64,000 bases of DNA from Sphingomicrobium nitratireducens (GTDB taxonomy: Bacteria; Pseudomonadota; Alphaproteobacteria; Sphingomonadales; Sphingomonadaceae): the NCBI RefSeq assembly GCF_026157035.1, contig NZ_JANJZA010000001.1, positions 289,001 through 353,000 on the forward strand, given 5' to 3'. Made by a program: the position numbers and the translations under genes. This document shows, in pieces, positions 1 through 64,000 of the stretch. The notes under the pieces are model-generated. The model made no database searches. It was not told where the DNA came from and was given only the letters and a program-made list of their open reading frames with translations. The number at the start of each line of letters is the position of its first letter. Position 1 is the first letter of the stretch.

Positions 1-151
1 TCTCGCGGCGCTAGAGCGTCAGCTTGGGGACATGCTCGGGCTCAAGGTCAAGGTGGTCCATGGCGCGAGCGGCGGGCGCGTCGAACTCAACTATCGGACG
101 CTCGACCAGCTCGACATGATCTGCCAGCGCCTCTCGGGCGAACCGATCTAG
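1..151 (+). CDS. parB: Chromosome partitioning protein ParB, C-terminal end (partial)
   Basis: Only the last 49 codons are present, read from base 2 to the TAG at 149-151. The peptide contains a Leu-Gly-Leu-Lys-Val segment, then Gly-Gly-Arg-Val-Glu-Leu-Asn-Tyr and Leu-Asp-Gln-Leu-Asp, the pattern of the ParB C-terminal dimerisation domain. ParB binds parS sites near the origin and works with ParA in chromosome segregation, so the window probably lies near the origin; no parS site was seen here. Its stop overlaps the holA stop in the shared palindrome CTAG. The identification rests on a short tail and on the parB-holA neighbourhood typical of sphingomonads. Confidence 0.8.
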   Translation, partial: LAALERQLGDMLGLKVKVVHGASGGRVELNYRTLDQLDMICQRLSGEPI

Positions 152-1173
152 CGCCGTGCCGATCGGGCCGTCCGCGCGACGGTCAGCAGCTCCTGGCCCA
201 GCGCGGTGCGCGCCGGCCGACCCTCGAGCATCAGACCTTCCTCAAGGGCGATCACGCGCTCCGCCAGCCGTTCGAGACGGTCGCCCCGCCAGGCCATCAA
301 CATCGCGGAAACGGCCGGTTTTTCGCGAAAAAAGATGGCATTACCCATCGACGCCATGACGCCGGAAGGCGCTTCACCCGCGTTGATGCGCGCCACCATC
401 GGCGAGAGCATCACGATCCGTCGCTGCATCGCGCGCAGGATCGTAATCGCCTCGCTCCCGCCTACCGACAGCTGGTCGAGACCGACTTGCACCGCCCTGA
501 TGTCCCCGACCATTGCGCGGTCTCCAAGTGCGAACAGTTCCAGTTCCTCGGAACCCGCGCCAAGGCGGTCAACCATGTCATGCGTGAGGGGACGACTAGA
601 ATCGCCTGCGTGCGGCTCCGCATATAGCGCATATTTGGCGACTTCCTGTGCCGCCAGCGCGCGATTGGCATTGCACATGCCGGCAATGCGGGCGACGACC
701 CCGGGCTCAGGCTCGAGTCCCTCGTCGCGCGCCATCCTTTCGACGAGTTCTTCGAATTGGCGTCCTTCGAGCGCATAGGACACATTGGACAGGGCGCGCG
801 GGCTTGCCTCGGCGGCCTTGAGGAGCTTGCTGGTCTTGCGCAATGCCCCTGCGATCGCGACTACGGGATGCTCGCAGCCTGGCGCCTCGAACAGGGCTTC
901 CACGCCGGGCAGAATCTCGTCTCCCGCAGGCTCGATCCACAGCAGGCGCCGCCCGCCGAACATCGATATGGCATTTGCCTCGTCGGCGAGCCTGGCGGGA
1001 TCGCTCCGTATCGTTGCGGCGTCGAGTACTTCCTTCTCGGCGCGCAGCCCCTCGAGCAGGGTCTCCGCATGGGCTCGCGAACTGGGCTCGTCGGCCCCGT
1101 GGAACAGGTAGAACCGCACCGCCGGATCGGGCGAGGCAAGCGCACGATCGAGGCCGCCACGCTGGATCTTCAT
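148..1173 (-). CDS. holA: DNA polymerase III subunit delta
   Basis: 341 residues, normal length for HolA, the clamp-loader subunit that opens the beta sliding clamp. The N-terminal segment Tyr-Leu-Phe-His-Gly-Ala-Asp-Glu (about residues 22-29) matches the delta-subunit signature at the edge of its nucleotide-binding-like fold; no functional Walker A motif is expected or seen. The C-terminal third has the helical collar pattern. The ATG at 1173 overlaps the lptE stop as ATGA, so the gene is probably translated from one mRNA with leuS and lptE upstream on the minus strand. Confidence 0.93.
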   Translation of the reverse strand: MKIQRGGLDRALASPDPAVRFYLFHGADEPSSRAHAETLLEGLRAEKEVLDAATIRSDPARLADEANAISMFGGRRLLWIEPAGDEILPGVEALFEAPGCEHPVVAIAGALRKTSKLLKAAEASPRALSNVSYALEGRQFEELVERMARDEGLEPEPGVVARIAGMCNANRALAAQEVAKYALYAEPHAGDSSRPLTHDMVDRLGAGSEELELFALGDRAMVGDIRAVQVGLDQLSVGGSEAITILRAMQRRIVMLSPMVARINAGEAPSGVMASMGNAIFFREKPAVSAMLMAWRGDRLERLAERVIALEEGLMLEGRPARTALGQELLTVARTARSARR

Positions 1174-1667
1174 GGCTCCGCCCGGGTGAAATAGAGCGCG
1201 AGGCGTCCGACGATGTCGTCGGCGACTTCCTTGGCGAGCCGTTCCGCCGCGGTCTGTTCGGCCGCGACGGTCGCATATTCGGAACTGGTGATATCGATGC
1301 CGGCATCCGACCCCGCCGTGGAATCGAGGACCGTCTCTCCGGTCGCGAGATCGACAAGTTGGAAACGTGCGCGCAGCGTGCGCCGTTCACGCGTCGCGGC
1401 TGCGTCGCCGCGGATGCCGAAGCGGGTGATGTCGTCGTCGATCTCGACGTCGAGCCGGTAGGCCGCCGCTGCGCCGCCCTGCTGGAGCCGGTCGACCAGC
1501 GCGTTGCGCAGCAGCCAGCCCGAACGCTCGTCGATCGGCCCGACCTCGACCTGCGACAGCCGCGACCCGGCCGCGCCCGATGGCCCGTCTGCATAGAGCG
1601 GCCGTAACCCGCATCCGCTCGCCATGCCGGCCGCAGCCATCAGCAGGAGGGCGGCCGCGCGCTTCAT
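1170..1667 (-). CDS. lptE: LPS-assembly lipoprotein LptE
   Basis: 165 residues. LptE plugs the LptD barrel that inserts lipopolysaccharide into the outer leaflet of the outer membrane. The N-terminus is a lipoprotein signal with lipobox Met-Ala-Ser-Gly-Cys, the lipidated Cys being residue 19, followed by Gly-Leu-Arg-Pro-Leu-Tyr, typical of LptE. The start is the ATG at 1667, which overlaps the leuS stop as ATGA; its own stop overlaps the holA ATG in the same way. The order leuS-lptE-holA is the usual one in this group. Confidence 0.9.
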
Positions 1668-4183
1668 GCGACGATGTTGACCAGCCGGTCGGGCACCACG
1701 ATCACCTTGCGCGGCGGACCGTCGAGAAGCTCGGAAATCTTTTCGCGCGAAAGTGCCATTTTCTCGGCGTCCTCGCGCGATGTCCCGCGCGGCACGACCA
1801 TCTTGTCGCGCAGCTTTCCGTTGACCTGGACGACCATCGTCACCTCGTCCTCGACGAGCATCGCCGGATCGTAGGACGGCCACTCGGCGTCGGCAACGAG
1901 ACCGTCGCCACCGCGCAGTGCGTGCGCTTCCTCGGCAAGGTGCGGCGCCATCGGGGCGATCAGACGAATCAGTGTCCCGATCGCCTCGTCGCGGTCTGAC
2001 GAGGATGCCGACTTCTCGAGCGCGGCGACGAATTCGTACAGCGCGGCGATCGCCTTGTTGAACTGGAGCGCCTCGACCGCTTCGCCGACCGCCTTGACGG
2101 TCTGGTGTCGTTTGCGGGCGATGGCCTTGTCCTCGCCGTCGTTGCCCGCGGGTTGGCGTGCGAGTTTCCATGCGCGGTGAACGAAACGCGACGCGCCTTC
2201 GATGCCGCCGGTGGACCATTCGAGATCGCGTTCGGGCGGGCTGTCCGAGAGCATGAACCAGCGCACCGCGTCGGCGCCGTGCTCGGCCACGATCGGCTCG
2301 GGATCGACCGTGTTCTTCTTCGACTTGGACATCTTCTCGACGCGCCCGCGCGTGACTGCGGTCCGGGTCGCCAGCTCGATCAGGTCGCCGTCCTCGCCGA
2401 CGCCGATCTCGGCCGGGTTGAGCCAGCGTCCGTCGAGCGAGCGATAGGTTTCGTGCGTGACCATGCCCTGAGTGAACAGGCCCTCGAACGGTTCGGCGAT
2501 GTCGAGCTTGCCCATGCGCTGCAGCGCGCGCGTCCAGAAGCGCGCGTAGAGCAGGTGCAGGATCGCGTGTTCGACCCCGCCGATATACTGGCCGACGGGG
2601 AGCCACGCTTCCGCTTCCGCCTTGTCAAACGGCTGGCCGTCGGGCTGGCTGGCGAAGCGGATGAAGTACCAGCTCGAATCGACGAACGTGTCGAGCGTGT
2701 CGGTCTCGCGCCGCGCCTCGCCGCCGCATTTCGGGCAGTCGACATGGCCCCAGGTCGGGTGACGATCGAGCGGGTTGCCGGGAATGTCGAAGCTGACATC
2801 CTCGGGCAGGGTAACGGGAAGCTGGTCCTTGGGAACGCCCACTGGACCGCATTTCTCGCAATGGATGATCGGGATCGGCGTGCCCCAATAGCGCTGGCGC
2901 GAGACGCCCCAATCGCGCAGGCGGTAGACGGTCTTGCCCGTGCCCCAGCCTTCGCTTTCGGCGCGGCGGACGATCTCGGCCTTGGCGGCCTCGGTCTCCA
3001 AACCGTCGAGGAAGCGCGAATTCACCGCGACCCCGCCGGTCGCGTCGGCCTCATCGCCGACCGGATCGCCGGCCTGCTCGATCGAGGCTGCGACCACGCG
3101 GTTGATCGGGAGGTGGTATTTCGACGCGAACTCGTAGTCGCGCTGGTCATGGCCGGGCACGCCGAACACCGCGCCCGTGCCGTAGTCCATCAGCACGAAG
3201 TTGGCGATGTAGACGGGAAGATGCCAATCCGGATCGAGCGGGTGAACCGCCTTGAGCCCGGTATCGTACCCCTTCTTCTCCTGCGTCTCGAGCTCGGCCG
3301 CTGTCGTGCCGCCCGCCTTGCATTCCTTGATGAAGGCACCGGCCGCGCCGTCGTGCCGCGCGACCGCGAGCGCCAGCGGATGGTCGGCGCTAACTGCGAC
3401 GAAACTCGCGCCGAAGATCGTGTCGGGACGGGTCGTGAACACTTCGACGTCCGACTGGCCGTCGAGCGGTTCGGCGAGCTGGAACCTGAACTGCATGCCG
3501 ACCGACTTGCCGATCCAGTTCTCCTGCATCAGGCGCACCTTGTCGGGCCACTTGTCGAGGCTGCCGAGCCCTTCGAGCAGGTCGTCGGCAAAGTCGGTGA
3601 TCTTGAGGAACCACTGCGAGAGTTTCTTGCGCTCGACGTCGGCGCCCGACCGCCAGCCCTTGCCGTCGATCACCTGTTCGTTGGCAAGCACGGTCATGTC
3701 GACCGGGTCCCAGTTGACCTCGCTCTCCTTGCGCGTGACGAGCCCCGCCTCGAGCATGTCCAGAAACAGCGCCTGCTCGTGCCCGTAATAGGCGGGATCG
3801 CAGGTCGCGAGCTCGCGGCTCCAGTCGAGCGCGAAGCCCAGCGTCTTGAGCTGGGCGCGCATGGTCTTGATATTGTCCCACGTCCAGCCGCCCGGATGGA
3901 CCTTGCGCTCCATGGCGGCATTTTCGGCAGGCATGCCGAACGCGTCCCACCCCATCGGGTGGAGCACTTCGAAGCCCTTCATGCGCTTGTAGCGCGCGAG
4001 GACGTCGCCCATCGTGTAATTGCGGACGTGGCCCATGTGGATGCGCCCCGAGGGATAGGGGAACATCTCCAGCACGTAGGTCTTGGGCTTGGGCGAGGCG
4101 CTGTCGGCCTCGAAGGTGCCCCGTTCCGCCCAGGTCTCCTGCCAGCGCTTCTCGGCCGCCGCGGGATCGAAGCGGTCGGTCAT
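1664..4183 (-). CDS. leuS: Leucyl-tRNA synthetase
   Basis: 839 residues, the usual length for a bacterial class I LeuRS. It charges tRNA-Leu in the cytoplasm. The HIGH-type motif is seen near residues 40-52 ([11 protein letters not shown]) and KMSKS (Lys-Met-Ser-Lys-Ser) in the C-terminal half. The CP1 editing domain lies between, as does a zinc-type Cys-Glu-Lys-Cys / Cys-Pro-Lys-Cys region. The start ATG is 3 bases from the stop of the upstream DUF3576 lipoprotein gene, so the two are probably co-transcribed. Confidence 0.97.
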
Positions 4184-4186
4184 GCC

Positions 4187-4627
4187 TTATCCGCCCGAAA
4201 CGGTGGTCCGGCGGATGTCGCGCGCGCGGGTCAGGATGATGTCCTCGAGCTTCTGGACGGTCGCCGCGGACACCGGCGCCTCGACCCACGTGCCGCCCTG
4301 GTTGACCTGGCGGCTGGCCGCGACGCGCAGCGCGTTGGCACGCAGCGTCGCATCGAGGATCGAGACGGTCAGCTTGATACGCTCGTTGGGCGCGTTGGGG
4401 CTGGTGTACCAGTCGGTGATGACCACGCCGCTATTGGCGTCGGCCTGAAGCAGCGGGGCGAAGGAAAGCGTGTCGACCGCAGCCTGCCACAGATAGGCGT
4501 TGACGCCGATCTGGGTCATCTGCGCCGGGGCGAGCGCGACGGGCGCCACCTTGTCCTTGCCGCACGCGGCAAGACCGCAGGCTGCGGCGGCGATGAGCAG
4601 GCATTTGGGGGCGAGCTGGCGGACCAT
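4187..4627 (-). CDS. DUF3576 domain lipoprotein
   Basis: 146 residues from the ATG at 4627, which has a purine-rich AGAAAGAGAG ribosome-binding site about 6 bases upstream; an in-frame TTG at 4645 is a weaker alternative. The N-terminus is a lipoprotein signal ending Leu-Ala-Ala-Cys (Cys22). The body, with Asn-Ala-Tyr-Leu-Trp-Gln-Ala and the terminal Leu-Thr-Arg-Ala-Arg-Asp-Ile-Arg-Arg, fits the DUF3576 family, an alphaproteobacterial envelope lipoprotein of unknown role that commonly sits beside leuS. No catalytic residues are recognised. Confidence 0.85.
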   Translation of the reverse strand: MVRQLAPKCLLIAAAACGLAACGKDKVAPVALAPAQMTQIGVNAYLWQAAVDTLSFAPLLQADANSGVVITDWYTSPNAPNERIKLTVSILDATLRANALRVAASRQVNQGGTWVEAPVSAATVQKLEDIILTRARDIRRTTVSGG

Positions 4628-4824
4628 GGACACTCTCTTTCTCAAAAACTTCGTTCGGAAGGTCTGGTTGGAGGGTTAGACGGGCGCGCGAGGCTTGCCA
4701 AGCACCCATTGGCGCCTTCGCGATTGTGGTGTCCGGGTCACAGCCAGCGCTCGAATCGCGCCCCTGCATGGAACCATTGCGATCGACTCGCTATATCCTC
4801 TTGGGTCTAGTGGAGTCGTTTCTC

Positions 4825-5574
4825 GTGACCGAACAGGGTCTCAACACTGCCAAGTCCATGATTCGCCGCGCGTTTGGCGTCGCGACTCTTGGCCTGTGCG
4901 GCGCGGGACTCGCCATTGCCCTTCCCGGTCATTCGGCCGCTGCGGAGGGCAAGAAGGTCTCGGTCAGCTTCGATCCGACGACCAGCTTCACGCCGACCAA
5001 CGCCGATTCTCGCCTCGCGGCCAGCTTCGCCGGCCAATCGCCGCGCGACTTCGCCTTCACGCCGGCAGGCATGAAGCGCAAGCCCAGCCAGGTCCGCGTC
5101 GCGCTTCGTGCCGCGTCGAGCCAGTCGCCGCTTCGCGTGACGGGGTCGAAGGAAACCCGCGACGTTGCCGGCAAGTCGATGACCTCGACCCAGCTGACGC
5201 CCGCCAGCTACAATTTGGGCGTAGCGGTCGGCTGGAAACGCTTTGCCGTGTCGGGCGATGTCGCCCAGTCGCGTTCGGCGGTTCCGGACATGGAAGACCG
5301 CGACAGCGCACGGGTCGGCCTCGCCTACAACGCCAAGAAGTTCACCGGCCGCGTCGCCGTATCGGCGGACCGCAAGGGCAGCCCGGCACCGGTCGTGCTG
5401 CCGCAGGAGAGCTACTCGCTCGACGTCGGCGGTGCGCTCAAGATCAGCCGCAACATCGCGGTCACCGGCGGCGTGCGCTATCGCATCGACCAGGAACGCG
5501 TCGACGAACCGGTCGGCGAGGATACCCGCCGCGACAGCCAGGCCGTCTACGTCGGGACCGCCTTCAAGTTCTGA
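4825..5574 (+). CDS. Probable small outer-membrane beta-barrel protein
   Basis: 249 residues from a GTG at 4825 preceded by GGAG at a 9-base spacing; an in-frame ATG at 4858 lacks a good ribosome-binding site. A signal peptide with a hydrophobic Gly/Ala/Leu core ends near Gly-His-Ser-Ala-Ala-Ala. The mature part alternates polar and hydrophobic residues in strand-like stretches (for example Tyr-Asn-Leu-Gly-Val-Ala-Val-Gly-Trp) and ends in Ala-Phe-Lys-Phe. A terminal Phe is the usual outer-membrane barrel signal. No named family is recognised. It overlaps the convergent ThiE-like gene by 11 bases. Confidence 0.65.
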   Translation: MTEQGLNTAKSMIRRAFGVATLGLCGAGLAIALPGHSAAAEGKKVSVSFDPTTSFTPTNADSRLAASFAGQSPRDFAFTPAGMKRKPSQVRVALRAASSQSPLRVTGSKETRDVAGKSMTSTQLTPASYNLGVAVGWKRFAVSGDVAQSRSAVPDMEDRDSARVGLAYNAKKFTGRVAVSADRKGSPAPVVLPQESYSLDVGGALKISRNIAVTGGVRYRIDQERVDEPVGEDTRRDSQAVYVGTAFKF

Positions 5575-6076
5575 TCCAGGCGCCGATCCCGGCCCACCCC
5601 TGAAACACCGACTGATCGAGCGCAGCGAACCGCGTCTCGTCCAAGCCGCCCAGCGCGATCGCGGGAATGCCCGCCAGTCGCGCCAGCGCCGCGGCGCGTT
5701 CGGGGCCGAGCGGCTTGGCGTCGGGATGCGAGCGCGTGGCGTGGACGGGCGACACGAAGACGAGCGCCGCGCCCGCCTCGCGCGCCGCGACCGCTTCTGC
5801 CTCGTCGTGAACCGGTAGGCTGAACGGCAGGCCGAGCGGGTCTCCGTGGGGCTTGTGCACCATCGCGGCGCCGACGTTCCTTGCCAGCGCCGCATCGCCC
5901 TTGATCGACAAGATCAGACCGCGAGCCTTGCAGCGGGCGGCCACTCTCTCGGCCAATGCCTCGACATCGTGACGCAGCACCACGCCCGCGCCTTCGGGCA
6001 GGCGGTCGAGCGCGCGCCACAACGCCTCTGCCATCCGCGCATCGGTCATCAGCCAAGGGGTCTTCCGGTCGGCCAT
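5564..6076 (-). CDS. Thiamine-phosphate synthase family protein (ThiE/TenI-like)
   Basis: 170 residues from the ATG at 6076. The sequence has the TIM-barrel landmarks of the ThiE/TenI family: His-Asp-Val-Glu-Ala in the first half, Phe-Val-Ser-Pro-Val-His-Ala-Thr-Arg-Ser-His in the middle, and Ala-Leu-Gly-Gly-Leu (a phosphate-binding Gly-Gly turn) near the end. At 170 residues it is shorter than a typical ThiE of about 200-210, and no thiamine gene lies nearby, so it may be a TenI-like or divergent family member. Only 21 bases separate its start from the divergent yggS start. Confidence 0.7.
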   Translation of the reverse strand: MADRKTPWLMTDARMAEALWRALDRLPEGAGVVLRHDVEALAERVAARCKARGLILSIKGDAALARNVGAAMVHKPHGDPLGLPFSLPVHDEAEAVAAREAGAALVFVSPVHATRSHPDAKPLGPERAAALARLAGIPAIALGGLDETRFAALDQSVFQGWAGIGAWIRT

Positions 6077-6084
6077 CGCGCTTC

Positions 6085-6090
6085 CTATAG
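6085..6090. promoter_or_regulatory. Palindromic -10-like hexamer CTATAG between divergent starts
   Basis: The 21-base gap between the two divergent ATG codons contains the self-complementary hexamer CTATAG. It lies 7 bases before the yggS ATG on the plus strand and 8 bases before the ThiE-like ATG on the minus strand, so it could serve as a -10 element in both directions and give leaderless transcripts. No convincing -35 hexamer was seen on either side. Confidence 0.35.
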
Positions 6091-6097
6091 CGCGCGC

Positions 6098-6745
6098 ATG
6101 AGCGAATTGACCCCCCTCGATACCGTGCGCGCACGAATCGCCAAGGCCGCCGCGATCGCCGGGCGCAAGCCCGACGACGTGGAACTGATTGCAGTCTCGA
6201 AGACGCGCAGCGCCGAGGAAATCCGTCCCTTGCTCGACGCGGGGCATCGCAGCTTCGGCGAAAGCCGGGTGCAAGAAGCGATGGAAAAATGGCCCGCGCT
6301 CAAGGCCGATTATCCCGGCGTGCGTCTCCACATGATCGGACGGCTCCAGTCCAACAAGGCGGGCGAGGCGGCTTCACTGTTCGACGTGATCCACTCGCTG
6401 GATCGTGGCTCGTTGATCGAGGCGCTGGCGAAGGAAGAGGTCCGGCCCGAGCTATTCGTGCAGGTCAATATCGGCGGCGAGGAGCAGAAAGGCGGGGTCG
6501 CCGTGAAGGATCTCGGCGACTTCCTCGAGGAAGTGCGAACGGCGGATCTGCCGCTCGCCGGGCTGATGTGCATTCCCCCGCAGGGACTCGAGGCTTCGCC
6601 CTTCTTCGCCTTGCTGGCGGAACTGGCACGGCGTCACGGGCTGGACGGCCTGTCGATGGGGATGAGCGATGACTACGAAAGCGCGGTCAAGCTGGGGGCA
6701 ACCTGCGTGCGCGTCGGCTCGGCCCTGTTCGGACCGCGCGGCTGA
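6098..6745 (+). CDS. yggS: YggS-family pyridoxal-phosphate homeostasis protein
   Basis: 215 residues from the ATG at 6098. The PLP-binding lysine is Lys35 in Ala-Val-Ser-Lys-Thr. Other family marks are Phe-Gly-Glu-Ser-Arg-Val-Gln-Glu, His-Met-Ile-Gly-Arg-Leu-Gln-Ser-Asn-Lys and the C-terminal Met-Gly-Met-Ser-Asp-Asp-Tyr with Gly-Ser-Ala-Leu-Phe-Gly. The family binds PLP in the cytoplasm and balances vitamin B6 and amino-acid pools without a known enzymatic reaction. It converges on ribA with three bases between the stops. Confidence 0.93.
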   Translation: MSELTPLDTVRARIAKAAAIAGRKPDDVELIAVSKTRSAEEIRPLLDAGHRSFGESRVQEAMEKWPALKADYPGVRLHMIGRLQSNKAGEAASLFDVIHSLDRGSLIEALAKEEVRPELFVQVNIGGEEQKGGVAVKDLGDFLEEVRTADLPLAGLMCIPPQGLEASPFFALLAELARRHGLDGLSMGMSDDYESAVKLGATCVRVGSALFGPRG

Positions 6746-6748
6746 CCC

Positions 6749-7792
6749 CTAGTCGAGATGGCCCGAGCGGGCCTTCTTGGTCGCGAGATAGTCGGCATTG
6801 TGCGGATTGGTCGGCAGGTAATGCGCGACCCGCTCGACGACCCGGACGCCCTCGCCCTCGAGGCCGGCGACCTTGGCGGGATTGTTGGTCAGGAGCCTGA
6901 CCTCGGCGATCCCGAGCGCGCGCAGCACCGCGGCGGCAAGCCGATAGTCGCGCTCGTCGTCGGCAAAGCCGAGGCGTCGATTGGCGTCGACCGTGTCGAG
7001 CCCGCGATCCTGGAGTGCATAGGCGCGCAGCTTGTTGGCGAGCCCGATTCCGCGACCTTCCTGGCGCAGATAGAGCAGGACGCCCCCGCCTTCCTCGCCG
7101 ATCCGGTCGAGGGCTTCGCGTAGCTGCGGGCCGCAGTCGCATTTCAGGCTGCCGAACACGTCCCCGGTCAGGCATTCGGAGTGGAGACGGATCAAGGGCG
7201 GCCGGCCCGCGAATGCCCCCACGATCAGGGCAGCATGCTCCTCCCCGTTCGAAAAGTCCCGGAAAACCGCCATCTGACTTGACGGCATGGCGTCAAGCGG
7301 GAGTCGGGCGCGGCTGACCAGTTCGACCTGTCCGCGCGCCTTTTCGAGCGCCTGCGCATCGATCGTGGCCGCGCCGCTCGGCACGGTATCCAGCACCCAC
7401 AGCGCCGGCAGCAACCCTGCCAATCGCGCCAACGTGAGCGCGGTGCGGTCGCTGCCCTCGTGCCCGAGGGGCTTCAATGGTCCGATCGGCGCGCGGCTGG
7501 CGTCCTCGGCGGGATCGGCCAGCGAGAGCGCTTGATCGCGTCCCAGCCATTTGGCGCGCTCGATGCGCACGGGATCGCCGGGGTCGGCCGCGGCCAGGCG
7601 GTTGCCGAGGCCGAGGATTGCGGCGCGGCCGCCCGACAGCAGCAGCGGCGCCTTCGCGTCCTCGTCGAGCAGGTCGAGCATGGCCGCGCTGCCCGTCTCG
7701 AGCGCGAGATAGGCCGGCCCGCCCTCGATCGCGACCGGTCGCCCGGCCCGAAGCGCGGCGACCGCGCGCGCCGTGGCGTCGTCGCGGCTCAG
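6749..7792 (-). CDS. ribA: GTP cyclohydrolase II (apparent CTG start)
   Basis: 347 residues if translation begins at the CTG at 7792. It opens GTP in the first step of riboflavin synthesis. The C-terminal domain has the zinc ligands as Cys-x10-Cys-x-Cys (Ser-Glu-Cys-Leu-Thr ... Lys-Cys-Asp-Cys) and the Gln-Glu-Gly-Arg-Gly-Ile-Gly-Leu catalytic motif. An N-terminal region of about 130 residues is the extension usual in alphaproteobacterial RibA. No ATG, GTG or TTG fits this N-terminus. The CTG overlaps the xthA TGA and has GAGG seven bases upstream (7800-7803), which suggests coupled initiation at CTG; the next in-frame ATG would remove about 36 conserved residues. Confidence 0.9.
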   Translation of the reverse strand: MSRDDATARAVAALRAGRPVAIEGGPAYLALETGSAAMLDLLDEDAKAPLLLSGGRAAILGLGNRLAAADPGDPVRIERAKWLGRDQALSLADPAEDASRAPIGPLKPLGHEGSDRTALTLARLAGLLPALWVLDTVPSGAATIDAQALEKARGQVELVSRARLPLDAMPSSQMAVFRDFSNGEEHAALIVGAFAGRPPLIRLHSECLTGDVFGSLKCDCGPQLREALDRIGEEGGGVLLYLRQEGRGIGLANKLRAYALQDRGLDTVDANRRLGFADDERDYRLAAAVLRALGIAEVRLLTNNPAKVAGLEGEGVRVVERVAHYLPTNPHNADYLATKKARSGHLD

Positions 7793-8577
7793 AGCTCGAC
7801 CTCGAGGATCAGCGGGACATGATCCGACGGCTTGTCCCAGCCCCGGCACGGTTCGAGCACGCGGTGCGCGGTCACCTGCGGCGCAAGCTCGGGGCTCGCC
7901 CACATGTGATCGAGGCGACGCCCGCGATCGTTCACCGTGTGGTCCTTGTTGCGATAGCTCCACCAGGTGAAGCAGCGCTCGGGCGCCGGGATGAACCTGC
8001 GGCCCAAGTCGACCCATTCGTGACTGTCCTGGAAGCGCTTGAGCGCTTCGACCTCGATCGGCGTGTGGCTGACGACGTTCAGCAACTGCTTGTGGCTCCA
8101 CACGTCGCATTCGAGCGGCGCGATATTGAAATCGCCGACGATCAGCGTCGGCTCGGCGAGCGTCTCGCTCCAGCGGGTCATGCGTTCGAGAAAGTCGAGC
8201 TTCTGACCGAATTTCGGATTCTCTTCGCGGTCCGGAATGTCGCCGCCCGCGGGCACGTAGACATTCTCGAGCCGGATGCCGCCTACGCGCACGCCGATAT
8301 GGCGCGCCTCGCCATTGTCCTGCCAGTCGTGCCGCAGATCCTCCTCGAGCGGGAGCTTGGACAAGATCGCGACTCCGTGGTGCATCTTCTGGCCGTTGAG
8401 CGCCTGGTGGACGTAGCCCATCTCCGCCAGCCACTTGGCCGGGAAGACGTCGTTGTGCGCCTTGGTTTCCTGCAGGCACAGGACATCGGGCGCCTCCTCC
8501 TCGATCAGGCGCTCGACGATGTGCGGGCGCGCGCGTACCGAATTGATGTTCCAACTGGCAATGGAAAGACGTGTCAC
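7789..8577 (-). CDS. xthA: Exodeoxyribonuclease III
   Basis: 262 residues from a GTG at 8577 with GGGA upstream. The endonuclease/exonuclease/phosphatase fold is marked by Ser-Trp-Asn-Ile-Asn-Ser-Val-Arg at the N-terminus, Leu-Gln-Glu-Thr-Lys (metal ligand Glu), Val-Gly-Asp-Phe-Asn-Ile-Ala-Pro (catalytic Asp/Asn) and the terminal Ser-Asp-His-Val-Pro (catalytic His). It acts in base-excision repair as an AP endonuclease and 3'-exonuclease. It is followed by ribA with a 4-base stop/start overlap. Confidence 0.95.
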   Translation of the reverse strand: MTRLSIASWNINSVRARPHIVERLIEEEAPDVLCLQETKAHNDVFPAKWLAEMGYVHQALNGQKMHHGVAILSKLPLEEDLRHDWQDNGEARHIGVRVGGIRLENVYVPAGGDIPDREENPKFGQKLDFLERMTRWSETLAEPTLIVGDFNIAPLECDVWSHKQLLNVVSHTPIEVEALKRFQDSHEWVDLGRRFIPAPERCFTWWSYRNKDHTVNDRGRRLDHMWASPELAPQVTAHRVLEPCRGWDKPSDHVPLILEVEL

Positions 8578-8650
8578 GAACGGTCCCGAACTAGAGTGTG
8601 AGCGCCTTCTAGCGGCTGGGGCGCAAGAGGCAAAGGCGCGTGCGGCGGAC

Positions 8651-8690
8651 AAAAGAAAGGCCCTCGCTCCGGGGGCATGGAACGAGGGCC
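8651..8690 (-). terminator. Rho-independent-type terminator (minus strand)
   Basis: On the minus strand GGCCCTCGTTCC pairs with GGAGCGAGGGCC: 8 base pairs, one mismatch, then 3 more, around an 8-base loop. TTTCTTTTG follows directly. It lies between lolA and xthA, both minus-strand genes. It could end a small RNA, end the lolA transcript, or act as an attenuator in the xthA-ribA leader. Confidence 0.6.
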
Positions 8691-8711
8691 GACCAAGCGT
8701 TCGTCACGCAA

Positions 8712-8777
8712 GGTGATAACTGCCTGTCCGGGTAACAGGGGGAAACCCCGGCTCTATGGCAGCCACCATCCTTTTTT
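8712..8777 (+). ncRNA. Nested hairpin with plus-strand T-run: candidate small RNA region
   Basis: Three nested stems are visible: GGTG/CACC, CTGCC/GGCAG and CCGGG/CCCGG. On the plus strand the structure is followed after four bases by six T residues (8772-8777), as at a terminator. Immediately beside it is a separate minus-strand terminator. There is no plus-strand gene upstream for it to terminate, so a non-coding RNA on one strand or the other is the simplest reading. No Rfam family (6S, SRP, tmRNA, FMN riboswitch) could be matched by eye. Confidence 0.35.
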
Positions 8778-8824
8778 ACATTGGTGTAGATTGCTGCAAG
8801 ATTAACAGTTGCGCATCGCCACCG

Positions 8825-8850
8825 AAAAAACCGCCTAGTTCAAACGGCTT
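8825..8850 (-). terminator. Weak terminator downstream of lolA
   Basis: On the minus strand AAGCCG can pair with CGGTTT (one G-U pair) around an 11-base loop, running into a six-T tract directly after the lolA stop. The stem is short, so the call is tentative. Confidence 0.4.
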
Positions 8851-8858
8851 CGCGCCGC

Positions 8859-9476
8859 CTACTTGGGCTCGCGATAGGTGAAACGGCTGTCCGGCACGCC
8901 CGCATTGTAACGCTGTCCGTCGAGTTTCACGACGGTGCGCTTGTTCTGCGCGTCGATCGCGGTCCAGCCCTCGAGCTGGAGACCGGCGGGCGCGGCGGGG
9001 TTCTTGATGAAGGCGAGGATCAGTGTCCCGAATTCGGGACGACGCGCGTCGCGGGCGCGCACGATCACGATCCGCTCGTCCTTGGCAGGCACGATCTTGG
9101 CGATACGGTCGAGATCCGGATTGTCGTCGAGCAGGACGGCGAGCGGCGACTTGGCGATCTCCCAGCTCGACTTCTGGCCGACCTCGTAGTCGATGAAGTG
9201 GAGGTTCTTACCGTCCGCGACCATCAGCATGTTGGCCGCCTTGCCATAGTCGAAGCGGATCTTGCCCGGCCGCTTCATCGAGAGCGTGCCCGAAATGCTG
9301 CGGCGCTTGTTGTCGGTCTGGGTGAAGTGCGCGGTCATCGTACGCGTACTCGACAGGTGCTTTTCGACCTGAGTGATGGTGGCGTTGCTCGCGGCGAGCA
9401 CGGGCGCGGCGCTCGCGACCATGGCGACAGCGGCGACAGGCGCCAGGAAACGGGCAAAGGCCTTGCCGTTCAGCAT
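8859..9476 (-). CDS. lolA: Outer-membrane lipoprotein carrier protein LolA family
   Basis: 205 residues with a signal peptide of about 28 residues ending Pro-Val-Leu-Ala-Ala. LolA carries lipoproteins across the periplasm from LolCDE to the outer membrane. Family features are the early Met-Thr-Ala-His-Phe-Thr-Gln-Thr segment, Gly-Thr-Leu-Ser-Met-Lys-Arg-Pro-Gly-Lys-Ile-Arg-Phe-Asp-Tyr, and Asp-Gly-Lys-Asn-Leu-His-Phe-Ile-Asp-Tyr. It lies 98 bases downstream of ftsK on the same strand, the same neighbour pair as in many Proteobacteria. Confidence 0.9.
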   Translation of the reverse strand: MLNGKAFARFLAPVAAVAMVASAAPVLAASNATITQVEKHLSSTRTMTAHFTQTDNKRRSISGTLSMKRPGKIRFDYGKAANMLMVADGKNLHFIDYEVGQKSSWEIAKSPLAVLLDDNPDLDRIAKIVPAKDERIVIVRARDARRPEFGTLILAFIKNPAAPAGLQLEGWTAIDAQNKRTVVKLDGQRYNAGVPDSRFTYREPK

Positions 9477-9574
9477 GCAAAAACTCCTCGAAAACTCGTA
9501 TCTTTTCGACGCCAGCTTGGCGTGTCAGGCTTGAATGCGGACTGAACTGGCAAGTTCCCTCGCGTTCAGCCCGG

Positions 9575-11911
9575 TCAGACGGGATGCCCGTCCATGTCGA
9601 TCAACACCTCGCGGCGACCAACATGATCGGGCGCCCCGACAAGACCTTCCTTCTCCATCCGCTCGATCAGGCGCGCGGCGGTGTTGTAGCCGACCCGCAT
9701 CTGGCGCTGGAGGTAGGAGGTCGACGCCTTCTGGCTCTCCGCGACGATCTGCACAGCCTGGCGGAATTGCTGGGTCTCGGCATCGTCCTCGCCCAGCGGT
9801 TGGCCGTCGAACATGTAGCCGCCATCTTCGGGCTCCTCGGTAACCGCCTGGATATAATCGGGCTGGCCCTGTCCGCGCCAATGGTCGGCGACGAGGCGGA
9901 CTTCTTCGTCGGACACGAAGGGTCCGTGGACGCGGATGATCTGCTTGCCGCCGGGCATGTAGAGCATGTCGCCCTTGCCGAGCAGCTGTTCGGCGCCCTG
10001 TTCGCCCAGGATGGTGCGCGAATCGATCTTGCTGGTGACCTGGAAGCTAATGCGGGTCGGCAGGTTGGCCTTGATGACGCCGGTGATGACGTCGACCGAC
10101 GGGCGCTGCGTCGCCATGATCAGGTGGATGCCGGCCGCGCGCGCCTTCTGGGCGAGCCGCTGGATCAGGAATTCGACTTCCTTGCCCGCGGTCATCATCA
10201 GGTCGGCGAGCTCGTCGACCACCACCACGATCTGCGGCAGGATCTCGTAGTCGAGCTCCTCTGTCTCGTAGGTCGGCTGGCCGGTGTCGGCGTCGTAGCC
10301 GGTCTGCACCTTGCGCCCGAGCGGGTTGCCCTTGGCCTTCGCCTCGGCGACCTTCTTGTTGAAGCTCGCCAGCTGGCGCACCCCGAGGCTCGCCATCATG
10401 CGGTAGCGCTCCTCCATCTGCTCGACGGTCCATTTGAGCGCGCGCACCGCCTTGCCCGGCTCGGTCACCACGGGCGCGAGAAGGTGCGGGATATCCTCGT
10501 AGATCGACAGTTCGAGCATCTTGGGGTCGATCATGATGAGGCGGCATTCCTCGGGGCTCATGCGGTAGAGCAGCGAGAGGATCATACAGTTGAGGCCGAC
10601 CGACTTGCCCGAGCCGGTGGTGCCCGCGACGAGCAAATGCGGCATCGGCGCGAGATCGGCGATGACCGGGTCGCCCGAGATATTCTTCCCCAGGATGATG
10701 GGCAGCGCCATCTTCTGGTCGGCGAAGGCCTGGCTGCCGACCAGTTCGGACAGCGACACCATGTCGCGATCCTGGTTGGGCAGTTCGATGCCGATCACGC
10801 TGCGACCGGGGATGGTCGCAACGCGCGCGGATAGCGCGCTCATGTTGCGCGCGATATCGTCGGCCAGCTGGATCACGCGGCTCGCCTTGATCCCGCTCGC
10901 AGGTTCGAGCTCGTACATGGTGACGACCGGGCCCGGGCGCACCTCGACGATGTCGCCGCGCACGTGGAAATCCTCGAGCACGCTTTCGAGCAGGCGCGCA
11001 TTGCGCTCGAGCGCGGCGCGGTCGATCTGGTCGTGACCGTCCTCCGGCGGGGGAGCGAGAAGGTCGAGCGGGGGAAGCGCATAATTGTCGCCGAGCGCGA
11101 GGCTGGCCTGGCCGGGCGCCGGCTTGGCCTTGCCGCGCCCCTTGGCGGCATCGGCGCGCACCACGGGCCGCGCCGGCTCGGCGACGGCGACCTCGGGCTT
11201 CGAACGCGGCGGTTCGGCGACGCGTTGGTCGCGCGGCTTGCGCTTGAGACTGGCCGCGGCAGCGCGCGGCTCCGCGTCGGGATCGCGCGCCAGCCGGTCG
11301 GCCACCCACGCCTTTTCTTCCTCCCGCAAATCGAGTGCCTTGACGCCGACCGCCAGTCCCAGGATTGCGAAGATGGCGACCAGCGCGAACCCGATCGCCT
11401 GCTCGGCCGCCGCATCGCCGACCATTCCGACGAGGCCGTCGATCCCGGTCGCGCCCGCCATGCCGATGAGACCGCCATAGCCTGCGGGAAGGCCGCTGAC
11501 GGCGTCGCCCGCGAACAGGCCGATCCCGATCCCGACAAGGACCAGCGACAGCAGGGTCAGCCCGAACGATCGCTTCGCATGACCCGGCTGGGCAAGCCGC
11601 GCCATGCGCAGTCCGTTGATCGCCAGCACCGGAAGGGCGAGGATCGAGGCCAGCCCGAACAGGAGCAGGACGAGGTCGCTGACGTAGGCACCGACCCCGC
11701 CGATCCAGTTGGCAGGCGGTCCGCCGGCGGCGGTGGAGAAGGAGGCATCGGTCGAATCGTGCGTGGCCAGCGCGACGCCCAGCGCCAGCGTCCCCGCCAG
11801 CATGACGATCCCGGCCATCCGGCGCAGGAAGGCGCGCGCCGACGCTTTCAGGCTGTCGCGCCAGTCCGGCCCGATGTCGCGCTTGCGCGCGCGCTGTGCG
11901 GCGGTTGCCAT
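9575..11911 (-). CDS. ftsK: DNA translocase FtsK
   Basis: 778 residues from the ATG at 11911; ATGs at 11944 and 11947 are in-frame alternatives. The N-terminal part has four membrane segments, followed by a Pro/Ala/Lys/Arg-rich linker, the RecA-like motor with Walker A Gly-Thr-Thr-Gly-Ser-Gly-Lys-Ser and Walker B Val-Val-Val-Asp-Glu-Leu-Ala-Asp, and a C-terminal winged-helix gamma domain (Tyr-Leu-Gln-Arg-Gln-Met-Arg-Val-Gly-Tyr). FtsK pumps the chromosome terminus through the septum and activates XerCD. The gene is divergent from the UbiH-type gene. Confidence 0.96.
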   Translation of the reverse strand: MATAAQRARKRDIGPDWRDSLKASARAFLRRMAGIVMLAGTLALGVALATHDSTDASFSTAAGGPPANWIGGVGAYVSDLVLLLFGLASILALPVLAINGLRMARLAQPGHAKRSFGLTLLSLVLVGIGIGLFAGDAVSGLPAGYGGLIGMAGATGIDGLVGMVGDAAAEQAIGFALVAIFAILGLAVGVKALDLREEEKAWVADRLARDPDAEPRAAAASLKRKPRDQRVAEPPRSKPEVAVAEPARPVVRADAAKGRGKAKPAPGQASLALGDNYALPPLDLLAPPPEDGHDQIDRAALERNARLLESVLEDFHVRGDIVEVRPGPVVTMYELEPASGIKASRVIQLADDIARNMSALSARVATIPGRSVIGIELPNQDRDMVSLSELVGSQAFADQKMALPIILGKNISGDPVIADLAPMPHLLVAGTTGSGKSVGLNCMILSLLYRMSPEECRLIMIDPKMLELSIYEDIPHLLAPVVTEPGKAVRALKWTVEQMEERYRMMASLGVRQLASFNKKVAEAKAKGNPLGRKVQTGYDADTGQPTYETEELDYEILPQIVVVVDELADLMMTAGKEVEFLIQRLAQKARAAGIHLIMATQRPSVDVITGVIKANLPTRISFQVTSKIDSRTILGEQGAEQLLGKGDMLYMPGGKQIIRVHGPFVSDEEVRLVADHWRGQGQPDYIQAVTEEPEDGGYMFDGQPLGEDDAETQQFRQAVQIVAESQKASTSYLQRQMRVGYNTAARLIERMEKEGLVGAPDHVGRREVLIDMDGHPV

Positions 11912-12028
11912 CTCGTGTTCGTCCCTCCCGGTCTTCGCGCCCATCATGCCGCCCGGCGGACTCCCCGGTCAAGCGAATGGCGCGACTGCCATCTTTCCTC
12001 GTTGCGGGCGTGCCTCTATCGAGGGGAG

Positions 12029-13252
12029 ATGGAACAGACCGACGTCATCATTCTCGGCGGGGGGCTGGTCGGCCTCGCGCTGGCCGCCGCGCTCGACAGC
12101 GGAGGATTGCGCAGCGTGGTCATCGACCCTGCGGACCCGGCCCTGCGCAAGGACGCGAGTTTCGACGGGCGCACGACCGCCATCTCCTCCTCGACGCACC
12201 GCATGTTCGACGTCATCGGCATTTCCGACCACCTTCCCGAACCCGGCAGCCCGATCGAGAAGATCCAGGTCGCCGACGGGCTCCAGCCGGGCGGGCTGTG
12301 CTTCGATCCGAGCGAGGGGGAAGACGGCGAACCGCTCGGCTTCATGCACGAGAACCGCCACCTGCGCGCAGCGCTGCTGGCGCGGGCGGAAGCGGGCGCG
12401 AACATCACGCTAAAGTGGAAGTCGACCCCGACAAAAGTCGTGCGAGACGAGTTTCGCGCGGTGGTCACCCTGCAGGACGGTAGCATCGTCGCCGCGCCGC
12501 TGCTGGTCGGTGCTGAAGGACGCAACTCGCCGAGCCGCGAGGCGGCGGGCATCCGCATGGCGCGCTGGCAGTACGACCATGCCGCAATCGTCACCACCAT
12601 CCGCCACGAGCGCTCGCACGAGGGCGTGGCGTGGGAGATTTTCTATCCGTCCGGCCCGTTCGCGACGCTGCCGATGAACGATGACGCCAACGGCCACCGC
12701 TCGGCGATCGTCTGGTCGGTGCCACGCGAGGATGCGGAAGGCTATCTCGCGCTCAGCGACGCAGAATTCGCCGCCGAGGCTGTCGGCGCGATGGGTGGCT
12801 TTCTGGGCAAGGTCGAGATGATCGCGCCGCGCTCCTCCTATCCGCTCGGCTTTCACCATGCCGCACGCATGACCGACCGGCGGCTCGTCCTCGTCGGCGA
12901 TGCCGCGCACGCGATGCACCCGATCGCGGGACAGGGCGTCAATGTCGGCTATCGCGACGTGGCCGCGCTCGCACAGGTGCTGGTCGAAGGCGCGCGGCTG
13001 GGCATGGACCTGGGCGATTCCCAGCTTGCCGACCGCTACCAGCGCTGGCGGTCGCTCGACGTCATGATGGTGTCGATGGCGACCGACGGGCTCACACGGC
13101 TCTACGGCGTGCCGGGCAAGCTCGCCTCGAAGGTGCGCCGCTTCGGCATGGGCATGGTCGAGCGGATCGGCCCCTTGAAGAACCGGTTGATGGCCGAGGC
13201 GCGCGGCACCTCGGGCGACCTGCCGCTTCTCCTACGCGGGCTGCCGATCTAG
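12029..13252 (+). CDS. UbiH/UbiF/COQ6-family FAD-dependent hydroxylase
   Basis: 407 residues; the ATG follows GAGGGGAG. The Rossmann motif Gly-Gly-Gly-Leu-Val-Gly is at the N-terminus, Asp-Gly-Arg-Thr-Thr-Ala-Ile-Ser lies near residue 50, and the second FAD motif Val-Gly-Asp-Ala-Ala-His-Ala-Met-His-Pro-Ile-Ala-Gly-Gln-Gly appears near residue 290. These are the marks of ubiquinone-ring monooxygenases. Which ring carbon it hydroxylates cannot be told from sequence alone. Its end overlaps the convergent membrane-protein gene by 21 bases. Confidence 0.9.
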   Translation: MEQTDVIILGGGLVGLALAAALDSGGLRSVVIDPADPALRKDASFDGRTTAISSSTHRMFDVIGISDHLPEPGSPIEKIQVADGLQPGGLCFDPSEGEDGEPLGFMHENRHLRAALLARAEAGANITLKWKSTPTKVVRDEFRAVVTLQDGSIVAAPLLVGAEGRNSPSREAAGIRMARWQYDHAAIVTTIRHERSHEGVAWEIFYPSGPFATLPMNDDANGHRSAIVWSVPREDAEGYLALSDAEFAAEAVGAMGGFLGKVEMIAPRSSYPLGFHHAARMTDRRLVLVGDAAHAMHPIAGQGVNVGYRDVAALAQVLVEGARLGMDLGDSQLADRYQRWRSLDVMMVSMATDGLTRLYGVPGKLASKVRRFGMGMVERIGPLKNRLMAEARGTSGDLPLLLRGLPI

Positions 13253-13630
13253 TCCAACCAGCGCGCGGAAAGCGCCGCGATGCCACCAGGCGAGCGCGGC
13301 CCATCCGGCAAACCATGCGATCCCCCAGCCCGCGTTGCCGGTCAGCAGCAGGTGGAAGAAGAGTATGTAGGTGACGAACGGGGCGAGGATCGCGATCCCC
13401 AGCGGCGCGGTACGTGCGCGCAGCAGCATGAGACCGCCGATGACGAAGCACACGCCCGCGATCGGCCCCATGAAACTCGCGTTGACGGTGTCCATCAGCG
13501 CCTTGGCCTCGCCTTGGGAAGCGGGCGGTGCGACGCCTACGCCCCACAGCCGCATGGTCAGGCTCGACCCGCCCCAGAAGATGAACCAGGCGGCGTAGAG
13601 CCAGCGAAAGACGCGTTCAAAAAGTGCCAT
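13232..13630 (-). CDS. Small four-helix inner-membrane protein
   Basis: 132 residues with about four hydrophobic segments: near residues 8-28, 52-72, 78-98 and 100-118. The arrangement recalls DoxX-like or DUF4149-like small membrane proteins, but no diagnostic motif is seen and no function is assigned. It follows the LON-domain gene on the same strand with a 39-base gap and converges on the UbiH-type gene. Confidence 0.6.
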   Translation of the reverse strand: MALFERVFRWLYAAWFIFWGGSSLTMRLWGVGVAPPASQGEAKALMDTVNASFMGPIAGVCFVIGGLMLLRARTAPLGIAILAPFVTYILFFHLLLTGNAGWGIAWFAGWAALAWWHRGAFRALVGLDRQPA

Positions 13631-13669
13631 GATTGTCTCCCCCGGACGCCAGCATGGCGAAGGGGGACG

Positions 13670-14302
13670 CTATTGCAAGGTCTGGTCGCTGTCCGCGCCG
13701 CCGGGCGCTAGGCGCTGAAACTGCATCAGCTGGATGAGGAGCGACGCGCGGTCCGACAGGTCTTGCGATTCGAGCAGCGCCTGCTTGGCGCCGATGTCGA
13801 ACGGGGCGACCTGCGCGATCGCGTTGACCAGCGTCTCGTCGTCGAGCCGCCCGACCGATTCCCAATCGACCTCGAGCCCGAGCGCCCGGCCGAACGCGCG
13901 CGCCTCGTCCTCGACCGCGGCGCGCTGCGCGATGGCAAGCGGATCGGGGTCGCCGTCGTCGAAGGCAGCGAGGTCGACATCGGCCATGCGATAGGCCTCG
14001 TCGCTTTCCGCTTCGCGGATCATGCGGAACCGCTCGGTGCCCTGGAGGATGATGTTGTAGCGCCCGTCCTCGAGCTCCTCGACGCCGACGATCTCGCCGA
14101 GACAGCCGGCCTGGTGGAGCGGCGCGCCCTCGTCGGTGTGCTGGGGCTGGATCATCGCGATGCGGCGGTCGCCTTCCAGCGCATGCTCGACCATCTCGCG
14201 ATAGCGGTCCTCGAAGATGTGGAGCGGCAATTGCGCACGCGGGAACAGGAGCGCGCCGGCCAGCGGGAAGATCTTCACCCGTGCGGGACGCGACCCCATC
14301 AT
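13670..14302 (-). CDS. LON substrate-binding domain protein
   Basis: 210 residues from the ATG at 14302, which overlaps the thioredoxin-gene stop as ATGA. It contains only the N-terminal Lon substrate-recognition domain (Ile-Phe-Pro-Leu-Ala-Gly-Ala-Leu-Leu-Phe-Pro, then Leu-His-Ile-Phe-Glu-Asp-Arg-Tyr) and lacks the AAA+ and protease domains. Such stand-alone proteins are common in alphaproteobacteria, always near this thioredoxin-like gene; a role in protein quality control is plausible but unproven. Confidence 0.88.
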   Translation of the reverse strand: MMGSRPARVKIFPLAGALLFPRAQLPLHIFEDRYREMVEHALEGDRRIAMIQPQHTDEGAPLHQAGCLGEIVGVEELEDGRYNIILQGTERFRMIREAESDEAYRMADVDLAAFDDGDPDPLAIAQRAAVEDEARAFGRALGLEVDWESVGRLDDETLVNAIAQVAPFDIGAKQALLESQDLSDRASLLIQLMQFQRLAPGGADSDQTLQ

Positions 14303-15213
14303 GTGAATAGCAGCGCCGAGAGGCGGCGACGCTGGGCGCCCGACCACGGATCCTCGAGCCCGGAAGCCTCGAGCAGGGCGAGGAATTTCTGCCGCGCCGC
14401 GCCCTCGTTCCAGTCGCGGTCCCGCTTGACGATTTCGAGCAGCTGGTCGGCGGCGCCGTCGCGATCGCCCTTGGCCATCAGCGCCTTGGCGAGCTCGAAG
14501 CGCGCCGCGTGGTCGTCGGGCTCGGCCTCGATCCGCGCGACATAGGCCGATGTGTCGACCGCTTCCTCGCCCTCATCGGCGATGTCGAGCATCGCGCGGG
14601 CGCGGGTGACCGCGGGGTCGTTGGCAAGCTTCTCGTCGAGGGCATCGAGCAATGCGGTCGCCTCGTCGGCCTTTCCGGCGAGGAGCAATGCGCGGGCCAG
14701 TCCGCCGACGATCCTCGGGTTGCCCGGGTCCATCTCGATCAACTGCGCGAAAATGCCCGTCGCGCGCTCCCCGTCGCCGCCGTCGAGCACGTCCTCGCCC
14801 ATCGCGATCAGCGGCTCGACCTCGGCGGCGCGGTCCTGCGCTTCGCCCTTCACCGGCAACTGGCCGAGCATCTGGTCGAGCGCCTGGGAGATCTGGCCGG
14901 GGGTTCGATACTGGGTGAGGTCGGCGACTGGCTGGCCCTGGAACAGCGCGTAGACGGTCGGCACCGACTGGATGCGGAACTGCGCGGCGATGATCTTGTC
15001 GGTGTCGACGTCGATGCGCTTGAGGACCACGCCCTTGTCGGCATAGTCGGCGGCGACCTGGTCGAGGATCGGGGTCAGCTGCTTGCACGGGCCGCACCAC
15101 TCGGCGGTGAACTGGAGGATGACGAGGCTGTCCATCGACGGCTCGAGCACGTCGCGCTGAAACGCTTCGATCGCTTCGCGTTCCGCTTCGCTCATGCCCA
15201 GCTGTGCAACCAA
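14299..15213 (-). CDS. Thioredoxin-TPR co-chaperone (YbbN/CnoX-like)
   Basis: 304 residues if begun at the TTG at 15213, which has AAGGAG six bases upstream; an ATG at 15249 would add 12 residues. The N-terminal thioredoxin domain has an intact Trp-Cys-Gly-Pro-Cys-Lys active site, and the remaining 180 residues form TPR-like helical pairs, as in YbbN/CnoX, a holdase that passes clients to GroEL or DnaK. The gene heads a two-gene unit with the LON-domain protein. Confidence 0.87.
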   Translation of the reverse strand: MVAQLGMSEAEREAIEAFQRDVLEPSMDSLVILQFTAEWCGPCKQLTPILDQVAADYADKGVVLKRIDVDTDKIIAAQFRIQSVPTVYALFQGQPVADLTQYRTPGQISQALDQMLGQLPVKGEAQDRAAEVEPLIAMGEDVLDGGDGERATGIFAQLIEMDPGNPRIVGGLARALLLAGKADEATALLDALDEKLANDPAVTRARAMLDIADEGEEAVDTSAYVARIEAEPDDHAARFELAKALMAKGDRDGAADQLLEIVKRDRDWNEGAARQKFLALLEASGLEDPWSGAQRRRLSALLFT

Positions 15214-15292
15214 GTCCCGCTCCTTCGCCTGTCGTTTCGTGCCCTTCATATGGGGCAGCAGCCAAAAAGCACAAGCGCAGCCAAGAAGGGTC

Positions 15293-15321
15293 TTGCACGC
15301 ATGCACGCTCGCCGCTATCTG
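15293..15321 (+). promoter_or_regulatory. Promoter of tRNA-Gly
   Basis: TTGCAC (15293-15298) and TATCTG (15316-15321) are separated by exactly 17 bases and fit the housekeeping sigma-70 pattern. The predicted start would be near 15328, about 38 bases before the mature tRNA. Confidence 0.55.
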
Positions 15322-15365
15322 CCCCTCCACCCGACCGGGTCCACGCGAATCCGGTCCGCCAGTGA

Positions 15366-15440
15366 GCGGGCGTAGCTCAGGGGTAGAGCATCACCTTGCC
15401 AAGGTGAGGGTCGAGGGTTCGAATCCCTTCGCCCGCTCCA
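15366..15440 (+). tRNA. tRNA-Gly (anticodon GCC)
   Basis: A complete cloverleaf is visible. The acceptor arm GCGGGCG pairs with CGCCCGC. The D arm contains AGCTCAGGGGTAGAGC, the anticodon stem-loop has loop TTGCCAA with anticodon GCC, and the T arm has GGTTCGAATCC. CCA is encoded at 15438-15440. It lies 17 bases beyond the end of trpA. Confidence 0.97.
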
Positions 15441-15457
15441 TTTTTCCTTGCATTCGA

Positions 15458-16291
15458 TCAATTTGCACAGGCCTGCGCCTGTCTAGGTGCCCGTTTGGAT
15501 TTTGTTGCGGAGGCCAAGTCTTCGACGACTCGTTCGACGGCGACCGCATGGTCTCCGGACTTTGCCGCCGCCGCGACGATAGCGCTCCCGCTGATCACGC
15601 CTGCGGCGCCCGCGTCGAGGCTTGCGCGGACCTGTGCTGCCGTGCCGATGCCGAATCCCAGGACAGGCGGCGGGGCGCCGAGGGCGGCGAGCCGCTCGAA
15701 CAGGCGGGTATGGTCGAGTTCCATGTCGTCCTTCGCGCCCGTCACCCCCTTGCGCGCCACGCAATAGGTGTAGCCGCCCGCGAGCCGAGCGATGGCCGCG
15801 AGGGCTTGGTCGGGCGTATTGGGGGCCGCGATCAGGACCGGTGCGATGCCTGCGGCACGGATCGCAGCCGCAAAGGGCGCGGCCTCGAGCGAGGGGATGT
15901 CGGCGAGGAGCAGGCTGTCGACGCCCGCCTTCGCCAGTTCGCCCGCGAATTGCCCGACCCCGCGCGCGACCGCGATATTGGCGTAGGTGAGGATGCCGAT
16001 CGGGATGTCGGGATGGCGCGCGCGGATGGTCGCGATCACCTCGAGGCATTTGCTCGGCGTCGTCCCCGCGCCCAATGCGCGGCAAGCAGCCGCCTGGATG
16101 ACGGGTCCGTCGGCGACCGGGTCGGAGAAGGGAATACCGAGCTCGAGCATGTCCGCGCCGCCTGCGATCGCCGCCTCGATCATCGCCTCGCTGGCGCCAA
16201 GGTCGGGATCGCCGATCATCAGGAAGGCGCCGAACGCTCCGCGTCCCTCTTCGCGGCAGGCGGCGAACATGGCGTCATAGCGGCGGGTCAT
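15458..16291 (-). CDS. trpA: Tryptophan synthase alpha subunit
   Basis: 277 residues. It cleaves indole-3-glycerol phosphate and passes indole to TrpB. The catalytic acids are Glu50 (Leu-Glu-Leu-Gly) and Asp61 (Val-Ala-Asp-Gly-Pro). The local wording Leu-Gly-Ile-Pro-Phe-Ser-Asp-Pro and [10 protein letters not shown] resembles gammaproteobacterial TrpA more than the Leu-Gly-Met-Pro-Phe-Thr-Asp-Pro form usual in sphingomonads. The ATG overlaps the trpB stop as ATGA, and it is the last gene of the trp operon. Confidence 0.96.
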
Positions 16292-17466
16292 GCGCCGCCT
16301 CCCAGGAGCGCCTGCGCCTGCGCCATGTCCTTGTCGCCGCGCCCCGACAGGTTGACGAGAAGCACCAATTCCTTGCCCTCGCGTTCGGCCTGGTCCGCGA
16401 GCTTGAGCGCATGGGCCACCGCGTGCGCGCTTTCGAAGGCGGGAATGATCCCTTCGCGCCGCGCCAGAGTCCGGAACGCGTCGAGCGCTTCGCGGTCGGT
16501 GACCGGCACATAAGTGGCGCGGCCCGTCGCGGCGAGGTGCGCATGCTCGGGGCCGACCGCGGGGTAGTCGAGGCCCGCCGAGACCGAATGGCTGTCGACC
16601 ACTTGCCCGTCTTCGTCCTGCATCAGCATCGTGTGCGCGCCGTGGAGGATGCCGGGCTTGCCGTGCCCGATCGTCGCGCCGTCACGCCCCTTGCCGTCGC
16701 CGCCTGCCTCGCAGCCGATCAGCGCGACCTCGGCATCGGGCACGAATTCGGTGAAGATGCCGATCGCATTCGAGCCGCCGCCGACGCACGCGACGACCGC
16801 GTCGGGCAGGCGGCTCTCCATCGCGAGCATCTGTTCGCGCGCTTCCTTGCCGATCACCTTCTGGAAGTCGCGCACCAGCGTCGGGAAGGGATGCGGGCCC
16901 GCGACCGTGCCGAGCAGGTAATGCGTGTCCTCGAAACTCGCGGTCCAGTCGCGCAGCGCCTCGTTGACCGCGTCCTTGAGAGTGCGCCCGCCGCTTTCGA
17001 CCGGCACCACCTCGGCGCCCATCAGCTCCATGCGGAACACGTTGAGCTGCTGCCGCGCGACGTCCTCGGCGCCCATGTAGATGCGCGTCTCGAGCCCCAT
17101 CAGCGCGCCTGCCATCGCGGTCGCCACGCCATGTTGCCCCGCGCCCGTCTCGGCGATCAGCCGCAACTTGCCCATCCGTTTCGCCAGCAGCGCCTGCGCG
17201 AGCACCTGGTTGGTCTTGTGCGCGCCGCCGTGAAGCAGATCCTCGCGCTTCAGGTAGAGGCGCACCTTTTCGCTGCCGAGGTTGCGACAACGGGTCAGCG
17301 GGGTCGGGCGCCCGGCATAGGTGGTGAGGAGGTGCTCGAGTTCGGCGGCGAAGGCCGGGTCGGACTGCGCGTCGAGGAAGGCGGCTTCGAGCTGCTCGAG
17401 CGCGGGCAGCAGGATTTCGGGCACGAACGCGCCGCCGAAATCGCCGAAGCGGGTCTGCATCAACAT
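16288..17466 (-). CDS. trpB: Tryptophan synthase beta subunit
   Basis: 392 residues from the ATG at 17466, which has GGAGG eight bases upstream; a second ATG at 17460 overlaps the trpCF stop as TGATG. The PLP lysine is Lys84 in Gly-Ala-His-Lys-Thr-Asn, and Gly-Gly-Gly-Ser-Asn binds the cofactor phosphate. The opening [13 protein letters not shown] and the segment Glu-Thr-Gly-Ala-Gly-Gln-His-Gly resemble enterobacterial TrpB. It makes tryptophan from indole and serine. Confidence 0.96.
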
Positions 17467-18836
17467 CGCGCGGCCCTCCGGTCGGCAGGGCGCAGCGCGG
17501 CGAAAAGGGCGGCGACCTTGCCCGCATCCTTCTCGCCAGGGCGCGCCTCGATTCCCGATCCGATGTCGAGCCCGTAGGCGCCGAGCCTCGCCGCGTCGCG
17601 CGCGTTGGTGGGACCGATGCCGCCCGCGAGGAACGCCTTTCGCAGGTCCGGCCGTCCCGCGATCGCTTTCCAGTCGAAGGCGTGACCCGTGCCTCCGCTG
17701 CGCCCGTCTGCAATTGTGTCGAACAGGGTTCGGTCGCCGCCACGCGGTGGGGCGGCGTGGTCGCCTACCCCGCACAGCGTCCAGATTTCGCTCGACCGGG
17801 GGAGGTGGCGGCGCAGGCTCTCGATCATCGCGCCCGTTTCGCGCCCGTGAAGCTGGATCGCGTCGAGCCCGAGCCGGCTGGCAGCGTCCGCCACCGCGCG
17901 AGGTCCCTCGTCGCGGAACACGCCCACCGTCTTCAGGCCCGAGGCGCGCGCGGTCTCGGCCAGCGTGGCGGCGCGGTCGATCGCGACGGCGCGAGGCGTG
18001 CCCGGGACCATGATCAGCCCCGCATGGGTCGCGCCTTGGCGTGACGCGAGCGCGATATCTTCTTCGCGCGTCAGCCCGCACAACTTGATCGGTCCGTGGA
18101 CCAGCGCGCGCGCGGCGAGGTCGATGTCGGGGGCGGCCATCAGCGCCGAGCCGACAAGGAAGGCGTCGACCATCGGCGCGAGCCGCTCGACGTCGCGTCG
18201 CCCGGCGATGCCGCTCTCGCTGACGAGGATGACGTCATCGGGGACGAGCGCGGCGAGCCGTTCGGTGGTGGCGAGGTCGACCCGCAGGCTCGCAAGGTCG
18301 CGATTGTTGATGCCGACGAGGATCGCGCCAAGCGCGAGCGCGCGGCCCAGTTCGTCCTCGTCGCGCACCTCGACCAGCACGTCCATGCCCAAGCGCCGCG
18401 CCTCGGCCATGACGGACCTCGTTTGCTCGTCGTCGAGGACCGAGAGCATGGCGAGCACTGCGTCGGCGCCCGCGCGCCGCGCCTCGGAAACCTGCGCGGG
18501 GTCGACGATGAAGTCCTTGGCGAGGATCGGCCCGTCAAAGTCGCGCCGCACGACTTCGAGCAAGTCGAGCGAGCCGCCGAAATCCTCCTCGTCGGTCAGC
18601 ACGCTGATCGCGTCGGCAACCGGGCGGTAGGCGGCGAGCGCGTCGCGTTCGTGGTGGAGCGCGCGGTGCCCCGAAGGCGAGCGCGGCTTGATCTCCATGA
18701 TGAAGCGCACGCCCGGCTTCGAAAGCGCCGCCCTCAGCGAGCGATGCGTCGGCGCGGCCTCGACCGGCTGGCCGCCGAGCCGTGACGCCATTTCCTGCCG
18801 CTTGCGCGCGACGATGCGGGCGAGGACGTCAACCAC
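17460..18836 (-). CDS. trpCF: Bifunctional indole-3-glycerol-phosphate synthase / phosphoribosylanthranilate isomerase (TrpC-TrpF fusion)
   Basis: 458 residues in one uninterrupted frame from a GTG at 18836 with GGAGG six bases upstream. Residues 1-246 are TrpC: Glu-Ile-Lys-Pro-Arg-Ser-Pro-Ser (Lys50), Ala-Lys-Asp-Phe (Lys107), Ile-Asn-Asn-Arg-Asp, and Ser-Glu-Ser-Gly-Ile (Glu207). Residues 249-458 are TrpF: Lys-Leu-Cys-Gly-Leu-Thr (catalytic Cys253), Gln-Leu-His-Gly and Gly-Gly-Thr-Gly-His-Ala-Phe-Asp-Trp. The domain order and C-terminal wording match the enterobacterial TrpCF enzyme. The start lies inside the end of trpD, so translation is coupled. Confidence 0.95.
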
Positions 18837-19896
18837 GGCTCGCCTCCACGAATCGGTCGAGCAGGTGTCCGGCCGCGCCGCTGTCGATCGTATTGGCCGC
18901 TCTCGCCGCGCCGTCACGAAGGTCTGTAGCGACGCCTGCCGTCATCAGCAGTGCTGCCGTGTTGAGGATGGTGATGGCGCGATCCGCCTGCCCGCCCGTG
19001 CCGTCGAGCAGGGCGCGCAGCCGCTTCGCGTTGGTCGCAGGATCGCCGCCGGTGACGACGTCGAGCGGCTGGCGCTCGAGCCCGGCATCCTCGGGACGGA
19101 TCGTCATGTCCTCGGTGCGCCCGTCGCGCAGCAGGAGGGCGCGGGTCTCGCCGTGGAGGGCGACTTCGTCGAGACCCGCGCCGTGCAGCACCAGCGCGTG
19201 GGTCACGCCGGTCGCCGCGAGCGTCGCCGCGATCCGGTTCAGGAGGGCCGGGTCGGCAACGCCGAGAAGCTGGACGGGCGGGCGCGCGGGATTCACGCAC
19301 GGGCCCAACAGGTTCATGATCGTGCGCACGCCGAGCTGACGCCTGACCGGTGCGGCATGCTTCATCCCGGGATGGAAGGCGGGCGCGTAGAGAAAGCAGA
19401 AGCCGAGTTCATCGAGCATTTCGCGTGACCGAGCGGGCGCGGGATCGAGCCTGGCACCCAGTGCCTCGAGCACGTCGGCCGAGCCGCAGCGCGAGGACAC
19501 CGAGCGGTTGCCGTGCTTGGCGACTGGCAGGCCGGACGCGGCGGCGACCAGAGCGGTGGCGGTCGAGACGTTGATCAGCCCCGACCCGTCCCCGCCCGTG
19601 CCGCAACAGTCCGCGAACAGATAGTCGGGCCGCTCGAACGGGGTCGCGGCGGACTGGAGCGCGCGGGCGGCGCCCGCCATTTCGGCGGCGGTCTCGCCCT
19701 TCATCCGCAGCGCGATCAGCATCGCGCCGATTTCGGCTGGCTCGAGCAGGCCGAGCACGAGCCGCTCGAACAATAGCTGCGCGTCCTCGTCGCCGAGCGA
19801 TTCGCCTTCGAGCAGGCGCGGCAGCGGATTGGGCACGGGCCCGCGGTCGGCGGGCAGGCGGGCAGCGCCGGCGGGCGCGGTAGCGGTCATCAACAT
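18829..19896 (-). CDS. trpD: Anthranilate phosphoribosyltransferase
   Basis: 355 residues from the ATG at 19896, with AAAGGAAG upstream at a suitable distance; an ATG at 19890 is also in frame. Family motifs are Cys-Gly-Thr-Gly-Gly-Asp-Gly (PRPP site), Asn-Val-Ser-Thr, Lys-His-Gly-Asn-Arg and Asn-Leu-Leu-Gly-Pro. It joins anthranilate to PRPP. It is the first structural gene behind the trp leader; trpE and trpG are not in this window. No glutamine amidotransferase domain is fused to it. Confidence 0.95.
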   Translation of the reverse strand: MLMTATAPAGAARLPADRGPVPNPLPRLLEGESLGDEDAQLLFERLVLGLLEPAEIGAMLIALRMKGETAAEMAGAARALQSAATPFERPDYLFADCCGTGGDGSGLINVSTATALVAAASGLPVAKHGNRSVSSRCGSADVLEALGARLDPAPARSREMLDELGFCFLYAPAFHPGMKHAAPVRRQLGVRTIMNLLGPCVNPARPPVQLLGVADPALLNRIAATLAATGVTHALVLHGAGLDEVALHGETRALLLRDGRTEDMTIRPEDAGLERQPLDVVTGGDPATNAKRLRALLDGTGGQADRAITILNTAALLMTAGVATDLRDGAARAANTIDSGAAGHLLDRFVEASRG

Positions 19897-19918
19897 GATT
19901 ATTCTTCCTTTCGGGCAA

Positions 19919-19944
19919 CAAAAAACCCGCCGGGTTGCGGCGGG
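19919..19944 (-). terminator. trp attenuator terminator
   Basis: On the minus strand CCCGCCG pairs with CGGCGGG (7 perfect base pairs, 5-base loop) and runs straight into TTTTTT. It sits between the trpL stop and the trpD ribosome-binding site, where a transcription attenuator is expected. A second hairpin, GGTGAA/TTCACC with loop CCTCA (19962-19978), overlaps the trpL stop codon and could be an alternative pairing partner. Confidence 0.85.
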
Positions 19945-19975
19945 TCTTCAAGAGGTCATCGGTGGTGAATGAGGT

Positions 19976-20083
19976 TCACCGACCGCGCCATCGCGCCGCC
20001 GAAAGGAAGGGCGTGCGCCACCACCACAGGCCGCCGGCAACGGCGGTGCGGTCGAGCTGGGTCGAGAGGCGGGTCTCACGCAT
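19976..20083 (-). CDS. trpL: trp operon leader peptide with three consecutive Trp codons
   Basis: A 35-residue frame from the ATG at 20081-20083 to the TGA at 19976-19978. Residues 20-22 are Trp-Trp-Trp (bases 20018-20026) and residue 32 is also Trp. This is far above chance for a rare amino acid and is the signature of ribosome-mediated attenuation: stalling at these codons when charged tRNA-Trp is scarce would block the downstream terminator. There is no ribosome-binding site upstream, and the ATG coincides with the predicted transcription start, so the mRNA is probably leaderless. This arrangement is known for rhizobial trpL. Confidence 0.85.
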   Translation of the reverse strand: MRETRLSTQLDRTAVAGGLWWWRTPFLSAARWRGR

Positions 20084-20090
20084 GCATGCG

Positions 20091-20119
20091 AGACTTGGCC
20101 GGATCGGGTTCCAAGTCAA
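20091..20119 (-). promoter_or_regulatory. Promoter of trpL-trpDCFBA
   Basis: On the minus strand TTGACT (20114-20119) is an almost consensus -35. After 17 bases AAGTCT (20091-20096) occupies the -10 position, and seven bases later comes the A of the trpL ATG. The -10 match is weak, but the spacing makes a leaderless start at 20083 likely. Confidence 0.55.
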
Positions 20120-20147
20120 CGGGTCTTTTTGCCGTAGCGAACGGGGG

Positions 20148-20176
20148 TTGCCAGCACGGCACCGCGTCGCTATCCG
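20148..20176 (+). promoter_or_regulatory. Promoter of yerC-his operon
   Basis: TTGCCA (20148-20153), 17 bases, then TATCCG (20171-20176). A start near 20183 would leave a leader of about 27 bases that carries the dyad at 20187-20202. It faces away from the trp promoter. Confidence 0.5.
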
Positions 20177-20186
20177 CGTTTCATCG

Positions 20187-20202
20187 TTCTAACACGTTGT
20201 AA
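20187..20202. promoter_or_regulatory. Dyad operator candidate before yerC
   Basis: TTCTAACACGTTGTAA has perfect twofold symmetry at TTnnAACnnGTTnnAA. It lies just downstream of the predicted his transcription start and ends 7 bases before the yerC ATG. This is a natural place for autoregulation by the TrpR-family protein that yerC encodes. Confidence 0.5.
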
Positions 20203-20209
20203 CAGGCTC

Positions 20210-20524
20210 ATGACCCAGTCACCCCTTGCGCAATCACGCGCCCAGCTGATCGACGAACTCGCCGAGGCAGTTGCGTCGATCGCCGATACGTCCGAGGCGC
20301 GCGCGGTCCTTGCCGACCTGTGCACGCCCGCCGAACTTCACGTGCTGGCCGAGCGCTGGCATGTCGCGCGCCTGCTCGATCGCGGCGACCGGACCTATCG
20401 CCAGATCCACGAGGAAACGGGAGTCTCGACGACGACCATCACCCGCGTCGCACGCTTCCTCAAGCAGGAGGAGAATGCCGGGTACCGCGCGCTCCTCGAC
20501 CGTATGAACGGCGACGACGAATGA
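20210..20524 (+). CDS. yerC: TrpR-family YerC/YecD-type regulator
   Basis: 104 residues, all helical in character. The second half has the TrpR-type helix-turn-helix: Leu-Ala-Glu-Arg-Trp-His-Val-Ala-Arg-Leu-Leu, then Thr-Tyr-Arg-Gln-Ile-His and Gly-Val-Ser-Thr-Thr-Thr-Ile-Thr-Arg-Val. The YerC/YecD branch is distinct from the true tryptophan repressor, and members next to his genes have been proposed as histidine-operon repressors. As the first gene of the his operon, with its stop overlapping the hisG ATG, it probably controls his genes; an effect on the divergent trp promoter is possible. Confidence 0.88.
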   Translation: MTQSPLAQSRAQLIDELAEAVASIADTSEARAVLADLCTPAELHVLAERWHVARLLDRGDRTYRQIHEETGVSTTTITRVARFLKQEENAGYRALLDRMNGDDE

Positions 20525-21405
20525 CCGACCGCAGCCGCCTCCACATGGCGATCCAGAAGTCTGGCCGCCTCGCGGAACAGAGCCGGGACCTCCTCAAATC
20601 GGCGGGCCTTAAGATCCAGGCGCACAAGGGCCAGCTAAATGCGCGCGCGACCAATTTCCCGCTCGACCTGATGCTGGTGCGCGACGACGACATCCCGACG
20701 TTCGTCGCGGACGGCGTGTGCGAACTGGGCATCGTCGGATTGAACGTGCTCGAGGAATATGCGCTCGGACAGCCGCAGGTCGGCGTCGAGGTGATCGCCC
20801 GGTTGGGCTTCGGACGCTGCGCGCTCAAGCTGGCCGCGCCCGCCGGACAGGCCTTCGCGCTGGCCGACCTTGAGGGCAGCCGCATCGCGACCTCCTATCC
20901 GCGCCTGACGCGACGCTTCCTCGACGAACAGGGGATCGCGGCCGAAGTCGTGACGATGCGCGGCGCGGTCGAACTGGCGCCGCGCCTCGGCATCGCCAAC
21001 TATGTCTGCGACCTCGTCTCGACCGGCCAGACGCTCGAAGCGAACGGGCTCGAACCCGTACTGACCGTGCTCGACAGCGAGGCGGTGCTGGTGCGCACCG
21101 CAAAGACGATCGACCCCGATCGCGCCGCGCAGCTCGACCAGCTGACGACCCGTATCGACGGCGTCATCGCCACTGCGGAGAGCAAATATATCGTCCTCAA
21201 CGCGCCCGAAAGCGCGCTCCCCGACATCAGCCGCATCCTGCCGGGGGCGGAGGCGCCCACCGTCGTGCCGCTGGTCGGGCGGCAGGGCCATGTCGCGGTC
21301 CAGGCCGTGTGCCAGGAATCGGTCTTCTGGGAGACGCTCGAACAGTTGAAGAAGGCCGGGGCCAGCGCGATCCTCGTCATGCCCATCGAAAAGATGATGC
21401 TGTGA
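20521..21405 (+). CDS. hisG: ATP phosphoribosyltransferase, long form
   Basis: 294 residues. It is the committed, feedback-inhibited step of histidine synthesis. The length and the C-terminal domain (Ser-Lys-Tyr-Ile-Val-Leu-Asn-Ala-Pro, Phe-Trp-Glu-Thr-Leu, ending Pro-Ile-Glu-Lys-Met-Met) identify the long, self-regulated HisG, not the short HisZ-dependent form common in alphaproteobacteria. The N-terminus has Gln-Lys-Ser-Gly-Arg-Leu and Arg-Asp-Asp-Asp-Ile-Pro, as in enterobacterial HisG. The ATG overlaps the yerC stop as ATGA. Confidence 0.96.
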   Translation: MTDRSRLHMAIQKSGRLAEQSRDLLKSAGLKIQAHKGQLNARATNFPLDLMLVRDDDIPTFVADGVCELGIVGLNVLEEYALGQPQVGVEVIARLGFGRCALKLAAPAGQAFALADLEGSRIATSYPRLTRRFLDEQGIAAEVVTMRGAVELAPRLGIANYVCDLVSTGQTLEANGLEPVLTVLDSEAVLVRTAKTIDPDRAAQLDQLTTRIDGVIATAESKYIVLNAPESALPDISRILPGAEAPTVVPLVGRQGHVAVQAVCQESVFWETLEQLKKAGASAILVMPIEKMML

Positions 21406-22694
21406 GCGAGATACTCGACTGGAGCGCCGCCGACGAGGCCCAGCGCAATGCGATGCTCGCCCGACCTGCCCGCCGCAGCGACGGCGCGATGACCGCGCGT
21501 GTCGCCTCGATCGCGGACGAGGTCGCGTCGGGCGGCTGGGACGCGCTGTGCCGCATCGCGCGCGACGTGGACGGCGTCGCACCGGTGGCGGTCGAGGTCG
21601 CGCCCGAAGCGCGCAAGGCGCGCGGCACGCTGCCCGCCAACGCGATCGCGGCGATCGAGCTGGCACGCCGTAACATCGACCGCTTCCACCGCGTCGCCAT
21701 CCCGCGCACGACGACGGTCGAGACCATGCCCGGCGTCACGGTGACCAAGCGCTGGGTCCCGCTCGACAGGGTCGGGCTCTACGTGCCGGGCGGGCGCGCG
21801 CCGCTCTTCTCGACGCTCCTCATGCTGGCGCTCCCCGCGCGCTGCGCCGGCGTTGGCGAACTCGTCTGCGTCACCCCGCCACGCCAGGGCGGCGGGCTCG
21901 ATCCGGCGATCGCCTTCGCTGCCGAACTGGCGGGGATCGAACGGATCTGGACCGTGGGCGGCGCGCAGGCGATCGCCGCAATGGCCTTCGGCGCGGGCGA
22001 CATTCCCGCGGTCGATCTCGTGTGCGGTCCCGGCAATGCCTGGGTGGCCGCCGCCAAGGCGATGGTCGCGGCGCGGCCGGGCGGCCCTGCCCTCGACCTG
22101 CCCGCGGGCCCGTCCGAACTGATGGTCATCGCCGACGGGAAGGCCGACCCGCGGATCGTCGCCGCCGACCTCCTCAGCCAGGCCGAGCATGATGCCGACG
22201 CGCAGGCGATCCTCGTGTCCACCGACCGGGCGTTTGCCGAGGCGGCGATGCGCCAGGTCGGCGAGCAGGCGCGCGCGATGGGCGGCGGGTTCGCGCCGGT
22301 TCGCGCGCTGACCTGTGCCGACCTCGACGAGGCAGCCCTGATCGCCAACGCCTACGCGCCCGAACACCTGTCGCTGGCGCTTGGCGACAAATCGGCCGAG
22401 CGGGTCGCCGAGCGCATCACCAATGCCGGCGCGATCTTCGTCGGGCGCGCCGCCGCCGAAACGCTGGGCGACTATCTTGCCGGGTCGAGCCACGTGCTCC
22501 CGACCGACGGCGCGGCGCGCCACAGCGGCGGGATCACGGTGCACAGTTTCATGAAGACGATCAGTGTCCAGCGCGTCACCGACGAGGCGGCGCGCGAACT
22601 GGCCGCGCCCGCCGCGACGCTGGCCCGGCTCGAAGGGCTCGAAGCGCACGCGCGTGCCGCCGAGGCCCGCGCCATGGCGGAGCCGGTTTCGTGA
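21402..22694 (+). CDS. hisD: Histidinol dehydrogenase
   Basis: 430 residues from a GTG overlapping the hisG stop as GTGA. It oxidises histidinol to histidine in two NAD-dependent steps. Recognisable motifs are Val-Gly-Leu-Tyr-Val-Pro-Gly-Gly, Cys-Gly-Pro-Gly-Asn, Gly-Pro-Ser-Glu, and the zinc-site region Leu-Leu-Ser-Gln-Ala-Glu-His-Asp, with Asn-Ala-Tyr-Ala-Pro-Glu-His-Leu near the C-terminus. It is the third gene of the operon, and both junctions overlap by four bases. Confidence 0.96.
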
Positions 22695-24325
22695 GCCTCG
22701 CCGCGCGCCTCGGACGCCCCGATCTTGCCGACCTGCCTGCCCCCGACCTTGCAGGAGCGCCGGTGCCCGGCACGATCCGCCTCGACGCCAACGAGAACCC
22801 GTTCGAACCGCTCGGCGGCGGAACGGGGATCAACCGCTATCCCGAGCCGCAACCCGCCACCCTGCGCGCGCGCCTCGCCGCGCTTTACGGGTGCGATCCC
22901 ACCTCGCTGTGGGTCACGCGCGGCAGCGACGATGCGATCGACCTGCTCTGCCGCGCTTTCCTGCGCCCCGGCGAGGACAAGATCCTCGTCGTCGAGCCGA
23001 CCTTTTCCGCCTACGCGCAGTTCGCGCGGATCCAGGGCGCGTCGGTCGAGACGGTGCGTATGGGCGAGAACTTTCTGTTCGACGAGGCAGCGACGCTGGC
23101 CGCCGCGCGCGAGGCTGCGCCGAAACTCCTGTTCCTGTGCACGCCCAACAACCCGACCGGGACGCCCGTCGCCCCCGACGTGGTGAAGCGCATCGCGGCG
23201 GCGCTGCCCGAGACGCTGGTCGTCGCCGACGAGGCCTATGGGGAATTCGCCGACCAGGAGAGCCTTGCGCCCGAGGCCGGCGAGATCCCGAACCTCGTCG
23301 TGCTGCGGACCCTGTCCAAGGCCTACGGGCTGGCAGGCGCGCGTATCGGGTGCGCGATCGCGTCGCCCGACATCGTGACGTGGATCGCGAAGGTCTCGCC
23401 GCCCTACCCGCTCCCGCTCCCCTCGATCGAGGCGGCGCTGTCGACGCTCGCGCCCGAGCGCATGCCGCTGCATGCCGGGCGCATCGCGAGACTCATCGCG
23501 GATCGCGCGCGCCTTTCGGAGCGGCTGGCGGCGGTCGACGAAATCCGCTCGCTGCGCCAAGGCGGCAACTTCCTCTTCCTCGACGTCGCCGACCCCGCCA
23601 CCCTCGCCCGCCGCCTCGCCGCAGCGGGCGTGAAGGTTCGCTTCCGCCCCTCGGCAGCGCCCGGCGCGGTACGGATCACGGTCGGCACCGAGGCGGAAAA
23701 CGACGCCGTCCTCGCCGTATTCGGGATCGCCCCAGAGCGCCCGGCTCCCCGCCGTGCCGCGTTGACACGCGACACTAAGGAAACCCGCATCGCGCTCGAG
23801 ATCGACCTCGACACGCCGGGTGCGCCGCGACGGATCGACACGGGCATCGGTTTTTACGACCACATGCTCGACCAGGTCGCGGCGCATGGCGGGTTCGGAC
23901 TGACGCTTTCGTGCGAGGGCGACACCGACATCGACGCGCATCACACGATCGAAGATGTCGCGCTCGCGCTAGGGAGCGCGCTCGACAAGGCGTTGGGTGA
24001 TCGCCGAGGCATCGGCCGTTTCGGCTTCGCGCTGCCGATGGACGAGACCAGCGCCGACGTGCGCATCGACCTGTCGGGTCGACCCTACAGCCGCTTCGAG
24101 GGCGATTTCGCCGCGCCGTCGGTCGGCGGGTTTCCCACCGAGATGACCGCGCACGTCTTTCGCAGCTTGGCCGACAGCATGCGCGCGGCGATCCACGTGC
24201 GTGTCGAGGGAGAGAACGATCACCACAAGGTCGAGGCATGCTTCAAGGCGTTCGGCCGCGCGCTCCGGCAGGGGCTCGCGACCGGGGCGGGAGCGGGGAT
24301 TCCCTCGACCAAGGGCAGCCTGTGA
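22691..24325 (+). CDS. hisCB: Fused histidinol-phosphate aminotransferase / imidazoleglycerol-phosphate dehydratase (HisC-HisB)
   Basis: One open frame of 544 residues from a GTG overlapping hisD. Residues 1-345 are HisC, with Asp-Ala-Asn-Glu-Asn-Pro, Pro-Asn-Asn-Pro-Thr-Gly, Asp-Glu-Ala-Tyr and PLP lysine Lys210 in Leu-Ser-Lys-Ala-Tyr-Gly. A Pro/Arg/Ala linker (346-356) leads to a complete IGP dehydratase (357-544): Asp-His-Met-Leu-Asp-Gln (His391), His-His-Thr-Ile-Glu-Asp (417-422), Asn-Asp-His-His-Lys-Val-Glu (509-515). There is no stop between them. A TTG at 23762 (residue 358) could start a separate HisB but has no ribosome-binding site. The phosphatase domain that precedes IGPD in enterobacterial HisB is absent. 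Confidence 0.93.
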
Positions 24326-24906
24326 GCGCGCTCGCCATCCTCGATCTCGGCTACGGCAACGTCGAATCGGTCCGGCTCGGCTTCGTGCGGCTGGGGGCAG
24401 AGCCCGTGCTGGTGCGCGACCGGCGGGCAGTGGAAAATGCCGAGCGGCTCGTCGTGCCCGGGGTCGGCCATGCCGGCTACGCGATGGAGCGGCTCGAGGC
24501 GCACGGTCTGGTCGACGCGCTCAAGGCGCGCGTGCGTCCCACGCTCGGAATCTGCGTCGGCATGCAATTGCTGTTCGAGGCCTCGGACGAATGCGAGCGC
24601 CCGCTACTGGGTCTATTGCCGGGCCGTGTCGCCGCACTGTCATCGTCGCCGACTACGCCGGTCCCGCATATGGGGTGGACGAGGGTGAAGGACGTTGCCG
24701 CGGGCGTCGGGCTCGAACAGGATGAACAACTTTACTTCGCGCATAGCTTTGCAGCACCGGAATCGCCTTATTCCGTAGCGTCCATGCTTTATGCTGGACG
24801 CCACGCGGCGGCGGTGCGTAAGGACAATCTGTGGGGTGCCCAGTTTCACCCGGAGCGCTCGTCAGCGCCCGGCGCCCGCTACCTGGAGGCGTTTCTCGCG
24901 TCATGA
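24322..24906 (+). CDS. hisH: Imidazole glycerol phosphate synthase, glutaminase subunit
   Basis: 194 residues from a GTG overlapping the hisCB stop. It is a class I glutamine amidotransferase that supplies ammonia to HisF. The catalytic triad is Cys78 (Gly-Ile-Cys-Val-Gly-Met-Gln) with His and Glu in Phe-His-Pro-Glu-Arg-Ser near the C-terminus. The oxyanion-strand motif Pro-Gly-Val-Gly is at about residues 46-49. It overlaps hisA by ATGA. Confidence 0.95.
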
Positions 24907-25625
24907 AATTCTATCCGGCCATCGACCTTCTGGGCGGTCGTCCGATCCGGCTCGAGCAGGGCGACTTCTCGCGCTCGACGGCCTATCCGGCCGATCCGGA
25001 AGAGACGGTCGAGCGCTTCGTCGCCGATGGCGCGGACCTGGTCCATGTCGTCGATCTCGACGGCGCGCGGGTCGGAAAGCCGCGCCAGCATGCGCTCATC
25101 GCCCGCATGGCGGCGCGGGGGCCGGTGCAGGCCGCGGGCGGGTTTCGCGACGCCGACACGGTCGCCGCGATGCTCGATGCGGGGGCCGAGCGCGTCGTGA
25201 TCGGCAGTCTCGCGCTGACCGATCCGGATGCCTTTCTTTCCCTGCTCGACCGCTTCGGTGCGGCGCGTATCACGCTCGCGCTCGACGTCCGGCTCTCGGG
25301 CGGCGAGGCGCGTGTGCTGACCCACGGCTGGGAAAAGGACAGCGGCGAGACACTCGAAGACGTGCTCGCGCGGTTCGAAGGCGTGCGCCACCTGCTGGTC
25401 ACCGACATCGGCCGCGACGGCATGCTGCGCGGCCCCAATATCGACCTTTATCGCACCATCGTCGCCGCCTCGCCGATGGTCGAATTGCAGGCCTCCGGCG
25501 GCGTCGGCGAGCTTGCAGACCTTGAGCTGCTGCGCAAATCGGGGATCGGGGGCGCAATCGTCGGCAAGGCGATCTGGGACGGGCGTTTCACCGTATCGGA
25601 AGGGGCATCCATTGCCCGCGGCTAG
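24903..25625 (+). CDS. hisA: ProFAR isomerase HisA
   Basis: 240 residues, a beta/alpha barrel. Catalytic Asp8 is in Pro-Ala-Ile-Asp-Leu, and the second acid is in Thr-Asp-Ile-Gly-Arg-Asp-Gly. Two phosphate-binding Gly-Gly turns (Ala-Gly-Gly-Phe and Ser-Gly-Gly-Val) are present. It isomerises the ribosyl aminoaldose in histidine synthesis. Its last 14 bases overlap the start of hisF. Confidence 0.95.
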
Positions 25626-26379
25626 GATCATTCCCTGCCTCGACGTTGCCGACGGGAAAGTGGTGAAGGGCGTTCAATTCCGCGACCATCGCGTGATCGG
25701 GGACATCGTGGAACACGCCGCGCGCTATCGCGACGAGGGCGCGGACGAGCTCGTCTTCTACGACATCACCGCGAGCGCGGACGGGCGCAGCCTCGACACC
25801 GACTGGATTCACCGCGTCGCCGAAGTGATCGACATCCCCTTTTCCGTCGCGGGCGGCATCGACAGCGTCGCGCGCGCCGAGGCCTGCCTTGCGGCAGGGG
25901 CCGACAAGGTGTCGGTCAATTCGCCCGCGCTGGCCGATCCCGACCTCATCGGCCACCTCGCCGACGCGTTCGGACGTCAGTGCGTGGTGCTTGGTATCGA
26001 CAGCTTCGAGGACGAGGACGGCACCTGGCGCGTCAAGCAGTTCACCGGTCGCCCCGAGGCGACCCGCGACAGCGGGCGCGCGATGCTCGACTGGGCGAAG
26101 GAGGGCTCGGCGCGCGGTGCGGGCGAGATCGTCCTCAACTGCATGAACCGCGACGGGGTGCGCCGGGGGTACGACCTCGCCCAGCTGGGCGCGCTCACCG
26201 CATGTGTCGAGGTGCCCGTCATCGCCTCGGGCGGCGCGGGAACCCCCGACCATTTTCGCGAGGCGTTCGAGGCCGGGTGCAGCGGCGCGTTGGCCGCGAG
26301 CGTGTTTCACGACCGGCGCATCGCGATCGGCGACCTGAAGGCACATCTCGCGGCGAGCGGGCTCGAGGTACGCACGTGA
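25612..26379 (+). CDS. hisF: Imidazole glycerol phosphate synthase, cyclase subunit
   Basis: 255 residues from a TTG at 25612 that has AAGGGG six bases upstream, inside the end of hisA. Catalytic residues are Asp11 (Pro-Cys-Leu-Asp-Val) and the Asp in Leu-Gly-Ile-Asp-Ser-Phe. The segment Val-Lys-Gly-Val-Gln-Phe-Arg-Asp-His and the phrase [14 protein letters not shown] match gammaproteobacterial HisF, whereas alphaproteobacterial HisF usually has Val-Lys-Gly-Val-Asn-Phe-Val. It pairs with HisH. Confidence 0.95.
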
Positions 26380-26972
26380 CCATCGACTGGGACAAGATGG
26401 ATGGGCTCGTCCCCGCCATCGTGCAGGATGCCGACAGCGGCGAAGTGCGCATGCTCGGCTACATGAATCGCGACGCGCTCGAGGCAACGAAGGCGTCGGG
26501 CCGCGTCACCTTCTGGAGCCGGTCGAAACAGGCGCTGTGGGAAAAGGGCGCGACCAGCGGCAACGGGCTCGTATTCGTCTCGCTCGACGTCGATTGCGAC
26601 GGGGATGCGCTGCTGGTGCGCGCACGGCCAGAAGGCCCGACCTGCCATAAGGGCGACGCCAACTGTTTCGCGACCGGACTGCCGCCTGCCGGCTTTCTCG
26701 GCACGCTTGCGAGGATCGTGTCGCAGCGCGCTGCGGCGGGCAATGCCGACGCAAGCTACACGGCGCGGCTGCTGGCGAAGGGCACCAGGCGGATCGCGCA
26801 GAAGGTCGGCGAGGAAGGGGTCGAAACCGCGCTCGCCGCCACGGCCGGCGACCGCGAGGAACTGATCGCGGAAAGCGCCGACCTCCTCTACCACCTGACC
26901 GTGCTGCTTGAAGCGTCGGGGGTCGGCCTCGACGAAGTCACCGCGGAACTTGCCCGCCGCCACGAGGCTTGA
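26376..26972 (+). CDS. hisI: Bifunctional phosphoribosyl-AMP cyclohydrolase / phosphoribosyl-ATP pyrophosphatase
   Basis: 198 residues from a GTG overlapping hisF. Residues 1-105 are the HisI cyclohydrolase, with metal-binding Asp-Cys-Asp-Gly-Asp and Thr-Cys-His-Lys-Gly. Residues 108-198 are the HisE pyrophosphatase, with Glu-Glu-Gly-Val-Glu-Thr and Glu-Ser-Ala-Asp-Leu-Leu-Tyr-His. The HisIE fusion is usual in Gammaproteobacteria and Bacteroidetes; alphaproteobacteria normally encode the two enzymes separately. It ends the his operon. Confidence 0.95.
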
Positions 26973-27005
26973 CGCCGCGCCCGCGAACGCCTTTGGCGCG
27001 CAGCC

Positions 27006-28178
27006 ATGAGCCACGACGTGATCATCCTCGGCGCAGGGGCCGCCGGCCTGATGGCGGCGATGGTCGCAGGTCGACGCGGGCGGCGCGTGCTGCTGGTCGA
27101 TCACAATGGCGAGCCGGGGCGCAAGATCCTCATCTCGGGCGGCGGGCGCTGCAACTTCACCAACCTCGATGTCGCGCCCGAGCGCTATCTCTCGGCCAAC
27201 CCGCATTTCGCCAAGTCCGCGCTGGCGCGTTACACGCCGGCCGATTTCCTCGCCTTGGTCGAGAAGCACGGCATCGCGTGGCACGAGAAGACGCTCGGCC
27301 AATTGTTCTGCGACGGCTCGGCGAAGCAGATCGTCGCGATGCTGATGGCCGAATGCAGCGATGCGGGCGTTGAGTACGCCTTCGGCGAGGAACCCGACGT
27401 CTCGCGCGTCGGCGAGGCTTGGAACGTCGCGCTCGGCGACAAGACCTACCGGGCCGCTTCGCTCGTCCTCGCGACGGGCGGCCCCTCCATCCCCAAGCTC
27501 GGCGCGAGCGGCTTCGCCTACGACTTCGCCCGCGCGCACGGCCTCAAGATCGTCGAGCCGCGCCCTGCGCTGGTTCCGCTGACCCTGCCGGGGAGCGAAG
27601 CGCTGTTTCGCGACCTGTCGGGCGTCTCGGCCGAGGTCGTCGCCATCGCCGAGCGCGGGCCCGCCTTTCGCGAAGCGGCTTTGTTCACCCATCGCGGCCT
27701 GTCGGGCCCCGCCATCCTCCAGGTGTCGAGCTATTGGCGCGGCAACAAGGAAGGGATCAGTGTCGACTTCCTCCCCGACTCACCGACCGGCTGGCTGGTC
27801 GGGGCCAAGCGCGGGGCGCCCAACCGCACGCTCTCCCGCCTGCTGTCGGAGAAGCTGCCCGAACGCCTTGCCGAGGCGCTGGCCGACCAGCTCGGGCTGG
27901 CGGGTCCGCTCCAGGCGCAGTCCGACCGCGCGCTCGAGGAGGCCGAGGCCCGCCTTGCCGCGTGGCGCTTCGAACCCAATGGCAGCGAGGGGTTCGCCAA
28001 GGCCGAGGTGACCGTCGGGGGCATCTCGACCGCCGAACTCTCCTCGCGCACGATGGAAGCGAAGCAGGTGCCGGGCCTTTATTGCATCGGCGAGGCGGTC
28101 GACGTGACCGGCTGGCTCGGCGGGTATAATTTCCAGTGGGCCTGGGCCTCGGGGGTGGCGGCGGGCGAAGCCGCCTAG
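27006..28178 (+). CDS. HI0933/YhiN-family flavoprotein
   Basis: 390 residues. The N-terminal FAD motif is Gly-Ala-Gly-Ala-Ala-Gly, and the family hallmark Ser-Gly-Gly-Gly-Arg-Cys-Asn-Phe-Thr-Asn follows near residue 47. The end has Gly-Glu-Ala-Val-Asp-Val-Thr-Gly-Trp-Leu-Gly-Gly-Tyr-Asn-Phe-Gln-Trp-Ala. The family (BaiN/RdsA relatives) contains NAD(P)H-dependent reductases whose substrates are mostly unknown. It lies 33 bases after hisIE and may be read through from the his operon. Its stop shares CTAG with the hisN stop. Confidence 0.9.
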   Translation: MSHDVIILGAGAAGLMAAMVAGRRGRRVLLVDHNGEPGRKILISGGGRCNFTNLDVAPERYLSANPHFAKSALARYTPADFLALVEKHGIAWHEKTLGQLFCDGSAKQIVAMLMAECSDAGVEYAFGEEPDVSRVGEAWNVALGDKTYRAASLVLATGGPSIPKLGASGFAYDFARAHGLKIVEPRPALVPLTLPGSEALFRDLSGVSAEVVAIAERGPAFREAALFTHRGLSGPAILQVSSYWRGNKEGISVDFLPDSPTGWLVGAKRGAPNRTLSRLLSEKLPERLAEALADQLGLAGPLQAQSDRALEEAEARLAAWRFEPNGSEGFAKAEVTVGGISTAELSSRTMEAKQVPGLYCIGEAVDVTGWLGGYNFQWAWASGVAAGEAA

Positions 28179-28930
28179 CGCAACCGCTCGATCGCCTGGA
28201 TGTAAAGCGCGGGCGACGCCGCCGCCACGACGTCGCCGCCCGACAGGTCGTCGCCGCCCTTCCAGTTGCCAACATGCCCGCCCGCGCCGCGCACCACGGC
28301 CACCAGCGCATCGCGGTCGTGCGGGTGAAGGCCGGTTTCTGCGACGAGGTCAATCCCGCCGGTGGCAATGCGCGCATAGGCCATCGCGTCGAGCCCGTAT
28401 CGGGTCAGCCGCGCGGTGCCCGAGAGCACTTCGAAACCGGCGCGCTCCTCGTCGGAGAAAAGGCCGGGATCGGTGGTGGCGAGACGGGCATCGTCGAGCT
28501 TGTCGCAGCCGCTTGTGCGCACGGCCTCGTCACGATGGCGGGTGAGATGGTGGGTCGTTCCATCGACCGCGACCAGCCGCTCGTCGAGCGCGGGAAGGTC
28601 GATCATGCCGGCGACATGGGCATTTTCGTCGAGCAGGCCGACCAGCACCGCCCAGCTCGGCAGGCCGCAGACGAAGGCGCGCGTTCCGTCGATCGGGTCG
28701 AGGCTCCAGTGGTAGCGCGCGCCCTCGCGCGTCCAGCCATATTCCTCGCCCCAGATGCCGTGGTCGGGGAAACGCCCCTCGATCAGAACGCGCATCGCGC
28801 GCTCGGCGGCGCGGTCCGCGGCAGTGACGGGGTCGTAACCGCTAACAGCCTTGTTCTCGGGCTCGCGCGCCGCGCCTTCGATGGCATCGCGCGCGGCGCG
28901 GCTCAGCGCGTCGAAGAAGAAGCGGTCCAT
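28175..28930 (-). CDS. hisN: Inositol-monophosphatase-type histidinol-phosphatase
   Basis: 251 residues. The IMPase metal site is seen as Gly-Glu-Glu-Tyr-Gly (about residues 81-85) and Asp-Pro-Ile-Asp-Gly-Thr-Arg-Ala-Phe (about 97-105), with Asp-Ala-Met-Ala-Tyr later. Arg-Ala-Phe after the metal motif is typical of the HisN branch. It would hydrolyse histidinol phosphate, the one step not encoded by the his operon, because the IGP dehydratase there lacks a phosphatase domain. The location 1.2 kb downstream supports that role. Confidence 0.82.
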   Translation of the reverse strand: MDRFFFDALSRAARDAIEGAAREPENKAVSGYDPVTAADRAAERAMRVLIEGRFPDHGIWGEEYGWTREGARYHWSLDPIDGTRAFVCGLPSWAVLVGLLDENAHVAGMIDLPALDERLVAVDGTTHHLTRHRDEAVRTSGCDKLDDARLATTDPGLFSDEERAGFEVLSGTARLTRYGLDAMAYARIATGGIDLVAETGLHPHDRDALVAVVRGAGGHVGNWKGGDDLSGGDVVAAASPALYIQAIERLR

Positions 28931-28972
28931 GGCGTCCCGACTAGCGGCTTGCGCCGCAAACGGGAAGGCGGC

Positions 28973-29602
28973 CTAGGGGGCAGGGTGTTCGCGATACCAC
29001 TTGGTGATGACGTACTTGGTGCCCTTGCGTACCTTCATCCCCTGGTGGAGCGTCGCCTCGTTGGGGCGGCCGTCGTCGAGCAGGTTGTTCCACACGAGGA
29101 GCTTGCCCGTCTCGGGCTGGACGATCTTGCCGATCGTCTTGAAGCGCGTCGCGCCGCCTGCCTCGGGTTCGTTGAGGAACAGCATCGCGGTCCACGTGCG
29201 CTGCCCCTGCGCTGCGCAATGCCTGTAGAAATCGGGCGTGCCGGGCGTGAACGTGTCGGTGTGCGGCTTGAATTCCTGTCCCGGCGCGTAGCGTTGTCCC
29301 TGGATCTGCTCGCCCAACTCGCGCGGCATGCCGAGCAGGTCGGACAGCTTCGTCTCGACATGGTCGACGACCTCGACCGCGTCGTCGAGATGGCAGGTCT
29401 CCGAGGTGCGAAAGCCGTATTCGCCGGAATCGTTGGCAAGGGTCGAAGGCTGCCGGTCGGCGTCGATCAGCTTCGTGATCGCTGCGCAGCGGTCGGCATC
29501 GAGAAAGCCCGGGACCTGGAACAGGTCGAGCCGGCTCGACGGCAGCGCCTGGACGCCATGGGCGGCGCGCAGCCTGTCCCTGACCTCAGAGCTGGAAACC
29601 AT
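28973..29602 (-). CDS. Prolyl 4-hydroxylase-type 2OG-Fe(II) oxygenase
   Basis: 209 residues. The iron-binding His-x-Asp is in Lys-Pro-His-Thr-Asp-Thr-Phe, the distal His in Ala-Thr-Leu-His-Gln-Gly, and the 2-oxoglutarate-binding Lys in Gly-Thr-Lys-Tyr-Val. This is the complete set for a 2OG-dependent dioxygenase of the P4Hc group. The substrate is unknown; bacterial members modify prolines or small molecules. The ATG lies 17 bases inside the upstream beta-lactamase-like gene, so the two are probably co-transcribed. Confidence 0.88.
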   Translation of the reverse strand: MVSSSEVRDRLRAAHGVQALPSSRLDLFQVPGFLDADRCAAITKLIDADRQPSTLANDSGEYGFRTSETCHLDDAVEVVDHVETKLSDLLGMPRELGEQIQGQRYAPGQEFKPHTDTFTPGTPDFYRHCAAQGQRTWTAMLFLNEPEAGGATRFKTIGKIVQPETGKLLVWNNLLDDGRPNEATLHQGMKVRKGTKYVITKWYREHPAP

Positions 29603-30662
29603 CGGAGCCGTAGCGCTCGTGATAGTCGATCACCATCTTGGCGACGTCGCGCATCAGCTCCTGCGCGCTGCCGTCGGTGGTCGAGGGCACGGTCATGACC
29701 GCGACCGCATAGCTCTTGCCGTCGGGGGCGGTGAGGATGCCGATATCGTTGAGACCGCCGACACGGCCGCGATAATTCTGGCCGGTCCCGGTCTTGTGGT
29801 TCCACGTCCATCCGGGTTTGAGGCCCGCGCGCACGCGCAGCTTGCCGGTCGAGGTCATGCCCATCGTCGTCAACAGCTTGGCGGTCGAGGCGGGCGATAG
29901 AAGCTCGCCATTCTCGAGCCGGGCGAGCGCGCGCGCGATGGCGATCGGCGCAGCGCCGTCATAGGGGTCCGAGACGTAGGCCTCGAACGCCTGCCGCCGG
30001 GTCGCGTCGGGAACGCTGGCCCGCGCGCGAGAGAAATTGTTGCCGACCGAATAGCTCTGCTGCCACGTCAGGCCAGCGATCTTGGACTGCAGCGCGCGTT
30101 CGCCATTGTAGAAGCGGATCGCGCCAAGACCCTTCTCGGCGATCATCGCGCGGACCGCGTCTGGCCCGCCGACCGACCACATCAGCTTGTCGTTGGCGTG
30201 GTTGTCGGACTTGGTGATCGCCTCGTGCATGAGATTGTCGAGGCTGGTCGTCCAGCCGCTCTTGAGAACGCGCGCGGCGGTTCCGCTCGACCACAGGGTC
30301 AGGTCGTCACGCCCGATCGTAACCCGCTTGGAAAGGTCGATCTCGCCCTTGTCGGCCTTGTCGAGCGCGGTCAAAGTCACCCACAGTTTGCTGACCGACT
30401 GCTGCGGGAACAGGCGATCCTCGCGCCAGCCGGCCTCCCAACCCTCGTCGATCGACTTGATGGCGATCCCCGAAGTTCCGTTGAAGCTGCGCACCCGCTC
30501 GAGCAGTTGCGCGTTGAGCGCCTCGATCTCGGGCCGCGGCGCGACATAGGGCTGTGCAGCCGGTGTCGGCGAGAGGCCCTGTGCGGCGACAGGAAGGGGG
30601 GCCGGTTCGGCTATGCCGAACAACCCCAGAAAAAGCGGAATAAACGCGACCCGTGACGTCAT
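29586..30662 (-). CDS. Class A beta-lactamase-family serine hydrolase
   Basis: 358 residues with an N-terminal signal segment. The active-site motifs are Ser-Val-Ser-Lys (SxxK), Ser-Asp-Asn (SDN loop) and Lys-Thr-Gly (KTG). Thirty-six residues after the SDN serine comes Glu-Arg-Ala-Leu-Gln, in the position of the omega-loop Glu-x-x-Leu-Asn, so the general-base Glu is kept but the usual Asn is Gln. This could be a beta-lactamase or a related periplasmic peptidase; resistance activity should not be assumed. Confidence 0.82.
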   Translation of the reverse strand: MTSRVAFIPLFLGLFGIAEPAPLPVAAQGLSPTPAAQPYVAPRPEIEALNAQLLERVRSFNGTSGIAIKSIDEGWEAGWREDRLFPQQSVSKLWVTLTALDKADKGEIDLSKRVTIGRDDLTLWSSGTAARVLKSGWTTSLDNLMHEAITKSDNHANDKLMWSVGGPDAVRAMIAEKGLGAIRFYNGERALQSKIAGLTWQQSYSVGNNFSRARASVPDATRRQAFEAYVSDPYDGAAPIAIARALARLENGELLSPASTAKLLTTMGMTSTGKLRVRAGLKPGWTWNHKTGTGQNYRGRVGGLNDIGILTAPDGKSYAVAVMTVPSTTDGSAQELMRDVAKMVIDYHERYGSDGFQL

Positions 30663-30756
30663 GAAGCCTGTTTGTCCTTAATCCCCCGAAAACAAAGCGT
30701 TGCTTCGTTAACAATTGGTTGATGAACGAGTGCTGATTGCGATGAAAGGGGGCAAT

Positions 30757-31596
30757 TCAGCCGTTGGTCGCATTTTCCTCTCGGGACAGCAGCGCGGCAC
30801 TCTCGAGCCGGTCGAGCGCGCGGCGCGTCGTGACGTAGCGGCGGGCGTCCTCGATCCACTCCCCCGCCGAATCGGCACCGGGCATGCGCATCGTCTCGGC
30901 GAGCGCGGCGCTGACGTCGCCGAGGCGCAATTCGACCAGAGCGCGGTCGTAGCGTGCCCGCGGCTTGGGGTTGGGCTGCCCGGCGGGGTAGATGGCGACA
31001 AGGCTCGACAGCTCGCGCTTGACGCGTTGCCAGGCCCCCACGTCCTCGCTGCCGGTGCGCAGGGTCGGGCCCAGCCGCTCGTAGCGCGCGATCAGGTCGT
31101 CGAGCCGGACTGGATCGCGCGCCGAGGTGATGACCTGCGCCACCTCGGGTTCGTAATTGGCGCCGAAGCGGTCGACGAGAAGATGCTCGAGATAGCCGAG
31201 CGCGACGCCGCGTTCGACCGCGCGCCGCGCCGCGAAGGCGACGAGCAGCGCGTCCGCGCGTCCCGCCGAGCCTTCCGCGCGGCGGATTTGCGCTTCGAGC
31301 CGCTTTACCCGCTCCTCGAGCGTGTCGATCTCGTCGATCGCCGCCTGCGCGTTCTCGGCGGCGGCAGCGACGGCGGCATTGTTGTCGGTCACGGCATTGG
31401 GGACGAGCGACTGCAGTGCGGGCGTGCTCGCCGGGCTCATCGCCGGGCCGTCGCCTGCAATGGCTGCGACCGGTGCCTCCTCGCGCACGCCGAGGAATTC
31501 CGCGGCGCCCTGCCAGCGGGCGAGAGTCCAGATGGCGGCGGCGGCGCCGACGACCACCAGCGCCAGTCCCCACAGCATTCTTGCCTGCATCGTCAT
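30757..31596 (-). CDS. Single-pass membrane protein with coiled coil, hem-cluster linked
   Basis: 279 residues from the ATG at 31596 with AAGGG upstream. One transmembrane helix (about residues 8-24) is followed by a low-complexity Ala-rich stretch and a coiled coil (about 85-110), then a helical domain. It lies directly after hemC-hemD. The layout resembles HemX/mitofilin-like proteins placed in this position in alphaproteobacteria. No catalytic motif is seen and its role is unknown. Confidence 0.7.
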   Translation of the reverse strand: MTMQARMLWGLALVVVGAAAAIWTLARWQGAAEFLGVREEAPVAAIAGDGPAMSPASTPALQSLVPNAVTDNNAAVAAAAENAQAAIDEIDTLEERVKRLEAQIRRAEGSAGRADALLVAFAARRAVERGVALGYLEHLLVDRFGANYEPEVAQVITSARDPVRLDDLIARYERLGPTLRTGSEDVGAWQRVKRELSSLVAIYPAGQPNPKPRARYDRALVELRLGDVSAALAETMRMPGADSAGEWIEDARRYVTTRRALDRLESAALLSREENATNG

Positions 31597-31607
31597 CGTG
31601 TCGCCCT

Positions 31608-32294
31608 TCACGCCCTCGCGGCGCGATCCTCGCACAGACGCTTGGCGAGCGCCAGCAGGCTCGCATCCTCGGGGCTGCGCGAGGATGCGACCTCGGCCCA
31701 GCCCTCGCCGCAGCCTCGTGCCGCCTCCTCGCTGATCGCGGCGATGGCGATGGTCGAGCGGTCGAAACCTGCGCGGTCCACGAGGGCGGCGAGATGCTGG
31801 CCCGCGCGCGCGCTGTGGACGCAGGCGACGCTGCCGGGAAGGCGGTCGAGATGCTCCGGACGGTCGCGCGCTACGCTGGCGTAGACGGGCACCGGCACGA
31901 TCGTCTGTCGTGCCTCGCGCGGCTGGCGGCGGTGCTGGCCGCACAGATGGAGCAGCCGCAGATCGCCCGGCAACTCGGAAAGTAGCGCGTCGACACCCTC
32001 GTCGCCGATGCGGTCGACCATCAGTCCGGCCGTGCGCGCGGCGGCGGCCGTGGCGTCACCGACGGCGTGCGCCGGAAGTCTCTTGTATGCTTCCATCCCC
32101 TCGCCCGCGTGGCGCGGCGCATTGGCACTGGTCAGCAGCAGCGCGTCGAACCGGTCGGGGTCGGGCGGCGACCAGTCGACCGGCTGCACCTTGAACAGAG
32201 GAATGCGCGCGATCTCGTCGAAACCCATCTTCTCGGCGCGGGCGAGGCTCAGGCTGGCACCGGGTTCGGGCCGCAGGATGACGAGCGGCTTCAT
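31608..32294 (-). CDS. hemD: Uroporphyrinogen-III synthase
   Basis: 228 residues. HemD closes the tetrapyrrole ring after HemC. The family is poorly conserved; the supporting points are Leu-Leu-Leu-Thr-Ser-Ala-Asn-Ala near residue 55, the bilobed pattern with Gly-Asp-Ala-Thr-Ala, the segment Ala-Ile-Ser-Glu-Glu-Ala-Ala near the end, and its position. Its ATG overlaps the hemC stop as ATGA. Confidence 0.87.
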   Translation of the reverse strand: MKPLVILRPEPGASLSLARAEKMGFDEIARIPLFKVQPVDWSPPDPDRFDALLLTSANAPRHAGEGMEAYKRLPAHAVGDATAAAARTAGLMVDRIGDEGVDALLSELPGDLRLLHLCGQHRRQPREARQTIVPVPVYASVARDRPEHLDRLPGSVACVHSARAGQHLAALVDRAGFDRSTIAIAAISEEAARGCGEGWAEVASSRSPEDASLLALAKRLCEDRAARA

Positions 32295-33205
32295 GTGGAG
32301 AACAGCGTCCGGATGCTTTGCGGCGCGCGGTCCAGCATGGTGCGCGCCATGGCGGCGGGGGTCTCGCGGTCATCGCGCGCGAAGCGTGCCTCGTCCGAGA
32401 CTTTCTCGCTGCCGTCCGCGGCATAGAGCTCGGCACGCATGACGATCTCGTCGCCCTCGACCGTCGCGAGCGCGGCAACGGGGCTGTGGCAATCGCCGCC
32501 CAGCGCCAGCACGAACGCGCGTTCGGCCAGCACCGCGTTGTGCGTGTCGCGATGATCGATCGCGGCCAGCCAGTCGCGCAGCTCGGCATCGTCGCTTCGC
32601 GCGTCGATGCCGATCGCGCCCTGGGCGGGAGCGGGCAGCATGACGTCGTGCGGGACCGGCGCGCCGACGTCCATGCCTAGCCGTTCGAGCCCTGCCGCAG
32701 CCAGCAGCGTCGCGTCGACCGCTTTCTCTTCGACCTTGGCGAGGCGTGTCGCGACATTGCCGCGCAGCGTCTGGGCAAGAAGGTCGGGGCGCAGGCTTCC
32801 GAGCTGTGCGGCGCGGCGCGGGCTCGACGTGCCGATGCGCGCGCCCTCGGGCAGTGCTGCGACGCTGTCCGCCCCGATCAGCCGGTCGCGCGTGTCGGCG
32901 CGCTCGAGCATCGCTGCGATGCCGAGCCCGTCGGGACGCACGCTTTCGACGTCCTTCATCGAGTGGACCGACAGGTCGGTTTCGCCCGCCAGCAGCGCGC
33001 GATCGAGCTCCTTGGTCCACAGCGCCTTGCCGCCGATTTCGGCGAGCGGGCGGTCCTGGATGCGATCGCCGCTGGTCTTGAGCGTGACGATCTCGACCGT
33101 GCCGTCGGCCCAGCCGTGCGCGGCCTCGAGTGCGGCGGCGACCATCCGCGCCTGCACCAGCGCCAGAGGCGAGCCGCGCGTGCCGAGTTTCAAACGCCGT
33201 TCCAT
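32291..33205 (-). CDS. hemC: Porphobilinogen deaminase
   Basis: 304 residues from the ATG at 33205. Motifs: Gly-Thr-Arg-Gly-Ser-Pro-Leu-Ala at the N-terminus, His-Ser-Met-Lys-Asp (catalytic Asp region), Gly-Thr-Ser-Ser-Pro-Arg-Arg, Leu-Arg-Gly-Asn-Val, and the dipyrromethane-carrying Cys in Leu-Gly-Gly-Asp-Cys-His-Ser-Pro. It polymerises four porphobilinogens for haem and related pathways. It is divergent from tsaD with a 92-base gap. Confidence 0.96.
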   Translation of the reverse strand: MERRLKLGTRGSPLALVQARMVAAALEAAHGWADGTVEIVTLKTSGDRIQDRPLAEIGGKALWTKELDRALLAGETDLSVHSMKDVESVRPDGLGIAAMLERADTRDRLIGADSVAALPEGARIGTSSPRRAAQLGSLRPDLLAQTLRGNVATRLAKVEEKAVDATLLAAAGLERLGMDVGAPVPHDVMLPAPAQGAIGIDARSDDAELRDWLAAIDHRDTHNAVLAERAFVLALGGDCHSPVAALATVEGDEIVMRAELYAADGSEKVSDEARFARDDRETPAAMARTMLDRAPQSIRTLFST

Positions 33206-33297
33206 CGCGCCAGCCCATGCGGCCTCGCAGCGCGGCGGGCAAGGGGTTTGGCGCCGCGACTGGCGCTTTTGCGCGCGTTGGGGCAAGGGAGCCGGTG

Positions 33298-34329
33298 ATG
33301 ACGATCATCCTCGGACTCGAATCCTCCTGCGACGATACCGCGGCCGCCCTGGTCACGAGCGAGCGGCAGATCCTCGCGCAGGCCGTCGTCGGCCAGGCCG
33401 ACCGCCACCGCCCCTATGGCGGGGTCGTCCCCGAAATCGCTGCGCGCGCCCATGTCGAGATCCTGCCCGACCTCGTTCGCCAAGTGCTGCTCGAAGCGGA
33501 CGTCGCGATGGGCGACATCGACGCCGTCGCCGCGACCGCGGGCCCGGGGCTGGTGGGCGGCGTGATGGTCGGATTGCTCGCGGGCAAGGGGCTGGCGCTG
33601 TCGTCGGGCAAGCCGCTGGTTGCCGTGAACCATCTCGAAGGCCACGCCCTCTCGCCGCGCCTTGCCGACCCGAAGCTCGACTTTCCCTACTTGCTGTTGC
33701 TGGCCAGCGGCGGGCATTGCCAGCTGCTCGAAGTGCGCGGCGTGGGCGACTATCGTCGCCTCGCCACGACCATCGACGACGCGGCGGGCGAAGCCTTCGA
33801 CAAGGCGGCCAAGCAATTGGGCCTCGGCTATCCCGGCGGTCCCGCGGTCGAGGCGCTGGCGCGCGAGGGTGACGCCAACGCCGTACCGCTGCCGCGCCCG
33901 ATGGTCGGGTCGGGCGAGCCGCATTTCTCCTTTGCAGGCCTCAAGAGTGCGGTGCAGCGCGCGGTCGCTTCGGGCGCGCATCGCCCCGCGGATATCGCCG
34001 CGAGCTTCCAGCAGGCCGTGGTCGACTGTTTCGTCGACCGTACGCGGGTCGCGCTGGAAGAAAGCGACGCGCCTAGCCTCGTCGTCGCGGGCGGCGTTGC
34101 GGCCAACCAGGCGGTGCGCGGTGCGCTGGAACAACTGGCGGGCGAGCATGGCCGCGCCTTCTCGGTGCCGCCGGGCTGGCTGTGCACCGACAATGCGGCG
34201 ATGATCGGCTGGGCGGGTGCAGAGCGGTTCGCGGCCGGGCTGGTCGATCCGCTCGACACGCCGGCGCGGGCGCGCTGGCCGCTCGACGAGGACGCCGACA
34301 AGGTGCGTGGTGCAGGAGTAAAGGCATGA
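33298..34329 (+). CDS. tsaD: tRNA N6-threonylcarbamoyladenosine transferase TsaD
   Basis: 343 residues; AGGGAG is six bases before the ATG. Metal-binding histidines are in Val-Asn-His-Leu-Glu-Gly-His, and the ATP-site motifs are [21 protein letters not shown] and Ala-Ser-Gly-Gly-His. TsaD transfers threonylcarbamoyl to A37 of ANN-decoding tRNAs. It overlaps gpsA as ATGA. Confidence 0.96.
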   Translation: MTIILGLESSCDDTAAALVTSERQILAQAVVGQADRHRPYGGVVPEIAARAHVEILPDLVRQVLLEADVAMGDIDAVAATAGPGLVGGVMVGLLAGKGLALSSGKPLVAVNHLEGHALSPRLADPKLDFPYLLLLASGGHCQLLEVRGVGDYRRLATTIDDAAGEAFDKAAKQLGLGYPGGPAVEALAREGDANAVPLPRPMVGSGEPHFSFAGLKSAVQRAVASGAHRPADIAASFQQAVVDCFVDRTRVALEESDAPSLVVAGGVAANQAVRGALEQLAGEHGRAFSVPPGWLCTDNAAMIGWAGAERFAAGLVDPLDTPARARWPLDEDADKVRGAGVKA

Positions 34330-35315
34330 CGATCGAGAAACTGGCGGTCATCGGCGGGGGTGCGTGGGGCACCGCCCTAGCGCAGGTCGCCGCGGGCGAG
34401 GGACATGACGTCATGTTGTGGGCGCTCGAGGACGATGTCGTCAGCGCGGTCAATCGCATCCACGAAAACCCGGTCTACCTGAAGGGCCTCAAGCTCTCCC
34501 CCACCATCCGCGCGACCGCCAATTTCTCCGACCTGTCCGGAGCCGACGCCTGGCTGGTGGTCACGCCCGCGCAGCACATGCGCGCGGTGCTCGGCCGATC
34601 GCCGTGCCCGAACATGCCGCTGATCCTGTGTTCGAAGGGCATCGAGCAGTCGTCGGGCAAGTTGCTCCACCATGTCGCCCGCGACGTCTGCCCGACCTCG
34701 CCGATTGCGGTGCTGTCGGGCCCGACCTTCGCGCACGAAGTGGCGGCGGGGCTTCCGACCGCGGTGACGCTGGCGTGCGAGGATCTCGACCTTGCCGAGG
34801 AATTGCGCGAACGGATCAGCCTGCCGAGCTTTCGCGTCTACACGACCGACGATGTCGCGGGTGCCGAGGTCGGCGGGGCGATCAAGAACGTGCTCGCCAT
34901 CGCTTGCGGCATCGTCGAGGGGAAGGGGCTGGGCCAAAATGCGCGCGCCGCGCTCATTGCGCGCGGCTTTGCCGAGATGAAGCGCTTCGGGGCGGCAGTC
35001 GGCGCGCGCGAGGAGACGCTGGCGGGCCTGTCGGGTCTCGGCGACCTGGTTCTGACCTGCTCCTCCACCGCCAGCCGCAACTTCGCGCTCGGCAAGGCCA
35101 TCGGCGAGGGCAGGGACCCTGCCGCGCTGATGAAGGATCGCACCACCGTGGCCGAAGGCGCGCACACCGCGCCGGTGCTCAACGACCTCGCCGAACGCGA
35201 GAATATCGACATGCCGATCGTCGCGGCGGTGACGTCGCTGCTCAAGGGTGAGACCGGGATCGACAACGTGTTCGAAGCAATGCTCAGCCGTCCGCCGCGG
35301 CCCGAGACCGCCTAG
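34326..35315 (+). CDS. gpsA: Glycerol-3-phosphate dehydrogenase (NAD(P)+)
   Basis: 329 residues. The dinucleotide motif is Gly-Gly-Gly-Ala-Trp-Gly-Thr-Ala near the N-terminus, the catalytic Lys is in Ala-Ile-Lys-Asn-Val-Leu-Ala-Ile, and the substrate site has Gly-Leu-Gly-Asp-Leu-Val-Leu-Thr-Cys. It makes sn-glycerol-3-phosphate for phospholipid synthesis. It converges on the SDHAF4-like gene, sharing CTAG. Confidence 0.96.
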   Translation: MTIEKLAVIGGGAWGTALAQVAAGEGHDVMLWALEDDVVSAVNRIHENPVYLKGLKLSPTIRATANFSDLSGADAWLVVTPAQHMRAVLGRSPCPNMPLILCSKGIEQSSGKLLHHVARDVCPTSPIAVLSGPTFAHEVAAGLPTAVTLACEDLDLAEELRERISLPSFRVYTTDDVAGAEVGGAIKNVLAIACGIVEGKGLGQNARAALIARGFAEMKRFGAAVGAREETLAGLSGLGDLVLTCSSTASRNFALGKAIGEGRDPAALMKDRTTVAEGAHTAPVLNDLAERENIDMPIVAAVTSLLKGETGIDNVFEAMLSRPPRPETA

Positions 35316-35479
35316 AAGTCGATCGCGATCCCCTTTTTCTCCCAGTCGCCATAGCGGGTCGGGTCGAGCCGCTCCTCTTCGCCCGCGGGCGCATCGGCTT
35401 CTTTCACCTTTGCCGGCTCGGGCACGGGCGGGCTGGGCGAGAGATGCTTGGGCGGCTTGACGTGGTCAGGGCGTTTCAT
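35312..35479 (-). CDS. DUF1674 / SDHAF4-like succinate dehydrogenase assembly factor
   Basis: 55 residues from the ATG at 35479. The protein is Pro/Lys/Glu-rich and ends in Asp-Pro-Thr-Arg-Tyr-Gly-Asp-Trp-Glu-Lys-Lys-Gly, then Ile-Ala-Ile-Asp-Phe, the conserved tail of the DUF1674 family, homologous to eukaryotic SDHAF4. That factor binds flavinylated SdhA and helps complex II assembly. Its start is only 28 bases from the divergent rsmB start. Confidence 0.88.
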   Translation of the reverse strand: MKRPDHVKPPKHLSPSPPVPEPAKVKEADAPAGEEERLDPTRYGDWEKKGIAIDF

Positions 35480-35507
35480 CTGCCCCCAATGCTCGCTATG
35501 GGGCGCC

Positions 35508-36758
35508 ATGCCAAGACGGGATTCGGTCGGAACGGACGCGCGGCGCGCTGCGCTCAAGATGCTCGATGCGGTGCTGCGCCGCGACGAGACGCTTGATCAT
35601 GCCGGCCATGTCTATGCGCGCGACCTCGAGCCGTCGGATGCGGGACTGGCGCAGGCGATCGCGGGCGAAGTGCTGCGCCGATTGCCCCTGCTCGACGCGT
35701 TGATCGATGGCGCGACCCGCCAGCCGCTTCCCGACGACAGCAAGGCGCGAATGGTGTTGAGGATGGCGCTTGCCCAGCGGATCGCGCTCGACACGCCCGA
35801 ACATGCGGCAATCGCGACCGCGCTGCCGCTGGTCGACGGCGGCCCGCGCCGGCTGGTGCACGGCGTGCTCTCAACCCTGTTCAAGCGGGACTTGCCTTCT
35901 GCCGACGAGGCGCGGCTCCCCGACGACATCGCGTCGCGCTGGGAGGAAGCGTGGGGCGCCGAAGTTGTCGCGGCAGCCACGCGCCAGCTCGCCCATCGCC
36001 CCCCGCTCGACCTCGCCTTCAAGGCCGAGGACGCCGCGGCCGCTTTCTCCGATGGCGTCATTCTCGCCCCTCGTCACCGCCGCCTCGACAGCAGAGCGGT
36101 CGAGAAGCTGCCGGGCTACAAGGAGGGCAACTGGTGGGTGCAGGACCTTGCGGCCTCGCTTCCCGCCCGGCTGGTGCCTTCATCGGCCCGCCGCGTGCTC
36201 GATGCCTGCGCCGCGCCGGGGGGCAAGACGATGCAGCTCGCCGCCGCCGGACACGAGGTCACTGCGCTCGACCTGTCGAAAAGTCGTCTTAAACGACTGC
36301 GCGAAAATTTGGCGCGAACCGGGCTTTCTTCGGACATCGTCGTTGCCGATCTTGCCGATTATCGCGCGGATGCCCCGTTCGACGCGGTGCTGCTCGACGC
36401 GCCGTGCAGCGCGAGCGGGACGTTCCGACGTCACCCCGAAGTGCTCCAGCGCGCACGCCCCAACATTGTCGAGGCGATGGCCGGGGTGCAGGCGCGGCTG
36501 CTCGACGCCTCTGCCGCGCTCGTCGCGCCCGGTGGCCACCTTGTCTACGCCACCTGCAGCCTCGAACCCGCCGAGGGCGAGGAGCAGGTGCGCGCCTTCC
36601 TCGATCGCCACGAGGGCTGGAGCCTCGTGCAGGACCCCGCGCCCTTCCCTGGCATCGCGGCGTCGCGCGAGGGCTGGTGGCGCATCCTGCCCGGCCAGCT
36701 CGACGAGGCGGGCGGGCTCGACGGTTTCTTCGCGGCGCACCTTGTCCGCGCCCCCTAA
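35508..36758 (+). CDS. rsmB: 16S rRNA cytosine-5 methyltransferase RsmB
   Basis: 416 residues. An N-terminal NusB-like RNA-binding domain (about residues 10-140) is followed by a SAM-dependent methyltransferase with Cys-Ala-Ala-Pro-Gly-Gly-Lys-Thr. The two family cysteines are present, in Asp-Ala-Pro-Cys-Ser-Ala-Ser-Gly and Tyr-Ala-Thr-Cys-Ser-Leu. It methylates C967 of 16S rRNA. It begins the rsmB-rpe-heparinase-purH run. Confidence 0.94.
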   Translation: MPRRDSVGTDARRAALKMLDAVLRRDETLDHAGHVYARDLEPSDAGLAQAIAGEVLRRLPLLDALIDGATRQPLPDDSKARMVLRMALAQRIALDTPEHAAIATALPLVDGGPRRLVHGVLSTLFKRDLPSADEARLPDDIASRWEEAWGAEVVAAATRQLAHRPPLDLAFKAEDAAAAFSDGVILAPRHRRLDSRAVEKLPGYKEGNWWVQDLAASLPARLVPSSARRVLDACAAPGGKTMQLAAAGHEVTALDLSKSRLKRLRENLARTGLSSDIVVADLADYRADAPFDAVLLDAPCSASGTFRRHPEVLQRARPNIVEAMAGVQARLLDASAALVAPGGHLVYATCSLEPAEGEEQVRAFLDRHEGWSLVQDPAPFPGIAASREGWWRILPGQLDEAGGLDGFFAAHLVRAP

Positions 36759-36776
36759 TCCCGTCTAATCGGACCC

Positions 36777-37436
36777 ATGGCCCAACCGATCATTTCCCCT
36801 TCCATCCTGTCCGCCGACTTCGCCAAGCTGGGCGAGGAAATCCGCGCCATCGACGATGCCGGTGCCGACTGGATCCATGTCGACGTGATGGACGGGCACT
36901 ATGTCCCCAACATCACCATCGGCCCGGGCGTGGTGAAGGCGCTGCGCCCGCACACTCAAAAGCCGTTCGACGTCCATCTGATGATCGAACCGGTCGACCC
37001 CTTCCTCGACGCCTTCGCGGACGCGGGCGCCGACATCATCACCATCCACCCCGAGGCGGGCGCCCATAGCCACAGGACGCTCCAGCGCATCCGCCAGCTG
37101 GGCAAGAAGGCGGGCGTGGTGCTCAACCCGGGCACCAGCGAGAGCGCGCTCGACTATCTCCTCGACGAGGCCGACCTCGTCCTCGTGATGAGCGTCAACC
37201 CGGGTTTCGGCGGGCAGAAGTTCATCCCCTCGCAGCTGAAAAAGATCGAGAAAATCGCGGAAAAGGTGGAAAAGCGCGGGCTTGACGTCATCATCGAGGT
37301 CGATGGCGGGGTCGATCCCGATACCGCGCCGCGCTGCATCGATGCGGGCGCCACGGCGCTCGTTGCGGGTACCGCAGTGTTCCGTGGGGGCCCTGACGCC
37401 TACGCGTCCAACATCGCCGCACTCAAGGGGGCCTGA
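36777..37436 (+). CDS. rpe: Ribulose-phosphate 3-epimerase
   Basis: 219 residues. Barrel motifs: Ile-Leu-Ser-Ala-Asp-Phe, [12 protein letters not shown], His-Leu-Met-Ile, [10 protein letters not shown] and Val-Asp-Gly-Gly-Val. These hold the metal-binding and catalytic residues. It interconverts ribulose-5-phosphate and xylulose-5-phosphate. It overlaps the heparinase-like gene by one base (TGATG). Confidence 0.96.
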
Positions 37437-39088
37437 TGGACGAACAGGGGGCCGAAGCGCGCGCCATTGTCGGCCGGCTGGCGAAGGGCGGCATCGCCCG
37501 GCGCCTGCTCGGCGGCCGACGTGCGCCGCTCCGGCTCGCCGCCGTCCCCCGCGACCATGTCGAGGGCAATCGGCGCCGGGGCGAAGCGCTCCAGCGCGGC
37601 ATCCTCGTCCATGGCGGCACACAGCTCGACCTCGGCGATCTCGACTGGCATGCGATCGGGACCGACACGCCGCCCGCGCGCCACCTGCAGGGATTCGCCT
37701 GGCTGCGCGACCTGGGCGCTGCCGCCAGCCGCGAACAGGGTGCGCCGCTTGCCGAGGCGATCGCCGGGCGCTGGCTGGTCGCGCACGGGACCAAGGCCGA
37801 TGCGGCATGGGACCCGCCGCTGTGGGGCGAGCGGCTGCTTTTCTGGACCGCTTATGCCCCCTACATCCTCTCCTCTCGCGACAGCGGCTATCGCTCGGCG
37901 CTGCTCAACACGCTCGCGCGCGGCGCGCGGCATCTCGACGCCAATGCCGACCGCGCGCGTCCCGGGCTCGATCGCGTCACCGCCTGGGCCGGACTGACCG
38001 TCGCCGCACTGACCATGGAGGGCGGGGTGCCGCGCGTCGCGCGTGCCGAATCCGGGCTGATGCGCGCGCTGGCGCAGGCGCAGTTCGACGATGGCGGGCT
38101 GATGAGCCGCTCGCCCGCCGAACAGCTTCTCCTGGTCGATCGGCTGGGCCTGGTGCGCGCCGCTTATTTCGCGGCCAAGCAGACCATTCCCGACAGTTTC
38201 GACAGCGCGGCCGCCGCCGCGCTCGCTGCGCTTCATGGCGTCACCATGGGCGACGGGCGGCTCGCCAGCTGGCAGGGCGGCCATCCCGGCAACGTCGCCG
38301 ACATTGCCTCGATCGTCGAAGGGTGCGGGATGCGCGCGCGTCCGCTGCGCCAGGCGCGCGGCTGGGGCTACCAGCGCCTGTCCGCGCTCGGCACAGTGGT
38401 CTCGCTCGATGCCGCCCCGCCCCCGCTCGCGGCGATGGCGGACCATGGCTGCGCCTCGACCCTCGCCTTCGAGATGTCGGACGGCGAGCAGCGGCTGATC
38501 GTCAATTGCGGCGGGCCCGGCCCGTTCGCCTCGCGCTTGCCGGAGGAACTGGTCGCCGCGCTGCGCTCGACCGCGGCGCATTCGACGCTGGTGCTCGACG
38601 ATCACAACTCGACCGCGATCATGCCCGACGGTAAATTGGGGCGCGGAGTGACCGACGTCGCCATCGACCGCATCGAGGACAATGACGCGAGCCGCATCGA
38701 GGCGACGCACGACGGCTACCAGAAGCGCTACGGTATGCTCCACACACGCCGCCTGTCGCTCGGCAACGACGGCAAGGAATTGCGCGGCGAGGACCGCATG
38801 GTCCCCAAGGGCCGCCGCAAGATCAAGGACGACCTCCCCTTCGCGATCCGCTTCCATCTCGCGCCCGGCATCGAAGCGACGCCGACCGCCGACGGGATGG
38901 GCGCGATCCTGCGCTCCGAGGGCGCGCCGCCGTGGAATTTCCGCTGCCGCGGCGCGATGCTGACGCTCGAGGAGAGCCTCCATGTCGACGGCCGCGGCGA
39001 CGCGCGCGCGTCGCAGCAACTTGTCGTCGTGGGCGAAGTCTCGCGCCACGGCTCCGACATTGCCTGGCAATTCCGCCGCTCCAGCTAG
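37436..39088 (+). CDS. Heparinase II/III-family protein
   Basis: 550 residues. An alpha/alpha-toroid N-terminal half (Trp- and Leu-rich helices around residues 80-270) is followed by a beta-sandwich region that includes Leu-Ile-Val-Asn-Cys-Gly-Gly-Pro and Asp-Asp-His-Asn-Ser-Thr. This is the family of polysaccharide lyases often encoded between rpe and purH in alphaproteobacteria. No signal peptide is evident. The natural substrate is not known. Confidence 0.88.
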
Positions 39089-39099
39089 AAAGACCCCCC

Positions 39100-40689
39100 G
39101 TGACCCCGCACAAGCCGATCCGCCGCGCCCTCGTCTCGCTGTCCGACAAGTCCGGGCTCGAACCGCTCGCCGCCGCGCTGGTGAAACATGGCGCCGAACT
39201 GGTCTCGACCGGCGGCACCGCCAAGGCGCTGCGCGAGATGGGACACGCGGTGAAGGATGTCAGCGAGCTGACCGGCTTTCCCGAGATGATGGACGGGCGC
39301 GTGAAGACGCTCCACCCCAAGGTCCATGGCGGCATCCTCGCGGTGCGCGACAATCCCGACCATGCCGGGGCGATGGACGAGCACGGGATCGGCCCGATCG
39401 ACATGGTGGTGGTCAATCTCTACCCGTTCGAGGAGACCGTCGCGAAGGGGGCAGACCGCGACACGGTGATCGAGAATATCGACATCGGCGGGCCCTCGAT
39501 GGTTCGCTCGGCGGCCAAGAACCATCATGACGTCGCGATCCTGACCGACCCCGCCGACTATGACGCGGTGATCGGCGAGCTCGACGCGCATGGCGGGCTG
39601 ACGCTCGAATTCCGCAAGATGCTCGCGGCCAAGGCGTTCGCTCTGACCGCCGCCTACGACGCCGCGATCAGCCAGTGGTTCGCCTATGCCGACCAGGGCG
39701 AACTCTTCCCGCAGCGCCGCGCGATGGCCTCGAGTCTCGTCTCGACCCTGCGCTACGGCGAGAACCCGCACCAGAAGGCGGCGCTCTACGTGCCGCAACG
39801 CGTGATGGCACCCGGCCTCCCGCAGGCCGAGCAGCTGCAGGGCAAGGAACTGAGCTATAACAACTACAATGACGCCAACGCCGCGCTCGAGCTCGTTGCC
39901 GAGTTCGCGGGCGGCGATCCGGCGGTGGTGATCGTCAAGCACGCCAACCCGTGCGGCGTCGCGCAGGCCGGCAGCCTCGTCGAGGCGTGGAAGGCCGCGC
40001 TCGCGTGCGACAGCGTCTCGGCGTTCGGCGGGATCGTCGCCACCAACGTGCCGCTCGACGGGCCGACGGCCGAGGCGATCTGCGAGATCTTTACCGAGGT
40101 CGTGGTGGCGCCGGGCGCCGACGAGGAAGCGCGCGCCGCGTTCGCGAAGAAGAAGAACCTGCGCCTCTTGATCACCGACGGCCTGCCCGATCCGCGCCGC
40201 CCGGGCATCAGCCAGGTCGTCATCGCGGGCGGCCTCCTCGTCCAGACGCGCGACAATCTCGCCGTATCGCCCGAGGAGCTGCAGGTCGTCACCAAGCGCG
40301 CGCCGACCGAGCAGGAACTGAAGGACTGCCTGTTCGCCTGGACCGTGGCGCGCCACGTCAAGTCGAACGCGATCGTTTACGCCAGGGACGGCGCCACCGC
40401 GGGCATCGGCGCGGGCCAGATGAACCGCCGCGATTCGAGCCGTATCGCCGCGATGAAAGCTGCCGAGGCGGCCGAGACCTATGGCTGGGACCAGCCGCGC
40501 ACGGTCGGCAGCGCGGTCGCGTCCGACGCCTTCTTCCCGTTCGCCGACGGGTTACTGGCCGCGGCCGAAGCGGGAGCGACCGCGATCATCCAGCCGGGTG
40601 GGTCGATCCGCGACGAGGAAGTGATCGCGGCGGCCGACAAGGCAGGCCTCGCGATGGTCTTCACCGGAATGCGGCACTTCCGCCACTAG
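39100..40689 (+). CDS. purH: Bifunctional AICAR transformylase / IMP cyclohydrolase
   Basis: 529 residues from a GTG at 39100. The N-terminal IMP cyclohydrolase domain has Ser-Asp-Lys-Ser-Gly and Ser-Thr-Gly-Gly-Thr-Ala-Lys. The C-terminal transformylase has Leu-Arg-Tyr-Gly-Glu-Asn-Pro-His-Gln, the Lys-His of Val-Lys-His-Ala-Asn-Pro-Cys-Gly, and ends in Met-Arg-His-Phe-Arg-His. It catalyses the last two steps to IMP. Its stop shares CTAG with the flippase gene. Confidence 0.97.
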
Positions 40690-42206
40690 GCGGGTGGGTC
40701 GGCCACGACCTTGCGCTTGCGCATCTTGAACAGCTCGCGGTCCTCGGGACCGAAGCCGCGCTTCCAGATGACGATGCCGAACGCGACCATGATCAGCGGG
40801 CCGCCGATCACTAGCTGGCCCCAGTCGGGCAGCATGACGGCGAAGAAGCCGACTACGAGCGCCGCGCCCGCCGCCCACAGGAGCGACCAGCGCCAGCCCG
40901 AGACCGGCTCGCCGACGATGCGCGAGAGCAACATCGCCTTGGCGGTCGCGCCGAAGGCGAGCGCGAGGGCGAGGCCGATCGCGGGGCCCATCGCTTGCAC
41001 CATGGTCGGCAGCTCGAAGCTGCGCAGCACGAGGATGGCCGCCGCGCCCAGCGCCGCCTCGACCCCGATCAGCGTGAGGCTGAGCAGCATGTTGCGGTGG
41101 CGCGCGAGGTAAATGAGGGCCGCTTCGCTGACGGCTGCGGTCGCGGCGATGACCTCTGCGCCCAACAGGATGCCGAGGATCAGGTAGCCGACCCCGAATT
41201 CGGGGCCCATCAGGTTCATCACCGCCATCGCGGGGATACCGAGCGCGAGCGCGACGGCCGCTTGTGCGGCGATGATCCAGAAGCCGACTTGACGCACCTG
41301 GCTCGCGACCGCCTCGTAATTGCCCTCGGCGACGTTCTTGGAGATGACCGGCCCGAGGATCGGGTCGAAGCTGGTCTTGAGCTTGGAGACGAGCGACGCG
41401 ACCTGCTGGGCGACGTAATAGATGCCGACCACGGTGGGCGCGAAGAACAGGCCGAGCACCGCGATGTCGACGCGGCGCGTGCCCCATTCGACCGTGTCGG
41501 CGACCGCGAGCGGATAGTTGGCGCGCGCCATCTCCCACAATTTCACCGGATGCGGGCTCCAGCCGTGCGGTAGGCCGTATTCGCGCAGAAAGGGGATCGC
41601 TGCTGCGATCACCGCCGCCATCATCGAGGCGACGTAGGCGACGATCAGCCCGTCATCGAGGCTGACGAAGATCCAGGCCGCCGCGACCAACGAGATGACC
41701 CACGGCTCGACGATCGCGCGCGCTCGGACAGCCGCGCCGATATTGTGCCGGTAGGCCAGCGCGGCGAGCATGATCTCGGTCCACGCCAGCGCCAGCACGG
41801 TGAAGGGCAGCAGGCGTTCGAGCCCGCGCACCTCGGAGTTGGGGAACATCGCCTGCGGGAAGGCGATGAGGATCGCCATCATGATCCCCGATCCGACCGC
41901 GGCGACGATCAGCGCGTCATAGCACACGTGCGTGTGACTGCGCTCGCCCGACTGCGACAGTTGTTTGGCGAGCCCTCGCTTCAATCCGAACGTGCCGAGC
42001 TGCGAGGCGAATTCGACCACGATCAGCGCGTAGGCGAAACGCCCGAGCGCTTCCGGCCCGTAGAACTGGCCCGCGATGAGGAGGAACGGGATGCGCGCGA
42101 TCAGGCGCAGCACGAACCCGAAGAAGTTGATCCGCCCGCCACGGGCCAGCGCCGCGAGGTCGCCCGGGCCCTTATCGGCGGGATCGGCTGCGGGAGGCGT
42201 CGCCAT
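40686..42206 (-). CDS. Polysaccharide/O-antigen flippase family membrane protein
   Basis: 506 residues with about 12-14 hydrophobic segments spread over the whole length, in the pattern of the MOP-superfamily (Wzx/MATE-like) exporters. Supporting points are the early Asn-Phe-Phe-Gly-Phe-Val-Leu-Arg-Leu segment and [10 protein letters not shown] in the middle. It would flip a lipid-linked sugar across the inner membrane. No glycosyltransferase genes are adjacent. The ATG overlaps the polA stop as TGATG. Confidence 0.83.
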
Positions 42207-45019
42207 CAGTGCGCCGCGCCCCAGTTGGCGCCCCAGCCCACTTCGACGTCGAGCGGCACGTCGAGGTCGAGCAGCGGCCCGGCCGCGCCTTCCATCACGT
42301 CGCGCACGACCTTGGCGGCGGCCTCTTCCTTGCCCTCGCGCACTTCGAACAGCAGTTCGTCGTGGACCTGGAGCAGCATCCTGACGTCATCGAGCCCGGC
42401 ATCGTGGAGCGCCGCGTCCATCCGCGCCATCGCGCGCTTGATGAGATCGGCGCTGGTGCCTTGGATCGGCGCGTTGATCGCGGCGCGCTCGGCGCCGGCG
42501 CGCACGTTCTGCATCTTCGAACGGATGTTCGGGAAATGCGTCTTCCGCCCGAACAGGGTGGTCGTGTAGCCGGTCTCGCGCACCTTGATGAGCGTTTCCG
42601 AGATATAGTTCTTGATGCCCGGGAAGCTCGCGAAATAGCGGTCAATGATGTCCTGCGCCTCGCTGCGTTCGATTTCGAGACGGCCCGCGAGCCCGAAGGC
42701 GGAGATGCCGTAGAGGATCGCGAAGTTGACCGTCTTGGCCTTTCCGCGTGTCTCCTTGGTCACCTCGCCGAACAGTTCGGTCGCGGTGCGGTTGTGGATG
42801 TCCTCGCCCTTGGCGAAGGCGTCCTTGAGCTGCGGCACGTCGGCCATGTGCGCGGCAAGGCGCAACTCGATCTGGCTATAGTCCGCGCTCATCAGCACAT
42901 GACCGGGCTCGGCGACGAAGGCGTCGCGGATCTTGGCGCCGATGGGCGTGCGGATCGGGATGTTCTGGAGGTTGGGGTCGGTCGAGGACAGGCGCCCGGT
43001 CTGCGCGCCCGCGAGGCTGTAGCTGGTGTGGACGCGCCCGGTCTTCGAATTGATCTGGTCCTGCAGCGCATCGGTATAGGTCGACTTGAGCTTGGCCAGC
43101 TGGCGCCAGTCGAGGACGAGGCGCGCGACCTCCATCCCCTCGCCCGCGAGCCGCTCGAGCTCGGTGACGTCGGTCGAATAGTTGCCGGTCTTGCCCTTGC
43201 GCCCGCCCTTGGCACCCAGCTTGTCGAACAGGATCACGCCCAGTTGCTGGGGCGAGCCGATGGTGAACTCCTCGCCCGCCGCCGCGTAGATCTTCTTCTC
43301 GAGCGCGGCGATGTCCTCGGCGAAGTCCTTGGAAAGACGCGCGAGATAGTCGCGGTCGACCTTGATCCCGCGCTCCTCCATGCGCGCCAGCACCTCGACC
43401 ATCGGCCGGTCGACCATCTCGTAGACGCGCGTCACCCGCTCTTTGGCCAAGCGCGGCTTCATCCGTTTCCACAGGCGCAGCGTGATGTCGGCATCCTCGG
43501 CGGCATATTCGGTCGCCGGACCCAGCGCGACCTCGTCGAAGGTGATCTGCTTCTTGCCCGTCCCGCACACCTGCTTGAACGGAATGCATTCGTGGCCCAG
43601 CCGGCTCCTGGCAAGTTCGTCCATGCCGTGCCCGCCAAGCCCGCGGCCCGCGTCGAGGTCGAAGCTCATCACCAGCGTGTCGTCATAGGGCGCGACGCGG
43701 ATGTCGTGCTTGGCGAACAGGACGAGGTCGTATTTGAAATTATGCCCGATCTTGAGGATCGCATCGTCTTCGAGCATCGGCTTGAGCCGCGCCAGCGCCG
43801 CCTCCTTGTCGAGCTGTTCGGGCCGCTCGGCGAGGAGATCGCTGCCGACATGGTCGAGCGGGACGTAGCAGGCCTTGTTGTCGGCGGTGGCGAGGCTGAC
43901 GCCGACCAGTCGCGCTTCGACGCAATCGAGGCAGTCGGTCTCAGTATCGACCGCGATGTAGCCCTGGTGACGCGCCTCGGCGATCCAGCGGTCGAGCGCG
44001 TCCATGTCGGTCACCGTCTCGTATTGCGAGCGGTCGAGCTCGATCTCGTCGGGTTCGGGCGGTTCGGCGGGGCCGGGGTCAAGCATCGGTGCTGACGTCT
44101 TGGCGTCACCCGACTTTTCGCGTTCTTCCGCGCTTTTCGAGCCTCCGCCCATACGCGTCAGCAGCGCCTTGAACCCCTGGTCCTCGAGGAATGCGCGCAG
44201 CGGTTCGGCCGGGATGCCGTCGAGCTTCAGGCTGTCGAGCGGCTGCGGCAGCGGGGCGTCGCACACCAGCTCGACCAATTCGCGCGACAGGCGCGCGGCG
44301 TCGGCATGTTCGGTGAGGTTGCGCTTCAAGGCGGGCTTGGTGATCTCGTCGAGCGAATTGAGGATCGTCTCGAGGTCGCCATACTGGTCGAGCAGCTGCG
44401 CGGCGGTCTTGGGGCCGACACCGGGAACGCCCGGTACGTTGTCGACCTTGTCGCCCATCATCGCGAGGAGATCGCCGACCTTCTCCGGGCCGACGCCGAA
44501 CTTCTCGATCACGTCCTCGCGCTTGATGCGCTTGTCCTTCAACGTGTCGAGCATGTCGATCTCGGCGCCGTTATCGCGCGTCTCGATCAGCTGCATCAAA
44601 TCCTTGTCGGAACTGACGATGGTGACCTTCCAGCCTTCGTCGGCGGCCGCGCGCGCATAGCAGGCGATGATGTCGTCGGCCTCGAGCCCCTCTTCCTCGA
44701 TGCACGGCAGAGAGAAGGCGCGGGTGGCCTCGCGCGTCAGCGGGAATTGCGGGACGAGGTCCTCGGGCGCGGGCGGGCGGTTGGCCTTGTACTGATCGAA
44801 CAATTCGTCGCGGTGGGTCTTGCCCGACGCGTCGAAGATCACCGCGAGGTGGGTCGGCCCCTCCTCCTTGTTGAGCTTGTCGGCGAGCTTCCACAGCATT
44901 GCGGTATAACCATAGACCGCGCCGGCAGGCGTGCCGTGCCGGTTGGTCAGCGGCGGAAGCTGGTGATAGGCGCGAAAAATGTAGCTCGAGCCGTCGACGA
45001 GATAGAGGTGGTTCGCCAT
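42206..45019 (-). CDS. polA: DNA polymerase I
   Basis: 937 residues from the ATG at 45019. Three domains are intact: a 5'-nuclease (Val-Asp-Gly-Ser-Ser-Tyr-Ile-Phe-Arg-Ala-Tyr, Asp-Lys-Asp-Leu), a 3'-5' proofreading exonuclease (Val-Asp-Thr-Glu-Thr-Asp; Tyr-Ala-Ala-Glu-Asp-Ala-Asp), and the polymerase (Ser-Ala-Asp-Tyr-Ser-Gln-Ile-Glu-Leu-Arg; Val-His-Asp-Glu). It fills gaps in replication and repair. It is divergent from the antiporter gene. Confidence 0.97.
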   Translation of the reverse strand: MANHLYLVDGSSYIFRAYHQLPPLTNRHGTPAGAVYGYTAMLWKLADKLNKEEGPTHLAVIFDASGKTHRDELFDQYKANRPPAPEDLVPQFPLTREATRAFSLPCIEEEGLEADDIIACYARAAADEGWKVTIVSSDKDLMQLIETRDNGAEIDMLDTLKDKRIKREDVIEKFGVGPEKVGDLLAMMGDKVDNVPGVPGVGPKTAAQLLDQYGDLETILNSLDEITKPALKRNLTEHADAARLSRELVELVCDAPLPQPLDSLKLDGIPAEPLRAFLEDQGFKALLTRMGGGSKSAEEREKSGDAKTSAPMLDPGPAEPPEPDEIELDRSQYETVTDMDALDRWIAEARHQGYIAVDTETDCLDCVEARLVGVSLATADNKACYVPLDHVGSDLLAERPEQLDKEAALARLKPMLEDDAILKIGHNFKYDLVLFAKHDIRVAPYDDTLVMSFDLDAGRGLGGHGMDELARSRLGHECIPFKQVCGTGKKQITFDEVALGPATEYAAEDADITLRLWKRMKPRLAKERVTRVYEMVDRPMVEVLARMEERGIKVDRDYLARLSKDFAEDIAALEKKIYAAAGEEFTIGSPQQLGVILFDKLGAKGGRKGKTGNYSTDVTELERLAGEGMEVARLVLDWRQLAKLKSTYTDALQDQINSKTGRVHTSYSLAGAQTGRLSSTDPNLQNIPIRTPIGAKIRDAFVAEPGHVLMSADYSQIELRLAAHMADVPQLKDAFAKGEDIHNRTATELFGEVTKETRGKAKTVNFAILYGISAFGLAGRLEIERSEAQDIIDRYFASFPGIKNYISETLIKVRETGYTTTLFGRKTHFPNIRSKMQNVRAGAERAAINAPIQGTSADLIKRAMARMDAALHDAGLDDVRMLLQVHDELLFEVREGKEEAAAKVVRDVMEGAAGPLLDLDVPLDVEVGWGANWGAAH

Positions 45020-45105
45020 CAGGGCACCTGCCTTAGCAGGATGGGACGGCGATTCCAGCGGCTTGACGCCTTGATCGCGCGCGGCGCGCACGCCACAAGG
45101 CGGCC

Positions 45106-46338
45106 ATGCATGAAGCCCCGCTCGATTTCACCACGCTCGGCCTTGTCCTGTTCGTCGCGATGCTGGTCGCGATCGGGACGCGGCGCATCAACATGCCCTA
45201 CAGCGTCGGGCTGGTCATCGCGGGTTTCATCCTCGCGCTCACCCCGGTCGGGATCGACCTCCAGCTGACTCCCGCGATCGTGTTCCAGCTGCTGCTGCCC
45301 CCGCTCGTGTTCGAGGCGGCGATCCAGATCCCGTGGAAGAATTTCCGGCGCGAGTTGCCGCTGCTGCTGACCCTGGTGACGGTCGGCGTCGGGCTGGCGG
45401 CGGCGCTGGTCGCGGTGGGGATGCATTACCTCGTCGGCTGGGGCTGGCTCGGCGCCGCCTTCTTCGGCGTGCTAATCGCCGCGACCGATCCGGTCAGCGT
45501 CATCGCGACCTTCAAGGAGAACAAGGTCGACCACCGCCTCCACCTCCTCGTCGAGAGCGAGAGCCTGCTCAACGACGGGGTCGCGGCCCTGTTGTTCGCG
45601 CTGCTCGTCGGGGTCGCGGCGGGTGCGGGACTGGGGCCGGCCGAAGTCGGGCTCGACCTCCTGCGCATCGCGGGCGGCGGCGTGCTCGTCGGCCTCCTCG
45701 TGGCGGGCGTGCTGTTGGTCATCGCGGGCCGCACCGAGGACAAATTGGTCGAGATCTCGCTGACCATGCTAGCCGCCTACGGCAGCTTCCTCGCGGCCGA
45801 GCATTTCCACATGTCGGGCGTGCTCGCGACCGTCGCGGCCGGCATCCTCGTCGGCAATTACGGCTGGCTCGGGTCGATCAGCGACGAGGGCCGCGGCGCG
45901 GTGCTCAGTTTCTGGGACTATGCCGCGTTCGTGGCCAACAGCTTCGTATTCATCCTGATCGGGGATGGCGAGGCCTCGCCCAGCCTGCTCGCCGCCATCC
46001 CCGTCGCGGTGATCGCGACCCTGCTCTCGCTCGGCGGGCGCGCGGTGGCAGTCTATCCGGTCACCTTCGCCTTCATCAGGACGAAGCTCGCCATCCCCTT
46101 CCGCTACAAGCACGTGTTGTTCTGGGGTGGGCTTCGCGGCGCGCTCAGCCTCGCATTGGCGCTGCTCATCCCCGAAAGCGTGCCAGAGCGCGAGGCGATC
46201 ATCTCGGCGACCTTCCTCGTCGTCGCCTTCTCGCTGTTCGTCCAAGGCATCACCATGCCGTGGGTGCTGCGCAAGCTCGACCTGGTGCGCGGCCATTTCC
46301 CGCCGCACGAAGGCCAGCCGGTCGAGGACGTTCACTAG
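45106..46338 (+). CDS. CPA1-family Na+/H+ antiporter
   Basis: 410 residues with about 12 transmembrane helices. The ion-site motif Ala-Thr-Asp-Pro-Val-Ser-Val is near residue 125, and Glu-Ser-Glu-Ser-Leu-Leu-Asn-Asp-Gly follows it, as in NhaP/NHE proteins. It exchanges protons for sodium or potassium in the inner membrane. There is no C-terminal cytoplasmic regulatory domain, so it is a short form. Confidence 0.9.
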   Translation: MHEAPLDFTTLGLVLFVAMLVAIGTRRINMPYSVGLVIAGFILALTPVGIDLQLTPAIVFQLLLPPLVFEAAIQIPWKNFRRELPLLLTLVTVGVGLAAALVAVGMHYLVGWGWLGAAFFGVLIAATDPVSVIATFKENKVDHRLHLLVESESLLNDGVAALLFALLVGVAAGAGLGPAEVGLDLLRIAGGGVLVGLLVAGVLLVIAGRTEDKLVEISLTMLAAYGSFLAAEHFHMSGVLATVAAGILVGNYGWLGSISDEGRGAVLSFWDYAAFVANSFVFILIGDGEASPSLLAAIPVAVIATLLSLGGRAVAVYPVTFAFIRTKLAIPFRYKHVLFWGGLRGALSLALALLIPESVPEREAIISATFLVVAFSLFVQGITMPWVLRKLDLVRGHFPPHEGQPVEDVH

Positions 46339-46341
46339 CAT

Positions 46342-46355
46342 TTGACCCGCGTCAA
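46342..46355 (+). promoter_or_regulatory. FNR/FixK-type box
   Basis: TTGACCCGCGTCAA is a perfect TTGAC-N4-GTCAA dyad, the form preferred by FnrL/FixK regulators in alphaproteobacteria. It starts 3 bases after the antiporter stop, and its centre lies about 67 bases before the ATG of the next gene, so it would act on the small membrane protein at 46416. Confidence 0.5.
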
Positions 46356-46415
46356 AGCGGGCATTGCGACCCTCTGCCACTCCTCGTCTCGACCCGAGAT
46401 TCGAGGAGAGAGTGA

Positions 46416-46838
46416 ATGTCCCGTCCGCTGACCCAGACCGAGGCCGCGCTGCGCGAGGAAGTCGTGCTCGCGCCCCACATCCGCCAGGAAATCGACCGCA
46501 GCTTCGAGCTGCCGACCGCCTTGCTCGCGGGCTATTTCGGCCTGTTCCTTGCCTATATCGGCGTGATGGCGAGTGCCTTCTCCAGCCCCGACCTCGTCAT
46601 TCCGTACGTCGTCTTCGCGGGTTTCATCGTGGCCGCGTTCGCGGTGCCGATGGCGTGGGTGCGGATGAACCCGGCCAAGGCGAAGCACGCGCTGCGGCTC
46701 GACGAACTGTCGCGCTTCGGCATCATGACCGAGACCGGCAAGTGCAGTGCGGGCGCGGCCAGTGCGCAGGTGCTGACCCTGCCGATCCTGATCCTGTGCT
46801 GGGGCCTCGCCGCCGCGATCATCGCCGCCATCGCCTGA
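46416..46838 (+). CDS. Small membrane protein of unknown function
   Basis: 140 residues; GAGGAGAG lies just upstream of the ATG. Three hydrophobic helices are visible: about residues 36-54, 61-78 and 117-138. A charged N-terminus and a cytoplasmic-looking loop (Asn-Pro-Ala-Lys-Ala-Lys) separate them. No family name is recognised. The FNR-type box upstream suggests control by oxygen or redox state, and a strong terminator follows, so it is a single-gene unit. Confidence 0.7.
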   Translation: MSRPLTQTEAALREEVVLAPHIRQEIDRSFELPTALLAGYFGLFLAYIGVMASAFSSPDLVIPYVVFAGFIVAAFAVPMAWVRMNPAKAKHALRLDELSRFGIMTETGKCSAGAASAQVLTLPILILCWGLAAAIIAAIA

Positions 46839-46862
46839 CCCCAATTCCCCGAGCGGGGAACG

Positions 46863-46910
46863 CGCGGCGTCTTTTTCGTCACCCCCAGTACGGAAAAGGC
46901 GCCGCGTTTT
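46863..46910 (+). terminator. Strong terminator between converging genes
   Basis: CGCGGCGTCTTTTTCGT pairs with ACGGAAAAGGCGCCGCG over 17 positions (two G-U pairs) around a 10-base loop, followed by TTTT. It ends the membrane-protein transcript 24 bases after its stop and would also block read-through from the other side. A shorter hairpin, TTCCCC/GGGGAA, precedes it. Confidence 0.8.
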
Positions 46911-46917
46911 CGTCCGG

Positions 46918-48504
46918 CTAGGGTGCGAGAACCGTGTCGACCGCGTCCTTTTCGGTCTCGGGATAGTCGAGGATGAAGTGCAGCCCGCGGCTCTCGTGGC
47001 GGTGGAGTGCGGAGCGGACGATGAGGTCGGCAACCTCGAGCAGGTTTCTCAGTTCGATGAGGTCGGGGGTGACGCGGAACGCACCGTAATAGTCGGCCAC
47101 TTCCTGGCGCAGCATGTCGATCCGACGCTGGGCGCGCTCCAGTCGCTTGGTGGTGCGCACGATGCCGACGAAGTTCCACATGAAGCGGCGGATCTCGCCC
47201 CACACCTGCTGGATGACGACTTCCTCGTCGCTGTCGGTGACGCGGCTTTCATCCCACGGCCGCACGTCCGGAATGTCGGCAAAGCCGTCCCAGTTGGCGC
47301 GGATATGTTCGGCCGCCGCGTCGCCGAACACGAAACATTCGAGCAATGAGTTGGAGGCGAGGCGGTTGGCGCCGTGGAGGCCCGACTGGGTGACTTCGCC
47401 CGCGGCGTAGAGGCCGGGCGCGTCGGTCGCGCCGTGAATGTCCACCAGTACGCCGCCGCACGTGTAATGCTGCGCGGGCACGACCGGGATCGGTTCGGCG
47501 GTGATGTCGATGCCCAGCCCGATCAATTTCTCGTAGATCGTCGGGAAGTGATGCTTCACGAATTCCTCGCCCTTGTGGGCGATGTCGAGGTGGACATAGT
47601 CGAGCCCGTCGCGCTTGATCTCGGCATCGATCGCGCGCGCCACGATGTCGCGCGGGGCGAGCTCGGCGCGCTCGTCATAGTCGGGCATAAAGCGGTGCCC
47701 GGTCTCGGGATGGCGCAGGATGCCGCCTTCGCCGCGCACCGCCTCGGTGATGAGGAAATTCTTGACCTCGAGATTGTAGAGGCAGGTCGGGTGGAACTGC
47801 ATGAACTCCATGTTCGACACTCGGCACCCCGCGCGCCACGCCATCGCGATCCCGTCGCCGGTCGCCCCGCGCGGCGCGGTCGAGAAGAGGTAGGCGCGCC
47901 CGGCCCCGCCGGTCGCCAGCACGGTCGCCTTGGCGAGCAATGTGTCGACCTCGCCCGAACTGCGATTGTAGGCGTAAACGCCGTGCACCGTGCCTTCGGT
48001 CGAGAATTCCTTAGTATGGCGCCCGGTGACGAGGTCGATCGCGACCATGTCGGGCACCAGCGTGATGTTGGGGTGCGCCTCGGCGGCATTCTCGAGCGCT
48101 TGCGCCACCGCCCAGCCGGTCGCGTCGTTGACGTGGACGATGCGGCGGTGGCTGTGCCCGCCCTCGCGGGTGAGGTGCCAGTCGCCGTCCTCGTCGAGGT
48201 TGAAGGGCACGCCAAGCTCGGCCAGCCGCGCGATCGCCGCGGGAGCCTTGGAGACGACATATTCGACAACCTCGCGGTCGTTGAGCCCGGCGCCCGCGAT
48301 CATCGTGTCGCGCACATGGGCTTCGAAACTGTCTTCCTCTTCGAGCACCGCGGCGATGCCGCCCTGCGCCCACTCGGTCGCCCCGCCGCCGAGCTTGCCC
48401 TTGGCGAGGACGGCGACCTTGAACTGCTGCGCGAGGTTGAGCGCCGCGGTCAGCCCGGCAGCGCCCGACCCGATGACGATGACGTCGAAGCGGCGCGCGC
48501 TCAT
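46918..48504 (-). CDS. nadB: L-aspartate oxidase
   Basis: 528 residues from the ATG at 48504. FAD motif Gly-Ser-Gly-Ala-Ala-Gly at the N-terminus. The Glu-Trp-Ala-Gln-Gly-Gly-Ile-Ala segment, Phe-His-Pro-Thr, and Ser-Gly-Leu-His-Gly-Ala-Asn-Arg-Leu-Ala-Ser-Asn-Ser-Leu-Leu-Glu distinguish NadB from succinate dehydrogenase. It oxidises aspartate to iminoaspartate for NAD synthesis. nadA and nadC are not adjacent. Its ATG overlaps the ABC-ATPase stop. Confidence 0.94.
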   Translation of the reverse strand: MSARRFDVIVIGSGAAGLTAALNLAQQFKVAVLAKGKLGGGATEWAQGGIAAVLEEEDSFEAHVRDTMIAGAGLNDREVVEYVVSKAPAAIARLAELGVPFNLDEDGDWHLTREGGHSHRRIVHVNDATGWAVAQALENAAEAHPNITLVPDMVAIDLVTGRHTKEFSTEGTVHGVYAYNRSSGEVDTLLAKATVLATGGAGRAYLFSTAPRGATGDGIAMAWRAGCRVSNMEFMQFHPTCLYNLEVKNFLITEAVRGEGGILRHPETGHRFMPDYDERAELAPRDIVARAIDAEIKRDGLDYVHLDIAHKGEEFVKHHFPTIYEKLIGLGIDITAEPIPVVPAQHYTCGGVLVDIHGATDAPGLYAAGEVTQSGLHGANRLASNSLLECFVFGDAAAEHIRANWDGFADIPDVRPWDESRVTDSDEEVVIQQVWGEIRRFMWNFVGIVRTTKRLERAQRRIDMLRQEVADYYGAFRVTPDLIELRNLLEVADLIVRSALHRHESRGLHFILDYPETEKDAVDTVLAP

Positions 48505-49430
48505 GCGGCGGCGTCCGCGCGGGTGAGCGAGAGAAACACGTCCTCGAGGTCGGGTTCGCGCGTCCTCACGTCGATGATCCCGTAGCCGCCCTCGGCAAGC
48601 GCGCGGAGCACCTCGCCGGCGTTCACGCGGTCCTTCGAGTAGGTGATCGCGATCTCCTGCGCGCCGACCTGTTCGACCCGCTCGAAGCAGCGGTTCTCCG
48701 GCAGGTTCGCGACGTCGCGGTCGAGCGTGACGACCACTTCCTTGTCCTGCGCTTTTGCGATCAGGTCGCGCGTCGGCTCGTTGGCGATGAGGCGGCCGTG
48801 GTTGATGATCGCGATGCGATCGCAAAGCTCCTCGGCTTCCTCGAGATAGTGGGTGGTGAGCACGACGGTGACGCCCTGCGCGTGGAGCTTGCGGACATAG
48901 TCCCACAGCTGCTGACGCAGATCGATGTCGACGCCTGCGGTCGGCTCGTCGAGGACGAGGATGGGCGGCGAGTGGACCATCGCCTTGGCGACCAGGAGGC
49001 GGCGCTTCATGCCGCCCGAGAGCGTGCGCGCATAGGCGTCAGCCTTGTCCGTCAGCCGCATCGCTTCGAGCAGCGCGTCGGTCTGCCTCTTCTCCTTCGG
49101 GATACCGTACAGCCCGGCCTGGATTTCGAGCGCTTCCTTCGGCGTGAAGAAGGGGTCGAACAGGATTTCCTGCGGCACGATCCCGATCGAACGCTTGGCG
49201 TTGCGCGGATTCCTGTCGATGTCGAAGCCCCACACGGTGGCGCGGCCCGCCGTCTTCACGACCAGCCCGGCGAGGATGTTGATCAGCGTCGACTTGCCCG
49301 CGCCGTTGGGGCCGAGCAGCCCGAAGATCTGCCCGCGCGGCACGTCGAAGCTGACATTGTCGAGCGCCTGCTTGCCTCCCGCATAAGTCTTGGAGAGCGA
49401 TTCGATGCGGATGGCGGGCTCGGTTTCCAT
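48501..49430 (-). CDS. ABC transporter ATP-binding protein (ABC-2 exporter type)
   Basis: 309 residues from the ATG at 49430; an ATG at 49442 would add four. Walker A Gly-Pro-Asn-Gly-Ala-Gly-Lys-Ser, signature Leu-Ser-Gly-Gly-Met-Lys-Arg-Arg and Walker B Val-Leu-Asp-Glu-Pro-Thr-Ala-Gly-Val-Asp are all present, followed by the C-terminal regulatory extension of the ABC-2/DrrA type. The matching permease is not adjacent on this side of nadB. The exported substrate is unknown. Confidence 0.9.
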   Translation of the reverse strand: METEPAIRIESLSKTYAGGKQALDNVSFDVPRGQIFGLLGPNGAGKSTLINILAGLVVKTAGRATVWGFDIDRNPRNAKRSIGIVPQEILFDPFFTPKEALEIQAGLYGIPKEKRQTDALLEAMRLTDKADAYARTLSGGMKRRLLVAKAMVHSPPILVLDEPTAGVDIDLRQQLWDYVRKLHAQGVTVVLTTHYLEEAEELCDRIAIINHGRLIANEPTRDLIAKAQDKEVVVTLDRDVANLPENRCFERVEQVGAQEIAITYSKDRVNAGEVLRALAEGGYGIIDVRTREPDLEDVFLSLTRADAAA

Positions 49431-49539
49431 GGAAATTCGCATAGCCGCGCTTTTCCTCGAGGGCAAAGTGCGATGGTAAACGCCCGATTTACCTTAATCG
49501 TGAAGGTGGATTTCGCATTAACCCTCTTATGGGAGAGGG

Positions 49540-50067
49540 GTGGCCCACCGCTTTCTCCTTGCCGCGCTCGTAGCGCTCGGCGCAGCCCTGCTGTCGTCGT
49601 CCGCGCATGCGCAGGCGGCGAGCAACCCGGACGGGCGCGCCCACGTCCAGCTGATCAAGCCGCTGTCGGTCACCAAGCTCGACGATCTCGACTTCGGGAC
49701 GGTCACCGTCACCGGGGCCGGCGCGGGCACGATCACCATCGATCCCAACGAAGACGGGGTCGCGGCGATCGCTGCAACCGGCCCGCTCTCGGTGGGGAGC
49801 GACGCGCATGCCGCCAAATTCGGCGGTGCGGCGGTCAAGAAGACGGTGGTCATCATCCGCGTGCCCAAGAAGGATGTGCTGATGACCCGTCAGGGCGGTA
49901 CCGAGCAGATGCGTATCAGCGACTTCACCGTCGAGGGGAACGACAAGAAGACCCTCGCCGCGCTTGAAAGTTTCGACTTCAAGGTCGGCGGCACGCTCCA
50001 TGTCGAGGACGGCCAGGTCGAGGGGCTTTACGAGGGTACTTTCAACGTCGAGATCCAGTACCCCTGA
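49540..50067 (+). CDS. DUF4402 secreted protein (first of two)
   Basis: 175 residues from a GTG at 49540, right behind GGGAGAG. It has a signal peptide ending Ala-His-Ala-Gln-Ala, then the DUF4402 pattern Leu-Asp-Asp-Leu-Asp-Phe-Gly-Thr-Val and a later Tyr-Glu-Gly-Thr-Phe-Asn-Val motif at the end. DUF4402 proteins are beta-rich, exported, and resemble pilus-type subunits; no function is established. It is followed by a paralogue about 36% identical by eye, suggesting tandem duplication. Confidence 0.85.
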   Translation: MAHRFLLAALVALGAALLSSSAHAQAASNPDGRAHVQLIKPLSVTKLDDLDFGTVTVTGAGAGTITIDPNEDGVAAIAATGPLSVGSDAHAAKFGGAAVKKTVVIIRVPKKDVLMTRQGGTEQMRISDFTVEGNDKKTLAALESFDFKVGGTLHVEDGQVEGLYEGTFNVEIQYP

Positions 50068-50182
50068 CGCATCCATTTCCGCACCAAACTAGGTTAACAA
50101 CCCCGACACCACGCGCATGAGGGCGGTGGTGACTTCTGCGATGTTAATCATTTCGCCGAAATTAACTTCGTGGGGCGGACCA

Positions 50183-50698
50183 GTGGACAGGACCGACACT
50201 TGCAAGGCGGCATTGGCTGCGGCGGCGCTCTTTTGCGCAACGCCTGCTGCCGCCCAGGCAACAAGCGCGGACGGGCGCGGCCATGCGCTGATCCTCGTTC
50301 CGCTCGAGCTGACCAAGATCGACGATCTCGATTTCGGTACCATCGTCGCGGGTTCGACGCCCGGGACGGTCATCATCCCCGCCAACGGCAGTGCGCGCTC
50401 GACCACGGGCGGCGTGACGCCGCTGCCGAGCGATGTCGGTTTTCGCGCGCGCTTCGCGACGGCGGCGACGCGCGGGCAGGAAGTCCTTTTCCTCCTCACC
50501 CCGCCGGCGACGCTCGACGACGGCAACGGCAATTCGATCACGGTCGATGCCATGACCATGGACGGGCCCAATCTGCGCTACGCCGATCTCACCACCGGTA
50601 TCATCTTCGTCGGTGTGGGCGGGATCATCTCGGTCGCCGCCGACCAGCCCGACGGGGTCTACGAGGGCACCTTCAACCTCTACGCCGAATATCGCTAG
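50183..50698 (+). CDS. DUF4402 secreted protein (second of two)
   Basis: 171 residues from a GTG at 50183 behind GGGGCGGA. It has the signal peptide, Ile-Asp-Asp-Leu-Asp-Phe-Gly-Thr-Ile, and the ending Tyr-Glu-Gly-Thr-Phe-Asn-Leu-Tyr-Ala of its neighbour, with both key motifs at matching positions. The 115-base gap before it is rich in TTAA-type words and may hold its own promoter. Confidence 0.82.
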   Translation: MDRTDTCKAALAAAALFCATPAAAQATSADGRGHALILVPLELTKIDDLDFGTIVAGSTPGTVIIPANGSARSTTGGVTPLPSDVGFRARFATAATRGQEVLFLLTPPATLDDGNGNSITVDAMTMDGPNLRYADLTTGIIFVGVGGIISVAADQPDGVYEGTFNLYAEYR

Positions 50699-50758
50699 CT
50701 CTCGTCAGCGCTCCCGGGGCGCGTTAGGGTCGCGCCAGACTTCAACCGGGGGCAATCC

Positions 50759-52183
50759 ATGATCCTGAGCCTTCTCCTCGCAGCGCAGGTCGCTGCGCAC
50801 CAGCCGCATCCCGTCGACGGGTGGTTCGAGGCGATGATCCCCGGGACCATCGTCGTGGGAGAGGAACCGCCAGCGCGCAGCATCGAGGCGCTGATGGCCC
50901 ACAACCACGTGCCGGGCGTGCAGGTGACGTTGATCGACGACTGGAAGATCGTCGCCACGCGCGCCTATGGCCTGGCCGATGCCCAAAGCGGCCGCGGGAA
51001 TACGCCGACCACGCGCTTCCAGGCTGCCTCGATCAGCAAGCCGGTGGCGACGATGGCGATGCTCGCGCTGGTCGAGGCGGGCACGCTCGACCTCGATGCC
51101 CCGATCAACAGCCAGTTGGAAAGCTGGCGCCTTCCCGACCTCGAGGACGAGGCGGCAGTGACGCTCCGGCGCCTCCTCAGCCATACCGCAGGGACATCGG
51201 TCTGGGGGTTCGCGGGATACGGGGCAACCGACGCGTTGCCGACCACCGTCCAGATCCTCGACGGCGTGCCACCCGCCAATAACGAGGCGGTGCGCGTCGT
51301 GCTCGAACCGGGCGCACAAAACCGCTATTCGGGGGGCGGCTTCACGATCGCCGAACTAGCTGCCGAAGACCGCGCCGGCGAACAACTCGACCGGATCGCC
51401 GAGCGCCTCGTCTTTGCGCCGCTGGGAATGGATGCCTCGAGCTTCGCGATGGCGGACACGTTCGGCGAGGACGTTGCCATCGCCCACGCTCACGATGGCG
51501 AAGGGAAACTCCTCGACGGTCTCTACCATCGCTACCCCGAACAGGCCGCCGCGTCCTTGTGGACCACGTCCGACGACATCGCCCGCTTCGCGATCGCGCT
51601 GGGACGCGCGTCGAAGGGGGACGAAGGTCTTCCGCTTGAGCCGGAGATGGCGCGCACCATGCTGACCCCGGTGATGGACGGATACGGGCTCGGGATCGGG
51701 ACGGGCGGCGAGGGCGCGGATGTCCATTTCACCCACAGCGGCTCCAATGCCGGGTTCAAGTCGGTCTTCTTCCTGTTTCCCGAAACGGGCGACGGGATCG
51801 TCGTGCTGACCAACGGCGACCGCGGCTCGTCGATCTTCGTGTCGGCCCTGCTGACTGCCGCCAAGGAGATGGGTTGGGGCGGCTTCGAGCCGCGCAGGCT
51901 CGAGCGCGCGTCCCTCGATTTCGACGGCCTGGCGGAGGTCGCCGGCACCTACCGGATCGAGGACACGGACTATGTGCTGGGCATCAGCGGCGACGAATTC
52001 GTTCTGCTCGATGACGACGGAAGCACGGAGCGAGGCATCGCGATCGCGGGCGACAAGCTTTACCTGCCGCAGGACAACCAGCTGCTCGACATCGTGCGCG
52101 ACGAGAAAGGCACCGTCACCGCGCTCCAATTCCGCAGCCTCACCTTCCGCAAGGTGCCCCCGTCAGCGTCATCCGGCGATTGA
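50759..52183 (+). CDS. Beta-lactamase-related serine hydrolase (class C/EstB type)
   Basis: 474 residues with a short signal segment. Catalytic Ser-Ile-Ser-Lys is near residue 97, the Tyr motif is Tyr-Ser-Gly-Gly-Gly, and the third motif is His-Ser-Gly-Ser-Asn rather than Lys-Thr-Gly. Together they mark the penicillin-binding-like/esterase group. A C-terminal beta domain of about 90 residues follows. Possible activities are esterase or D-aminopeptidase; true beta-lactamase activity is unlikely. Confidence 0.87.
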
Positions 52184-52215
52184 AGCACGCCTTTTGCACT
52201 GCTAACGGGCGGGAC

Positions 52216-52410
52216 ATGACCGACATTCCCCCGCCCGAGACCATCAAGGTCAAGAGCCTGCGCGTCGCCTGTGACGGCGGCGGCGAGATCGACCCCGCGC
52301 TCGGCCATCCGCGCGTCTACCTGCACATCGACGACGACGGTTATGTCGAATGCGGCTACTGCGATCGTCGCTTCGTCCTTGAAGGCGGGCCCGCCGACAC
52401 CCACTCTTAA
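52216..52410 (+). CDS. CHCC-type zinc-finger protein
   Basis: 64 residues from the ATG at 52216. Cys in Val-Ala-Cys-Asp, His in Leu-Gly-His-Pro, and Cys-Gly-Tyr-Cys form the CHCC zinc site of the family that includes the mitochondrial complex I subunit NDUFS6. The role in bacteria is unclear, possibly in respiratory complex assembly. It lies three bases before tldD and is probably co-transcribed with it. Confidence 0.9.
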
Positions 52411-52413
52411 GGG

Positions 52414-53835
52414 ATGGACCCGCGCTCCTTCCTCTATCGCGACGGGATGCTCGATCCCGACACCGCGATCTCGCTCGCCCGTCGGCACCTTGCAGCCCAT
52501 GACGATGGCGAACTCTATCTACAATATTCGGCCGGCGAGCAGTTCGTCTTCGACGACGGCCGCCTGAAGACCGCCGACTATTCGACCGGCAGCGGCTTCG
52601 GGCTGCGCGGCGTGTCGGGCGAGACCACTGCTTTCGCCCACGCCAACGAGATCAGCGCCGCGGCGATCGACCGCGCTGCCGCTACGCTGCAGTTGCTCGA
52701 TCCCTCGAACCGGGGCGGGTCGCCCGCGCCGCAGTATACCAACCGCGCGCTCTACACCGACGGTGACCCGATGAGCCTCGTGCCCTTCGCGAAGAAGGTC
52801 GCTTTGTGCCAGGAGATCGAGGCCGCCGCGCGCGCCCGCGATCCGCGCATCGACCAGGTCGCCGTGTCGCTGTCGGGCAGTTGGAGCGTGGTCGAGATCG
52901 TGCGCGCCGACGGGTTCGTCGCCACCGACATTCGCCCGCTCGTGCGGCTCAACTGCCAGGTCGTGATGAAGGATGGCGAGCGCCGCGAAACCGGCAGTCA
53001 CGGGTTCGGCGGCCGCTATCTCTACGATCGCCTGTTCGATCCCAAGGCATGGAATCGCATGGTCGACGAGGCGGTGCGACAGGCCGACGTCAATATGCGC
53101 GCGGTCGCGGCGCCCGCGGGCGAGATGCAGGTCGCCTTGGGGCCGGGCTGGTGCGGCGTCCTCCTCCACGAGGCGGTCGGGCACGGGCTCGAAGGCGACT
53201 TCAACCGCAAGGGCACCAGCGCCTTTTCGGGCCGCATGGGCGAGCGCGTCGCCGCGCCCGGCGTGACCGTGATCGACGAAGGCTCGATCGACGATCGTCG
53301 CGGCTCGCTGTCGATCGACGACGAAGGCACGCCGACGAGCCGCACGGTGCTGATCGAAGACGGCATCCTCAAGGGCTATCTGCAGGACCGGCTCAACGCG
53401 CGCCTGATGGGCATGGAGCCGACGGGCAACGGGCGACGCGAATCCTATGCGCACGCGCCCATGCCGCGCATGACCAACACCTTCATGCTGGGCGGCGAGG
53501 ACGATCCGGAAGAACTGGTCAGCCGCGTCAAGGACGGCATCTACGCCAAGAGCTTCGGCGGCGGGCAGGTCGATATCACCAGTGGGAAGTTCGTCTTCTC
53601 CTGCACCGAGGCATACCGAGTGAAGAACGGAAAGATCGGCGATCCCGTAAAGGGTGCGACCCTGATCGGCGACGGTCCGACCGTGCTCACCCGCGTCTCG
53701 GGCATCGGCAACGACATGGCCCTCGACGAGGGCGTCGGCATGTGCGGGAAGGGCGGCCAATCGGTCCCCGCAGGCGTGGGCCAGCCGACCATGCTGGTCG
53801 ACGCGCTCACCGTGGGCGGCACCGACGCGGGATGA
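52414..53835 (+). CDS. tldD: Metalloprotease TldD
   Basis: 473 residues. The zinc motif is His-Glu-Ala-Val-Gly-His-Gly-Leu-Glu-Gly-Asp (HExxxH, about residue 252). With TldE it forms a peptidase that trims peptides such as microcin B17 precursor and CcdA. A tldE/pmbA partner is not in the window. The DUF2007 gene starts inside its stop codon (ATGA). Confidence 0.94.
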   Translation: MDPRSFLYRDGMLDPDTAISLARRHLAAHDDGELYLQYSAGEQFVFDDGRLKTADYSTGSGFGLRGVSGETTAFAHANEISAAAIDRAAATLQLLDPSNRGGSPAPQYTNRALYTDGDPMSLVPFAKKVALCQEIEAAARARDPRIDQVAVSLSGSWSVVEIVRADGFVATDIRPLVRLNCQVVMKDGERRETGSHGFGGRYLYDRLFDPKAWNRMVDEAVRQADVNMRAVAAPAGEMQVALGPGWCGVLLHEAVGHGLEGDFNRKGTSAFSGRMGERVAAPGVTVIDEGSIDDRRGSLSIDDEGTPTSRTVLIEDGILKGYLQDRLNARLMGMEPTGNGRRESYAHAPMPRMTNTFMLGGEDDPEELVSRVKDGIYAKSFGGGQVDITSGKFVFSCTEAYRVKNGKIGDPVKGATLIGDGPTVLTRVSGIGNDMALDEGVGMCGKGGQSVPAGVGQPTMLVDALTVGGTDAG

Positions 53836-54038
53836 GCCTCGTCGAGCTGGCGCGCTTTCCCACCCGGGTCGAGGCCGACCTCGCGCGCCTCGCGCTCGCG
53901 AACGAAGGCATCGCCGCCTTCCTCATGGACGACGGCATGAACAATGTGTTCGGCGGGGGCGGACTGGTCGCGGTCCGCCTGATGGTCGATGACAGCGAGG
54001 CCGACGAGGCGGCCGCGATCCTCAGAGAAGGTGACTGA
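53832..54038 (+). CDS. DUF2007-type putative signal-transducing protein
   Basis: 68 residues. It has the short beta-alpha-beta pattern Leu-Val-Glu-Leu-Ala-Arg-Phe-Pro-Thr-Arg-Val-Glu-Ala, Leu-Ala-Asn-Glu-Gly-Ile-Ala-Ala, Gly-Gly-Gly-Gly-Leu-Val-Ala-Val-Arg, and Ala-Asp-Glu-Ala-Ala-Ala-Ile-Leu, the form of the DUF2007 family (related to GlnB-like folds). The function is not known. It is translationally coupled to tldD and overlaps the convergent gene by 17 bases. Confidence 0.85.
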   Translation: MSLVELARFPTRVEADLARLALANEGIAAFLMDDGMNNVFGGGGLVAVRLMVDDSEADEAAAILREGD

Positions 54039-54435
54039 CCGGCGCGAGGCTGTAGCCCGCGCTTTCGGCGCAACGTTCGAGCTCGGCGCGGTCGTCGCCT
54101 TTGTCGGCGCGCGCCACGGCCCACAACATGGTTGAGCGCGTACCCGAGCGGCAGAAGGCGAGCGTCTTGCCCGAACTGCATTGCGCGAGCGCTTCCTGCA
54201 TGTCGGCGACATCGCTCGGCCCGATCCCGCGTTCGACCGGGACGTGTGCATAGGTCAGCCCCGCGGCCTGCGCGGCAGCCTTCATCTCGGCACTGGTCGG
54301 CTGGCCGGGCTCCTCGCCATCGGGACGGTTGTTGATGACCAGCGTATAGCCCTGTTCGGCCAGCGCCTTCATGTCCTCGGGCGCGATTTGCGGTGCGACC
54401 GCGATGCGATCGTTGAGGGGTTTGAGGTTCAACAT
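54022..54435 (-). CDS. TIGR01244-family phosphatase/sulfurtransferase-like protein
   Basis: 137 residues from the ATG at 54435. The active-site loop Phe-Cys-Arg-Ser-Gly-Thr-Arg-Ser resembles the Cys-x5-Arg loop of dual-specificity phosphatases. The N-terminal Ala-Val-Ala-Pro-Gln-Ile and Ile-Asn-Asn-Arg-Pro-Asp-Gly-Glu match the DUF442/Blh N-terminal domain linked to sulfide handling. It starts within the end of recQ (7-base overlap). Confidence 0.87.
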   Translation of the reverse strand: MLNLKPLNDRIAVAPQIAPEDMKALAEQGYTLVINNRPDGEEPGQPTSAEMKAAAQAAGLTYAHVPVERGIGPSDVADMQEALAQCSSGKTLAFCRSGTRSTMLWAVARADKGDDRAELERCAESAGYSLAPVSHLL

Positions 54436-56192
54436 GCCAGTTCCTCCACGGCCTTGAGCAGCGAGGGGCCGAAGCGTTCGAGTTTCTTTTCGCCGATCCC
54501 GTCGATGGTGGAAAGCGCGGACAGGCTGTCGGGTTGCATCGCGGCGACCGCGCGCAGCGTGGAATCGTGGAAAATGACGTAGGGCGGGACGCCCTCTTCC
54601 TTCGCCAATTGTCGCCGCCATTCGCGCAATGCCTCGAATTTCGGGTCGTGCGGATAGTCTGCCCTGTCGCGCGAACGCCGCCGCGAGGCGCGTGCCGGGG
54701 GCCGCGCGATGACCATCTGTTCCTCGCCCTTGAGGATCGCCTTGGCAGCGGGGCCGAACGAGAGGCCACCGAAATCGTCGGCGCGCAGCGCGTCGCGCGC
54801 GATCAGTGCCCGCGCCACCGGCCGCACCAGCTTCAACTCGTCCGCGTCCATGATGCCGAACACCGAGATCGCGTGGTGCCCGTTCATGCGCACCTTCTCG
54901 TTATCGTCGCCGCCCAGCACCTGCGCTAGATAGGCGATGCCGAAGCGCATCTCGGTGCGGAACGCCGCCGACAGGATCTTCTGCGCGACCACGCTGACGT
55001 CGATCGTCTCGGGCGGGGCGAGGCAATTGTCGCAATTGCCGCACGTCTCGGGCGGATCTTCCCCGAAATGCCTGAGCAGGATGGCGCGGCGGCAGGTCGC
55101 CGCCTCGACGAACGCCGCCAGCGCGTTGAGCCGCTCGCGCTCGGCATTGCGGCGTTCGGGTTCGACCTCGGTCTCGATGCGGCGGCGGGCGCGCGCGAAA
55201 TCCTCGGCGCCCCAGAACAGCCATGCCTCGGCCGGATCGCCGTCGCGTCCCGCGCGTCCGGTCTCCTGATAATAGGCCTCGATCGACTTGGGCACGCCGG
55301 CATGGGCGATGAAGCGCACGTCGGGCTTGTCGATCCCCATGCCGAACGCGACCGTGGCCGCGATCACCATCTCCTCGCTTTCGACGAAATGCTCCTGGTT
55401 GCCCTCGCGCACATTCTTGTCGAGCCCGGCATGGTAGGCCGCGCTCGGCCGCCCGCTTTCGCGCAATTGCTCGGCGACGCGCTCGGTCTGCGCGCGGCTC
55501 GGGCAATAGACGATACCCGGTCCCTCGTGCGCCGCGACCAGCCGCTTCAGCTGCGAGGGCAGTCCCTGGCGCGGGACGACGTGGTAGCGGATGTTGGGCC
55601 GGTCGAAGCCCGCGACGATCATCCCCTCGCGCTCGATCCCGAGCTGGTCGCAAATGTCGATGCGGGTGCGCTTGTCGGCAGTGGCGGTCAGGGCGAGGCG
55701 CGGCGCGCCGAAATGATCGAGCAGCGGACGCAGCAGGCGATAGTCGGGGCGGAAGTCGTGTCCCCATTCGGACACGCAATGCGCCTCGTCGATCGCAAAC
55801 AGCGCGATGCGCCCTTCCTCGAGCAGCCGCCCGAACCCGTCGGTCGTGGCGCGTTCGGGGGCGACGTAGAGAAGGTCGAGTTCGCCCTGCCGGAAGGCGT
55901 CCTGCACCGCGCGCCAGTCCTCGGTCATGCTGGTCAGCGAGGCGGCGCGAATGCCGTTGGCACGCGCCGAGCGGACCTGGTCCTGCATCAGCGCGATCAG
56001 CGGCGAGATGACGATCGCCGTGCCGTCGAGCGCGATCGCGGGGAGCTGGTAGCAAAGCGATTTGCCCGCCCCCGTCGGCATCACCGCAAGCGTGTCGTGC
56101 CCGTCCATCGTGCGCGCGACGACGTCTTCCTGCACCCCGCGGAAGGAAGAGAAGCCGAAGACGTCATGGAGGAGGCTGTGAATGTCGCGCAC
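54429..56192 (-). CDS. recQ: ATP-dependent DNA helicase RecQ
   Basis: 587 residues from a GTG at 56192 that follows AAGGAG closely; ATGs at 56234 and 56249 are in-frame alternatives, so the start is uncertain. Helicase motifs: Thr-Gly-Ala-Gly-Lys-Ser, Asp-Glu-Ala-His, Gln-Glu-Thr-Gly-Arg-Ala-Gly-Arg-Asp. The RQC zinc site is Cys-Arg-Arg ... Cys-Gly-Asn-Cys-Asp-Asn-Cys, and a C-terminal HRDC domain ends in Ile-Gly-Glu-Lys-Lys-Leu-Glu. It acts in recombinational repair. Confidence 0.94.
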   Translation of the reverse strand: MRDIHSLLHDVFGFSSFRGVQEDVVARTMDGHDTLAVMPTGAGKSLCYQLPAIALDGTAIVISPLIALMQDQVRSARANGIRAASLTSMTEDWRAVQDAFRQGELDLLYVAPERATTDGFGRLLEEGRIALFAIDEAHCVSEWGHDFRPDYRLLRPLLDHFGAPRLALTATADKRTRIDICDQLGIEREGMIVAGFDRPNIRYHVVPRQGLPSQLKRLVAAHEGPGIVYCPSRAQTERVAEQLRESGRPSAAYHAGLDKNVREGNQEHFVESEEMVIAATVAFGMGIDKPDVRFIAHAGVPKSIEAYYQETGRAGRDGDPAEAWLFWGAEDFARARRRIETEVEPERRNAERERLNALAAFVEAATCRRAILLRHFGEDPPETCGNCDNCLAPPETIDVSVVAQKILSAAFRTEMRFGIAYLAQVLGGDDNEKVRMNGHHAISVFGIMDADELKLVRPVARALIARDALRADDFGGLSFGPAAKAILKGEEQMVIARPPARASRRRSRDRADYPHDPKFEALREWRRQLAKEEGVPPYVIFHDSTLRAVAAMQPDSLSALSTIDGIGEKKLERFGPSLLKAVEELAC

Positions 56193-56322
56193 GGGCTCCT
56201 TCAATGGGCGAAGCGCGCCCGCCCGGCAAGCCATGACGGGCGGTGCCATCAAGACGTAACAGAAGCGCCATAGGGACCGGAGCCAAGGCGGGTGATCCGC
56301 ACTGGAAACAAGAGACGATCAG

Positions 56323-56538
56323 ATGGATGCGATTCCCTTCGTGATGGTGCTGCTGGGCTGCGTCGACGGCGGCGCGACCTGCGAGCCGATCACCACACTT
56401 CCTGCCGCCTATGCGAGCGAGCAGAGCTGCATGGCCTCGCGCGGCGAAATCCTCGAGGCGCTGGGCGACGACCGCATCGTTGCCGAATGCCGCCCCGAGG
56501 GCAGCCCTGCGCGCTATGCCGCCAAGGTGACCGCCTGA
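56323..56538 (+). CDS. Small cysteine-containing protein of unknown function
   Basis: 71 residues. A short hydrophobic start (Pro-Phe-Val-Met-Val-Leu-Leu-Gly-Cys) is followed by three more cysteines (residues 20, 36 and 56). The N-terminus lacks the basic residues of a standard signal, so export is uncertain. Similar short proteins occur in other sphingomonads without a known role. It stands alone between divergent recQ and the HerA-like gene. Confidence 0.6.
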   Translation: MDAIPFVMVLLGCVDGGATCEPITTLPAAYASEQSCMASRGEILEALGDDRIVAECRPEGSPARYAAKVTA

Positions 56539-56634
56539 ATTGATGCACGCGTGACACGCCTGCGCGCCTAAAGCGCAGGACCCACGCGATCCGCCCTTGC
56601 GCGCCGAGTCCCCTCGCTGCCACAGTCGGCCGCG

Positions 56635-58092
56635 ATGACCGTTTCCGTCGACATGGGCCTCGATCCCCTTTCGAAGCCCGTCCACCTCGATCTCGAAGAA
56701 CTGCTTGCGACCCGCCTGCTCGTCCAGGGCAATTCGGGGAGCGGAAAGTCGCACCTGTTGCGCCGCCTGCTCGAAAGGAGTGCGGGGCAGGTGCAGCAGG
56801 TCATCGTCGATCCCGAGGGCGAATTCGTCACGCTCGCCGACAAATACGGTCACGTCGCGATCGAGGCTGCCGCGCACAGCGAGACCGAGATCGCCAAGCT
56901 CGCGGGCCGCATCCGCGAACACCGCCTGTCGGTCGTGCTCAGCCTCGAAGGGCTCGAGACGGACGGGCAGATGCGCTGCGCCGCCGCCTTCCTCAACGCC
57001 CTGTTCGATGCGAAGCGCGAACATTGGTATCCCGCGCTGGTGGTGGTCGACGAAGCGCAGATGTTCGCCCCCACCGGCGGCGGCGAAGTGCCCGAGGAAG
57101 TGCGCCGCGCGAGCCTGTCGGCAATGACCAACCTGATGTGCCGGGGCCGCAAGCGCGGGCTCGCCGGGATCATCGCCACCCAGCGCCTCGCCAAGCTTGC
57201 CAAGAACGTGGCCGCCGAAGCGTCCAACTTCCTGATGGGCCGCACCTTCCTCGACATCGACATGGCGCGCGCGGCCGACCTGCTCGGCATGGAGCGGCGC
57301 CAGGCGGAGCAGATCCGCGACCTTGAGCGCGGCCAATTCCTCGGACTCGGCCCGGCCGTCTCGCGCCGCCCCTTGAAGGTCATGATCGGCTCGGTCGAAA
57401 CCGGCCCGCGCGAAGGCACGCCCAAGCTCGTGCCGCTTCCCGAGGCGGCGCCCGAGGATGTCGAAGCGCTATTGTTCGACGGGCTCGAGGACGCGCCGGT
57501 CCCCGCGCCGCCGCCCAGGCCCGAACCCAAGCCGTTGCCGTCCGAGACGATGATGGAAGCGCTCGCCGCCTCGGTGCAGGCCAAGCGCGACGACGAGCCA
57601 GCGGCCGCGGAACGCGACCCCGCCGAGATCGAGGGGGTGATCGCCGCCGTGCTCGAAGCGATCGTCGAGGACGAGGAAAGCGCGGGGCGCTCGGCGAGCC
57701 TGCTCTACCAGGATTTCTCGGTCCGCTGCCGCATGGCAGGCGTATCCAAGCCGCCGCTCGACCTGCCCGGCTTTACCCGCCGCCTGTCCGCCGCGCGCGC
57801 CGGCATCTTCTGTGCGCTCGACGAGGAATGGGGCGCCGCCTTGGAGGCCGCCGAGGACTTGCCCGAAGACATGCTCGGCCCGTTCCTACTGGTCGCCCGC
57901 GCGGCCCGCGACGGCGCGCCCTGTCCCAGCGACGAGGATATCGCGACGAGCTACGGCACTGCCAGCCTCGGCCGCGCGCGCCGCCTGCTGAGCTACATCG
58001 AAAGCCGCGACCTCATCGTCACGCGCACCGATCTCGGCGGCAAGCGCTCGATTGCGATCCCCGCATTGGGCTGGGCGACCGCGGCCGCGTAG
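56635..58092 (+). CDS. HerA-like ATPase (DUF87)
   Basis: 485 residues. Walker A Gly-Asn-Ser-Gly-Ser-Gly-Lys-Ser is at about residues 33-40, Walker B Val-Val-Val-Asp-Glu-Ala-Gln near 140, and the Arg-Lys-Arg-Gly region with Ile-Ile-Ala-Thr-Gln-Arg follows, as in HerA/FtsK-type motors. The C-terminal 200 residues, after a Pro-rich linker, are helical and not recognised. No NurA-like nuclease is adjacent, so a DNA-repair role is only inferred. Its stop directly abuts the convergent exporter stop. Confidence 0.85.
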   Translation: MTVSVDMGLDPLSKPVHLDLEELLATRLLVQGNSGSGKSHLLRRLLERSAGQVQQVIVDPEGEFVTLADKYGHVAIEAAAHSETEIAKLAGRIREHRLSVVLSLEGLETDGQMRCAAAFLNALFDAKREHWYPALVVVDEAQMFAPTGGGEVPEEVRRASLSAMTNLMCRGRKRGLAGIIATQRLAKLAKNVAAEASNFLMGRTFLDIDMARAADLLGMERRQAEQIRDLERGQFLGLGPAVSRRPLKVMIGSVETGPREGTPKLVPLPEAAPEDVEALLFDGLEDAPVPAPPPRPEPKPLPSETMMEALAASVQAKRDDEPAAAERDPAEIEGVIAAVLEAIVEDEESAGRSASLLYQDFSVRCRMAGVSKPPLDLPGFTRRLSAARAGIFCALDEEWGAALEAAEDLPEDMLGPFLLVARAARDGAPCPSDEDIATSYGTASLGRARRLLSYIESRDLIVTRTDLGGKRSIAIPALGWATAAA

Positions 58093-59910
58093 CTACTCTG
58101 CTGCGTCCTCGAGCGCACGCTCGGCGGCCTGTCGCGCCCATAGTTCGGCGTAGAGTCCGCCCTTGGCGAGCAGCTGGTCGTGCGTGCCCTGCTCGGCGAC
58201 GCGGCCTTCGTCGAGGACGACGATGCTGTCGGCACCGGTGATGGTCGACAGGCGGTGCGCGATGACCATCGACGTGCGCTTCTTCATCACCCGGTCGAGG
58301 GTCGACTGGATTGCCTCCTCAGTGCGGCTGTCGAGCGCGCTGGTCGCCTCGTCGAGGATCAGGATCGGCGGGTCCTTGACCAGCGTGCGCGCGATCGCGA
58401 CGCGCTGCTTCTCGCCGCCGGACAGCTTCAGCCCGCGCTCGCCGACCTTGGTGTCGTAACCCTCGGGAAGCTGCGCGATGAAGCCGTCGATCGCGGCGCC
58501 CTTCGCGGCGTCCTCGATCACGTCGGGCGTCGCGGCCTCGCGCCCGTAGCCGATATTGTAGCCGATCGTATCGTTGAACAGCACGGTGTCCTGCGGGACG
58601 ATCCCGATCGCCTCGCGCAGGCTCGCCTGCGTAACGCCGGCGATGTCCTGCCCGTCGATCGCAATGTGGCCGGAAGTGGGATCGTAAAAGCGGTAGAGTA
58701 GCCGCGCGAGGGTCGACTTGCCCGCGCCCGACGGGCCGACCACCGCGAGGCTGGTGCCTGCGGGGACAGCGAGGTCGAGGCCCTTGAGGATCTCGCGCCC
58801 GTCCTCGTAGGCGAAGCGCACATTCTCGAACCGCACTGCGCCGTCGGTGACGAGAAGCGGTTGCGCATCGGCTGCATCGACGATCTCGGCAGGCGTATCG
58901 AGCAGTTCGAACATCTGCTCCATGTCGATCAGCCCCTGCTTGATCGAGCGGTAGACCCAGCCGAGCATGTCGAGCGGGCGGAAGAGTTGCATCAAGAGCG
59001 CGTTGACCAGCACCACGTCGCCCGGGGTGAAGCGCCCGACGCTCCAGCCCCAGACGGTAAAGCCCATCGCGCCCGCCATCATCAGGTTGGTGATCAGCGA
59101 CTGGCCGACATTGAGCCAGGCGAGGCTGGTCTCGTTCTTGACCGCAGCGTCGGTGAAGCTCGCCACCGCGCGGTCGTACTGTTTCGCCTCGCGCTCTTCG
59201 GCGCCGAAATATTTGACCGTCTCGTAATTCAGGAGGCTGTCGACCGCGCGCTGGGTGGCGACATTGTCCTCGTCGTTCATCGTGCGCCGGATCGCGACCC
59301 GCCACTCGGTCACTTTCCACGTGAAGAAGATGTAGCCAACCACCATCGCCAGCGTCGCCAGCACCATTCCCGCACCGAACTTGACGAAGAAGATCACGCA
59401 GATCGCGGTCAGCTCGATCGCGGTGGGAGCGATGTTGAAGAGGAGGAAGTAGAGCATCGAATCGATGCTCTTGGTGCCGCGCTCGACGATGCGCGTGAGG
59501 CTGCCGGTGCGCCGCTCGAGGTGGAAGCGCAGCGACAGCGCATGAATATGGCGGAACAGGCGTTGGGCCAGCCGCCGCGCGGCATCCTGCCCGACGCGTT
59601 CGAACAAGGCGTTGCGCAGATTGTCAGCCAGGACCGAGCCGAAGCGCATCCCGGCATAGGCCAGCACCAGCCCGCCCACGATCGCGAATGCCTCGCGCTC
59701 GACCGACATGCCGTCGACAACGCCCTTGTAGAAGAAAGGCATGGTGAGGATCGCCGCCTTGCCCACCAGCACGAGGAGCAAGGCCGCTACCACGCGTGCG
59801 CGCAATGCGGGTGCGTCCTTTGGCCACAGCATCGGGAGGAATCGCCACAGGATGGCGAAGCTTCCGCGCTCCTTGGTGTCTTTCACGCTGGAAGGGCCGC
59901 CCCGTCGCAT
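58093..59910 (-). CDS. Atm1/HMT1-type ABC exporter (fused permease-ATPase)
   Basis: 605 residues from the ATG at 59910; an in-frame GTG at 59952 is a weaker alternative. Six membrane helices (residues 25-310) precede a nucleotide-binding domain with Gly-Pro-Ser-Gly-Ala-Gly-Lys-Ser, Leu-Ser-Gly-Gly-Glu-Lys-Gln-Arg and Ile-Leu-Asp-Glu-Ala-Thr-Ser-Ala. The phrase Asn-Tyr-Glu-Thr-Val-Lys-Tyr-Phe-Gly is a mark of the Atm1 group, which exports glutathione-linked metal or sulfur species. Confidence 0.92.
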   Translation of the reverse strand: MRRGGPSSVKDTKERGSFAILWRFLPMLWPKDAPALRARVVAALLLVLVGKAAILTMPFFYKGVVDGMSVEREAFAIVGGLVLAYAGMRFGSVLADNLRNALFERVGQDAARRLAQRLFRHIHALSLRFHLERRTGSLTRIVERGTKSIDSMLYFLLFNIAPTAIELTAICVIFFVKFGAGMVLATLAMVVGYIFFTWKVTEWRVAIRRTMNDEDNVATQRAVDSLLNYETVKYFGAEEREAKQYDRAVASFTDAAVKNETSLAWLNVGQSLITNLMMAGAMGFTVWGWSVGRFTPGDVVLVNALLMQLFRPLDMLGWVYRSIKQGLIDMEQMFELLDTPAEIVDAADAQPLLVTDGAVRFENVRFAYEDGREILKGLDLAVPAGTSLAVVGPSGAGKSTLARLLYRFYDPTSGHIAIDGQDIAGVTQASLREAIGIVPQDTVLFNDTIGYNIGYGREAATPDVIEDAAKGAAIDGFIAQLPEGYDTKVGERGLKLSGGEKQRVAIARTLVKDPPILILDEATSALDSRTEEAIQSTLDRVMKKRTSMVIAHRLSTITGADSIVVLDEGRVAEQGTHDQLLAKGGLYAELWARQAAERALEDAAE

Positions 59911-60006
59911 GGGGGCGAAGTAGGGATTGGTGAACGAGGCGGCAAGATGCACGCGCGGCGTTGGGAAATATCCCTATCGATCGGCGGGAAATCCCACCAA
60001 CTCTTC

Positions 60007-60019
60007 GACGCGCAGCGTC
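60007..60019. promoter_or_regulatory. Inverted repeat upstream of sigma-54-type promoter
   Basis: GACGC-GCA-GCGTC is a perfect dyad about 64 bases before the predicted start. This is the distance at which enhancer-binding proteins such as PspF sit, with an A/T-rich stretch between it and the promoter. Binding by any named activator is not shown. Confidence 0.35.
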
Positions 60020-60049
60020 TCAAGCATTGAAAAACATGGCTTTTTAAAA

Positions 60050-60066
60050 TTGGCACGGCTTGTGCA
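60050..60066 (+). promoter_or_regulatory. Sigma-54 (-24/-12) promoter
   Basis: TTGGCACGGCTTGTGCA matches the RpoN consensus: YTGGCACG complete, GG (60052-60053) and GC (60064-60065) with exactly 10 bases between, and TGCA at -12. Only the first T of the -12 block is replaced by G. Transcription would start near 60077, 39 bases before the 35-residue peptide gene and in front of pspC. Confidence 0.75.
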
Positions 60067-60075
60067 TTGGTTAAG

Positions 60076-60097
60076 GCGAGCCCAATGGTGGGCTCGC
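60076..60097 (+). promoter_or_regulatory. Perfect 8-bp hairpin at the 5' end of the leader
   Basis: GCGAGCCC pairs with GGGCTCGC around loop AATGGT. It would lie at the very 5' end of the sigma-54 transcript and ends 18 bases before the peptide ATG, leaving the AAAAAGGG ribosome-binding site free. It may protect the mRNA or modulate its translation. Confidence 0.55.
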
Positions 60098-60115
60098 AAA
60101 AAGGGAAACAGAACA

Positions 60116-60223
60116 ATGCAACTCTCGCTCGACAAACAGAATGCCATCGCCTCGATCGCGCTCTCGCTGATCTCCGCCGCCCTCTTCGTGAGTGCTGCCA
60201 TCAGCCCGCTGCCGATCGCGTAA
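60116..60223 (+). CDS. 35-residue single-helix membrane peptide
   Basis: Met-Gln-Leu-Ser-Leu-Asp-Lys-Gln-Asn followed by one hydrophobic stretch of about 24 residues ending in Ile-Ala. AAAAAGGGAAACAG lies upstream as a ribosome-binding site, and the gene has its own stop at 60221-60223. It is the first gene behind the sigma-54-type promoter and lies 30 bases before the PspC gene, so the two probably act together at the inner membrane. Confidence 0.7.
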   Translation: MQLSLDKQNAIASIALSLISAALFVSAAISPLPIA

Positions 60224-60253
60224 ATCCACTCACTCGAACCGAAAGAGAACTCC

Positions 60254-60439
60254 ATGGCCAACAAATTCCTGGTCAAGAAGAGCGAAGCCAAGATCATGGG
60301 TGTCGCTGCGGGTCTTGCCGATTACACCGGCGTCGACGCGCTCCTCATCCGCCTCGGCCTCGTCGGCGCGACGCTGCTGACCGGTGGTATCGTCATCGTC
60401 TTCTACATCCTGACCGGCCTGCTGGCGGACGCCGCCTGA
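60254..60439 (+). CDS. PspC-domain membrane protein
   Basis: 61 residues, only the PspC core: Gly-Val-Ala-Ala-Gly-Leu-Ala-Asp-Tyr-Thr-Gly-Val-Asp, then a hydrophobic helix ending Phe-Tyr-Ile-Leu-Thr-Gly. GAAAGAG precedes the ATG. PspC senses membrane stress in the phage-shock system. Here PspA, PspB and PspF are not in the neighbourhood, but the sigma-54-type promoter is kept. Confidence 0.88.
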   Translation: MANKFLVKKSEAKIMGVAAGLADYTGVDALLIRLGLVGATLLTGGIVIVFYILTGLLADAA

Positions 60440-60453
60440 GGCCACGCTCGGCA

Positions 60454-60484
60454 GGCCCGCGCCTTCATCGCGAAGGGGCGGGCC
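60454..60484 (+). terminator. Hairpin after pspC, probable terminator
   Basis: GGCCCGC pairs with GCGGGCC, with CCTT/AAGG continuing the stem after one mismatch. It is followed by TCGCTTT, only a weak T-run. It lies between the converging pspC and SLC13 genes. Confidence 0.5.
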
Positions 60485-60503
60485 TCGCTTTACCGGGTCC
60501 TCG

Positions 60504-62288
60504 TCAGAGCCCGTAGGTCAGCGACAGGATCACCGACAGGCTGACCACCATCAGGAAGACGAGCGGAATCCCCGTCTTCAGATAATCCTTAAATTCGTAA
60601 TCGCCTTCGGCCATGATCAGCATGTTGGTCTGGTAGGCAATCGGCGTCGCGTAGCACAGGTTGCAGCCGAACAGCACGGCCAGCACCAGCGGCTCCACCG
60701 GCAATCCCAACTGTCCCGCCAGACTGAAGGCGATCGGCGTGCCCACCGCGGCCGCGGTCGCGTTCGAAGCGAAGTTGGTGAGCAACGTCACGAACAGCAT
60801 GATCAGCGCGAGCACGATCGAGGGCGCGAGGCCTTCCATGCCGGCCGCGAGCGACGTGCCGAGATATTGCGCCGCGCCCGAATCCAGGATCAGTCGCCCG
60901 ATCGCGATCGACGCGGCGACCAGCACGATCACCTTGGCCGAAAGCGCCCTTCCCACTTTCTCGAAATGGACGCAGCCGGTGATGAACATGGCGACCGCGC
61001 CCGCCAGCGCGGAGATGGCGATCGGCACAATGCCCAGCGAGGCGAGCAGCACTGCGGTTCCCATGATCGCGATCGCGGTGAGCGCCTTGGACGTGCGCGG
61101 CAGCGGCTTGGCGCCGTCGAGCAGGAGCAGCGTTTCGCCCTGCGCGAATTCCTGCAGGGCGCGCTCGCGACCGAGCACGAGCAGGATGTCGCCTTCGGCG
61201 AGCCGTGCCTCGGCGCTCATCTCGCGCGGGGGCGCGAAGCCGCGGCTCGGTGCCTGCGCGACGCCCATCACCGCGACGCCCTTGATGCCCGCGGTCTGGA
61301 GCGTGCGTCCGACCAGGCGGCTGTCGCCCGACACTGCCATCTCGGCCTCGATCAGGTCCTCGCCCGACTTGGCGCTTTCCTTGTGGAGGCGGTCGACCAG
61401 CCAGCGCGGCGCCGCGGTCGCGCCGAGCTTGCGTGCGCCCTCGCGCAGCGCGTCGGGGGTCGCGAAGACCGGGATCCGCGCGCCCGGCTGCAGCGCGTCG
61501 GGCGGGCTGAGGAAATCGAACTGTTCGGGAAGCTTGTCCGTCAGTTCTTCCGCCGGTGCGCCGAGATAGGAACTCGACGTGCCGACCCTGAGCGTCGCGA
61601 TGAACCGGCGGGGCTCATGGCCGGCCTCGACGCTGTTGTCGGGCAAAAGCCGCGGCATCACCAGCCAGATGTAGGGCAGGCAGACGAGCGCCGCCATCAG
61701 CACAATCGGGGTGAAGTGGAAGATGGGCAGTTCGGGCAGGCCGAGGTCGGCCGCGATCGCCACCACCAGCAGGTTGGTCGAGGTGCCGATGGTGGTCGCC
61801 ATGCCGCCGATGAGGATGGCGGCGTTGAGCGGGATCAGCGTCTTGGACGCCGGCATCGCGCCCTGCTGGGCGAGCTGGACCATGATCGGGATCAGGAGCA
61901 CGAGGACCGGCGTGTCGTTGACGACCATGCTCGCCGCCATGGCGAGGCCCAGCGTGACGAGGAGGCCCAGATGATGGCCGATCCTCCAGATTCCCGCGAG
62001 CGCGCGCGCGGCCGGCTGGAGCGCGCCGGTGACGACGAGGCCCCTCCCCATCACCATCAGTGCGGAGATGGTGATGAGCGCGGTATGGCCGAATCCGCCG
62101 AACGCGATCTCGAGCCCGTCCTTGGGGGCGGTGCCGGGTAGAGGCACGAGGTAGAGCATCAGCGCGATCGCGCCGATCGTCATTAGCGAGACGATTTCCA
62201 CGCGGAACCGGTTGGACGCGAAGGCGACGAACATCCCGACCGCCACGAGCATGGCGAGCGCGGCATGAAGGCTGGGAAGCGCGATCAC
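60504..62288 (-). CDS. SLC13/DASS-family permease with TrkA-C domains
   Basis: 594 residues from a GTG at 62288. Membrane helices at each end flank a cytoplasmic middle (about residues 225-400) with two RCK_C-like segments, such as Gly-Asp-Ser-Arg-Leu-Val-Gly-Arg-Thr-Leu. Ser-Asn-Ala-Thr-Ala-Ala and Val-Asn-Asp-Thr-Pro-Val match the SLC13 transport motifs. Substrates in the family include sulfate, dicarboxylates and citrate; which applies here is unknown. Confidence 0.88.
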   Translation of the reverse strand: MIALPSLHAALAMLVAVGMFVAFASNRFRVEIVSLMTIGAIALMLYLVPLPGTAPKDGLEIAFGGFGHTALITISALMVMGRGLVVTGALQPAARALAGIWRIGHHLGLLVTLGLAMAASMVVNDTPVLVLLIPIMVQLAQQGAMPASKTLIPLNAAILIGGMATTIGTSTNLLVVAIAADLGLPELPIFHFTPIVLMAALVCLPYIWLVMPRLLPDNSVEAGHEPRRFIATLRVGTSSSYLGAPAEELTDKLPEQFDFLSPPDALQPGARIPVFATPDALREGARKLGATAAPRWLVDRLHKESAKSGEDLIEAEMAVSGDSRLVGRTLQTAGIKGVAVMGVAQAPSRGFAPPREMSAEARLAEGDILLVLGRERALQEFAQGETLLLLDGAKPLPRTSKALTAIAIMGTAVLLASLGIVPIAISALAGAVAMFITGCVHFEKVGRALSAKVIVLVAASIAIGRLILDSGAAQYLGTSLAAGMEGLAPSIVLALIMLFVTLLTNFASNATAAAVGTPIAFSLAGQLGLPVEPLVLAVLFGCNLCYATPIAYQTNMLIMAEGDYEFKDYLKTGIPLVFLMVVSLSVILSLTYGL

Positions 62289-62405
62289 CGGTCAGCCCCC
62301 CCGTCGATGGTTGCGCACTGTCACGCCGGCGACATTATGCGGGGCTTGCGCGGAAATATAGCCCCCGCGCTCGCGCCTTCCTGTGTCGGGATACGGACTT
62401 TGGTC

Positions 62406-62434
62406 TTGACGGGCGCGAATGCGCGGTTTCTGCT
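62406..62434 (+). promoter_or_regulatory. Possible promoter of the 50-residue membrane-protein gene
   Basis: TTGACG (62406-62411) is a good -35, but the -10 at 17 bases (TCTGCT, 62429-62434) is poor. It lies in the 202-base divergent gap before the gene at 62491. Confidence 0.3.
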
Positions 62435-62490
62435 GCAACCTATGCCCGCTCCCGTAGGTTGGACGAGGCAGGAAAGGCAGGAACGGCCGC

Positions 62491-62643
62491 ATGGAAAAAA
62501 TCGGCGATGAAGTCCATCTCAACGAGGAAGAGGCCACCGGTGGCAGCAAGCCGCACGTGATGCGCTGGGTCCTCGGCGTCTCGCTCGTCCTCATTGTCAT
62601 CGCCATGTCGCTCGTCTGGCTGATCCCGTCGATTTTCGGCTGA
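62491..62643 (+). CDS. 50-residue membrane protein
   Basis: Acidic N-terminus (Glu-Lys-Ile-Gly-Asp-Glu-Val-His-Leu-Asn-Glu-Glu-Glu), then one transmembrane helix of about 22 residues (Trp-Val-Leu-Gly-Val-Ser-Leu ... Trp-Leu-Ile-Pro) and a short end Ser-Ile-Phe-Gly. GGAAAGGCAGGAA lies upstream. The frame ends at the TGA 62641-62643, 22 bases before the phosphorylase gene. Composition and ribosome-binding site make it a convincing small gene; no function is known. Confidence 0.65.
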   Translation: MEKIGDEVHLNEEEATGGSKPHVMRWVLGVSLVLIVIAMSLVWLIPSIFG

Positions 62644-62665
62644 TGCTCGGCTAAACTCGGCCGCG

Positions 62666-63394
62666 ATGGCCGATTTCAAGGAACCTCCCGTGTCCCAGAC
62701 AAGACAAAGGGTGGGGATCATCACCGGCTTGATGGAGGAGGCGGACGCCTTCCGGCCCGGCACGGGCGCGATCGAGGGCGACTGCCCCTTCTACTGCCGC
62801 CACGGCGAGGACTTCGCCGTCGCTTGCGCAGGGATCGGCAAGGTCAACGCGGCGATGGCCGCCTCCTGGCTGATCATGAACGGTTGCGTCCTGCTCGTGA
62901 GCATGGGCGTGGCGGGCCGCATCGCGGCCGGACCGCGCGGTGCGCACTGGCTGACCGAAGCCCTCCAGCACGACTATGGAGCTGAACGCAGCGACGGGTT
63001 CGCCCGCTTTCGCGCCGGCAGCCTACCGTTCGGCCCGCCCAGGCTCGATCCGTACCGCGCGATTCCCGATCCGGGTCTGAACCTCCCGCAATGCCGTATT
63101 CTGACCGGCGACCGCTTCATCGAAAATCGCGACTATGCGCTCAAACTCGGCGCGCTCCTCGATGCCGAACTGATCGACATGGAAACCGGCGCGGTCGCTC
63201 AGGTGGCGACGATGCACGGCCTGCCATGGGCGGGGGTGCGCTCGGTCAGCGACGAGGTCGATCACGACAGCGTCGACCAGTTCGAGGCCAACCTGATGGC
63301 GGCGGCCCGCGAGGCGGCACAGGCCGTGGACCGGCTGATCCCTCTCTTGGCACAGCAGGAAATCATGACGGACAGCTCGGCTCGCCGCGCCTGA
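62666..63394 (+). CDS. Purine-nucleoside phosphorylase/MTA-SAH nucleosidase-like protein
   Basis: 242 residues. Family features: Gly-Ile-Ile-Thr-Gly-Leu-Met-Glu-Glu-Ala near the N-terminus, Cys-Ala-Gly-Ile-Gly-Lys-Val-Asn-Ala, Ser-Met-Gly-Val-Ala-Gly, the substrate-site Met-Glu-Thr-Gly-Ala-Val, and Val-Arg-Ser-Val-Ser-Asp-Glu with the catalytic Asp. It would cleave a purine nucleoside or an S-adenosyl by-product, but the exact substrate cannot be set from sequence; some relatives act in hopanoid synthesis (HpnG-like). Confidence 0.83.
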   Translation: MADFKEPPVSQTRQRVGIITGLMEEADAFRPGTGAIEGDCPFYCRHGEDFAVACAGIGKVNAAMAASWLIMNGCVLLVSMGVAGRIAAGPRGAHWLTEALQHDYGAERSDGFARFRAGSLPFGPPRLDPYRAIPDPGLNLPQCRILTGDRFIENRDYALKLGALLDAELIDMETGAVAQVATMHGLPWAGVRSVSDEVDHDSVDQFEANLMAAAREAAQAVDRLIPLLAQQEIMTDSSARRA

Positions 63395-63533
63395 CCCTCA
63401 CTTCGCCGCCAACAGGAAAACTCCCGTTTACCAGCGGCTTGCGCCGAGTCGACCCGGCGGGACTGATGCGGCGCGGGAGGCGGCATCGTCCTGACGTCGC
63501 GGGGAATTCGAGTAATATTTCGTGGGTTGCGCA

Positions 63534-64000
63534 ATGCAGCGCCTCGTCCTGGGGCTGCTTCTTCTGGCCATGACGATCGGCACCGTGGCGGCCAAGGCGC
63601 ACGCGGCGCCCGTCGACCTGCCGTTCGGCGCCGGGCTCGCCATCGAGCGCGGAGCGATCGCCGATCGCGGGCGATCGTTCGAGGCGATGATCGCAACCGA
63701 TGCGCGCGTCGCGCGCCTTGTCCAGCCGGTCGAGGGCCTGACCGAAGCGCGCCAGCTTGCCTACGTGCAGGCCGTGATTGGGGAAATGATCGCGTGGCGC
63801 AGCGATGCGCAACTCTATGCGTCGAGCGACCGTTGGGCGTCGCCCCGCGAAACCCTCGCCAGGCGTGCGGGCGATTGCGAGGACATCGCCATCCTCAAGC
63901 TCGCGTCGCTGGCCAGCCTCGGCTTTTCCCACGATCGGCTCGCGCTCGTCGTCGGCACCGATGCGGTGCGCGGCGATCATGCCATCGCCGCCGTGCGGAG
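63534..64000 (+). CDS. Transglutaminase-like cysteine peptidase (BTLCP), partial
   Basis: The first 155 codons, running off the window end. A signal peptide (about 24 residues, ending Ala-His-Ala-Ala) is followed by the family pattern Tyr-Val-Gln-Ala-Val, then Arg-Arg-Ala-Gly-Asp-Cys-Glu-Asp (catalytic Cys) and Gly-Asp-His-Ala-Ile (catalytic His). The BTLCP/DUF920 family (LapG-type) contains periplasmic proteases that release surface adhesins. The C-terminus is missing. Confidence 0.88.
   Translation, partial: MQRLVLGLLLLAMTIGTVAAKAHAAPVDLPFGAGLAIERGAIADRGRSFEAMIATDARVARLVQPVEGLTEARQLAYVQAVIGEMIAWRSDAQLYASSDRWASPRETLARRAGDCEDIAILKLASLASLGFSHDRLALVVGTDAVRGDHAIAAVR

Follow-up and report, generated by a model that had tools for sequence, protein, structure and literature searches.

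The trpD-trpCF-trpB-trpA genes of Sphingomicrobium nitratireducens are very probably controlled by a cis-acting, ribosome-mediated tryptophan attenuator carried on a predicted leaderless mRNA. The attenuator lies within a 64,000-nt stretch of DNA, which as a whole is called the window here. What was observed or computed is the set of sequence elements and how well they are conserved, the switch in silico, and which genes are present. From these we infer the exact transcription start, the stalling and the Trp-dependent read-through.

The leader locus upstream of trpD

A first-pass annotation of the sequence had proposed a 35-codon trpL with three consecutive Trp codons and a fourth, and a TTGACT placed so that transcription would start at the A of the ATG. 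All of these elements were found on the minus strand, with TTGACT 36 nt before the ATG (Table 1). An overlapping ATG slightly upstream (20087) begins a frame of just 3 codons; it is the second ATG (MRE...) that is kept in relatives. An intrinsic terminator does stand before trpD, as the annotation had claimed, but its stem is longer than the perfect 7 bp given there. The arms ACCCGCCG/CGGCGGGU form 8 bp, mostly G-C, or 12 bp when weak flanking A-U/G-U pairs are counted. Downstream of the terminator the gene order is trpD-trpCF-trpB-trpA.

Table 1. Features of the trpL leader and the operon downstream (window coordinates)
Feature	Position	Strand	Basis
-35 element TTGACT of trpL promoter	20119-20114	minus	Sequence; TTGAC spacing kept in 26/26 leaders
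Putative -10 AAGTCT	20091-20096	minus	17-nt spacing only; weak match, inferred
Predicted transcription start, A of trpL ATG (leaderless)	20083	minus	Conserved TTGAC spacing; uncertainty 0-3 nt
trpL, 35-codon leader peptide MRETRLSTQLDRTAVAGGLWWWRTPFLSAARWRGR	20083-19976, stop included	minus	Sequence and relatives
trpL stop TGA	19978-19976	minus	Sequence
Trp codons 20-22 (consecutive), proposed stalling site	20026-20018	minus	Sequence, folding
Fourth Trp codon (codon 32)	19990-19988	minus	Sequence
Region 1, 5' arm of 1:2 hairpin GCGCACGCC	20010-20018	minus	MFE fold
Region 2 CGGCGGCGC, partner of region 1 or of region 3 (antiterminator)	19993-20001	minus	Folding, alignment
Region 3 GAAGACCCGCCG, terminator 5' arm and antiterminator partner	19938-19949	minus	Folding
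Region 4 CGGCGGGTTTTTT, terminator 3' arm and U-run	19920-19932	minus	Sequence, folding; 7-bp core conserved
Intrinsic terminator	19949-19920	minus	Between trpL and trpD
Shine-Dalgarno-like AAGGAAG of trpD	19904-19910	minus	Sequence
trpD, anthranilate phosphoribosyltransferase	18829-19896, ATG 19896	minus	TIGR01245, 382 bits
trpCF fusion	17460-18917, start not refined	minus	NF006945, 467 bits
trpB	16288-17481, start approximate	minus	Translation; assigned by sequence resemblance
trpA	15458-16291	minus	Translation; assigned by sequence resemblance

In silico, the element has the sequence characters of a trpL-class attenuator. A small ORF containing tandem Trp codons lies upstream of a trp structural gene, an intrinsic terminator separates the two, and a mutually exclusive antiterminator is favored by stalling in the computed folds of the window's leader, with the same trend in 26 leaders. 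It falls outside both Rfam families of this kind that were compared. Trp_leader (RF00513) scored 18.6 bits on the window RNA against a gathering cut-off of 41, and RcsR1 (RF02552), with a cut-off of 60, reached 14.1 bits; the latter family is located before trpE(G), whereas this trpL is located before trpD. At the gathering score Rfam matched only tRNA and no leader. Sub-threshold matches to anti-hemB, ar14 and the rnk leader were set aside, since all they have in common with the element is a GC-rich terminator. The Escherichia coli trp leader works by the same logic, with Trp-codon stalling, an antiterminator and a terminator, but its trpL has a 5' UTR and precedes trpE.

On the opposite strand, a his operon begins with a YerC/TrpR-like gene and hisG (NCBIfam). 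An imperfect inverted repeat, GTTCTAACACGTTGTAACA, lies at 20185-20205, just before hisR (20210), and a similar stretch occurs in L105. The YerC/TrpR-like regulator may use this repeat as its operator.

Conservation of the leader in the genus

Conservation was examined in 37 genomes, consisting of this genome and 36 others of the same Sphingomonadaceae genus retrieved via the TrpD protein. In most of them, a short reading frame upstream of trpD contains a Trp run and ends in AARWR. A covariance model was built from 26 aligned leaders; the window's own leader, which was among them, matched it with an E-value of 3e-22. With this model, a Trp-run leader and terminator were found to precede trpD in 27/37 genomes, a number that is our own tally from match positions and includes weak matches in G007 and G019 as well as G034, whose trpD is fragmentary. 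In 7 further genomes aroF, trpE, trpG and trpD are contiguous in this order, and the leader precedes them.

Small ATG-started ORFs with a WWW run number three in the window, compared with none in 30 dinucleotide shuffles. The run by itself was rejected as proof of a trpL, because two other small WWW ORFs lie within the window. What identifies the leader is that the genus has conserved the arrangement as a whole, and the trpL-terminator arrangement before trpD is not due to chance.

Beyond the genus, a Trp-run leader and terminator were seen directly before trpD in another genus (L244) and in another family of the order (L245). Many other order-wide matches were weak (E above about 1e-6). They look like chance terminators, and one (L254) overlaps a tRNA-like stretch, so they were not accepted as leaders. 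No convincing leader was found before trpE when 20 TrpE-upstream loci from other families of the order were scanned; these contained only scattered Trp-containing small ORFs. In this genome itself, the only other match listed (C1:74618-74782, E 0.016) lacks a Trp run and was therefore not accepted as a second trpL.

Proposed switch and start of the leader mRNA

In the proposed mechanism, RNA polymerase would initiate at the start codon of trpL or no more than about 3 nt away from it, and the leaderless mRNA would be translated co-transcriptionally. If charged tRNA-Trp were scarce, the ribosome would stall at Trp codons 20-22 and mask region 1. Region 2 (CGGCGG) would then be free to pair with region 3 before region 4 is made, allowing read-through into trpD. 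If Trp were plentiful, the ribosome would reach the stop codon beyond region 2 and the terminator would form. Termination would release a short attenuator RNA of ~164 nt.

The switch was computed by folding the leader with a ribosome at different positions. When the ribosome was placed at Trp codons 20-22 and region 4 was not yet made, CGGCGG (20001-19996) paired with the terminator 5' arm (-27.2 kcal/mol). The expected number of upstream-paired bases in this arm was 6.9 in the stalled state and fell to 1.3 when the ribosome was placed at the stop codon. Without a ribosome, 6.8 bases of region 3 are expected to pair in this way. The naked RNA of the window's leader thus favors the antiterminator, and full termination seems to need translation that reaches the stop codon. 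Across the 26 leaders, a ribosome at the first Trp codons left 5-8 bases of the terminator 5' arm in upstream pairing, compared with about 1-2 for a ribosome at the stop codon; the contrast was least clear in L105, where the stop-codon value was 4.6. The attenuator reading of the first-pass annotation holds across the genus in silico, with the same fold switch in all 26.

The full leader folds more stably than its shuffles (z-score -2.8). Two features point to constraint on the RNA. The AARWR block is conserved at the codon level. A CGA codon is present at region 2 or just 3' of it in 26/26 leaders, and across seven genes of the window CGA encodes only ~5% of the arginines; a codon that is rare and yet invariant suggests constraint on the RNA rather than on the peptide. 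Covariation in relatives, which had been suggested as a check, bore out one part of the structure. The 7-bp core of the terminator is conserved and its closing pair shows G-C/A-U compensation, while regions 2 and 3 vary too little for covariation of the antiterminator to be shown.

The trpL mRNA is predicted to be leaderless. Since the putative -10 is weak, the exact transcription start is predicted from the -35 spacing. In 26/26 leaders the distance from TTGAC to an in-frame start codon, ATG or GTG, is 35-39 nt, while the sequence between differs, and the background frequency of TTGAC is 0.00155 per nt. The start codons were chosen with this spacing in mind, although the choice was unique for most leaders, and the 26/26 figure is thus supportive of the leaderless start that had been predicted earlier rather than an independent test of it. 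On average across the 26 leaders, no Shine-Dalgarno signal above background precedes the trpL starts: the mean energy of anti-Shine-Dalgarno pairing was -3.1 kcal/mol, compared with -2.4 at random sites (sd 2.6), and was -1.7 kcal/mol before the window's start.

Two other readings of these data were weighed. It is unlikely that transcription truly starts further upstream and gives trpL an ordinary 5' UTR, a situation in which attenuation would still work. The weak -10 would fit this, as would the purine-rich stretches before the start codon in some relatives (lowest anti-Shine-Dalgarno energy -12). The conserved spacing and the average lack of a Shine-Dalgarno signal argue against it, and 119 leaderless transcripts have been documented in Zymomonas mobilis, another Sphingomonadales species (PMC7566282). 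The other reading concerns the products of the leader. In Sinorhizobium meliloti, trpLE(G) is regulated by the same attenuation mechanism and the ATG of trpL is reported to be the 5' end of the attenuator RNA (PMC7298713); this RNA (rnTrpL/RcsR1) destabilizes trpDC mRNA, and the peptide (peTrpL) affects a resistance operon (PMC7298713, PMC7143759). Both systems are alphaproteobacterial and share tandem Trp codons and an antiterminator/terminator switch, but the S. meliloti leader stands before trpE(G) and encodes 14 aa, whereas the leader here stands before trpD and encodes 35 aa. By analogy, the attenuator RNA, the peptide or both might act mainly in trans, with cis attenuation secondary, and the small, predicted leaderless mRNA with its Trp run and terminator does resemble the rhizobial one (PMC7298713, PMC7143759). 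We consider this quite unlikely. In S. meliloti trpDC is the trans target, whereas here trpD is the cis target. The leader peptide shows little conservation beyond its Trp run; it ranges from 19 to 35 aa and its N-terminus varies freely in the genus, which argues against a conserved trans peptide, the codon-level conservation of AARWR is constraint of the RNA type, and the RcsR1 model match is below its cut-off. A cis-acting attenuator on a predicted leaderless mRNA is preferred to both.

Probable anthranilate synthase loss and other leaders

The annotation had remarked on the placement of trpL before trpD rather than trpE. This placement is real, and it has a genomic context: no trpE is detectable here, and relatives have split or reduced trp operons. 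No protein of this genome matched PF04715, and its one PF00425 protein is a PabB-PabC fusion. TrpE proteins of the genus match PF04715 weakly or not at all, which makes PF00425 the more reliable sign of trpE absence. Judged from these domain matches, TrpE is undetectable in this genome and the operon now begins at anthranilate use, which explains why the attenuator guards trpD. The sole trpG/pabA-type protein is encoded beside a gene that we take to be lexA, downstream of a presumably PpiD-like gene. A type II DAHP synthase was found, and a trp leader was looked for before its gene and not found.

An aroF-trpE pair is present in 21/37 genomes with a Trp-run leader before each, two of which were found only by reading the sequence. 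In split-operon relatives, one trpL stands before aroF-trpE and a second before trpD. The pair is missing in the other 16 genomes, and 13 of these 16 have a kynureninase match, versus one to three of the 21 aroF-trpE genomes (Fisher p 2e-6 to 6e-5, values inflated by shared ancestry). Neither the pair nor a kynureninase match was found in this genome, G014 and G019. Kynureninase was accordingly rejected as the anthranilate source of this genome, which may instead rely on uptake or on a PabB-PabC fusion that acts in an unusual way.

On the well-supported branches of the TrpD tree, no fewer than three changes of the trpE-less state are needed. G019, which is trpE-less with trpL before trpD, pairs in this tree with G018, which has the contiguous operon. 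This pairing suggests a deletion of aroF-trpE-trpG in the G019 line. In G025, a neighbor with the same hisR flank, a second trpL (MRELRRLQPIFLPAIPALGWWWRSPERWRARG) stands before a frameshifted trpG (L251), and we read this sequence as a remnant of a lost aroF-trpE-trpG operon.

A comparable placement is reported in Chlamydia felis, where a trpL candidate precedes the anthranilate phosphoribosyltransferase gene and anthranilate synthase has been lost (PMC3937554). The candidate leader there is also Trp-rich and precedes the gene of the same enzyme, and the group obtains anthranilate from kynurenine (PMC3937554). C. felis differs in its unrelated lineage, its TrpR repressor and its kynU within the operon, while this genome has no detectable kynureninase; an attenuator structure was not reported there.

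Could the leader be a relic, persisting after the pathway died with the loss of trpE? The missing PF04715 match, the PabB-PabC fusion as sole PF00425 protein, the undetected kynureninase and the frameshifted trpG of the close relative G025 would all be compatible with decay. Such an outcome is nonetheless very unlikely. All four genes from trpD to trpA are intact in the window, as are the promoter, peptide frame, region 2 and terminator, and many relatives without trpE, most of which have kynureninase, have retained the same leader.

Three near-complete genomes (G015, G022 and G023) lacked matches to PF00425 and type II DAHP synthase, and PF00793 was matched only in frames of 286-341 aa, which may be KDO8P synthase. 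They possibly lack the shikimate pathway, yet have retained trpL-trpD and kynureninase.

We found no description of this element in this bacterial group in the open-access papers searched. It represents a textbook attenuator moved to a different control point, and the evolutionary steps by which the switch is kept, duplicated and reassigned as the operon splits and the first enzyme is lost can be followed within one genus. A broader reading joins the Trp leaders (trpD, aroF-trpE) with Trp-rich leaders (TonB-dependent receptor/TauE-like transporter) and Tyr-codon leaders (phenylalanine hydroxylase). Tentatively, and with slightly less than even confidence, we suggest that the genus, having lost anthranilate synthase repeatedly, may use leaderless ribosome-mediated attenuators to run its metabolism of aromatic amino acids, and that trpD may serve the salvage of kynurenine/anthranilate and not de novo synthesis. 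If this view of trpD as a salvage gene is true, Trp-controlled trpD expression would be a direct readout of anthranilate/kynurenine use in free-living sphingomonads.

Other candidate leaders were noted in the same genus. In L246, L252, L253, L265, L266, L256 and, more weakly, L255, a terminator accompanies a leader that contains Tyr codons (e.g. ASYYYMREAGTS, NYYRCEVGTG). The gene that follows in L246 is a phenylalanine 4-monooxygenase (NCBIfam), and those that follow in L252, L253 and L256 look alike. This is a likely Tyr attenuator. Trp-rich leaders with terminators are present at L233:3621-3781 (ARWWRWHTELTGAREWRWRKG) and L235:1199-1361 (GQWRWRPAKAGARAWRWRKG). A TonB-dependent receptor of 916 aa is encoded directly after the former, which suggests that uptake is under Trp attenuation. 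In L237, L239 and L240, a second trpL copy stands before a TauE/SafE-like transporter gene (Pfam for L237), which in L239 and L240 is adjoined by a 2OG-Fe(II) oxygenase.
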